Shown piece after piece: positions 1 through 34,150 of a stretch of DNA of 34,150 bases (position 1 is the first letter of the stretch; each line of letters starts with the position of its first letter). The position numbers and the translations under genes were made by a program. The notes under the pieces are model-generated. The model did no database searches. It was not told the origin of the DNA and saw nothing but the letters and a program-made list of their open reading frames with translations. Source of the stretch: Lishizhenia tianjinensis (GTDB taxonomy: Bacteria > Bacteroidota > Bacteroidia > Flavobacteriales_D > Crocinitomicaceae); assembly GCA_945902115.1 (NCBI GenBank), contig CAMDLY010000023.1:1-34150 (forward strand), read 5' to 3'.

Positions 1-157
1 CTCCCATGTGAGAGACATCGAAAACACCAACGCCATTTCTAACCGTTTCGTGTTCGATATTCACGCCTTCGTATTGAACTGGCATATTGTAGCCTGCAAA
101 AGGGACCATCTTGGCTCCCAATTCTGTGTGTATGTGTGTTAATGCCGTATTTTTCAT
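1..157 (-). CDS. gcvT: Aminomethyltransferase (glycine cleavage T protein), N-terminal fragment
   Basis: The minus strand read from the ATG at 157 gives about 52 residues beginning [20 protein letters not shown] and ending at the window edge with VFDVSHMG. The pattern of a starting helix, then [13 protein letters not shown], then a conserved FDVSHMG is typical of GcvT, the tetrahydrofolate-dependent aminomethyltransferase of the cytoplasmic glycine cleavage system. The rest of the gene lies outside the window. It starts only 11 bases after the efp stop on the same strand, so the two are probably co-transcribed. The fragment contains no catalytic residues, so the call rests on the N-terminal signature alone. 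Confidence 0.85.
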
Positions 158-168
158 CAGTCTACAAA

Positions 169-735
169 TTAATTTCTAACTCTCTCGACATAAACGCCAG
201 TTCGTGTATCTATTTTTATCACTTCACCGTTGTCGATAAATAGAGGTACTTTCACTTCTGCACCAGTAGCTATTGTAGCCGGTTTCATGGAGTTTGTCGC
301 TGTATCTCCCTTCACACCAGGCTCTGTATAGGTAACTTCAGAAATTATATACATCGGTAACTCCAAAACTAGTGGATTTTCTTCCTCTGCGTGAAAAAGG
401 ATATTGACAATCATTCCTTCTTGTAAGAATCCAGGTTTCTCTACCATTTTGAGGGGTATATTCACTTGCTCAAACGTTTCATTATTCATAAACACATAGG
501 TTTCATCTTCTTGGTACAGGTATTGGTATTCGCGATTTTCGATGCGAACAGACTCTATTTTATGCCCTGCAGAAAACGTATGGTCTAAGACTTTACCCGA
601 CTCAATTTGACGCATTTTTGTGCGAACAAAAGCAGGACCTTTACCTGGTTTGACGTGTTGAAATTCAATAATTTGAAATAATTTTTCGTTGTGCTTTATA
701 CACAAGCCGTTTCGGATATCTGCTGTAGTAGCCAT
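169..735 (-). CDS. efp: Elongation factor P
   Basis: EF-P binds ribosomes stalled at polyproline stretches and promotes peptide bond formation. The 188-residue product has the usual family length and order: an N-terminal KOW-like domain with the tip loop [11 protein letters not shown] (Lys32 in the position of the E. coli modified lysine 34), a central OB domain, and a C-terminal OB domain ending in [14 protein letters not shown], close to the EF-P signature. The ATG at 735 gives a normal N-terminus. A minus-strand TATCTTTG box at 755-762 could be its promoter. gcvT follows 11 bases downstream. Confidence 0.97.
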
Positions 736-754
736 ACATGATAATTTAAGGCCA

Positions 755-762
755 CAAAGATA
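755..762 (-). promoter_or_regulatory. Candidate -7 box for efp
   Basis: On the minus strand the bases read TATCTTTG, an exact match to the Bacteroidota -7 consensus TAnnTTTG. It lies 19 bases upstream of the efp start codon, giving a short leader. I see no convincing -33 TTG at the usual spacing. The identical octamer precedes the tmRNA gene in this window. Confidence 0.5.
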
Positions 763-797
763 GCTAAATTATTATGGAAATTAGCGTGAGATAAAGT

Positions 798-1457
798 CTA
801 GAATTGACTCAGAGAAATCAGAAAAATTTGATAGATATCTTCGGGATATAAAATCTCAGATTTTCTTACTGTCACAGAACCGTCAGCCGATGTATTTTCA
901 ATACTTCTTAACTTCCCAAAATCTTTAACGCTCTTTTTCTGAGCAAATATCTTCTTCCCGCCCGCATCATAGGCTGCCGCTTGCATAAATACCATTGGTT
1001 TATACTTAGATCGAGAGTTATTTCCTAGGGTTACTGTCAAACCACCAGAGGATTTTATAATTACATTGAAACGAACGTATATTTCTTTTTCATTTGATTT
1101 CAGAGCAGCCCCTTTGGAATTAACCGGCATTCCTTCTAGCTCTCCCGCAAGACCGTTCGTGGTTATCGCTTTATTATTTTTATTCATACGGTAGACACAA
1201 ATAACTTTTGCATCTAATTTTTCGCTCATTTTCCTCTCTATGGCAAGTTTAATACTATCAACCAGTTCTTCAGGGAAAATAGGGGATTCCGAATAAGCAC
1301 TGAAGAATTTTCGATCGTTAAAGGTGACTTTTACATCATTCGTTAATAACTCATCAAGGCGAAAGGATATGTAATATATACCTGCGCTTTTTTGAGCGGA
1401 TAGAAATAGTGGGAAAATTAATGTCATTAAAAAAATTACTAATCCTTTTGTTTTCAT
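798..1457 (-). CDS. Secreted hypothetical protein
   Basis: I do not recognise the family. The product is 219 residues from the ATG at 1457; a further in-frame ATG at 1481 would add eight residues ahead of the signal peptide, so 1457 is preferred. The start MKTKGLVIFLMTLIFPLFLS followed by AQK is a clear signal peptide with a cleavage site after SAQ, so the protein is exported, probably to the periplasm or outer membrane. The mature part is about 195 residues, mixed alpha/beta in look, with no cysteine pair or catalytic motif I can name. It stands alone between divergent arsR and convergent efp. A minus-strand TATATTTG box at 1479-1486 could drive it. Confidence 0.7.
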   Translation of the reverse strand: MKTKGLVIFLMTLIFPLFLSAQKSAGIYYISFRLDELLTNDVKVTFNDRKFFSAYSESPIFPEELVDSIKLAIERKMSEKLDAKVICVYRMNKNNKAITTNGLAGELEGMPVNSKGAALKSNEKEIYVRFNVIIKSSGGLTVTLGNNSRSKYKPMVFMQAAAYDAGGKKIFAQKKSVKDFGKLRSIENTSADGSVTVRKSEILYPEDIYQIFLISLSQF

Positions 1458-1478
1458 GATTTTTTTTTTAAATCTACC

Positions 1479-1486
1479 CAAATATA
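1479..1486 (-). promoter_or_regulatory. Candidate -7 box for the secreted hypothetical gene
   Basis: The minus strand reads TATATTTG, matching TAnnTTTG, 21 bases ahead of the ATG at 1457. A perfect 12-base palindrome, TCAAATATTTGA (1488-1499), sits immediately upstream. In such AT-rich DNA both could be chance. Confidence 0.35.
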
Positions 1487-1584
1487 TTCAAATATTTGAT
1501 AACCTGATAATTATCCTACACAAATAGAAAATTACCACTATTTTTTATAAGTCTTTGATTAATGCATTTTAAAGGTATTGATTA

Positions 1585-1604
1585 ATATCGTAATATTGCG
1601 ATAT
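1585..1604 (+). promoter_or_regulatory. ArsR operator, 20-bp imperfect palindrome
   Basis: The bases ATATCG TAATATTG CGATAT form two perfect 6-base inverted arms around an almost symmetric centre; 18 of 20 positions are self-complementary. It ends six bases before the ATG of arsR. ArsR/SmtB repressors bind such AT-rich dyads at their own promoters, so this is the likely autoregulatory site for the whole ars operon, released when arsenite binds ArsR. Confidence 0.75.
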
Positions 1605-1610
1605 AAAAAA

Positions 1611-1943
1611 ATGGGAGTTTCAAAATCAAGTTTTTTCACTGAAGAGCAAAATGAGCTAGCCAGTAAATTGAAGGCATTGGCTCATCCTGCCCGAATTGCA
1701 ATTGTTCAGTACATTTTAAAGCAAAAAAAATGTATTTGTACAAATATTGTGGAGGAGCTTCCTTTAGCTCAGCCAACTATTTCACAGCATTTAAAAGAGT
1801 TGAAATCCTCGGGTATAATTAAAGGGTCAATTGAAGGAAAAGGAATTTGTTATTGTGTCGACGAAGAAAATTTGTCAAAAACCATAGCAAATCTTCAGGA
1901 AATATTGAATGAGATGAAACTCGAGAAAGACGATTGTTGTTAA
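1611..1943 (+). CDS. arsR: ArsR/SmtB-family arsenic-responsive repressor
   Basis: The 110-residue protein carries a winged helix-turn-helix with LKALAHPARIAIVQYIL, then the recognition region LAQPTISQHLKELKSSGII and the wing KGICYCVD. The pair Cys41-Ile-Cys43 lies in the metal-sensing helix where ArsR proteins bind As(III)/Sb(III). Two more cysteines end the chain (DDCC). The ATG at 1611 is chosen because an upstream TTG at 1578 would put coding sequence through the operator palindrome at 1585-1604. It heads an operon with three further arsenic genes, spaced 14-31 bases apart, and probably represses it. Confidence 0.93.
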   Translation: MGVSKSSFFTEEQNELASKLKALAHPARIAIVQYILKQKKCICTNIVEELPLAQPTISQHLKELKSSGIIKGSIEGKGICYCVDEENLSKTIANLQEILNEMKLEKDDCC

Positions 1944-1959
1944 TATTAAATGAGTCACT

Positions 1960-2439
1960 ATGACATTAGTTGAATGTAAAAATATCCTGAAAAGCCTTGA
2001 TGAATTGAACTTTCAGTTACCCAATGGAACATTCGTACCCGCTCATTTTCATATTACCGAAGTAGGGGTGATAACCCGAGATTTTATTGATTGTGGGGGG
2101 AAATGGAGAACGGAAAAAAAGGTGAATTTTCAATTATGGTATTCCGATGATTACAATCATCGATTGAGCCCAAATACATTGTTGGGAATTATTCTTAAAT
2201 CGGAGGCTTTTCTTGATATGTCAGACGATTTCTTTGTTGAAATTGAATACCAATTAGAAACAATAGGAAAATATACCCTAGGATTTGAACAAGATAGGTT
2301 TATGCTCTTGCATACAGAAACTGCATGCTTAGCTGAAGATGCATGCGGCATACCGTCGGTTAAAGAATCCAGAAACTTAAGAAATTTAACTACCCCCGTT
2401 CAAAGTTCAGGTTGTACACCTGGGGGTTCGTGTTGTTGA
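1960..2439 (+). CDS. DUF6428-like protein of arsenic operons
   Basis: The 159-residue soluble protein has no signal peptide or membrane segment. N-terminal residues resemble small proteins found between arsR and arsC in Bacteroidota ars operons, which I recall as DUF6428. The histidine-containing stretch PAHFHITEVGV and DFIDCGGKWR lie at roughly residues 27-51. The C-terminus is cysteine-rich, with SSGCTPGGSCC as the last eleven residues, suggesting thiol-based arsenite or metal binding. Position in the operon (16 bases after arsR, 14 before arsC) supports an arsenic-related role. The molecular function is not known to me; a metallochaperone is a guess. Confidence 0.75.
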   Translation: MTLVECKNILKSLDELNFQLPNGTFVPAHFHITEVGVITRDFIDCGGKWRTEKKVNFQLWYSDDYNHRLSPNTLLGIILKSEAFLDMSDDFFVEIEYQLETIGKYTLGFEQDRFMLLHTETACLAEDACGIPSVKESRNLRNLTTPVQSSGCTPGGSCC

Positions 2440-2453
2440 TTAAACATTTGTCA

Positions 2454-3068
2454 ATGCTAGAAACGATTAAACATACATGCGATCGATTAAGTGCTTCTTT
2501 CGATTCAATAGGTCCAACGCGAAAAGAAATTCTCGAAAAAATAGCTAACTATATTCAGAATAGGGTTGATGAAAATAAGGACATAAATTTAATCTATGTG
2601 TGCACGCACAATTCTCGACGCAGTCATTTCGGTCAAATTTGGTCCGCTGTGGCCGCGGAATATTATAAAATACCCAACGTGCACACTTTTTCTGGAGGTA
2701 TTGAGCTTACTGCCTTTAATCCATCTGCGATTCGGGCACTGGAGACCCTAGGTTTTCGCATTGAAAAATTGAACGATAACGCTAATCCACTTTATCATGT
2801 TTATTATCAAGAAAAAAAACCTGTGGAATGTTTCTCCAAGGAGGTACAAGATATAGCTAATCCTCAATCCGATTTCGCTGCCATCATGACTTGTTCTGAA
2901 GCTGAACAAAATTGTCCTTTTCTTCCAAATGCAAGTCTTAGGCTTTCTACTACTTACGAAGATCCAAAGCTTTATGATGGAACCACACAAGAACACGAAC
3001 AGTATGTGGAAAGGAGCTTACTTATTGGGCTCGAAAGTTTGTATGTTTATTCATTGATAAACAAATAA
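2454..3068 (+). CDS. arsC: Arsenate reductase, thioredoxin-coupled low-molecular-weight phosphatase type
   Basis: Reduces arsenate to arsenite in the cytoplasm for export by Acr3. The P-loop C50-T-H-N-S-R-R56 is a CX5R phosphatase loop. Cys147 and Cys154 in TCSEAEQNCPFLP have the exact C-X6-C spacing of the second and third redox cysteines of S. aureus/B. subtilis ArsC, so the full three-cysteine relay is present. The following TTYEDPK supplies the likely general-acid Asp. The start at 2454 gives 204 residues; an upstream in-frame ATG at 2412 would overlap the previous gene by 28 bases. Compared with roughly 130-residue Gram-positive ArsC, there is an N-terminal helical extension of about 45 residues. 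Confidence 0.9.
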   Translation: MLETIKHTCDRLSASFDSIGPTRKEILEKIANYIQNRVDENKDINLIYVCTHNSRRSHFGQIWSAVAAEYYKIPNVHTFSGGIELTAFNPSAIRALETLGFRIEKLNDNANPLYHVYYQEKKPVECFSKEVQDIANPQSDFAAIMTCSEAEQNCPFLPNASLRLSTTYEDPKLYDGTTQEHEQYVERSLLIGLESLYVYSLINK

Positions 3069-3099
3069 TTAGATTATTTTATTTAAATAAAATTTATAA

Positions 3100-4164
3100 A
3101 TGTCAACTATTGATTGTGCCCCGGGGAAATCCCGAAAAAAATTGAGTTTTCTGGACCGATTTTTAACCCTTTGGATTTTTTTAGCGATGTTGCTGGGGGT
3201 GTCACTGGGAAATATTTTTCCTGAAATCCCCAAGTGGTCTGAAGAGGTTTCATACGGTTCCACCAATATCCCTCTCGCTGTTGGACTGATATTGATGATG
3301 TATCCTCCTTTGGTGAAAGTTCAATTTTCAAAAGTGCCTAAAGTATTCGCCAAAACAAAATTGATGCTGGTATCCTTTTTTGTTACCTGGGTGATTGGAC
3401 CATTTTTGATGTTTATTTTAGCCATTACGTTCTTAGCTGATTATCCTGAGTACATGACAGGTTTGATTATAATTGGCCTAGCACCGTGTATTGCCATGGT
3501 TATTGTGTGGAACGAACTTGCCTCGGGTAATCGCGAATTGGTCGCAGGATTGGTGGGAATTAATAGCCTATTGCAGGTATTTTTCTTTGGTTTATATGCT
3601 TGGTTTTATTTGGAAGTGGTTTTGCCGGCTTTTGGCTTTGAGGCATTGGCTATTGATATTACAATTGCCGATATTGCTACGACAGTTGGCATATATTTGG
3701 GTTTACCCTTTGTTTCAGCGGTTGTGACACGCTATGCAGTCCTGAAATGGAAAGGCGAAGAGTGGTTGAATTCGTACCTTATTCCCAAAATTTCACCCAT
3801 TACCTTAATTTCCTTGCTCTTTACCATTGTTTTTATGTTCAGTTTGAAAGGAGCTATGATCGTAGCAATTCCTCTTGATGTGTTGCGTGTGGCACTTCCT
3901 TTAGTGTTCTTTTTTGGGCTTATGTTTTTTTTGATGTTTATCCTTGGTAAATGGGCGGGAGCATCCTATGAAGACAATGCCGCGTTATCATTTACCGCGT
4001 CTGGAAATAATTTCGAATTGGCCATAGCTGTATCTATTGGTATATTTGGTATCAATAGCGGTCAAGCATTTGCCGGTGTTATTGGACCTTTGGTTGAGGT
4101 GCCGGCATTAATTCTGATGGTGCAAATTGCCTATTGGTTGAAAAGCAAGTGGTATAAGTCTTGA
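3100..4164 (+). CDS. acr3: Arsenite efflux transporter, ACR3 family
   Basis: Exports arsenite across the inner membrane using the proton motive force. The 354 residues contain about ten hydrophobic segments, matching the ten-helix ACR3 fold. The signature LAPCIAMVIVWNELASGN carries Cys130, equivalent to the essential cysteine in helix 4 of characterised Acr3 proteins. The C-terminal ASGNNFELAIAVSIGIFG is also characteristic. It is the last gene of the operon. No clear intrinsic terminator follows in the 190-base gap to the next gene. Confidence 0.94.
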   Translation: MSTIDCAPGKSRKKLSFLDRFLTLWIFLAMLLGVSLGNIFPEIPKWSEEVSYGSTNIPLAVGLILMMYPPLVKVQFSKVPKVFAKTKLMLVSFFVTWVIGPFLMFILAITFLADYPEYMTGLIIIGLAPCIAMVIVWNELASGNRELVAGLVGINSLLQVFFFGLYAWFYLEVVLPAFGFEALAIDITIADIATTVGIYLGLPFVSAVVTRYAVLKWKGEEWLNSYLIPKISPITLISLLFTIVFMFSLKGAMIVAIPLDVLRVALPLVFFFGLMFFLMFILGKWAGASYEDNAALSFTASGNNFELAIAVSIGIFGINSGQAFAGVIGPLVEVPALILMVQIAYWLKSKWYKS

Positions 4165-4355
4165 ACGTTTACTAAAATTGATCAGTACGGGGACCCACAG
4201 AGTGTTGCGTCGATTCATAAATTTATGGATGTAAACAAATGGAGTGATGAATTTGTCTAACAGTAGGCGTAAAGAAATTAAATACAATTGAAAATCATCG
4301 CGTTTGCGTGACTCAACGAAAGTTGAGGAAATAAATAGTAAGAAAAACATACAGA

Positions 4356-5414
4356 GTGCTGAAGGTATTTACAAAAATTGAGGACGTACCACAGCAGTGG
4401 GAGGATCTTGAATCCCCTGACTTTTTACATCTTAAGTTCTTAGCTATTTATTACAAGAATCATCCACAAGTAAAGCATTTGTTTGCGATGGATGAGGATA
4501 TGAGGTTATATGCTCATATTTTCAACATAACTTTCAACAAGACCAAAAATTATGCGAAGGGTAACTCAATAATTTCATTTCTTTTAAAAATTATAAATTT
4601 TAAGGTATTGTATCTTACGAATTCGTACCTCACTAATGTCCCTGCTTTTATAAGTAACAAAGCGATTAACCTTAAAGAATTACACGCTAATATCAAGGAA
4701 AAGTCCAATATAACCGTTATTCCCGATTTTCTGTTTGAAAAAATGATAGTGGAAAACGAGGATTACACAAAAATTGAAGTGGAAGAAGAGATGGTTTTAG
4801 ATATCAACAAGGAATGGAGAGAATTAACAGACTACATATCGGATTTAAAAAAGAAATATAGAATTAAGGTAAATAGAATCATTTATGAAACAACTGATTT
4901 GGAGATTAGAAATTTAGGGAAACAAGACTTAGCATCATATGCCGTAGAAATGCAAATACTTTTTGATCAAGTGGCTCGTTCCTCGCGATTTAAAGGTCCT
5001 GAGTTTAATACATACTCTTTCAAATCTTTTGTTAGCCAAGGATTTATGCGTGTAGAAGGATATTTTCTTGATAAAAAGCTCCTTGGATTTTCATCTGTTA
5101 TTGAACATGAAAAAATGCTTTATTCCTACTTTGTAGGGTTCGATAAGCAGCTAAACTCCTCAATTCCGATATACGGAAGGATTCTCCTTGAAAATATCAC
5201 CGCAGCTATTAAGCTCAAGAAGGACCGTTTAGTTCTCGGGCGCACCGCAAATGAATACAAAAGTAATTTTGGCGCTTACCCAATGAAATCATTTGTCTAT
5301 TTAAAAGTTGAAAATAGATTTTTAAGGGCGATTCTACGTCCTTTCCTGAACGAATTGAGAATAAGTCAGTGGATACAGAGAAAACCTTTTAAAAGTGAAG
5401 CTTTCACGGAGTAG
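4356..5414 (+). CDS. FemAB/GNAT-like acyltransferase domain protein
   Basis: The product is 352 residues with a GTG start at 4356; the first ATG (residue 44) would remove conserved-looking sequence. The C-terminal half (about residues 190-335) has the look of FemAB/BioF2-like GNAT domains: a beta-rich section MRVEGYFLDKKLLGFSSVI, then MLYSYFVGFDKQ, then a long helix, then LVLGRTANEYKSNFGAYPMK, close to the R-T-A-x-E-x-K-x-x-x-G-A motif seen in Bacteroidota GNAT proteins. There is no signal peptide. The acceptor is unknown; cell-envelope or peptide aminoacylation is possible but unproven. It stands alone between acr3 and a FabH-like gene. Confidence 0.6.
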   Translation: MLKVFTKIEDVPQQWEDLESPDFLHLKFLAIYYKNHPQVKHLFAMDEDMRLYAHIFNITFNKTKNYAKGNSIISFLLKIINFKVLYLTNSYLTNVPAFISNKAINLKELHANIKEKSNITVIPDFLFEKMIVENEDYTKIEVEEEMVLDINKEWRELTDYISDLKKKYRIKVNRIIYETTDLEIRNLGKQDLASYAVEMQILFDQVARSSRFKGPEFNTYSFKSFVSQGFMRVEGYFLDKKLLGFSSVIEHEKMLYSYFVGFDKQLNSSIPIYGRILLENITAAIKLKKDRLVLGRTANEYKSNFGAYPMKSFVYLKVENRFLRAILRPFLNELRISQWIQRKPFKSEAFTE

Positions 5415-5573
5415 ATTTCTTTTTCTTCTTTTCTCATTCCCCCAAATCTGTTCATATAACACTCCCGGAAACTACAACTTTGAGGTTTTTAAACTCAGAA
5501 ATATTTCTTGATACTGGGTCATTCACGTGTTAGGCCATTTTTCAACTTTGATAAACTTATCCTACCACTCATC

Positions 5574-5581
5574 TAGCTTTG
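5574..5581 (+). promoter_or_regulatory. Candidate -7 box for the FabH-like gene
   Basis: TAGCTTTG matches TAnnTTTG and lies 37 bases before the ATG at 5619. A TTTG at 5547-5550 could serve as the -33 element, with a slightly long gap of 23 bases. The remainder of 5415-5618 shows no gene or strong hairpin. Confidence 0.5.
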
Positions 5582-5618
5582 TTTTTCTCTTAACTTTACT
5601 ATTCAAACCAACTACACT

Positions 5619-6683
5619 ATGAGCGCGAAGATCACCGGCATTGGGAGTTATTTGCCAGCACTACGGATGCCCAACAAAGACTTTATTGCTCACCGTTTTT
5701 ACAAAGATATCGATCAGCCTTTCGAGGATACCAACGAAATCATCATCGAAAAATTTAAAGAGATAACGGGAATTGAAGAACGCAGGTATGCCCAAAAAGA
5801 GCAATCCAACTCGGATTTAGGTATTATAGCTGCGCAAAGGGCCATAGAAGCCTCTGGAATCGATCCGGAAATGCTTGATTACATCATTTTTGCCCATAAT
5901 TTTGGCGATGTGCGCTTTTCTTCGAATCACTTAGATATGCTCCCTACGTTGGCCTCTCGCGTAAAACATGCACTCGGTATTGCCAACCCGAATTGCGTTG
6001 CCTACGACATGCTTTTTGGTTGCCCGGGTTGGATAGAAGCACTTATTCAAGCCAACCTTTACATCAAAGCGGGTGCCGCTAAACATTGTTTAGTAATCGG
6101 TGCTGAAACCTTGAGTAGGGTGGTGGACCCACACGATCGGGACTCCATGATTTTTGCTGACGGCGCAGGTGCTTGTGTGTTGAGCGCAAGTTCTTCGCAT
6201 GACCCTAGCGGTATTTTATCCCATGCCACTCAAACGTTCACAAAAGACGAAGCATATTTTCTTAACAATGGTCCATCGTTGAATTCCAAGCACCACATCC
6301 ACGAGAAATACATAAAAATGCAGGGTCGTAAAATCTATGAATTTGCACTTTCTAAAGTTCCTGTAGCGATGAAGATTGCGCTCGATAAGAGCGGTAAAGG
6401 AATTACTGATGTAAAAAAGATTTTTATCCATCAGGCCAATCAAAAAATGGACGAAGCAATCTTAGGCCGTTTTTACAAGTTATTCAAAGCCGAACCCCCG
6501 GAGCACATTATGCCTATGAATATCCAATTTTATGGTAACAGTTCTGTGGCAACGGTTCCAACCTTACTCGACGCAGTTGTTCGCGGGGAATATGCCGAGC
6601 ACCAATTAAAGAGTGGTGATGTCATTATTTTAGCCTCTGTCGGCGCAGGAATGAATATCAACGCAGTTGTATACCAGTGGTAA
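5619..6683 (+). CDS. FabH-like 3-oxoacyl-ACP synthase III family protein
   Basis: A thiolase-fold condensing enzyme that uses an acyl-CoA starter. The 354-residue length fits KAS III. Catalytic residues are visible: Cys135 in MLFGCPGWIEAL, His271 in FIHQANQKM and Asn307 in FYGNSSVATVP. The start MSAKITGIGSYLPALRMPN is typical of FabH relatives. It is not adjacent to plsX, fabD, acpP or other fatty acid genes, so it is more likely an accessory KAS III-like enzyme than the housekeeping copy. A short non-coding gap separates it from the FISUMP gene. Substrate and product cannot be told from sequence. Confidence 0.85.
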   Translation: MSAKITGIGSYLPALRMPNKDFIAHRFYKDIDQPFEDTNEIIIEKFKEITGIEERRYAQKEQSNSDLGIIAAQRAIEASGIDPEMLDYIIFAHNFGDVRFSSNHLDMLPTLASRVKHALGIANPNCVAYDMLFGCPGWIEALIQANLYIKAGAAKHCLVIGAETLSRVVDPHDRDSMIFADGAGACVLSASSSHDPSGILSHATQTFTKDEAYFLNNGPSLNSKHHIHEKYIKMQGRKIYEFALSKVPVAMKIALDKSGKGITDVKKIFIHQANQKMDEAILGRFYKLFKAEPPEHIMPMNIQFYGNSSVATVPTLLDAVVRGEYAEHQLKSGDVIILASVGAGMNINAVVYQW

Positions 6684-6839
6684 GAGGGGTTTGATTCTTC
6701 TTTTTGGCTTTGTATGTTTCTTTTTGTCATTGCCCAAAACCGAAAGCGTAAAACATACATTGGGAGAACCTGAAGCACCTAAAAAGAATTTGTGGGGAGG
6801 TTAAATAATTTTAATATATTTGAACATAAAAACTCCTTT

Positions 6840-7463
6840 ATGAAAACCCTATTTGTCGTTTTATTATTAATGATTATCGGAACGGGGAGTGCAATCTTTT
6901 CCCAAACCGTAACCATTGGCACCCAAGTGTGGATGACCAAGAATTTGGATGTTTCGACCTTTAGAAACGGTGACCCCATACCTCAAGTTAAAAGTAATGA
7001 AGAATGGATAAAAGCTGGTAAAGAAGGAAAACCAGCGTGGTGTTATTATAAAAACAAGAAAAAGAATGGTAAGAAATATGGAAAACTGTATAATTGGCAC
7101 GCAGTAAACGATTCTCGCGGTTTAGCTCCAACTGGCTGCCACATACCCACCGATGCGGAATGGACTATTTTGTCTGATTATTTAGGCGGTTCGGGTGCTG
7201 CTGGAAAGAAAATGAAAAGTACAAGTGGATGGAATGATGAAGGAAACGGCACGAACAGCAGTGGTTTTTCATGTCTTCCTGGGGGCTTCCGCAGCAACAT
7301 TGGAAATTACTGCGGCATAGGTGACTACGGTTGCTGGTGGAGTGCTTCAGAGGGCAGTACGGACGATGCCTACAGCCGTAGTTTGTACGGCAATTACGAC
7401 AACCTGACCAGCTACGACAATGGCAAGGGGAAAGGTTTGTCAGTTCGTTGTCTCAGGGATTAG
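6840..7463 (+). CDS. Secreted FISUMP-domain protein
   Basis: The 207-residue protein starts MKTLFVVLLLMIIGTGSAIF with SQ following, a signal peptide. The upstream in-frame ATG at 6792 would bury this peptide behind 16 residues, so 6840 is chosen. The mature part matches the Fibrobacter succinogenes major paralogous (FISUMP) domain: IGTQVWMTKNLDV at the start, YGKLYNWHAV, LAPTGCHIPTDAEW in the middle, and GCWWSASE then a final SVRCLRD. Such domains are found in exported, often lipid-anchored, Bacteroidota surface proteins of unknown role. It marks the last chromosomal-type gene before the accessory stretch at 7464-10912. Confidence 0.9.
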   Translation: MKTLFVVLLLMIIGTGSAIFSQTVTIGTQVWMTKNLDVSTFRNGDPIPQVKSNEEWIKAGKEGKPAWCYYKNKKKNGKKYGKLYNWHAVNDSRGLAPTGCHIPTDAEWTILSDYLGGSGAAGKKMKSTSGWNDEGNGTNSSGFSCLPGGFRSNIGNYCGIGDYGCWWSASEGSTDDAYSRSLYGNYDNLTSYDNGKGKGLSVRCLRD

Positions 7464-7473
7464 AATTTTGCGA

Positions 7474-7625
7474 TAAGTGAGCGCAGAACCAAACTTGTTT
7501 GAGGGCTGCCGAACGCAGCAAAAATCTTAAAATAATTTATTTGATTCATTTGATAATTTCCGCGAAGCGGTCGAATTTTGTTAGGAATGAGCGCAATGTC
7601 AAGCTTGCTTGAATATTGCTGATTG
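7474..7625 (+). repeat. Degenerate direct repeat pair with small GC-rich hairpins
   Basis: Two segments, about 7474-7512 and 7583-7620, align along their length: TGAGCGCA is identical, followed by CAAACTTGTTTGA against CAAGCTTGCTTGA and then a GCTG core. Between them lie two compact hairpins, GCTGC-CGAAC-GCAGC (7505-7519) and CCGC-GAA-GCGG (7560-7570). No ORF crosses the region. The gap 7464-7753 otherwise holds only this, the terminator at 7669-7702 and the repeat that follows it. Confidence 0.5.
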
Positions 7626-7668
7626 ACGTCACGAAATCACGGAGGTATTTTTTTTGAAAACAGGGAAT

Positions 7669-7702
7669 AAAAAAAAACAGTACAAGCGTACTGGTTTTTT
7701 TT
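7669..7702. terminator. Bidirectional intrinsic terminator
   Basis: The hairpin CAGTAC-AAGC-GTACTG (7678-7693) is flanked by a run of A on the left and eight T on the right, so it can end transcription from the FISUMP gene on the plus strand and from mntA/hepT on the minus strand. It directly abuts repeat copy 1 of the tail family at 7703. Confidence 0.75.
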
Positions 7703-7750
7703 GTGGTCTCCACTGACCTATTTTCGAATCCCTTTTTGGAGGATATAGAG
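7703..7750. repeat. Terminator-linked tail repeat, copy 1
   Basis: Starts GTGGTCTCCACTGACCTA, continues TTTTCGAATCC and CTTTTTGGAGGAT. Copies 2 (8637-8685) and 3 (9941-9990) share this layout and each also begins directly after a hairpin terminator. The reverse complement contains GATTCGAA and GTGGAGACCAC, which recalls the T-arm and acceptor end of tmRNA/tRNA genes, as does copy 3. It lies three bases from the stop of the broken hepT gene. Confidence 0.55.
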
Positions 7751-7753
7751 TAC

Positions 7754-8092
7754 TTATTTATGCATAAGAATGAAAATCTCGTTAGATAATTTTGGAAGGT
7801 CTTTTTGAATTATTGCCCAAATCATCTCTGGTTCAACGGAGTCGTATGCGTGCGCAATAATATTTCTTAAGCCAATAATATTTTTGATTGAAGATATTTC
7901 AATTATTGGACTTATTTCAGTTATTTTTTTGAGGGCTTCACCAAGAATTTCTAAATCTCGCTAGATTGCTCTTTGCAAAATTATGTCAGACTTAAATAGG
8001 TTGAAATTATTGTCTGTTTTTGTTTTTATAGCTTCAATTTCTAAAATGATACTTTCGATATCGAGAAAATATTTTAATAGTTTATGCTGCAT
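7754..8092 (-). pseudogene. hepT: HepT-like HEPN toxin interrupted by an amber codon
   Basis: Reading the minus strand from the ATG at 8092 gives 112 codons in one frame, broken only by TAG at 7961-7963 (codon 44), in RAI*RDLEILGEALKKI, where related proteins have a glutamate codon (inferred from the DUF86/HEPN pattern). Downstream, RNIIAHAYD contains the Rx4HxY motif that in HepT forms the RNase site and carries the tyrosine AMPylated by MntA. The start overlaps the mntA stop by 11 bases, the usual arrangement for this operon. One C-to-T-type change (CAG/GAG to TAG) would explain the loss; a read error is the alternative. Confidence 0.85.
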
Positions 8093-8390
8093 ACAATTCG
8101 ACTTTTGATTGCTCAATCTCTTCAATTAACGCTCTGTTTCGCAAAGATTTTTTAGTGACTAAATCAATTTTTCTTCCCATCAATGCTTCTAATTTCTCTA
8201 AATATGAAAAGTAATTATCCGCATATTCCAATAAGTGTAAATCATCTGAAAACTGAACCAAAAGATCAATATCACTTTCTTCGTTCATTGTTTCTTTTGC
8301 AGCCGAACCAAATAAAGATATTGAAGAAACGCGATGCATTTTACTTAAAGCAATTATTTGATCAATTTTATCTTCTATTATTTTTATCAT
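8082..8390 (-). CDS. mntA: MntA-like minimal nucleotidyltransferase antitoxin
   Basis: The 102-residue protein has the minimal nucleotidyltransferase motif Gly28-Ser29 then Asp40-Ile-Asp42 (GS-X10-DxD), with LLV after it. MntA proteins neutralise HepT RNase by AMPylating a tyrosine beside its active site. All catalytic residues are present, so the enzyme looks intact although the adjoining toxin frame is broken. It is the first gene of the minus-strand pair. A TATATTTG box at 8398-8405 on the minus strand lies eight bases ahead of the ATG, implying a very short leader. Confidence 0.9.
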   Translation of the reverse strand: MIKIIEDKIDQIIALSKMHRVSSISLFGSAAKETMNEESDIDLLVQFSDDLHLLEYADNYFSYLEKLEALMGRKIDLVTKKSLRNRALIEEIEQSKVELYAA

Positions 8391-8397
8391 TACAAGT

Positions 8398-8405
8398 CAA
8401 ATATA
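8398..8405 (-). promoter_or_regulatory. Candidate -7 box for mntA-hepT
   Basis: The minus strand reads TATATTTG, matching TAnnTTTG, seven bases from the start codon. No clear -33 element accompanies it. Confidence 0.35.
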
Positions 8406-8439
8406 CAAATTATGGTTATTATATCGAATAAAATGAAAA

Positions 8440-8489
8440 AAGCGCCAACCAAATGCAGGCGCTTGCATCAGAGTGGAGTCGGAGGAGTT
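8440..8489 (+). repeat. tmRNA-end-bearing repeat, copy A (att-like)
   Basis: Fifty bases that match copy B (9789-9838) at 44 positions. The left half is a hairpin, AAGCGCC (8440-8446) pairing with GGCGCTT (8458-8464), preceded by a run of A. The right end, GTGGAGTCGGAGGAGTT (8473-8489), matches the 3' end of the tmRNA gene (10912-10928) at 16 of 17 bases in the same orientation. This looks like an attachment-site scar left by integration at ssrA. The gap 8490-8600 beyond it has no ORF. Confidence 0.75.
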
Positions 8490-8600
8490 ATTCCCATGAG
8501 CCCTGCTAACTAACGTGCAATGCATAAAAGCACTTATTTACTTAGTTCAATTTTTAAGTTCAATTTCTCACTGAAGCAAGCTTCATTCGTTCTGAAATAT

Positions 8601-8630
8601 AAAAGCACCGTTCTTACGAAATGTGCTTTT
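8601..8630. terminator. Hairpin terminator-like structure
   Basis: Perfect 8-base arms AAAAGCAC (8601-8608) and GTGCTTTT (8623-8630) with an inner TTC/GAA pairing. A-rich and T-rich ends make it plausible in either direction. It precedes tail repeat copy 2 by six bases. Confidence 0.5.
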
Positions 8631-8636
8631 ATCAGC

Positions 8637-8685
8637 GTGGGCTCCACTGACCAATTCCCCAACTGCTTTTTGGGCGATTTGAATA
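8637..8685. repeat. Terminator-linked tail repeat, copy 2
   Basis: Begins GTGGGCTCCACTGACCAA and continues with CTTTTTGGGCGATTTG. It shares TCCACTGACC with copy 1 at the same offset from the hairpin and CTTTTTGG further on, but lacks the TTTTCGAA core seen in copies 1 and 3. A 67-codon ORF over 8520-8723 spans it and the hairpin and is not considered real. Confidence 0.5.
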
Positions 8686-8806
8686 AATCGATCATGCTTT
8701 ACAAAACTATTTTTTGGGACTAAATACAATTTGAACATAGCACTCTTTGTTCATCTATATAGTTAAATTCTGACAATAAAATTCATCAAAAATCCAAACG
8801 ATACCA

Positions 8807-8852
8807 ATTTACCGTGAAAATATGTATATTTATATATGTTTTCACGGTAAAT
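8807..8852 (+). promoter_or_regulatory. Perfect 14-bp inverted repeat ahead of the Fic gene
   Basis: Left arm ATTTACCGTGAAAA (8807-8820) and right arm TTTTCACGGTAAAT (8839-8852) are exact reverse complements around an 18-base A/T-rich spacer. It ends 15 bases before the Fic start codon. The spacer contains TATA-rich sequence that could hold a -7 box. The position suits an operator for autoregulation; a cruciform or mRNA hairpin is the alternative. Confidence 0.75.
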
Positions 8853-8867
8853 AATCTAAGCGATAAA

Positions 8868-9755
8868 ATGATAAACCAAACTACAAAAGATAAAATTCAG
8901 TTACTGCACGAGCAATATTTGAATTTGGAAAAGGGAAATGAATCAGTATTGAAGGAAATAACCCTTGCTGAAATTCCGGAGTTGGTTTATAACTCAAACG
9001 CTATCGAAAATTCAACCCTTTCTTTGGAAGACACAGAAAAAATTCTTGCAGGAGGCAATTTAGATCGAAAAGTAAATGTAAGAGAAGTTTATGAAGCAAA
9101 AAATTTGGCCAAACTTACTGAATCTTTGCTAGAAAAAAACAAATCGTTACTCAACATAAATCTCATTTTAAGCTTACATAAAACTTTGCTTTCCAATATT
9201 GACGAGGCGATTGCAGGACGCTTTAGACAAGTTAAAGAATGGGTTCGAGTAGGTAATCACCTAGGGGCTAATCCAACGTTTGTTCCTCCACTCATACAAG
9301 AGTTAGTTGACAATTTCAACCAAGATAAAATCAGTTATTTTTTAGATGCTGTGGCACATTTTCACGCAGAGTTTGAAACCATTCACCCTTTTGTTGACGG
9401 AAATGGAAGAATGGGTAGAGTACTTATCAATCTGCAGTTAATGAATTTAGGTTTCCCTCCAATTATCATTCAAAATAAAAGCAAACATACTGAATACTAT
9501 CCGCTGTTTACTCAGTACCAGTCGACGATGAAATCTGGAGGTTTTACCGAGCTATTTGCGCTTTTATTGCTAGAATCTATGCACAAAAGAATAAGCATAC
9601 TTACGGCAAAAAAAATAATTCCGCTTGCACTATGGGCATTGCAAAAAGGAGTAAAACCAAACGTCGCAGCCAATAAAGCCAAAAGGCAAACGATTCCAGC
9701 CTTTCGCCTGCGCGAAAAATGGATGATTGCAGAAGAATTTACATCAAGCAAATAA
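8868..9755 (+). CDS. fic: Fic-family AMP-transferase (filic) with N-terminal inhibitory helix
   Basis: Fic enzymes transfer AMP or similar groups to protein hydroxyls. The 295-residue product has the catalytic motif HPFVDGNGRMGR at residues 173-184, complete with His173 and both arginines. S43-N-A-I-E47-N48 fits the (S/T)xxxE(G/N) inhibitory helix, placing it among Fic proteins that carry their own N-terminal antitoxin-like segment. A C-terminal tail KRQTIPAFRLREKWMI looks like the end of a small helix-turn-helix, suggesting DNA binding. The ATG at 8868 is used because the in-frame start at 8814 lies inside the inverted repeat. It is a single-gene cassette between repeats A and B. Confidence 0.93.
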   Translation: MINQTTKDKIQLLHEQYLNLEKGNESVLKEITLAEIPELVYNSNAIENSTLSLEDTEKILAGGNLDRKVNVREVYEAKNLAKLTESLLEKNKSLLNINLILSLHKTLLSNIDEAIAGRFRQVKEWVRVGNHLGANPTFVPPLIQELVDNFNQDKISYFLDAVAHFHAEFETIHPFVDGNGRMGRVLINLQLMNLGFPPIIIQNKSKHTEYYPLFTQYQSTMKSGGFTELFALLLLESMHKRISILTAKKIIPLALWALQKGVKPNVAANKAKRQTIPAFRLREKWMIAEEFTSSK

Positions 9756-9788
9756 TTATTGAATCGGATAAAATAGTATGTCAAAATA

Positions 9789-9838
9789 AAGCGCCGACCA
9801 AATACAGGAGCTTGCATTAGAGTTGAGTCGGAGGGGTT
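9789..9838 (+). repeat. tmRNA-end-bearing repeat, copy B (att-like)
   Basis: The same 50-base unit as copy A with six substitutions. The hairpin is weakened by one change (AAGCGCC against GGAGCTT). Its right end GTTGAGTCGGAGGGGTT (9822-9838) matches the tmRNA 3' end at 16 of 17 bases. It begins 33 bases after the Fic stop. Beyond it, 9856-9880 carries ACTTCTCACCC, also found at 10850-10861 just before the tmRNA terminator. Confidence 0.75.
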
Positions 9839-9904
9839 TATCTCGACTCAGCAAAAGCCTCGCTCGGCATAAACTTCTCACCCCTCATTAAAATTATTTA
9901 AAAC

Positions 9905-9936
9905 AAAAAAAGGAAACATTTCTGCTTCCTTTTTTT
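9905..9936. terminator. Strong hairpin terminator, bidirectional
   Basis: Eleven-base perfect arms AAAAAAAGGAA (9905-9915) and TTCCTTTTTTT (9926-9936) around a ten-base loop. It would end plus-strand transcription from fic and would also act on the minus strand. The gap 9756-10067 otherwise contains repeat B and tail repeat copy 3 and no credible ORF. Confidence 0.75.
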
Positions 9937-9940
9937 AATC

Positions 9941-9990
9941 GTGGACTTAACGGAACTGTTTTCGAACCGCTTTGTGGAAGATTTGGAGAG
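9941..9990. repeat. Terminator-linked tail repeat, copy 3
   Basis: Begins GTGGACTTAACGGAACTG, then TTTTCGAACCGCTTTGTGGA. The preceding AATCGTGGA matches the AATCGTGGA at the tmRNA 3' boundary (10909-10916), and TTCGAACC is the T-loop sequence of tmRNA. This is the clearest of the three tail copies for an origin in the ssrA 3' flank. Confidence 0.55.
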
Positions 9991-10067
9991 GTTGGTGGTT
10001 TAAAAAATCAGGAGAGACAATAATAACATTCTAAAAATCAACGAATAATATTTGTAATTTTGTAACT

Positions 10068-10652
10068 GTGGATGACAAAAAACTTTATATCATAGCTGGT
10101 TGTAATGGGGCAGGAAAAACTACTGCATCTTTTACCATATTGCCTGTAATATTGGACTGTAAGGAATTTGTTAATGCCGATGAAATAGCTAAAGGATTAT
10201 CTCCTTTCCAACCTGAAAAAGTGTCCTTTGAAGCGGGTCGAATAATGCTCAATAGAATAAAAGAATTACTTTCAGAAGAAGAAAATTTTGCCTTTGAAAC
10301 AACATTATCAACAAAAAGCTATAAAAACAAAATTATTGAAGCGCAAAAACAAGGTTATCGTGTTACATTATTATTCTTTTGGCTTCAGAATATTGAGTTG
10401 GCTAAAGAACGTGTAAAAATAAGAGTTTTCGAAGGTGGACATAATATTAATCCTGATGTTATTGAAAGGAGGTATATTAGAGGAATCAAAAATTTATTTG
10501 ATATTTACCTACCTATAGTTGATGGAGCTTTGATTTTTGACAATTCAGAAGGTAAACACGAGTTAATAGTGGACAAACAAATTGACGGATTACTAAATAT
10601 TGTGAATGAAAAAAAGTTTAACCTTTTAAAAAATCAATATGACAACACGTGA
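10068..10652 (+). CDS. Zeta-toxin-like P-loop kinase
   Basis: The 194-residue protein begins with a GTG start and has a Walker A loop G11-C-N-G-A-G-K17-T18 and the zeta-like FVNADEIAKGLSP and FAFETTLSTKSY segments, with a basic lid helix RRYIRGIKNLFDIYLP. Zeta/PezT-type toxins phosphorylate UDP-N-acetylglucosamine; chromosomal relatives of this short form have less certain substrates. No epsilon antitoxin gene is upstream. Instead a 50-residue ORF overlaps its 3' end by 14 bases. It occupies the cassette between repeat B and the tmRNA 3' end. Confidence 0.85.
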   Translation: MDDKKLYIIAGCNGAGKTTASFTILPVILDCKEFVNADEIAKGLSPFQPEKVSFEAGRIMLNRIKELLSEEENFAFETTLSTKSYKNKIIEAQKQGYRVTLLFFWLQNIELAKERVKIRVFEGGHNINPDVIERRYIRGIKNLFDIYLPIVDGALIFDNSEGKHELIVDKQIDGLLNIVNEKKFNLLKNQYDNT

Positions 10653-10791
10653 AATTCAAATTAAGGAAAAAAATGATATTCTAAAAGGACTTGAAAAAGT
10701 ATATGAAAAACTTTTAGAATTCAAAAAATCAAAAAACAGTGAATTGGTAGTTTTACGAAATAATAAAATCGTTAAAATAAAAGCTAAGTAA
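10639..10791 (+). CDS. Small lysine-rich ORF overlapping the zeta-like gene, candidate antitoxin
   Basis: An ATG at 10639 opens 50 codons ending at TAA 10789-10791. The peptide begins MTTREIQIKEKNDILKGLEK and is helical and lysine/glutamate-rich, ending VVLRNNKIVKIKAK. It overlaps the kinase gene by 14 bases in another frame, an arrangement that usually signals translational coupling. I do not recognise the family. The length, position and composition suggest a toxin partner, but this is inference. Confidence 0.6.
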   Translation: MTTREIQIKEKNDILKGLEKVYEKLLEFKKSKNSELVVLRNNKIVKIKAK

Positions 10792-10869
10792 ATTCAAATT
10801 TTCAAGATAGAGGCTATTTTAAGTGAGATAAACTCCGAATAGTCTAACGAGACTTCTCACCCAAAACGT

Positions 10870-10906
10870 TTTAAAATAAAAAATCCCCAACTTTCGTTGA
10901 GGATTT
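10870..10906 (-). terminator. Intrinsic terminator of ssrA
   Basis: On the minus strand an 11-base stem (plus-strand 10881-10891 with 10896-10906, one G-U-type mismatch) closes a GAAA tetraloop and is followed by a T-rich run. It lies seven bases past the tmRNA 3' end. Plus-strand readthrough from the zeta cassette would meet the same hairpin without a good T tail. Confidence 0.8.
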
Positions 10907-10912
10907 AAATCG

Positions 10913-11312
10913 TGGAGTCGGAGGGGTTCGAACCCTCGTCCAAACGATGAGTTTTCAAGCTTTCTACATGCTTATTTCCTGATTGATTTTCGATTGAAGC
11001 ACGGACAGGAACACCCAAAACTTCAACTTAGCGACTGAGATTTCGTAAACGCTTAGTCACCTCACATTTACTAGTCCAATGGGATGAACTTCCAATTGGT
11101 AAGCCGAATGGACGGCAACTTACCGGAAGTACTTGTCTAACCTACTATACTTCAGAAAGATTAAGCCAATTAACATTCAGTTAATTAAGCAGCAAGTGCG
11201 TATGACGTATTGTCAATTATTGTTTGTGACATGAGATTATAGAGGAACACCACAACCCTCTGCATGCTGACACTTGACTACCGCTACCGCTGTCAAATCC
11301 AATGTCGACCCC
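10913..11312 (-). ncRNA. ssrA: Transfer-messenger RNA (tmRNA)
   Basis: tmRNA rescues stalled ribosomes and tags the nascent chain for proteolysis. The minus-strand 5' end reads GGGGTCGACATTGGATTTGA and the 3' end reads GGGTTCGAACCC then CTCCGACTCCA. The ends pair as a seven-base acceptor stem GGGGUCG/CGACUCC (one G-U), and the T-loop TTCGAA is intact. The terminal CCA is not encoded. Length is about 400 nt. The tag frame ends in SYALAA followed by TAA (stop at 11185-11187), probably DNTSYALAA after the charged alanine; the resume codon is uncertain. Its 3' end faces the accessory stretch and matches repeats A and B. Confidence 0.95.
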
Positions 11313-11325
11313 AAAGAACGAGCTA

Positions 11326-11333
11326 CAAAGATA
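11326..11333 (-). promoter_or_regulatory. Candidate -7 box for ssrA
   Basis: The minus strand reads TATCTTTG, an exact TAnnTTTG match, 13 bases ahead of the mature 5' G. Transcription would begin a few bases upstream of the mature end, leaving a short leader for RNase P to remove. Confidence 0.55.
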
Positions 11334-11392
11334 CTATATAAATCGTGGGAATCTAACCGGAAATTAGTAGAACCTTGCAAAGAGTGTTTTTC

Positions 11393-12352
11393 TTAAAACG
11401 ACGGACAAGAAATTTTACGGAAATTTTTAGCTTTTTTGCGGCATTTTAAATTCATTCCCAATGAAACTTCATGGGATCCACCAGATATTCCGTTGCCAAG
11501 TTTAGAAACCGTTAGGTCATAAGAGTATCCAATTTTGAATTTATCGAAACTAGCCCCAAAGAGTAGGATAAAGGCGTCGCGGTTTCTGTACCAGGCGCCA
11601 ACAGTGAAATCACCATATTTGATATATGTTCCAATATTCAACTCTTGAAATCCATTTTGGTATTGGTAGATGATGTTGGGTAAGATGCTTGTGGTATTGG
11701 TATAGCGTCCTCTTTGTCCCAATTTTATTTCAGCACCTGCATGTCCAGTGATGCGCATAGGTAGTCGAGATGTTCCGAGTATCATAGATTCATCAGGTCG
11801 GTTAAGGTGATGCGCTGCAATACCAAAATAATAGTTCTTTCCAAAACCAACAGCACCCGCAGAAACATCGAAAAAACCTCTTCTGCCATTTCCTCTTGGC
11901 ACATCTCCCGTCTGGTAGATAAATCCTCTCCGTGGATCAATCATGTCGCCAAACGTCAACTTATCCCAATCCAAGAACTTTTGAAAATAGGCCGCTCTTG
12001 CGCCAATCATGATAGAAAATTTTCTATTTACTTTCAAATTATAAGAGTATACACCTCCAATCATAGAGGTTTGAATGGTCGTTTGTCCTTGCATATCATG
12101 CATTGCGATAATACCTAATCCACCGGAAACACTTTTCACATAGCTGTCATAGGCAACGGCACTAGTGATATAGTTACCTGTTAGCTGCGGCCATTGATTG
12201 CGGTAATTCGAAACGATGCGCGGACAACCTGTGGATCCAGCCAACGCAGGGTTTAAATAAACAGGGTTGGCGTAAAACTGTGTAAAGGAAGGGTCTTGCG
12301 CTTGGGCCTCCAAACAAATAAACAAAAATAATAGAACGGCAAATGGCTTCAT
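11393..12352 (-). CDS. PorP/SprF-family outer membrane protein
   Basis: The 319-residue protein starts with a signal peptide MKPFAVLLFLFICLEAQAQ and continues DPSFTQFYANPVYLNPALAG, the hallmark N-terminus of the PorP/SprF family. The rest consists of alternating polar/hydrophobic strands ending near HEVSLGMNLKC, consistent with a small outer membrane beta-barrel. Family members work with type IX secretion and gliding, some anchoring adhesins or PorE-type proteins. It is the third gene of a sigma/anti-sigma operon, 11 bases after the upstream gene. It is probably one of several paralogues rather than the core PorP of the secretion machine. Confidence 0.92.
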   Translation of the reverse strand: MKPFAVLLFLFICLEAQAQDPSFTQFYANPVYLNPALAGSTGCPRIVSNYRNQWPQLTGNYITSAVAYDSYVKSVSGGLGIIAMHDMQGQTTIQTSMIGGVYSYNLKVNRKFSIMIGARAAYFQKFLDWDKLTFGDMIDPRRGFIYQTGDVPRGNGRRGFFDVSAGAVGFGKNYYFGIAAHHLNRPDESMILGTSRLPMRITGHAGAEIKLGQRGRYTNTTSILPNIIYQYQNGFQELNIGTYIKYGDFTVGAWYRNRDAFILLFGASFDKFKIGYSYDLTVSKLGNGISGGSHEVSLGMNLKCRKKAKNFRKISCPSF

Positions 12353-12363
12353 TTAAGGTAGAG

Positions 12364-14133
12364 TTATAAGGTGATGTATCTTCTGATTTTTTTACTAGTT
12401 TCGGTATTGAATCTCAACATAAGTTGATGCGTGTAGCGAACATTGGCGAGCTGTTTATCTTGAGATGTCTGTATCAAAATACCAACTCTTTTCGACTGAT
12501 AACCAATTTGAGCAGTTTGTTGAAGTCTACTAAATGATCCTCCTAACTTAACTCCATAGAGGCTAGAGCTGAAACCTACAAAAGAAGTTAATTGGTTCGT
12601 TCTCATTACCCCATATACATAAGGGGCGAATGCTAGGTGTTTATTTCTTGACAAGAATTGGGTGCCAGCGATACCTGAAACTCTTAATTGAGCATATTGG
12701 TAATCGTTCTCTTGATTGGAAAAAACATCGTTGAAGTGTCCTGTGATATTCTCCGCTTGTATGCCGATATAACCGCGAGAAGAATTAACTGTTACCCCGG
12801 CATCTAAATCTCTGTATAAAAGTTGTTTTCCAATGGCTAGTGAGGTGTCGTAATTGACCATTTGCTGGTCTCCGGTTTGGTACTCGATAAATTGGTTGTT
12901 GTAAGAAGTAATTCGTTCTGCATTTACGCGGTAATTGCCAAACCTTAATCTCGCTGCGGGTTCTAATGAAATTGTTCTTGTTAAGGCTATTTTTGGAGAT
13001 AGGGTAAAGGCGCCATCCACTTGAGTCAAAGCACCATTTCCAAAAAAGTGATGGTTCAATTGAAATCCTACACCCATTCGCGCTGATCGGGCATAACCAT
13101 CTACCGCAAGTTGATTGCTTATTTTTTGCTGATTTCCCTCTTCTAGCCATCTTGCCGTCGTAGTGTGTTGATACCTTGTTTGTGAAATAGCTCCTGTATT
13201 GGAAATCATTACATCAGTTTGGCTTGTTTCTGGCAAGGCATAACTGATATCAGGAATGTATGCGAGACCCGTAGATAAATTTGAGAGTACCTTTGAAAGG
13301 GTGGAAAATTTCACGTTACCAATTTTTAATCTTAAGGCTTCGTTCTCAGAAAGAGAATTTTCGTTATTCAATACGCTTTTATTTGCTTCATTCGTTAATT
13401 GAACGGGTTTGGGCTCCATCACTGGAAGGGTAGAAGAGACCTCTCTTTTTTCATTGCTTTGCGAAACCTCATTTAATGTAAGTGATACTTCAGGTATTAA
13501 ATTTAAATCACTTGATTCTGATTTAGTTATGGTGCTTATATTGCTACTATTTTTTTCTCCTTTTTGAGGCAATGAAGCAATTACTGGCGAGAGTACATCA
13601 ACGGGATTTTGACCTACATGTTGAAGCGAATTTTGAGCCACTGGAAGCTTATTGTTAACCTTTAGTGGAGAATCTGAAAGCTCAGCAACAGCAAGTTTAG
13701 TAGCACCATTTTTACGATTTTCTTCTGCGAATAGAGAAGTATTAATTTTCTTAGCTTGTGATGCGGTATTTTTGAGTGCCGTTTTATTGTCTAACTTATT
13801 TGCGGATATTATGTTAGCAGAATTTTGCTCGCTTACACTAAAGCTGTTTTGTTGAATAAACAAGGTAGCCGAGAGAATCAATGCTATACCGTAAAGGACA
13901 TAAGCAACTTTGAAGCGACTGTCTTTTTTGACGAGTAGTTCAGTTCTATCAAACACCGTGGAGAATTGTTCATCTGCAACATATGTGCTTTCTCCCCAAG
14001 CATTAAAGTCTTCGATTAGGTCGGGATGGTCTTCTAAAAATACTTCCAAGGCCTCAACTTGATGAGTAGAAAGATTTCCTTCGTAGTAGTCAAAAAACCA
14101 GCGTTCAATATTTCCCCTTTCAGGATAGATCAT
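12364..14133 (-). CDS. Anti-sigma head fused to a beta-barrel-like domain (dual-membrane-spanning candidate)
   Basis: The 589-residue product has three parts. Residues 1-70 resemble a cytoplasmic anti-sigma domain (FFDYYEGNLSTHQVEALEVF). Residues 75-94 form one hydrophobic helix. Residues 95 to about 280 are Ser/Asn/Lys/Glu-rich, repeat-poor and probably disordered. From about 285 to 585 the sequence alternates in beta fashion with Tyr/Gly-rich strands such as GVGFQLNHHFFGN and RVGILIQTS, resembling PorP-like barrels. The ATG overlaps the sigma gene stop by ATGA, so translation is coupled. The layout fits the dual-membrane-spanning anti-sigma class described in Bacteroides. No signal peptide precedes the head. 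Confidence 0.7.
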   Translation of the reverse strand: MIYPERGNIERWFFDYYEGNLSTHQVEALEVFLEDHPDLIEDFNAWGESTYVADEQFSTVFDRTELLVKKDSRFKVAYVLYGIALILSATLFIQQNSFSVSEQNSANIISANKLDNKTALKNTASQAKKINTSLFAEENRKNGATKLAVAELSDSPLKVNNKLPVAQNSLQHVGQNPVDVLSPVIASLPQKGEKNSSNISTITKSESSDLNLIPEVSLTLNEVSQSNEKREVSSTLPVMEPKPVQLTNEANKSVLNNENSLSENEALRLKIGNVKFSTLSKVLSNLSTGLAYIPDISYALPETSQTDVMISNTGAISQTRYQHTTTARWLEEGNQQKISNQLAVDGYARSARMGVGFQLNHHFFGNGALTQVDGAFTLSPKIALTRTISLEPAARLRFGNYRVNAERITSYNNQFIEYQTGDQQMVNYDTSLAIGKQLLYRDLDAGVTVNSSRGYIGIQAENITGHFNDVFSNQENDYQYAQLRVSGIAGTQFLSRNKHLAFAPYVYGVMRTNQLTSFVGFSSSLYGVKLGGSFSRLQQTAQIGYQSKRVGILIQTSQDKQLANVRYTHQLMLRFNTETSKKIRRYITL

Positions 14134-14615
14134 ACTAATTCGTTCAAATGTGTTAACTGCTTTTTTATTTTCATTCGTGCCCTGAACAAATACACCTTCA
14201 CTTGAGAGGCAGAAATTTCAAGTATTTCCCCGATTTCGTCGTAGGAGTAACCTTCTAAATCCCTAAGCAACAAGATGCTTTTCTGAAGAGGAGGAAGAAT
14301 GGACACGACATAGTTGATCACTTGCGTAGACTCATATTGAGTTTTGTCAAAAGATCCTCTCTCGTGCAGAGCTAAGTTTAGTTCACAGGTGCGATTTTTC
14401 TTCTGGATGAAATTAATCATCGCATTGTTCACACACGTAAATAACCAAGCTTTAGTTTTTCCCGTCTCTACCTTTTCTCTGTTCATCCACAATTTTTCGA
14501 AAACATCTTGTACAATATCTTTGGCCTCTTCTTCATTGCGAAGAAAATTTACAGCAAATCTCATCAGAGGACTGCTGTATTGATAAATGGCCTTATTATA
14601 TTCGATTGATTTCAA
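14130..14615 (-). CDS. ECF-type RNA polymerase sigma-70 factor
   Basis: The 161-residue protein has region 2 (LMRFAVNFLRNEEEAKDIVQ then DVFEKLW) and region 4 (LPPLQKSILLLRDLEGYSYD then EIGEILEISASQVKVYLFRA), the domains of an extracytoplasmic-function sigma factor, with no sigma 1.1 or 3. It should direct transcription of a stress or envelope regulon when released by its anti-sigma factor. It is first in the three-gene operon, with an ATGA overlap to the anti-sigma gene. A -7 box and an 8-base inverted repeat lie in its leader. Confidence 0.95.
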   Translation of the reverse strand: MKSIEYNKAIYQYSSPLMRFAVNFLRNEEEAKDIVQDVFEKLWMNREKVETGKTKAWLFTCVNNAMINFIQKKNRTCELNLALHERGSFDKTQYESTQVINYVVSILPPLQKSILLLRDLEGYSYDEIGEILEISASQVKVYLFRARMKIKKQLTHLNELV

Positions 14616-14653
14616 AAAAAATGATTTGCAATTAAAACAATTTGAATTAGTTA

Positions 14654-14677
14654 AAAGTTACATCTGAACGTAACTTT
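14654..14677 (-). promoter_or_regulatory. Dyad in the leader of the sigma factor operon
   Basis: Arms AAAGTTAC and GTAACTTT are perfect reverse complements around an 8-base spacer. It begins about where transcription should start from the -7 box at 14682-14689, so it could be an operator or a 5'-terminal RNA stem-loop of the transcript. Confidence 0.5.
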
Positions 14678-14681
14678 AAAA

Positions 14682-14689
14682 CAAATATA
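14682..14689 (-). promoter_or_regulatory. Candidate -7 box of the sigma operon
   Basis: The minus strand reads TATATTTG (TAnnTTTG), 66 bases upstream of the sigma factor start codon. This is a housekeeping-type box; whether the operon also has a promoter read by its own sigma factor cannot be judged from one locus. Confidence 0.45.
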
Positions 14690-14743
14690 GCAAATGGAAG
14701 AATATATTACTATATGTGATTATTAAAACTCAATATTGCTTGA

Positions 14744-15394
14744 TTATTTACAATAACAGTTTTCCTGGAGTGCTTTATTTTTCCATTGAATCCAATACTC
14801 TTGTAAATTCTCTTTGGTTTTAAAAAGTTTACTCACCTGGAGCGATTTACAAAAAATAGTAGTCCTTTCTGGATTTTTTAAGTCCTTTAATCGTCTTTTT
14901 AAGTCAGGTGCGTGATCCCATCCGCCAGAATGGTCAAACGATGTATACGCATCACATTTTTTTTTGACCCTAATAAGCGGGATTTTTATGGTGTAATGCA
15001 CGGTGTCTTTATTGTCCATACCCAAAGTTGTCATAACAATATGATTCAGGTCAACCTTGCGAAACTTTCCTTCTTTGTGGAGCTTCTTGAGTTCTAATCC
15101 TGCTATTTTAGCTGCGAGATTAGACAATCGATGAGCAGTATCGTTCATTTCCCCGTTATACATAATAAACTCAGGTCCTTTGTAAGAAAAAAATAAGAGG
15201 GAATCACTGATGTCAATTTTTATGTCTGAGGTAAATACAGAATTCTCTAACGTTGCTGAGGGAATGGTTTTGTCATCAGCTTCTTTCGGAACAGAAGAGT
15301 CTTCCTTGTTTGGCGTGCAAGAGGAGTTAAGAAATAAGAAAAAGCAGCTGCTAAAAGCCGAAATTATCGAAGCCGTTTTCAGATAAAGATTCAT
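14744..15394 (-). CDS. Hypothetical lipoprotein
   Basis: The 216-residue product starts with a hydrophobic leader and Cys26 in FLFLNSSCTPN, a plausible lipobox, so it is probably lipid-anchored in the outer or inner membrane. The mature part begins with a Ser/Asp/Lys-rich linker and then a mixed domain with several lysine-rich helices and terminal cysteines (ENCYCK). No family is recognised. Its first 44 bases overlap the end of the Nudix-type gene on the same strand, so the pair is probably one transcript. There is no obvious link to sugar use. Confidence 0.6.
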   Translation of the reverse strand: MNLYLKTASIISAFSSCFFLFLNSSCTPNKEDSSVPKEADDKTIPSATLENSVFTSDIKIDISDSLLFFSYKGPEFIMYNGEMNDTAHRLSNLAAKIAGLELKKLHKEGKFRKVDLNHIVMTTLGMDNKDTVHYTIKIPLIRVKKKCDAYTSFDHSGGWDHAPDLKRRLKDLKNPERTTIFCKSLQVSKLFKTKENLQEYWIQWKNKALQENCYCK

Positions 15395-16094
15395 ATTTTT
15401 CTACGTCGAATTTATATAAAAGAGAAGGTTTGTGGGGAACGCCTCGCTGTTTCTCTTTCAGCGCTGTGACTATCCCAAGCTTTTGGACTTTGCGTCTAAA
15501 ATTTCTCTTATCTAATGGTTTGTCTAGAATGCTCTCGTATAATTTATGTAGTTGGCTTAAAGTGAATTTCTCCGGTAATAAATTGAAACCAATTGGTTGA
15601 ACTTTTATTTTTTGTCTTAGTTTTTCCTTGGCTGCTAACAAGATTTCATAATGGTCGAAAGCGAGTTCAAAAAGTTCACTTACTGGTGCCCATCCCGCTG
15701 TTTTGGCGAAGGAGGAGGCGTGAGGAGCATAGTCCGACATTTTGACTAATGAGTAATAAGCAACTGTAATTACCCGCGCCTCGGGTTCAGCGCGTATCGA
15801 TTGCAACCATTCTCTGTCTGCATCTTTACAAATTCTATTTGGATCTCCAAATGCACCTACTTGTTCGAGATAAATATTCTTGATACCTGCTAATTCGTCT
15901 AAAACTCTACTCGCGGCTTGATCTAAATTTTCATCATTGTAAATCAAATTTCCGGGAAGGGCTAGTCGCGGTCCATTTTTCGTTTCTTGACCCCTATCAA
16001 TGAGTAAAACAGTAAGTTTCTCAAAATCAAAACCAAAAATAACGCAATCAACGGAGACATTCGGATTTAATTCATGCATTGCTTTTTTTTGCAT
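15351..16094 (-). CDS. Nudix-domain transcriptional regulator (NrtR/AraR-like)
   Basis: The 247-residue protein has an N-terminal Nudix fold (VDCVIFGFDFEKLTVLLIDR, then LALPGNLI) with a degenerate Nudix box: the REUxEE core reads RVLDEL, so hydrolase activity is unlikely. The C-terminal 90 residues (FTLSQLHKLYESILDKPLD then KRNFRRKVQKLGIV) form the winged helix typical of NrtR-type regulators, which in Bacteroidota often sense sugar metabolites and control sugar operons. It is divergent from the maltose operon, separated by 82 bases holding a dyad, so it probably controls that operon. An alternative start lies at 16079. Confidence 0.88.
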   Translation of the reverse strand: MQKKAMHELNPNVSVDCVIFGFDFEKLTVLLIDRGQETKNGPRLALPGNLIYNDENLDQAASRVLDELAGIKNIYLEQVGAFGDPNRICKDADREWLQSIRAEPEARVITVAYYSLVKMSDYAPHASSFAKTAGWAPVSELFELAFDHYEILLAAKEKLRQKIKVQPIGFNLLPEKFTLSQLHKLYESILDKPLDKRNFRRKVQKLGIVTALKEKQRGVPHKPSLLYKFDVEKYESLSENGFDNFGF

Positions 16095-16123
16095 ATTTTA
16101 GTTCTAAATTAGATTTAATGTGC

Positions 16124-16131
16124 TACATTTG
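16124..16131 (+). promoter_or_regulatory. Candidate -7 box of the maltose operon
   Basis: TACATTTG matches TAnnTTTG, 45 bases before the first start codon of the operon. The dyad at 16152-16165 lies just downstream, as expected for a repressor site. Confidence 0.5.
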
Positions 16132-16151
16132 ATAGTGTAATTATGACACGA

Positions 16152-16165
16152 AGTTAAACTTAACT
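16152..16165 (+). promoter_or_regulatory. Operator-like dyad between regulator and maltose operon
   Basis: AGTTAA-AC-TTAACT, perfect 6-base arms around a 2-base centre, 11 bases ahead of the ATG at 16177. A weaker GTGT/ACAC dyad lies at 16135-16149. Either could be the site of the divergent Nudix-type regulator. Confidence 0.45.
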
Positions 16166-16176
16166 CTCACAAATTT

Positions 16177-17043
16177 ATGTTTTTTGTTATAGAAAGTGGA
16201 TCAACTAAAAGTGATTGGGTGTTAATAGATAACAAAAATAACCAAACTTTTTATTCTACAATGGGTTTTAACCCGTATTTCCATTCAGCAGACCTCATTG
16301 AAAAAGAACTGAAAAGTAACCCGGAAATTTATCGATTAGCTTCAGAGATTAAAGGTGTTTACTTTTATGGCGCTGGTTGTTCAAGTCCTAAAATGAACAA
16401 AATTGTTGAAGACGGATTTGGTAGGGTTTTTACTCATGCAGATATTTTGGTTGAACATGACTTATTAGCATGTGCTTACGCCACATACAGAGGAGTTCCG
16501 GTGATTTCTTGTATTATTGGAACAGGTTCTAATTCTTGTTATTTCGATGGTTTAAAACTTTCGGAGGAAGTTCCTGCCCTCGGTTATGTTCTTGGAGATG
16601 AGGGGAGTGGTTCATATTTCGGGAAGCAATTGTTAGCTGGATATCTTTATCATAAGTTGTCACCAGAAATTGAACAAGACTTTTTCTCTACCTACGGTCT
16701 CGATAAAGAGGCAATTGTAGATAAGGTTTATTGTGAGCCCAATGCAAATGTATTTATTGCTTCTTTTATGCCCTTTATTTACAAGTACAAGTCAGATGAA
16801 TTTATGCATCAGATGCTTGTTGAGGGGTTTAAGCGATTCATAGATGTCCACGTGACATGTTATCCCAATTATCGGGAGAAAGAATTAAACTTTGTAGGTT
16901 CGATTTCTTCACTTTTTGAGGAGGAACTAATAGAGGCTGCGGCTTCATTTGGCCTTACTATCGGAGCAATCATCAGAAGACCTGTTGATTCACTTGTAAG
17001 TTACCATGTGAAATATATACTTAGCAATCAATTAACGCAATAA
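16177..17043 (+). CDS. BadF/BcrA-type ASKHA kinase (annotated in relatives as N-acetylglucosamine kinase)
   Basis: The 288-residue cytoplasmic protein has the ASKHA phosphate-1 loop SGSTKSDWVLID near the start, an adenosine-side VISCIIGTGSNSCYFDG, and LGDEGSGSYFG, a signature of the BadF/GlcNAc kinase-like family. It phosphorylates a sugar. In this operon, where maltose phosphorylase releases free glucose, a glucokinase role is the economical inference, though related proteins act on GlcNAc. The stop overlaps the next ATG by one base (TAATG), indicating coupling. Confidence 0.85.
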   Translation: MFFVIESGSTKSDWVLIDNKNNQTFYSTMGFNPYFHSADLIEKELKSNPEIYRLASEIKGVYFYGAGCSSPKMNKIVEDGFGRVFTHADILVEHDLLACAYATYRGVPVISCIIGTGSNSCYFDGLKLSEEVPALGYVLGDEGSGSYFGKQLLAGYLYHKLSPEIEQDFFSTYGLDKEAIVDKVYCEPNANVFIASFMPFIYKYKSDEFMHQMLVEGFKRFIDVHVTCYPNYREKELNFVGSISSLFEEELIEAAASFGLTIGAIIRRPVDSLVSYHVKYILSNQLTQ

Positions 17044-18359
17044 TGAAATCGTATATTTTAATAGTCATACTCGCAACGACTTACTTTTCGTTTGGACAAT
17101 TTAAAACACCGGAATGGTGTAAAAAAGCCACTATTTACGAGGTCAATATTCGTCAGTTCACCCCCGAAGGTACTTTTGCAGCATTTTCAAAACACCTGCC
17201 TCGTTTGAAGCAAATGGGTGTGGATATAATTTGGTTGATGCCAATACATCCCATTGGAGAGAAGAATAGAAAAGGCGGTCTAGGAAGCTATTATGCGGTC
17301 AGGAACTATGAGGAAGTAAACGCTGAATTTGGAACTATGGCAGATTTTCAGCAATTGGTTAAAGAAACTCATGCAAACGGTATGAAGCTTATCATCGATT
17401 GGGTGGCAAATCACACTTCACCCGATAATGTATGGGTTGGTCAAGGGCATATGGATTGGTACACCTTGGATTCCACAGGGAATCTTCAGCCGACTATTGG
17501 TACGGATTGGTGGGATGTAGCTGATTTGAATTATGACAACAAGGAGATGAGAAAAGCCATGATTTCTTCCATGCAGTTTTGGCTTAAAAATGCTGATATT
17601 GATGGTTTTCGTTGCGATGTAGCGGGATGGGTTCCGATGGATTTTTGGATTGAAGCGCGTAAAGAACTTGATGCCGTGAAGCCCATATTCTTTTTGGCGG
17701 AATCTGAAGGGGTAGACCAGCACCAGGCTTTTGATATGACGTACGGCTGGGAATTACATCATGTTATGAACGAGATAGCCAAAGGAAAAAAGAGCAACGC
17801 AGATGTTTTGGCGTACTTTGAAAAAAACAAGTACAAACGTTCCGATTACCGCATGCATTTTACTTCCAATCACGATGAAAATTCATGGAACGGAACAGAA
17901 ATGGAGCGCTTGGGAGATGCACGCTTTGCGCTCGCTGTTTTTGCGGCAACTATTGAGGGGATGCCACTCGTTTACAATGGCCAGGAGACATCCTTGGATA
18001 AGCGATTGCGTTTTTTCGAAAAGGACACCATCGATTGGTTGAAAATGGATTTGGTTTCATTTTATACCAAATTGCTTCAACTGAATCGTAAAAATTCAGC
18101 CTTGTGGAATGGTGAATATGGAGCTCCACCTGTATTTCACACAGAGGCTACTTCTCCTATACTTATATATTCTCGGGAAAAAGACGGAAATAAAGTCGTG
18201 GTTGCCATTAATATGTCAGCAAAAGATGCGGCCTTGAAATTAACAGATCCCAAACTGTTTGGAAAATACAAAGAATTGTTCAGTGGAGAAAAACTCCGTA
18301 TAAAAAAGGATATGACACTTGACTTAGAGGCCTGGGGATACAGGGTTTGGGTTAAGTAA
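17043..18359 (+). CDS. Exported GH13 alpha-amylase-family glycosidase
   Basis: The 438-residue enzyme begins with a signal peptide (MKSYILIVILATTYFSFGQ), so it is periplasmic or surface-located. The GH13 catalytic triad is present: nucleophile Asp192 in GFRCDVAG, acid/base Glu220 in FLAESEG and Asp278 in TSNHDENSW. The region DWVANHTSPD is conserved region I. There is no T9SS tail, unlike the second amylase of this operon, so I place it in the periplasm acting on oligosaccharides. It could also be a neopullulanase- or cyclomaltodextrinase-type enzyme; family assignment is firm, specificity is not. Confidence 0.93.
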   Translation: MKSYILIVILATTYFSFGQFKTPEWCKKATIYEVNIRQFTPEGTFAAFSKHLPRLKQMGVDIIWLMPIHPIGEKNRKGGLGSYYAVRNYEEVNAEFGTMADFQQLVKETHANGMKLIIDWVANHTSPDNVWVGQGHMDWYTLDSTGNLQPTIGTDWWDVADLNYDNKEMRKAMISSMQFWLKNADIDGFRCDVAGWVPMDFWIEARKELDAVKPIFFLAESEGVDQHQAFDMTYGWELHHVMNEIAKGKKSNADVLAYFEKNKYKRSDYRMHFTSNHDENSWNGTEMERLGDARFALAVFAATIEGMPLVYNGQETSLDKRLRFFEKDTIDWLKMDLVSFYTKLLQLNRKNSALWNGEYGAPPVFHTEATSPILIYSREKDGNKVVVAINMSAKDAALKLTDPKLFGKYKELFSGEKLRIKKDMTLDLEAWGYRVWVK

Positions 18360-18373
18360 TAAAACGTAAGGCA

Positions 18374-19738
18374 ATGCTGCAACATAAACCAAAATTATCT
18401 TTCTGGCAAATTTGGAACATGAGTTTTGGCTTCATGGGAATCCAATTCGGGTTTGCGCTGCAAGGAGGATACATGTCTAGAATATTTCAAACATTAGGTG
18501 CTGAACCTGATGAAATTCCCGGCTTGTGGATTGCTGCACCTTTAACGGGTCTACTTGTTCAACCAATTATTGGTTTTCTATCTGATCGGACTTGGTCCCC
18601 TCGTTTTGGGCGTAGAAAGCCTTATTTCTTGATAGGGGCTATTTTAAGTTCTGTAGCCTTGTTATTTGTTCCTTATTCCCCAGAATTATGGGTGGCGGCT
18701 GGGTTTTTATGGATTCTTGACGCTTCAATAAATGTAAGTATGGAACCTTTTAGGGCACTCGTTGCTGACAAATTGCCAGATGAACAACGATCTTATGGTT
18801 TTATCCTTCAAACATTAATCATTGGAATAGGTACATGGGTGGCCTCAAATTTACCTTGGATGGTATCTAAATTAGGAATCGCCGAATCTAACGATACGTC
18901 CGTTATACCCACCAACGTCAAAGTCGCCTTTGGGATTGGGGCATTGGTATTTTTAGCGAGTATACTATATACCGTATTAACTACAGAAGAATATCCCCCA
19001 AGCGACGAAGATAAATTTAGAGAAGAGAAAAATAAGGGCCGTTTTTTACCCGATTTACTAGCCTCAGTGAAATCAATGTCAGGAACTATGCTGAAACTTG
19101 GTATTGTTCAGTTTTTTAGTTGGTTTGCATTTTTTACCATGTGGAGTATGTCTACTCCGGCATTAACAGCACATATTTATAACTCACCAGCACCAATTGA
19201 GGAGAACTTTAATATGAATATCGCTTCTGAAAAGGCAGATTTTGAAAAAATGAATTCAGCATTTCAAGCTGCAGCTGATTTAGTTGGATCGAATATGGGA
19301 GTCTACGGTTTGACATCCATGGCTTTTGCCCTAATATTGACATTTTATTCATCTAAAAACATAATTAATAGAAAATGGATTCACCTAGTATCTCTAGTGA
19401 TTGGGGGTTGTGGGTTTTTGCTGATGAATTTTATACCTGACCCAAGTTATTTGTGGATGTGTTTTGCACTCATTGGATTTTCTTGGGGAAGTATTTTATC
19501 TATGCCATACGCTATGTTGTCAAGTTCTGTGGATGAGAGCAAAATGGGATTAATGATGGGGCTATTCAACATGTTCATTGTGATACCTCAAATCATTGCC
19601 TCTTTGGGTGGAGTGAACACACTATCGAGACTATTTGGTGACTCACCAATTTCCCCTATGCTATTGGCAGGAACCTCTTTGGTTGTTGCAGGATTATGTA
19701 ATCTATTGATCCGCGATAAAAATGTTTCTCATGGTTAA
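18374..19738 (+). CDS. MFS sugar transporter, SLC45/GPH-like (maltose candidate)
   Basis: A 454-residue inner membrane protein with about twelve hydrophobic segments. The loop LSDRTWSPRFGRRKPYFLIG between helices 2 and 3 carries the D-R and R-x-GRR-x-P-Y pattern of SLC45/GPH-type sugar cotransporters. Its place between an exported amylase and the maltose phosphorylase pair points to maltose uptake. It ends eight bases into the pgmB gene that follows. Confidence 0.88.
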   Translation: MLQHKPKLSFWQIWNMSFGFMGIQFGFALQGGYMSRIFQTLGAEPDEIPGLWIAAPLTGLLVQPIIGFLSDRTWSPRFGRRKPYFLIGAILSSVALLFVPYSPELWVAAGFLWILDASINVSMEPFRALVADKLPDEQRSYGFILQTLIIGIGTWVASNLPWMVSKLGIAESNDTSVIPTNVKVAFGIGALVFLASILYTVLTTEEYPPSDEDKFREEKNKGRFLPDLLASVKSMSGTMLKLGIVQFFSWFAFFTMWSMSTPALTAHIYNSPAPIEENFNMNIASEKADFEKMNSAFQAAADLVGSNMGVYGLTSMAFALILTFYSSKNIINRKWIHLVSLVIGGCGFLLMNFIPDPSYLWMCFALIGFSWGSILSMPYAMLSSSVDESKMGLMMGLFNMFIVIPQIIASLGGVNTLSRLFGDSPISPMLLAGTSLVVAGLCNLLIRDKNVSHG

Positions 19739-20390
19739 TATAAATGCGCTTCTTTTCGACCTGGACGGGGTGTTAGTTTCAACGGAAACCAATCATTACT
19801 TGGCATGGAAAGCTATTGCACAGGAATTGGGTGTGCCTTTCACAGAACACGACAATGAATCTTTAAAAGGGATTAGCAGGGCAGACTCATTGAAGAAAAT
19901 TCTCGGTAAGGGCGGGCTAACAATAAGTAATGAAGAATTCGATCGCTTAATGACAAAGAAAAATAATTACTACTTAGCGTCCATTGCTGAAATAAATCAG
20001 TCGAAATTACTCCCTGGGGTGAAGGAATTATTAATCTTAGCCAAAGAACGTAGAATTAAAATGGCAGTCGGTTCTTCTAGTAAAAATGCAAAATTCATTT
20101 TAGAAAAACTCAATATTCAGCAATATTTTGATGCTGTAATAGATGGCAACGATGTGCAAATACCGAAGCCAAATCCTGAAGTTTTTCTCAAAGGAGCGAG
20201 TGCTTTGAATTCTTTACCAATAGAGTGTATTGTATTTGAAGATGCTCAAAGTGGGGTGGAAGCAGCTTTGGCAGGTAATTTTAATGTGATAGGGGTAGGT
20301 AATCCTGCGCTGAAAAATGTAGTTACACACTACTTAAATGATTTAACTGAATTTAGTATTGATAATTATGCGCAACTTATTCGAAATTGA
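19731..20390 (+). CDS. pgmB: Beta-phosphoglucomutase
   Basis: A HAD-superfamily enzyme converting beta-glucose-1-phosphate to glucose-6-phosphate. The 219-residue protein has motif I LLFDLDGVLVSTE (nucleophile and acid/base Asp), the cap motif KGISRADSL characteristic of beta-PGM, motif II AVGSSSKNA and motif IV FEDAQSGVEAA. The start at 19731 is chosen over 19722, which would add MFL ahead of a typical start. It overlaps the transporter by eight bases and the phosphorylase by 23 bases, so all three are translationally linked. It pairs directly with the GH65 phosphorylase. Confidence 0.93.
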   Translation: MVNINALLFDLDGVLVSTETNHYLAWKAIAQELGVPFTEHDNESLKGISRADSLKKILGKGGLTISNEEFDRLMTKKNNYYLASIAEINQSKLLPGVKELLILAKERRIKMAVGSSSKNAKFILEKLNIQQYFDAVIDGNDVQIPKPNPEVFLKGASALNSLPIECIVFEDAQSGVEAALAGNFNVIGVGNPALKNVVTHYLNDLTEFSIDNYAQLIRN

Positions 20391-22662
20391 TGAGTGGAAA
20401 ATAACAGAAAATACCTTCGATGCAGAAAAGCAAAAACAAGCAGAGAGTATTTTTAGTTTAGGAAATGGATCATTCGGTCAACGGGCAAATTTTGAAGAAA
20501 AATATTCGGGTTCTACATTGCAAGGAAGTTATGTTGGGGGCATTTATTATCCAGACAAGACACGCGTAGGATGGTGGAAGAATGGGTATCCAGAGTATTT
20601 TGCTAAAGTGCTTAATTCTTGTAATTGGATTGGTATCAATGTAGAATTGGACGGTGAAATTTTAGACCTCAATAAACAAGTGGTTTTGTCTTTTTATCGT
20701 GAATTGGATATGCAAAAGGGAACGCTAAAACGGAAATTTATCGTACGCTTTTCTAATGGTAAAGAACTTGAAATTGAATCTTTGCGATTCTGTTCCATGG
20801 CAAATGATGAAATCGCCGCCATACGCTATTCGATTACCCCGTTAAATTTTACGGGAAATGTGAAATTCACCCCCTACTTGGATGCTAATGTTTATAATCA
20901 CGACGCGAACTATGACGAGTTCTTTTGGGAGGAAGACAGCCACAAAGTAGATGTCAAGAAAGGTTATGTTTGCGTCAAGACAAAAAAGACAAATTTTTAC
21001 GTTTCCACCGCTATGCGCTTTTCATTTTGGAAAAAAGATGAACTCTTGGATATTCACCCGAATTATTCGTCAAAGCCATTTTATGTGGAAAACAACTTTG
21101 AACACTACTTGGAGAAGGGGGTAACCTACCATTTAAAAAAGTACGTATCCATAGTGTCAACCCTAAATCACTCTGAGTTTTCGGTTATACCTCGCTCTAT
21201 AAACAATGTGAGAGATGCTTACACTACCGGTTTTGACCCACTCATATTAGATCATATTAAGGCTTGGAGTGACATATGGGAAAAGGCGGATATTCAGATC
21301 TCAGGTGATTTGGCAGCGCAGCAGGGTATAAGGTTCAATATTTTTCAACTTTATCAGACGTATACAGGTAAAAATGAAAAACTAAATATAGGCCCAAAAG
21401 GTTTTACAGGGGAAAAGTATGGCGGCGCTACATATTGGGATACAGAAGCTTATTGTTTGCCGTTTTACTTGAAAACAAGTGATCCAAAGGTGGCGAAACA
21501 ATTATTGGTTTATCGATACAATCAATTGGATAAAGCCATTGAAAATGCGCAGAAACTAGGTTTTAAAAACGGTGCAGCCTTGTATCCTATGGTTACCATG
21601 AATGGTGAGGAATGTCACAACGAGTGGGAAATAACCTTCGAAGAGATACATCGAAATGGAGCGATTGCTTTTGCTATATACAATTACATCCGACATACGG
21701 GCGATGAATCTTATCTACTGGAATGTGGACGAGCTGTATTGTATGCTATAGCACGTTTTTGGGTGCAGCGATTCAATTGGTCAAGCGAGAAAAACGAATT
21801 CGTTATGTTAGGAGTAACTGGCCCCAATGAATACGAAAATAATGTGAACAACAATTGGTATACGAATTACATCGCGAGATGGTGTGTTTCCTATGCGCTG
21901 AAAGTGCATGAAGATTTAAAGGATAATCCAGGTCCCATGGTAACTTCTTCGGAAGTGAAAGAATGGCAATACCTAATTTCAAATGTCTATCTTCCAACCT
22001 TAGCAGGAACAAAGGTGTTTTTGCAGCAGGACGGATTCATGGATAAAGAACAACTTGCCGCGAAGGATATTCCAGAAAGCCAAAACCCAATCAATAAACA
22101 CTGGTCTTGGGACCGTATTCTTCGCTCTATCTTTATAAAACAAGCCGACGTTTTGCAGGGATTATACCTATTCGAGGAACATTTTGATGAGGAAACACTC
22201 AAGCAGAACTTTGACTTTTACGAGCCTAAAACAGTTCATGAATCATCTTTGTCCCCATGTATACATGCCATCTTAGCGGCTAAAATCGGGAGATTGGAAA
22301 AAGCGTATGAATTATATTTGAGAACTTCTAGATTGGATCTTGACGATTACAGTCACGAAGCGGACGAAGGTCTTCATATCACAAGTATGGCCGGAACATG
22401 GATGTCTATAGTAGAAGGCCTTGCAGGTATTCGTGTAACATCACAAGGTATCCATATTAAACCCGTGATTCCCAATCAATGGAGGTCTTATTGTTTTCAA
22501 ATTATGGTGCGTAATCAACTCGTAAGGGTTGAAGTATTTAGAGATGAGTACCAGATTCAAAACACAGGTTCAGATGCTATAATAGTGGCTTGTACAGAAG
22601 GAGAATTAACTATTGAAGCAGGAGAGCACAAAATAATAACTAACGTCATAACAACAGTATAA
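20368..22662 (+). CDS. mapA: GH65 glycoside phosphorylase, probable maltose phosphorylase
   Basis: Splits maltose with inorganic phosphate into glucose and beta-glucose-1-phosphate in the cytoplasm. The 764-residue enzyme has the GH65 (alpha/alpha)6 barrel signature TGPNEYENNVNNNWYTN with Glu488 as the general acid (Glu487 in L. brevis maltose phosphorylase), TYWDTEAYCLPF in the substrate loop, and a conserved C-terminal DEGLHITSMAGTWM. The ATG at 20368 is used; an upstream TTG at 20359 is unlikely. The adjoining pgmB and lack of a trehalose-specific gene favour maltose, but kojibiose, nigerose and trehalose phosphorylases share the fold. Confidence 0.9.
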   Translation: MRNLFEIDEWKITENTFDAEKQKQAESIFSLGNGSFGQRANFEEKYSGSTLQGSYVGGIYYPDKTRVGWWKNGYPEYFAKVLNSCNWIGINVELDGEILDLNKQVVLSFYRELDMQKGTLKRKFIVRFSNGKELEIESLRFCSMANDEIAAIRYSITPLNFTGNVKFTPYLDANVYNHDANYDEFFWEEDSHKVDVKKGYVCVKTKKTNFYVSTAMRFSFWKKDELLDIHPNYSSKPFYVENNFEHYLEKGVTYHLKKYVSIVSTLNHSEFSVIPRSINNVRDAYTTGFDPLILDHIKAWSDIWEKADIQISGDLAAQQGIRFNIFQLYQTYTGKNEKLNIGPKGFTGEKYGGATYWDTEAYCLPFYLKTSDPKVAKQLLVYRYNQLDKAIENAQKLGFKNGAALYPMVTMNGEECHNEWEITFEEIHRNGAIAFAIYNYIRHTGDESYLLECGRAVLYAIARFWVQRFNWSSEKNEFVMLGVTGPNEYENNVNNNWYTNYIARWCVSYALKVHEDLKDNPGPMVTSSEVKEWQYLISNVYLPTLAGTKVFLQQDGFMDKEQLAAKDIPESQNPINKHWSWDRILRSIFIKQADVLQGLYLFEEHFDEETLKQNFDFYEPKTVHESSLSPCIHAILAAKIGRLEKAYELYLRTSRLDLDDYSHEADEGLHITSMAGTWMSIVEGLAGIRVTSQGIHIKPVIPNQWRSYCFQIMVRNQLVRVEVFRDEYQIQNTGSDAIIVACTEGELTIEAGEHKIITNVITTV

Positions 22663-25286
22663 TGAAAAAAATAGCAGTCTTTTTGATAATTCTTGTCAGC
22701 AGTCATTATTATGCACAAACAGTAGGAATTATAGGAACATTTAACAATTGGTCTACTGATGTGAATATGACTACCGCAGACACCGTTAATTGGACCTTGA
22801 ACTACACCTTCTCTGCCAATGAAGAGGTTAAATTCAGGCAAAATGCTTCTTGGACAGTGAATTGGGGCAGCGCCTCTTTTCCAACAGGAGTTGGGGTGCA
22901 AGACGGAGCAGATATCCCTGTGTCTCCTGGAACATATAGCATAACCTTTAATAGTTCCACAGGTGAGTATAATTTCCAAGCAGATAGTATAATTCCTGCA
23001 CCTAGTAACATAAATCCGAGTAATAGGCAGTTAGTCTTACAGGGTTTTTGGTGGGACTATTATAACAGTGCTTACCCAAATGGCTGGGCAAATTATCTTA
23101 CGGAACTTGCTCCAAGGTTGAAAAGTTTAGGAATTGATGCTGTATGGATACCACCAACGATAAAAAATACAGGTACCAACAGCGTAGGGTACGCTCCTTT
23201 TGATCATTATGATCTCGGTGATAAATGGCAGAAAGGTTCTACCAAAACTCGGATGGGTGATAAAGACGAAGTGCTCAGAATGATGGCCGTTTTTAAAGCA
23301 AATGGGATTGATGTGATTCAAGATGTGGTATTAAATCATATTGTTGGAGCGGGAAGCCAAACAGGAAATGGGGGGCAAGATCCTGTGGCAATGGATGATG
23401 GAGAAACCAATAAATTCAAAAATTTCAGGTACAGTTGTTATGCAACGCCGGGCTCAAATGAGACCACAGGGAATTACTTGGCCAGGCAAGGCCGTTTTCC
23501 GAAGAATTGGCAAAATTTTTATCCGAATCCCAATAATCCATGCTGCACCAATGAATTAAATACCCCGTATTGGGGGCCAGATATTTCTTTTGAGGGAAAT
23601 GCGATAGGTACAAGCAGTAATGCAACATACAATCCAACGCAAACACCTGATTACATGCGCAACGGTATGCGAAATTGGATTGTTTGGTATAAGAAACAAA
23701 TGGGTTGGGATGGCTTGAGGTTAGATGCAGTCAAGCATTTTCCACCAAGCGTGGCAGAGGATCTCCTTTGGAATTTACAAAATAATGCCTCTTGGGCAAG
23801 CGGAACAGATCAATTATTTGCTGTTGGCGAGTGGGTAGGGGGAATAAACGAAATGGATTCCTGGTGCAATCAAGTGCAAAATAGGTCTGGAACATTTGAT
23901 TTTTCATTGAGAGGTAATTTATGGAACATAGTTGCCGGAAATGGAAATTATGATTTAGCGACTTTGCCTGGCTCCCAGCAATTGAATAGACAGCGCACAG
24001 TGCCGTTTGTGAATAATCATGATACCTTCCGGCCTCAGCTAAATTCACAAGGAAATTATATCGGATGGAATAGTGCACTCGGAACTCAGGTAGAACCGAA
24101 TGATGGAAGAAATAGTATGGCGCATGCAATTGCTCTTTCTCTTGACGGAGCTCCGCAAATATTTTTTGAGGATTTATTCAACATAGGCTACAACGGTAAT
24201 CGTTTCACTCACGATCCAAAAGTAGATTCTACTTTACCTACTAGAAGTGATATTGAAAACTTAATATGGTGTCACCAAAATTTAAGATTTAAAGAGGGCG
24301 CATATTTGGTGAGGTCGCAAGCAAATGATCTACTCGTTATAGAAAGACAAGGAAAAGCGTTAATTGGCGTTACAGACAGCTGGACTCAGTGGCAAAACAT
24401 AAATGGCGTTCAAACTTCTTGGGCTGATGGAACCATTCTGGTGGATTATTCACAAGCAAACGGTTCGAGTCAGCGAGTAGTATATGGAGGAGGAAAAGTA
24501 GATATTTCTATTCCCCCCTGCGATGGAACTGCTAACCTTGGTAGAAGGGGGTATGCTGTTTGGGCCCCCCAAGGAATAACGGATAACTACCAGCGACCAT
24601 CAAAAAATATTACCCAAGAATGGGAGATGGCGGATGATCTCGGAGACAAACACCTAAATTCATTAGAACAGGGTGGAGCGCTACCAGACAGTAGCCTCGA
24701 CTGTAGAGTGGTAGGAAAAATATATGCAAAATCGGGCACACAAATAAAGCTAGACATCTTTACGGTGGATACAAATTCTTTCGTCACTTGTATCTTGGTT
24801 GATAAAGAATGTTTAACCATCGACTCATTGACTGGAACTGGATCTTTTACATTTATCGATACGGCAGCATATGATGGTTGGCATACAATAAAAATTAGAA
24901 ACACTTCAGATACTCAACCAGGGCAAAAATGTTGGGTAAAAGCAACGTACAGAGCTCCGGAACTTGTTCTTACAAATGAGGTGAAAAATAAGTGTGCTTG
25001 TGTGGCTGCACCTATCGTAGAGATTGAAGAAAATGATTATACATCTTTGTCTATTTATCCTAATCCGGTAAAAGACTTACTAAATTTAGAATGGGATGCT
25101 CAGTTGGTAATGAATCCTCAAATTGACATCTATGATTTAACAGGTAACTTACTCATGACTAAAAACGTAACATCGAATCTTGGGGTTGAGACAATAAATA
25201 TTGCGCACCTCGAAAATGGAACTTTTGTACTGGTTTTTTCCTCGGAATTTGCTAAATTGACTACAAAACTCTTTGTAAAAATGTAA
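22662..25286 (+). CDS. T9SS-secreted alpha-amylase with N-terminal starch-binding-like domain
   Basis: The 874-residue protein has a signal peptide MKKIAVFLIILVSSHYYAQ, then an N-terminal domain (about 20-108) resembling the SusE/SusF-type starch-binding fold (IIGTFNNW, VKFRQNASWTVNWG, PGTYSITFNSSTGEYNF). The GH13 catalytic domain has Asp355 in DGLRLDAVKHF, Glu390 in FAVGEWVGG and Asp454 in FVNNHDTFRP. A middle beta domain follows, then the last 80 residues SIYPNPVKDLLNLEW to KLFVKM are a type A T9SS sorting domain. So it is exported by the type IX system. Its ATG overlaps the phosphorylase stop by one base (TAATG). It closes the operon. Confidence 0.95.
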   Translation: MKKIAVFLIILVSSHYYAQTVGIIGTFNNWSTDVNMTTADTVNWTLNYTFSANEEVKFRQNASWTVNWGSASFPTGVGVQDGADIPVSPGTYSITFNSSTGEYNFQADSIIPAPSNINPSNRQLVLQGFWWDYYNSAYPNGWANYLTELAPRLKSLGIDAVWIPPTIKNTGTNSVGYAPFDHYDLGDKWQKGSTKTRMGDKDEVLRMMAVFKANGIDVIQDVVLNHIVGAGSQTGNGGQDPVAMDDGETNKFKNFRYSCYATPGSNETTGNYLARQGRFPKNWQNFYPNPNNPCCTNELNTPYWGPDISFEGNAIGTSSNATYNPTQTPDYMRNGMRNWIVWYKKQMGWDGLRLDAVKHFPPSVAEDLLWNLQNNASWASGTDQLFAVGEWVGGINEMDSWCNQVQNRSGTFDFSLRGNLWNIVAGNGNYDLATLPGSQQLNRQRTVPFVNNHDTFRPQLNSQGNYIGWNSALGTQVEPNDGRNSMAHAIALSLDGAPQIFFEDLFNIGYNGNRFTHDPKVDSTLPTRSDIENLIWCHQNLRFKEGAYLVRSQANDLLVIERQGKALIGVTDSWTQWQNINGVQTSWADGTILVDYSQANGSSQRVVYGGGKVDISIPPCDGTANLGRRGYAVWAPQGITDNYQRPSKNITQEWEMADDLGDKHLNSLEQGGALPDSSLDCRVVGKIYAKSGTQIKLDIFTVDTNSFVTCILVDKECLTIDSLTGTGSFTFIDTAAYDGWHTIKIRNTSDTQPGQKCWVKATYRAPELVLTNEVKNKCACVAAPIVEIEENDYTSLSIYPNPVKDLLNLEWDAQLVMNPQIDIYDLTGNLLMTKNVTSNLGVETINIAHLENGTFVLVFSSEFAKLTTKLFVKM

Positions 25287-25402
25287 TTTTTTAGATGTGC
25301 AGCATTTAGGAAAACATGCAATTTCTCAATAAAAAAGAGGCATAATCTAAGCCTAGCGATATGTTTTTTATTTATTTCCTAAAGTTAGCGTAAATTAGCC
25401 AC

Positions 25403-26311
25403 GTGAGGTATAGCTTGGTTATTCCGGTATTTAACAACGAAAATGGTCTTCATTTGCTCATGGAGGCGATCTCTTCAGTGGATTTTCTGAGTCAGGATGC
25501 GGAGATTATTTTTGTAGACGACGACTCTTTGGATAAGTCTTGGGAAAAATTGAAAGCGTTGAAAGCTGCCAACAATCAACTTAAAATTATTCGCCTTTCA
25601 AGGAATTTTGGTCAGCATGGAGCGACGCTTGCAGGCATAAACGAATCGAATGGCGATTACATACTCACTATAGACGACGATTTAGAGGTTCATCCTGTGG
25701 AATTTATAAAATTGATTTCTGAACAATCGAAAACGGGTGCAGAGGTTGTTTATGGGGAATATACTTCCCGAGAGAGTTTTTTCAGAAAAGTAGTCAAAGT
25801 GCTATATAAAACGCTTTCAAAAGCTGAAGGGAGGTTAAAAGGCAAAGGAAGTAGCATGCGATTGATACAAGGAAATTTGGCAAGGAAGATAGCAAAATCC
25901 CACTATTCTTTTGTTTTTATTGATGAATTCATTCTATGGTATACTTCTCAATTAGCTTTCGTAAAGGTTGATCATTACAATAAGGCTATTACTAAAACTC
26001 GATACAGGTTAGGAGGTTTATTTCGGACAACTGTCAATGTTCTGATGTACTCAACGGCTATCCCATTGCGACTTGTAACACTTACAGGTTTCTTCTTGGC
26101 GATTGTCAATTTTACTGTTGGTATATTTCTGCTGTATAAATATTTTATCGATAAAATTAAGATCGAGGGATATATATCTTTAATGGTTGCCATCTTATTT
26201 TCTACAGGGCTATTATTGATTGGAATTGGTGTTATTTCACAATACCTAAGAAGTATGATGAAAAATTTAAATCATGCGCCGGCATATTACATTGCTGAGA
26301 AAGAATGTTAA
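25403..26311 (+). CDS. GtrB/DPM1-like family 2 glycosyltransferase
   Basis: The 302-residue protein begins from a GTG with LVIPVFNNENGLHLLMEAI and shows the GT2 motifs FVDDDSLD (nucleotide-sugar Asp pair) and TIDDDLEVHP (DXD-like), then LSRNFGQHGATLAGI. Two hydrophobic segments near the C-terminus (PLRLVTLTGFFLAIVN and MVAILFSTGLLLIGIG) match the membrane-anchored GtrB/ArnC-type layout, which loads sugar onto polyprenyl phosphate. The stop overlaps the next ATG by seven bases, linking it to the GNAT gene. A role in surface glycan or glycoprotein decoration is plausible, with no flanking glycan cluster to confirm it. Confidence 0.9.
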   Translation: MRYSLVIPVFNNENGLHLLMEAISSVDFLSQDAEIIFVDDDSLDKSWEKLKALKAANNQLKIIRLSRNFGQHGATLAGINESNGDYILTIDDDLEVHPVEFIKLISEQSKTGAEVVYGEYTSRESFFRKVVKVLYKTLSKAEGRLKGKGSSMRLIQGNLARKIAKSHYSFVFIDEFILWYTSQLAFVKVDHYNKAITKTRYRLGGLFRTTVNVLMYSTAIPLRLVTLTGFFLAIVNFTVGIFLLYKYFIDKIKIEGYISLMVAILFSTGLLLIGIGVISQYLRSMMKNLNHAPAYYIAEKEC

Positions 26312-26952
26312 CGCTCAAGCAATTTGATGTTGAGCTCCTTCGAATTCAATTAGAAGACATTGAATTGGTAAGGAAGTGGCGCAATGAAGCCTATATTGCC
26401 AACCAGATGATTTACCGTGATTTCATTACAGAGAGTATGCAATTAAATTGGTTTTACTCCGTCAATAATGCGGAAAATTACTATTTCATTATACGCTACA
26501 AAGGACAAAAAGTAGGGCTCATAAATGCAAAAGATTATCAGGAAAATAAAGGATTTGGAGAAGGAGGGATCTTCATTGGAGAAAAGGAATTTGAGGACTC
26601 TTTTGCCGCAGTATTTGCCTCTCTTTGTCTATTGAATTTTGTTTTTTACATGCTTCCGCACATTACAAAATCGAGAATTCGAGTATTGAAGTCAAATATT
26701 CGTGCAATTCAATACAATAAGCTTCTGGGTTACCAAGAGATTGATGGGGCAGCAAATACCTACGACCAACTTTTTGAACTCTCTCGAATTAACTATCTCC
26801 AACAAGGGTTAAAACTTAATAAAGTAGCTAGTTTGTATTGTGAGGGGTCTAATTTAATGGAACTATCAGGAACAGCTGAACCAATCAATATGCATGAAAT
26901 CAATGAGCTATTGAAGGCTAAAATTCCTCCAATGGCAATACCCGGTCTTTAA
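26305..26952 (+). CDS. GNAT-family N-acetyltransferase
   Basis: The 215-residue protein has the RimJ/PseH-like pattern: LEDIELVRKWRNEAYIANQM at the start, a beta meander GQKVGLINAKDY, GEGGIFIGEKEFEDSFAA and VLKSNIRAIQYNKLLGYQEI, the acetyl-CoA-binding helix and following strand. It probably acetylates a sugar-linked amine or small substrate. Coupling to the glycosyltransferase by a seven-base overlap suggests sugar modification, as for PseH. Its last 35 bases overlap the last 35 bases of the converging Asp/Asn hydroxylase-like gene. Confidence 0.8.
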   Translation: MLTLKQFDVELLRIQLEDIELVRKWRNEAYIANQMIYRDFITESMQLNWFYSVNNAENYYFIIRYKGQKVGLINAKDYQENKGFGEGGIFIGEKEFEDSFAAVFASLCLLNFVFYMLPHITKSRIRVLKSNIRAIQYNKLLGYQEIDGAANTYDQLFELSRINYLQQGLKLNKVASLYCEGSNLMELSGTAEPINMHEINELLKAKIPPMAIPGL

Positions 26953-27595
26953 AACAGGCTAACCAATTTTCTTTGGTGGCGAGTGATAGAAGAAAAGGAT
27001 CTTCCAAGTGTTCGATTTTATAGCGACTAATTTCTTCAGAGGAATACCCCCAGTGTGGATTTGGAATGTCAAACATTAAAACAACACGATCATCTATTGA
27101 GTCATTCCAGGCTTCATGTTCAAATGAGTCATCAAAAATCACCAATTCGCCCTCCTTCCAATGGTGAACCATATTACCGACTCTAATACCGCAAAGATTT
27201 CCTTCGGGGACGATGAGTGGTAAATGACACCTCAATACCATTCGTGTATACCCTTCGTGGGGTTTAATTTTTGTTTTGGCGGGGAGAAAAGAAAAGTCAC
27301 AAGAAATAATGGAAGGAATGGAAAAAATTAGTGATGCAGCTTTAGGACACAAGGCAGCGTGTTTGTTGCTTTTCATTAAAAAAAATAGAAATGAAAAAAC
27401 TTTCCAAGATTGTTGATTTTCATTTTCCACATATTCTGGGAATGTATTCAACCAGTTATTATCCTTGTTCTCCGAAAGTAAGTTTTTTAACTCTAGTTGA
27501 ATTGTTTTCCATTGAGTAGTCAGAGTTTGTAATTCAGGAAACAAATCACTAGAATAAAAATAGTGAGGATTTTTTTCTGTAATGACGTTCATCAT
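26918..27595 (-). CDS. Aspartyl/asparaginyl beta-hydroxylase-domain protein
   Basis: A predicted Fe(II)/2-oxoglutarate dioxygenase. The 225-residue protein carries KPHEGYTRMVLRCHLPL, with the first metal His, and FDDSFEHEAWNDSIDDRVVL, with the second His and the 2-oxoglutarate-binding Arg; this is the AspH catalytic pattern. It is cytoplasmic by sequence. The start is set at 27595, where ATGATGA overlaps the upstream stop; 27592 is nearly as good and 27622 would overlap by 31 bases. It is the second gene of a minus-strand pair. Confidence 0.85.
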   Translation of the reverse strand: MMNVITEKNPHYFYSSDLFPELQTLTTQWKTIQLELKNLLSENKDNNWLNTFPEYVENENQQSWKVFSFLFFLMKSNKHAALCPKAASLIFSIPSIISCDFSFLPAKTKIKPHEGYTRMVLRCHLPLIVPEGNLCGIRVGNMVHHWKEGELVIFDDSFEHEAWNDSIDDRVVLMFDIPNPHWGYSSEEISRYKIEHLEDPFLLSLATKENWLACFKDRVLPLEEF

Positions 27596-28233
27596 TGCCT
27601 TTTTAACTTTCCTTCTTTCCAATCTTGAATTAATTTACCCCAAGAATAAGGGTTAAAAAGATTGTTCGCAGGAAGCTGACCGTTGGTGTAAAGTTTTGAC
27701 ATCCTCTCATTGTAAGCATTTCCATAAGCGAGTGATCCATCGGCATCTAACTTAGCCGCTACCATGGCCAATGACTCTCCCGATAATTCTTTTTGAGCAC
27801 GACGAATAGCGTCATCATAAGGCTCCATGTTAATAATGTATGAGTCAAATTGTTCTTTTGTGGGCCAAGGATATAAGGTTATTTCACGCAAGTTGATGGT
27901 GTCAATATCCATGAGGTGAATAATACTGTATCTATTTTCCACAAGCGTATCAGGAACAACATACGTAGAAGGTTTGAATCCAAATGCATTGAAAATAATG
28001 CTATCTCCTGGATAAGTGACTATAGAGAAAAAACCATAAGAGTCTGCTAGGGCACCACGACCAATGGTTCGATCATATACAGTAATGAAAGGAATAGGAT
28101 CTAAGGTGCCGTCTGAAACTGCAACACCTGAAAGTTGTATCAATTTTTGAGGATCCAATTCCCTTTTTTGAGCATGAAAGTTTACTGCTAGGGCACAAAA
28201 AAATATTCCGATGGACAAACTGAGATATCGCAC
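27592..28233 (-). CDS. Secreted CarboxypepD_reg-like protein
   Basis: The 213-residue protein begins MRYLSLSIGIFFCALAVNFH with AQ following, a signal peptide. Residues 35-105 match the carboxypeptidase regulatory-like/Ig-type repeat (LSGVAVSDGTLDPIPFITV, then GFFSIVTYPGDSIIF and FGFKPSTYVV), found in many Bacteroidota periplasmic and outer membrane proteins. The remaining 100 residues form a helix-rich domain with no motif I can name. The stop codon sits inside the ATGATGA start of the downstream hydroxylase, so the two are translationally coupled. Function is unknown. Confidence 0.8.
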   Translation of the reverse strand: MRYLSLSIGIFFCALAVNFHAQKRELDPQKLIQLSGVAVSDGTLDPIPFITVYDRTIGRGALADSYGFFSIVTYPGDSIIFNAFGFKPSTYVVPDTLVENRYSIIHLMDIDTINLREITLYPWPTKEQFDSYIINMEPYDDAIRRAQKELSGESLAMVAAKLDADGSLAYGNAYNERMSKLYTNGQLPANNLFNPYSWGKLIQDWKEGKLKRQ

Positions 28234-28323
28234 AGCAACAAGTATACAAAAATAGTTCCATTTATCTAATATTTTTAGCCATATTTAACACTTCGACAAT
28301 GATGTTAAGTCCTTTTATTTTCC

Positions 28324-28331
28324 TAAATTTG
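28324..28331 (+). promoter_or_regulatory. Candidate -7 box for guaB
   Basis: TAAATTTG matches TAnnTTTG and lies 25 bases ahead of the guaB start codon. I see no strong -33 partner. Confidence 0.45.
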
Positions 28332-28356
28332 CGAGAATTTTTATTTCCAAATTCAC

Positions 28357-29829
28357 ATGTCTCTAAACAGCTTGAACAACATTAAAGAGGGTCTAACATA
28401 CGATGATGTCTTATTAATTCCTGCATTTTCAAAAGTTTTACCTAGGGAGGTTTCCCTTCAGTCGAAATTCACACGTAACATCGTATTGAATTCACCAATA
28501 GTTTCCGCAGCAATGGATACAGTAACTGAAGCAGAATTGGCTATTGCAATTGCGCAGCAGGGAGGTATCGGTGTGATTCACAAGAATATGACTATCGAAA
28601 TGCAAGCCATGAACGTTCGTAAAGTTAAGCGATCAGAAAGTGGGATGATTATAGATCCAATTACCTTAAATGAAACGGCAATAGTAAGAGATGCCTTAGT
28701 GCTGATGAGAGAAAATAGTATCGGAGGTATCCCAGTTGTAGATGAGCATAATGTACTGAAAGGAATTGTAACGAACCGAGATTTACGTTTTGAAAAGAAT
28801 ATCGAGAGACCAGTGACGGAGATTATGACTTCCAATAAATTGATCACTACCTCAGAATCAACAGATCTTCAAACAGCGGAAGGCATTTTACAAGAAAATA
28901 GAATAGAAAAACTTCCTGTTGTAGATGCAGATTATAAATTAATTGGCCTAATTACTTATCGAGATATAATCAAGGTAAAAGAACATCCGATCTCTTGTAA
29001 AGATAAATTAGGAAGATTAAGAGTGGCTGCTGCAGTTGGAGTTACCAATGATACGTTAGAGAGGGTCGCCGCCTTAACGAATGCCGGGGTGGATGCCATT
29101 GTAATTGACACAGCTCACGGCCATTCTGCAGGAGTAATAGCGAAATTGAAAGACGTAAAAGCTAAATTTCCTAAGTTGGATGTTGTTGTCGGAAATATTG
29201 CCACGGCAGAAGCTGCTATAGCACTCGTTGAAGCAGGAGCAGATGCGGTGAAAGTGGGAATTGGCCCAGGTTCGATTTGTACAACACGGATAATCGCAGG
29301 AGTTGGCGTTCCACAATTGACTGCTGTCAATGATGTTGCACTCGCTATCGCAGGGACAGGTGTTCCGGTAATAGCTGACGGGGGTATCCGATATACAGGG
29401 GATATCGTTAAAGCATTGGCGGCGGGTGCAGACTCGGTCATGTTAGGTTCTATGTTTGCAGGTGTTGAGGAATCTCCCGGGGAAACGATAATCTTCGAAG
29501 GCAGGAAATTTAAATCATACAGAGGAATGGGGTCTGTGGAGGCCATGCAAAAAGGATCCAAGGATAGGTATTTTCAAGATGCAGAGGATGATGTTAAAAA
29601 ACTAGTTCCTGAAGGTATTTCAGGCAGAGTGCCTTTCAAAGGTAAAATATCCGAGGTTATGCACCAAATTATAGGCGGCATCAGGGCAGGAATGGGTTAT
29701 TGTGGATCTGATTCTATCGAAAGACTGAAAGGTGCACAATTTGTGAGAATTACCAATGCAGGGGTTAAAGAATCTCATCCTCATGATGTCACAATTACAA
29801 GAGAAGCACCGAATTACAGTTTAAAATAA
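28357..29829 (+). CDS. guaB: Inosine-5'-monophosphate dehydrogenase
   Basis: Oxidises IMP to XMP with NAD, the committed step of guanine nucleotide synthesis, in the cytoplasm. The 490-residue length is typical. The protein has [10 protein letters not shown] at the start, two CBS domains at about residues 95-210 (the Bateman module), the catalytic Cys308 in [25 protein letters not shown] and the flap region [14 protein letters not shown]. It is followed by two PPIases and a MoxR ATPase in an order common in Flavobacteriales genomes. Confidence 0.98.
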
Positions 29830-29850
29830 TTAAAGATTAAATAATTTGTT

Positions 29851-31827
29851 ATGATAAAACATGCGTTAAGAATTTTACTCGTTGCGGGTATAATAGGTTT
29901 AAATAGCACGGCACAAGCACAGACTCCGGATCCAATTTTAATGGAAATAGGGGGTAAGACTGTTACAAAAAGTGAATTTCTACAGATATATTTGAAAAAT
30001 AACTCAGATCCAAAATTTGATAAAGCATCGATGGATGAATATATAGAGATGTTCAAAAGATTTAAACTTAAAGTTGCAGAAGCAGAATCCTTGGGTTATG
30101 ACACAATTCCTAAACTAAAAAAAGAACTTGAAGGATATAAAAAACAATTGGCAAACCCATACTTAATAGACTCAGCAGCAAATAATTACCTTGTTCAGGA
30201 GGCTTACGATAGAATGCGAACGGAAGTACGCGCCTCGCACATCTTGATTAAGTGTGATCTAAATGCGTCTCCAAAAGACACATTAGACGCCTGGAATAAG
30301 GCCATGGCGTGTAAAGCAAGAATTTTGAAGGGTGAAGATTTTGCATTTGTGGCAAAATCTAAAAATGGTTCTGAAGATCCTTCAGTTGTAACCAACGGGG
30401 GAGATTTGGGCTATTTTACAGCCTTTCAATTGGTTTATCCATTTGAAGACAAGGCCTACAATACGCCAGTGGGTAAAATTACAGATCCTGTAAGAACACG
30501 ATTTGGATACCATATAATTCAAGTAAACGATAAGCGTCCGACGAGAGGAACTATTAAGGTAGCTCACCTCATGATTCAAGTAGGAAAAAGTGCAACAGAG
30601 GAACAAGTTCAGAATGCTGAAAAGAAAATAAATGAATTATATGATAAGCTAAATGCATGGGAGTCATGGGATGAAATGATAAAAGCGCATTCTGAAGATC
30701 CCGGAACCCAAAAGAAAAATGGAGAATTACCAATGTTCGGTTCAGGGACTACACAGCGCATGGTTCCGGTTTTTGAGGATGCTTCTTTTGCCTTGAAAAA
30801 AGATGGTGATTATAGTAGACCTGTCAAAACAGACTACGGTTATCACATCATCAAAAGATTGGAATGGAAAAATATTGCCTCGTTTGAATCATTAAAAAAA
30901 GAAATTCAAACTAAGGTAAATAAAGATGAACGTGCGAAAAAAACACAAGACTCATTTGTGGAAAAATTGAAGAAACAATATAAATTTAAGTCTGCCGGTG
31001 AAGCACCTCTGGCTTGGTTCGATAAGAATATTGACTCAACATACTTACAAGGAAAATGGTCTGACGATAAATTATCTACGGACCTACCAATCTTTGAGTT
31101 AGTTGGAGTAAACAAAAAATTTACCCAGAAAATGTTTTCGGAATTCCTGAAAAAAAATTACCGAGGACTCAAAAAAGAAGATTCCAAGACCTTAGTCAGA
31201 AAGCAATTGAAAAGTTGGGAAAAGTCCGCAATTTTAGAATATGAGGAAGCTATTCTAGCTGATAAATACCCTGATTATAAGGCCTTGATAAAAGAATACC
31301 ACGATGGTATTATCTTGTATGAGGTCATGTCAGATAAAGTTTGGAACAAGGCCACAAAAGACACTGCTGGTCTCCGAAATTTCTTTGAAAAAAATAGGGA
31401 TAAATACATGTTTCCAATGAGGTACGATGCGATTGTATACGAGTGTTTATCCTCTAAAAATGCTAAAATGGCATACAAGATGCTGAAACGAAAAAAGAAT
31501 ACATCTAAAGAAATTATAGAGAAATTGAATCAAAGCTCAGAGTTGAATGTAACTGTAAAAATGAACAAATTAGATCCCGAAACTTATACAGCTCTTAAAA
31601 ATAGAGAATTAGTGATTGGCCGAAATAAACCCTATGAATTTGAAAATAAGTTCTACGTGGTTTATTTGAAAGAGAAATTGCCAGTAATGCGCAAGGAACT
31701 TTCTGAAACTAAAGGATTGGTCACGTCAGATTACCAAAACTACCTAGAGAAAAATTGGATGGAGGAAATAGCTAAGAAGTATAATATCACAATCAATTAC
31801 GATGTTCTTTACAACCTAAATAAGTAA
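29851..31827 (+). CDS. Periplasmic parvulin-type peptidyl-prolyl isomerase, two rotamase domains
   Basis: The 658-residue protein has a signal peptide MIKHALRILLVAGIIGLNST then AQAQ, so it is periplasmic. Two parvulin rotamase domains are visible at about residues 125-230 (RASHILIKCD to FGYHIIQVND) and 232-335 (KVAHLMIQVG to YGYHIIKRLEW). An N-terminal SurA-like helical region and a long lysine-rich C-terminal region complete it. It probably chaperones outer membrane proteins. It begins 21 bases after guaB and ends four bases before the next PPIase. Confidence 0.92.
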   Translation: MIKHALRILLVAGIIGLNSTAQAQTPDPILMEIGGKTVTKSEFLQIYLKNNSDPKFDKASMDEYIEMFKRFKLKVAEAESLGYDTIPKLKKELEGYKKQLANPYLIDSAANNYLVQEAYDRMRTEVRASHILIKCDLNASPKDTLDAWNKAMACKARILKGEDFAFVAKSKNGSEDPSVVTNGGDLGYFTAFQLVYPFEDKAYNTPVGKITDPVRTRFGYHIIQVNDKRPTRGTIKVAHLMIQVGKSATEEQVQNAEKKINELYDKLNAWESWDEMIKAHSEDPGTQKKNGELPMFGSGTTQRMVPVFEDASFALKKDGDYSRPVKTDYGYHIIKRLEWKNIASFESLKKEIQTKVNKDERAKKTQDSFVEKLKKQYKFKSAGEAPLAWFDKNIDSTYLQGKWSDDKLSTDLPIFELVGVNKKFTQKMFSEFLKKNYRGLKKEDSKTLVRKQLKSWEKSAILEYEEAILADKYPDYKALIKEYHDGIILYEVMSDKVWNKATKDTAGLRNFFEKNRDKYMFPMRYDAIVYECLSSKNAKMAYKMLKRKKNTSKEIIEKLNQSSELNVTVKMNKLDPETYTALKNRELVIGRNKPYEFENKFYVVYLKEKLPVMRKELSETKGLVTSDYQNYLEKNWMEEIAKKYNITINYDVLYNLNK

Positions 31828-31831
31828 GTAA

Positions 31832-33184
31832 ATGAAGATATCCTCGGTAATACTTGTAATATTTTTGTCATCATCTTACTTTGCTCAAAACGATAAAAAA
31901 GTTATAAATAAAATTGTTGCACAAGTAGGAGATCAGATTATTTTGTTATCCGATGTGGAAGAGCGCAAACTTCAATTTATCATCAATAATCCTAAAGCGC
32001 TGGCCCCGACGGAATGTGAAGTGCTGGAACAATTGATGATGGAAGAGCTTTTGTACAATCAGTCACTCATTGATAGTTTAATTGTTTCAGAGGAGGCTGT
32101 TGAATCTGAATTGGAAATGCGATTTCGGGTTGCTATTGAGGAAAAATTCAATGGAGACAGAGCCAAGATGGAGGAAGTTTATGGCAAAACCATCAGTCAA
32201 TTAAAAGAGGAATTAAGGGGGCAAATAAAGAAAAAAATGCTCGCTCAAGAAATGGAACAGACTTTGGTCTCTAAAATTTCTGTTACCCCGAAAGAGGTTG
32301 CCGCTTTCTTCAATAAAATACCAAAGGATAGTATTCCATTAATCAATATGAAAATGAGTTTTCAGCAGATTGTAAACTACCCTGCAATTTTAAATGAGGA
32401 TAAAGAAAAGGCTAGGCAAAAACTTTTGGATATTCAAAAGGAATTAACTAATGAGAATTTTGAGTTGATGTGTAAAATTCATTCAGACGATATTTCCAGC
32501 GCGATTAATGGTGGTATTATAGAAGCATCTCGTGGTATGATGGTGCCTCAGTTCGAATCCATGGCGCTCTCCCTGAAACCAGGAGAAATCTCAGAAATAG
32601 TAGAGACGCAATTTGGCTATCACATATTGTTACTAATAGAAAGAAAGGGAGATGATTATATCTGCAGACATATTTTGAAAAAGCCTTCTTATTCTAAACA
32701 AGCGTTTAAGAAATCTGCTGATAAGGTAGATTCAGCATATACTAAACTCAAAATGAATCAAATCACATGGGAGCAAGCAGTCGTTGCTTATTCAAATGAC
32801 GAGATGACTAAAGAAAATAAAGGAATAATCACAAATCCTTACACAGGAGAACAAACTTGGGAAATGGATCAATTAAATGAAATAGATCAACAAATCTATT
32901 TAATTACTGACCGTATGGAAAAGGGAAATATTTCTAAGCCTTCTATTTATAACGATATTTATGAAAGGAAAGACGGTGTCAGGATAGTTCGTTTGATGAA
33001 TAGAATCCCCGCGCACAAGGCAAATCTCAATGACGATTATGCTTTGATAAAACTTGCCGCAGAGAATGATAAAAAAACAAATACGATTAATGATTGGATA
33101 AATTCAAAAGTTACCTCATCATATCTTCGTGTCGATGAAAATTACGTGAATTGTACATTTAAAAGCAATTGGAAATCAAATTAA
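31832..33184 (+). CDS. SurA-like periplasmic peptidyl-prolyl isomerase
   Basis: The 450-residue protein starts with a signal peptide MKISSVILVIFLSSSYFAQ and then INKIVAQVGDQIILLSDVEE, the SurA N-terminal domain. A rotamase domain lies around residues 170-275 (MSFQQIVNYP to FGYHILLLIE) and a second degenerate unit follows with ICRHILKKP. It is a candidate chaperone for beta-barrel proteins, paralogous to the preceding gene. It ends six bases ahead of the moxR start. Confidence 0.92.
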   Translation: MKISSVILVIFLSSSYFAQNDKKVINKIVAQVGDQIILLSDVEERKLQFIINNPKALAPTECEVLEQLMMEELLYNQSLIDSLIVSEEAVESELEMRFRVAIEEKFNGDRAKMEEVYGKTISQLKEELRGQIKKKMLAQEMEQTLVSKISVTPKEVAAFFNKIPKDSIPLINMKMSFQQIVNYPAILNEDKEKARQKLLDIQKELTNENFELMCKIHSDDISSAINGGIIEASRGMMVPQFESMALSLKPGEISEIVETQFGYHILLLIERKGDDYICRHILKKPSYSKQAFKKSADKVDSAYTKLKMNQITWEQAVVAYSNDEMTKENKGIITNPYTGEQTWEMDQLNEIDQQIYLITDRMEKGNISKPSIYNDIYERKDGVRIVRLMNRIPAHKANLNDDYALIKLAAENDKKTNTINDWINSKVTSSYLRVDENYVNCTFKSNWKSN

Positions 33185-33189
33185 ATCAT

Positions 33190-34143
33190 ATGTCTGATAA
33201 GGAAGGAATTGACAACTTAGTAACGCATTACAAAGAGTTAAAAAATGAAATTCATAAAGTTATCATTGGTCAGGATGATGTGGTGGATCAAGTATTAATT
33301 TCTATTTTTTCTCGCTCTCATTGTCTTTTAGTGGGTGTTCCTGGTTTGGCAAAAACTTTATTGGTGAATACAATTGCTGAAACTTTAGGACTATCTTTCA
33401 ATAGGATACAATTTACACCCGACTTGATGCCTTCTGATATAGTAGGTTCTGAGATATTGGATGAAACAAAGCAATTTAGATTCATCAAAGGTCCTCTTTT
33501 TTCCAACGTTATTTTAGCTGATGAGATCAATAGGACTCCTCCTAAGACTCAGTCTGCATTGTTAGAAGCTATGCAGGAAAGAAGAGTTACTACAGCCGGT
33601 ACTACCTATACATTACCTAACCCATTTTTTGTTTTGGCTACTCAAAATCCGATAGAGCAGGAGGGAACATACCCTCTTCCAGAAGCGCAATTAGATCGGT
33701 TTATGTTCAATGTTTGGGTGGATTATCCGTCTTATGCTGAAGAGCTAGCCATTGTGAAGACCACCACTTCAGATAGTAAAACGACTTTGAATAAAGTGCT
33801 TGACGGCGAACAAATAATTTACTACCAGGACCTAATAAGAAGAATTCCTGTAGCTGATAATGTATTGGAATATGCAGTGAATTTAGTGTCTAAAACCCGA
33901 ATTAATAATCCCTTGGCATCAGCACTAACTAAAGATTATATTACATGGGGTGCGGGACCAAGAGCTTCCCAGTATTTAGTGATTGGAGCCAAGTGTCATG
34001 CAGCATTAAAAGGAAAATATTCTCCAGATATCGCGGATGTAAAAGCTGTGGCCAAGGCAATACTCAGACATCGTCTCGTAAGAAATTACCGTGCAGAAGC
34101 GGAAGGGTATACCATGGATAGGATCATCGAAGAGCTTTTATAG
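33190..34143 (+). CDS. MoxR-family AAA+ ATPase
   Basis: The 317-residue cytoplasmic protein has Walker A GVPGLAKTLL (from Gly49), Walker B ILADEINR, sensor LATQNPIEQEGTYPLPEAQL and the MoxR C-terminal lid (WGAGPRASQYLVIGAKCHA). The ATG at 33190 gives the usual MoxR start before HKVIIGQDDVV; an earlier ATG at 33169 would overlap the upstream gene by 16 bases. MoxR ATPases act as chaperones for neighbouring VWA or DUF58 proteins, which would lie beyond the right edge. Only seven bases follow in the window. Confidence 0.95.
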   Translation: MSDKEGIDNLVTHYKELKNEIHKVIIGQDDVVDQVLISIFSRSHCLLVGVPGLAKTLLVNTIAETLGLSFNRIQFTPDLMPSDIVGSEILDETKQFRFIKGPLFSNVILADEINRTPPKTQSALLEAMQERRVTTAGTTYTLPNPFFVLATQNPIEQEGTYPLPEAQLDRFMFNVWVDYPSYAEELAIVKTTTSDSKTTLNKVLDGEQIIYYQDLIRRIPVADNVLEYAVNLVSKTRINNPLASALTKDYITWGAGPRASQYLVIGAKCHAALKGKYSPDIADVKAVAKAILRHRLVRNYRAEAEGYTMDRIIEELL

Positions 34144-34150
34144 AAATAGC

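Follow-up and report, generated by a model that had tools for sequence, protein, structure and literature searches.

How could a sigma factor in the cytoplasm be informed directly by a barrel in the outer membrane, and why should a gene for a PorP/SprF-type protein share its operon? Both questions are raised by three consecutive genes in the window, i.e., the whole stretch of 34,150 nucleotides that was analysed, which is contig C23 of a 2.5-Mb genome (Table 1).

Organization of the sigma factor operon

The initial annotation described an ECF sigma factor gene overlapping a 589-codon gene by the sequence ATGA, with a PorP/SprF gene beginning 11 bases past the latter; the open reading frames and family matches bear out this arrangement. 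The sigma factor scored 133.8 bits against the NCBIfam model NF058625 (sigma_PG0214, cut-off 130) and also matched the Pfam models of sigma regions 2 and 4, and the PorP of the operon matched PF11751 (8.9e-57) and TIGR03519 (3.8e-70).

Table 1. Features of the operon and of the encoded 589-residue protein, with positions in the window
Feature	Position	Strand	Remarks
ECF-type promoter TGTAACTTT-N13-TTGTTTTA	14633..14662	minus	17 nt before the sigma start
ECF sigma factor ORF	14130-14615	minus	161 codons, TTG start; NF058625; homologue directly upstream of the fusion in 80/80 loci
Single-chain dual-membrane anti-sigma factor (Dma-like, predicted), P0001	12364-14133	minus	589 codons
Cytoplasmic head (predicted), residues 1-50	13984..14133	minus	three helices; pLDDT 87-96 by block
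Inner-membrane helix (predicted), residues 73-96	13846..13917	minus	AlphaFold2 and hydropathy in 70 proteins
Disordered periplasmic tether (predicted), residues 97-283	13285..13845	minus	low pLDDT; low identity
PorP/SprF-like 14-strand barrel (predicted), residues 284-589	12367..13284	minus	hhalign to PorP; AlphaFold2
PorP/SprF ORF, P0003	11393-12352	minus	319 codons; two C-tail cysteines

Domain structure of the 589-residue protein

An AlphaFold2 model of the 589-residue protein was built with 63 relatives. The helices of its N-terminal head span residues 6–48, and W12, F14, D15, E18-G19-N20-L21 and W46 of the head are invariant columns of the alignment; no anti-sigma family match was found in Pfam for the protein. 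The membrane helix, which had been proposed at residues 75–94, is present in the model at almost the same place. The hydrophobic peak starts at residues 68–84 in 70 proteins, and with a window of 19 residues its hydropathy exceeds 1.6 in 61 of them. In 68 of the 70, positive charge is higher in the 15 residues that lead up to the helix than in those that follow it, a bias indicating an N-in orientation. The stretch between helix and barrel, for which about 190 low-complexity residues had been noted, appears as about 180 disordered residues, with pLDDT values under 50 across most of residues 98–275; tether length, which could be estimated for 68 of the 70 proteins, is 164 ± 30 residues (range 35–261). 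Mean pairwise identity is 0.54 in the head, 0.12 in the tether and 0.36 in the putative sensor barrel (64 rows).

For the C-terminal domain, the barrel suspected in the initial annotation was predicted with confidence, and neither a soluble nor a non-barrel fold was obtained: 14 main strands lie between residues 320 and 576, most blocks having pLDDT values of 87–97, and two short extra strands occur at 415–425. The pTM of the whole-chain model is 0.57, as expected for parts joined by a flexible tether. That the two halves are made as one chain agrees with the relatives, where the frame is complete and continuous in 71 of 80 loci (the best 80 of 94 found through the head motif), the other nine reaching contig ends. 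Judged from its modelled layout, the protein is most likely a dual-membrane-spanning anti-sigma factor of the Dma type, with predicted binding of the sigma factor and predicted insertion into the outer membrane. The proposal that it is a Dma relative, linking a barrel to a cytoplasmic sigma factor, is supported computationally, its anti-sigma activity and outer-membrane location being predictions.

Relationship of the putative sensor barrel to PorP/SprF

When P0001 was compared as a single sequence with PF11751 and TIGR03519, no match was obtained. Eleven of 29 members of the fusion family match PF11751 (best 7.4e-23) and TIGR03519 (best 6.6e-30), while 18 do not match the PorP models; both the missing match of P0001 and those of the 18 members count against a role of the operon in carrier supply, as proposed below. 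With the operon PorP as phmmer query, 23 of 39 fused or contig-cut proteins were found, and in 18 of the 23 the match covered 220 PorP residues or more; the search missed 16 of the 39, the window's own protein included, which likewise counts against carrier supply, and a reversed PorP used as control gave no matches among the fused proteins. Comparison of profiles, a check proposed for the initial annotation, was strongly positive: hhalign aligned residues 291–589 of the sensor with residues 16–314 of PorP with a probability of 99.7% and an E value of 1.8e-25.

At the level of structure, the Foldseek ranking for the sensor barrel was headed by OmpG, with FadL in second and 8gl6_F in third place. 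VIA-align, a second look at the same Foldseek matches, placed 8gl6_F, a chain of a T9SS complex, at the top (Z 23.0, rmsd 2.9, 254 aligned residues), followed by the T9SS translocon chain 6h3i_F (Z 22.4), FadL 3pgr (Z 22.0) and FadL-type barrels at Z values of about 20–22. The chain in 8gl6_F and 6h3i_F is presumably the carrier PorV. With the PorP model (mean pLDDT 68.4), OmpG, FadL-type barrels and 8gl6_F were within 1 in Z, and a search of the PDB by sequence found no PorP/SprF structure. Fold rank was thus discarded as a pointer to the carrier family; it is the sequence profile that singles out PorP. Computation supports the assignment of the sensor barrel as a diverged PorP with a predicted 14-strand, FadL-type fold. 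This ancestry of the barrel and the relation of the adjacent PorP to the core T9SS PorP, of which it appears to be a spare, go beyond the initial annotation and are both supported by computation.

Conservation of the operon

A sigma factor homologue lies within 60 bases upstream of the fusion gene in all of the best 80 of the 94 loci. These loci share organisms with the genomes G001–G059, so that the two sets are not independent; most named relatives are labelled as Flavobacteriales or Crocinitomicaceae. Where the fusion gene is complete and 150 bases or more of sequence lie behind it, a PorP gene follows in 64 of 68 cases. For two of the remaining four (L092, L135), the contig ends about 170 bases on. 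L146 and L153, two of the 71 complete loci, truly lack an adjacent PorP, with more than 2.3 kb of sequence following, and count against a function in carrier supply. The order sigma–fusion–PorP is far beyond chance, and the co-occurrence search envisaged for the three genes was positive.

P0001 has matches in 44 of 60 relatives, among them 31 of 36 genomes of the same genus; some of the order-level matches comprise the head only or stand-alone frames. Further families within the taxonomic order share this gene arrangement (L068, L070, L071, L072). A phylum-wide search (395 genomes, with three candidates scored in each) mostly returned matches to the C-terminal half in frames of about 300–380 residues, which are read as stand-alone PorPs; distant fusions may be missed by this search.

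Five loci (L069, L073–L076) code for a related head followed by a C-terminal part which was missed by the single-sequence barrel query and which gave no informative Pfam match. L146, which judged by its sites is the G058 fusion and identical to L069, matches the barrel profile at 3e-19. L073–L076 have the related head and the sigma factor gene in the same order; their proteins total 423–441 residues and end in a different, shorter C-terminal part, and are possibly Dma proteins with other sensor barrels. The 594- and 614-residue frames L201 and L202 (contigs C54 and C53 of G096) have ends that weakly match the sensor-barrel profile and PorP; no sigma factor match was found beside them at an E value of 0.001, and they possibly represent another kind of PorP fusion.

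The operon PorP and the core T9SS PorP

A second PorP, encoded on contig C17 and 84% identical to the operon PorP, sits between porV-porU and a gldJ-like gene whose product matches GldJ models just below the cut-offs. Among 22 non-operon copies (20 selected, plus those of G000 and G019), gldJ adjoins all 22, porU 21 and porV 19; where porU or porV is absent, the copy is on a stretch ending near the gene. At least two PorP matches at an E value of 1e-60 or better occur in 24 of 31 same-genus genomes with a fusion match, and in one (G009, which is incomplete) of the five same-genus genomes without a fusion.

In a PorP tree computed without an outgroup, operon copies (37 rows) and core copies (22 rows) do not form two clades; the tree contains 11 label changes, eight of which are forced by well supported branches. 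Operon and core PorP genes of G005 and G055 are 92% identical at the DNA level, yet their first 20 codons are only 45–50% identical, which points to gene conversion or repeated replacement of the copies in some lineages. If the sequences are read in this way, operon and core copies are probably interchangeable. In the other 16 of the 18 genomes compared, DNA identity of the two genes ranges from 0.63 to 0.89 (0.74 in the genome under study), and the fact that clear homogenisation is seen in few of the 18 counts against a carrier-supply function. Mean pairwise identity is 0.66 among operon PorPs (27 rows) as compared to 0.36 among the sensor barrels.

The operon PorP carries tail cysteines at residues 304 and 316. 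Two cysteines in the last 25 residues are shared by all 36 other operon copies and all 22 core copies, whereas among 70 sensor barrels only one contains a cysteine within the final 30 residues, the sensor tail encoded in the window having none. None of the seven other PorPs of the genome has two tail cysteines, and two have one. In Flavobacterium johnsoniae, SprF is reported to be joined to the GldK track through a disulfide of its tail cysteines, and this linkage depends on exported SprB (PMC12635249). By analogy, we infer the same GldK-linking role for the cysteines of operon and core PorP; their spacing is C-x11-C as compared to C-x-C in SprF, and an SprF-type cysteine tail is not universal in the PorP/SprF family.

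Ten PorPs of the genome exceed the Pfam cut-off, and six of them are encoded directly behind a type B CTD match, which is not the case for the operon and core copies. Contig C23 yielded no gene for cargo bearing a type B CTD, and genome G049 has a second core-type PorP without a sigma factor or fusion gene beside it; both observations count against carrier supply as the function of the operon.

Promoter and candidate regulon

Upstream of the sigma factor gene, TGTAACTT followed by a TTGTTTT-like word was found in 77 of 78 regions, with a spacing of 22 nt in 76 of the 77. The operon promoter is the only zero-mismatch copy in its own genome, and when up to two mismatches were allowed, this genome had five sites as compared to three in the reversed control; a wider regulon therefore rests on the relatives. 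The exact motif TGTAACTT-N14-TTGTNNTA occurs 53 times in the genome under study and 60 relatives (seven in the reversed control), and 23 exact sites were detected in ten genomes reached through the loci, one of which is G058 again (four in the control). Removal of operon sites and duplicates left 38 sites, 31 of which precede genes for proteins with signal-peptide-like N termini, against a background of 308 of 646 genes. The binomial p of 1.8e-5 is rough, because the signal peptide criterion is loose and the starts of the target genes are better placed than those of the background genes.

Three of the 38 sites have no open reading frame behind them, one precedes ung (L239) and another a further sigma factor gene (L264). 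The 35 proteins encoded downstream of sites include three PorPs, and one of the 35 carries a CHU_C type IX secretion signal domain. Two genomes are the most informative. In G058, where the fusion lacks an adjacent PorP, an exact site is located 30 nt before a PorP gene on another contig, and this unlinked PorP has the two-cysteine tail. Genome G055 contains, at positions 2599–3965 of L282, two convergent genes, each behind an exact site; one codes for a PorP, the other for a lipoprotein of 131 residues that has a CHU_C domain.

By inspection, about ten sites precede members of a family of lipoproteins of about 120 residues. The genome under study has a tandem cluster of three such genes behind a weak promoter copy with two mismatches (L336 4414–5601, contig C5), and homologues are present in 55 of 60 relatives. 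Among 30 lipoprotein loci, one of which was not readable, a site with at most two mismatches was found at 25 of 26 in the same genus, and at none of three in order-level genomes without a detected fusion. Three of the 25 site-bearing loci lie in genomes in which no fusion was found, namely G019 (100% complete, site with two mismatches), G009 (74%) and G031 (66%), and this counts against the operon acting in carrier supply.

A possible carrier-supply circuit and alternative explanations

On balance, we favour the interpretation that the operon is an autoregulated carrier-supply circuit, in which a Dma-type anti-sigma factor senses how much carrier is available, or how heavily it is loaded, and brings about expression of a spare one. 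PorP/SprF shuttles are reported to receive type B CTD proteins from the translocon, and overproduced type B substrates are said to be secreted poorly because these shuttles are scarce; cognate pairs reached iPTM values above 0.8 in that study (PMC12618676). Binding of a type B CTD protein to PorP is also reported (PMC9143113). Computation supports the anatomy, the gene order, the PorP ancestry of the barrel, the spare-copy status of the operon PorP and the shared promoter, and we infer outer-membrane insertion, sigma binding, the identity of the signal and the mode of release, either by pull or by proteolysis. In such a circuit, the head would hold the sigma factor in the cytoplasm, and the inner-membrane helix and the disordered tether would cross to an outer-membrane barrel descended from PorP/SprF carriers, the proteins that pick up type B cargo at the T9SS translocon. 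With too little true carrier for the load, a type B C-terminal domain would engage the barrel, or engagement would result from losing a PorP partner; a carrier-like barrel without the track-linking tail could compete with true carriers for cargo. The tether would pass the engagement on, and the freed sigma factor would transcribe its own operon, providing a spare copy of the core PorP and a small set of exported proteins, the spare carrier closing the loop. A more specific version, possible but somewhat doubtful, holds that a diverged carrier wired through both membranes measures the free type B cargo missed by the true carriers, and restores carrier supply through a spare gene which gene conversion keeps interchangeable with the core copy. 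If true, Dma barrels in general would be altered versions of the very outer-membrane machines that they monitor.

The barrel might instead belong to an ordinary Dma protein that senses an unrelated outer-membrane signal, such as a glycan, a lipid or the vesiculation state, its PorP ancestry being a matter of history and PorP just one member of the regulon. Dma2 of Bacteroides, a proposed glycan sensor, acts mainly on its own operon and on polysaccharide loci (PMC13088901), and in the relatives the motif also occurs before lipoproteins and non-PorP barrels; the near-invariant adjacency of PorP, which persists as promoter linkage in G058, and the intermingling of the operon PorP with the core T9SS copy in the tree make this explanation rather unlikely. 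Many of the genes behind the 31 of 38 non-operon sites (background 308 of 646) code for barrels or lipoproteins by inspection, as would suit a sensor of assembly: upon failed BAM insertion, the uninserted barrel or the tether would be cleaved, and the sigma factor released to replace outer-membrane proteins. But a sensor for insertion in general would not have to be a PorP, and there would be no need for a spare PorP to be retained in the operon in different families; we consider this explanation improbable.

A similarly low probability is assigned to the notion that the operon PorP forms part of the sensor as a subunit, e.g., in a barrel–barrel complex, and not a spare carrier. Adjacency in 64 of 68 cases and the co-expression expected from one promoter would fit a partner of this kind, but the PorP of G058 is unlinked and has the promoter alone in common with the fusion, and the operon PorP is far more conserved than the sensor barrel (0.66 versus 0.36) and groups with core copies. 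That the C-terminal region is no barrel at all, or that the halves are separate proteins, could be suspected from the lack of a significant family match of P0001 on its own; it is contradicted by the continuous frames in relatives, hhalign, AlphaFold2 and VIA-align, and is highly improbable. The carrier-supply circuit suggests how a cell could match its carriers to the secretion load, in view of the low carrier abundance reported in PMC12618676.

Comparison with known systems

Dma proteins are known from Bacteroides (PMC13088901). As judged from layout, the protein described here resembles them in its predicted anti-sigma head, single membrane helix, long disordered tether and C-terminal barrel; an adjacent ECF sigma factor gene and the own operon as one of the main targets are further common traits. 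The sigma factors next to Dma genes are of the ECF21 family, and the one described here was assigned through NF058625. In contrast to Dma2, the barrel is related to PorP/SprF and the operon contains a spare core PorP; the Dma2 operon and neighbouring genes code for DUF4943, DUF4858 and an enoyl-ACP-reductase-like protein. Among the matches listed from the open-licence PMC literature, no title or abstract opening described a PorP-type barrel on an anti-sigma factor.

Carriers of the PorP/SprF family are 14-strand barrels related by sequence profile to the C-terminal domain of the sensor, and the third gene of the operon codes for a true member. Unlike these carriers, the sensor barrel lacks a signal peptide of its own and is joined N-terminally to an inner-membrane anti-sigma factor, and it is also devoid of the cysteine tail that links SprF to the GldK track (PMC12635249). 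PorXY-SigP with PorA of Porphyromonas gingivalis is similar in that T9SS genes are governed by an ECF sigma factor under the control of a surface signal linked to T9SS; that system uses a two-component route and a free surface protein, whereas a single chain through both membranes is predicted here (PMC7712824).

Signal sensing by Dma barrels (PMC13088901) becomes directly testable here, because the ligand class is known for the family to which the barrel is related, namely the type B CTDs of T9SS cargo. A cultured relative with the fusion is Crocinitomix catalasitica ATCC 23190 (L139); transfer to F. johnsoniae would be another option.

In cell-surface signalling, a TonB-dependent transducer barrel informs a FecR-type inner-membrane anti-sigma factor, the two being separate proteins, whereas barrel and anti-sigma factor are one chain in the protein described here.

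Genes flanking the operon

In many relatives, the gene in front of the sigma factor gene has about 250 codons. Downstream of the operon in the window, and on the opposite strand, are genes for a 194-residue P-loop protein (10068–10652, plus strand), which from its motifs we take to resemble zeta-toxin/AAA kinases, and for a 313-residue, presumably Fic-type protein (8814–9755, plus strand). On the other side, kinase-like, alpha-amylase-like and MFS transporter genes at 16177–19738 (plus strand) presumably form a sugar locus, from which a gene for what we assume to be a NUDIX/NrtR-type regulator (15351–16094, minus strand) diverges.
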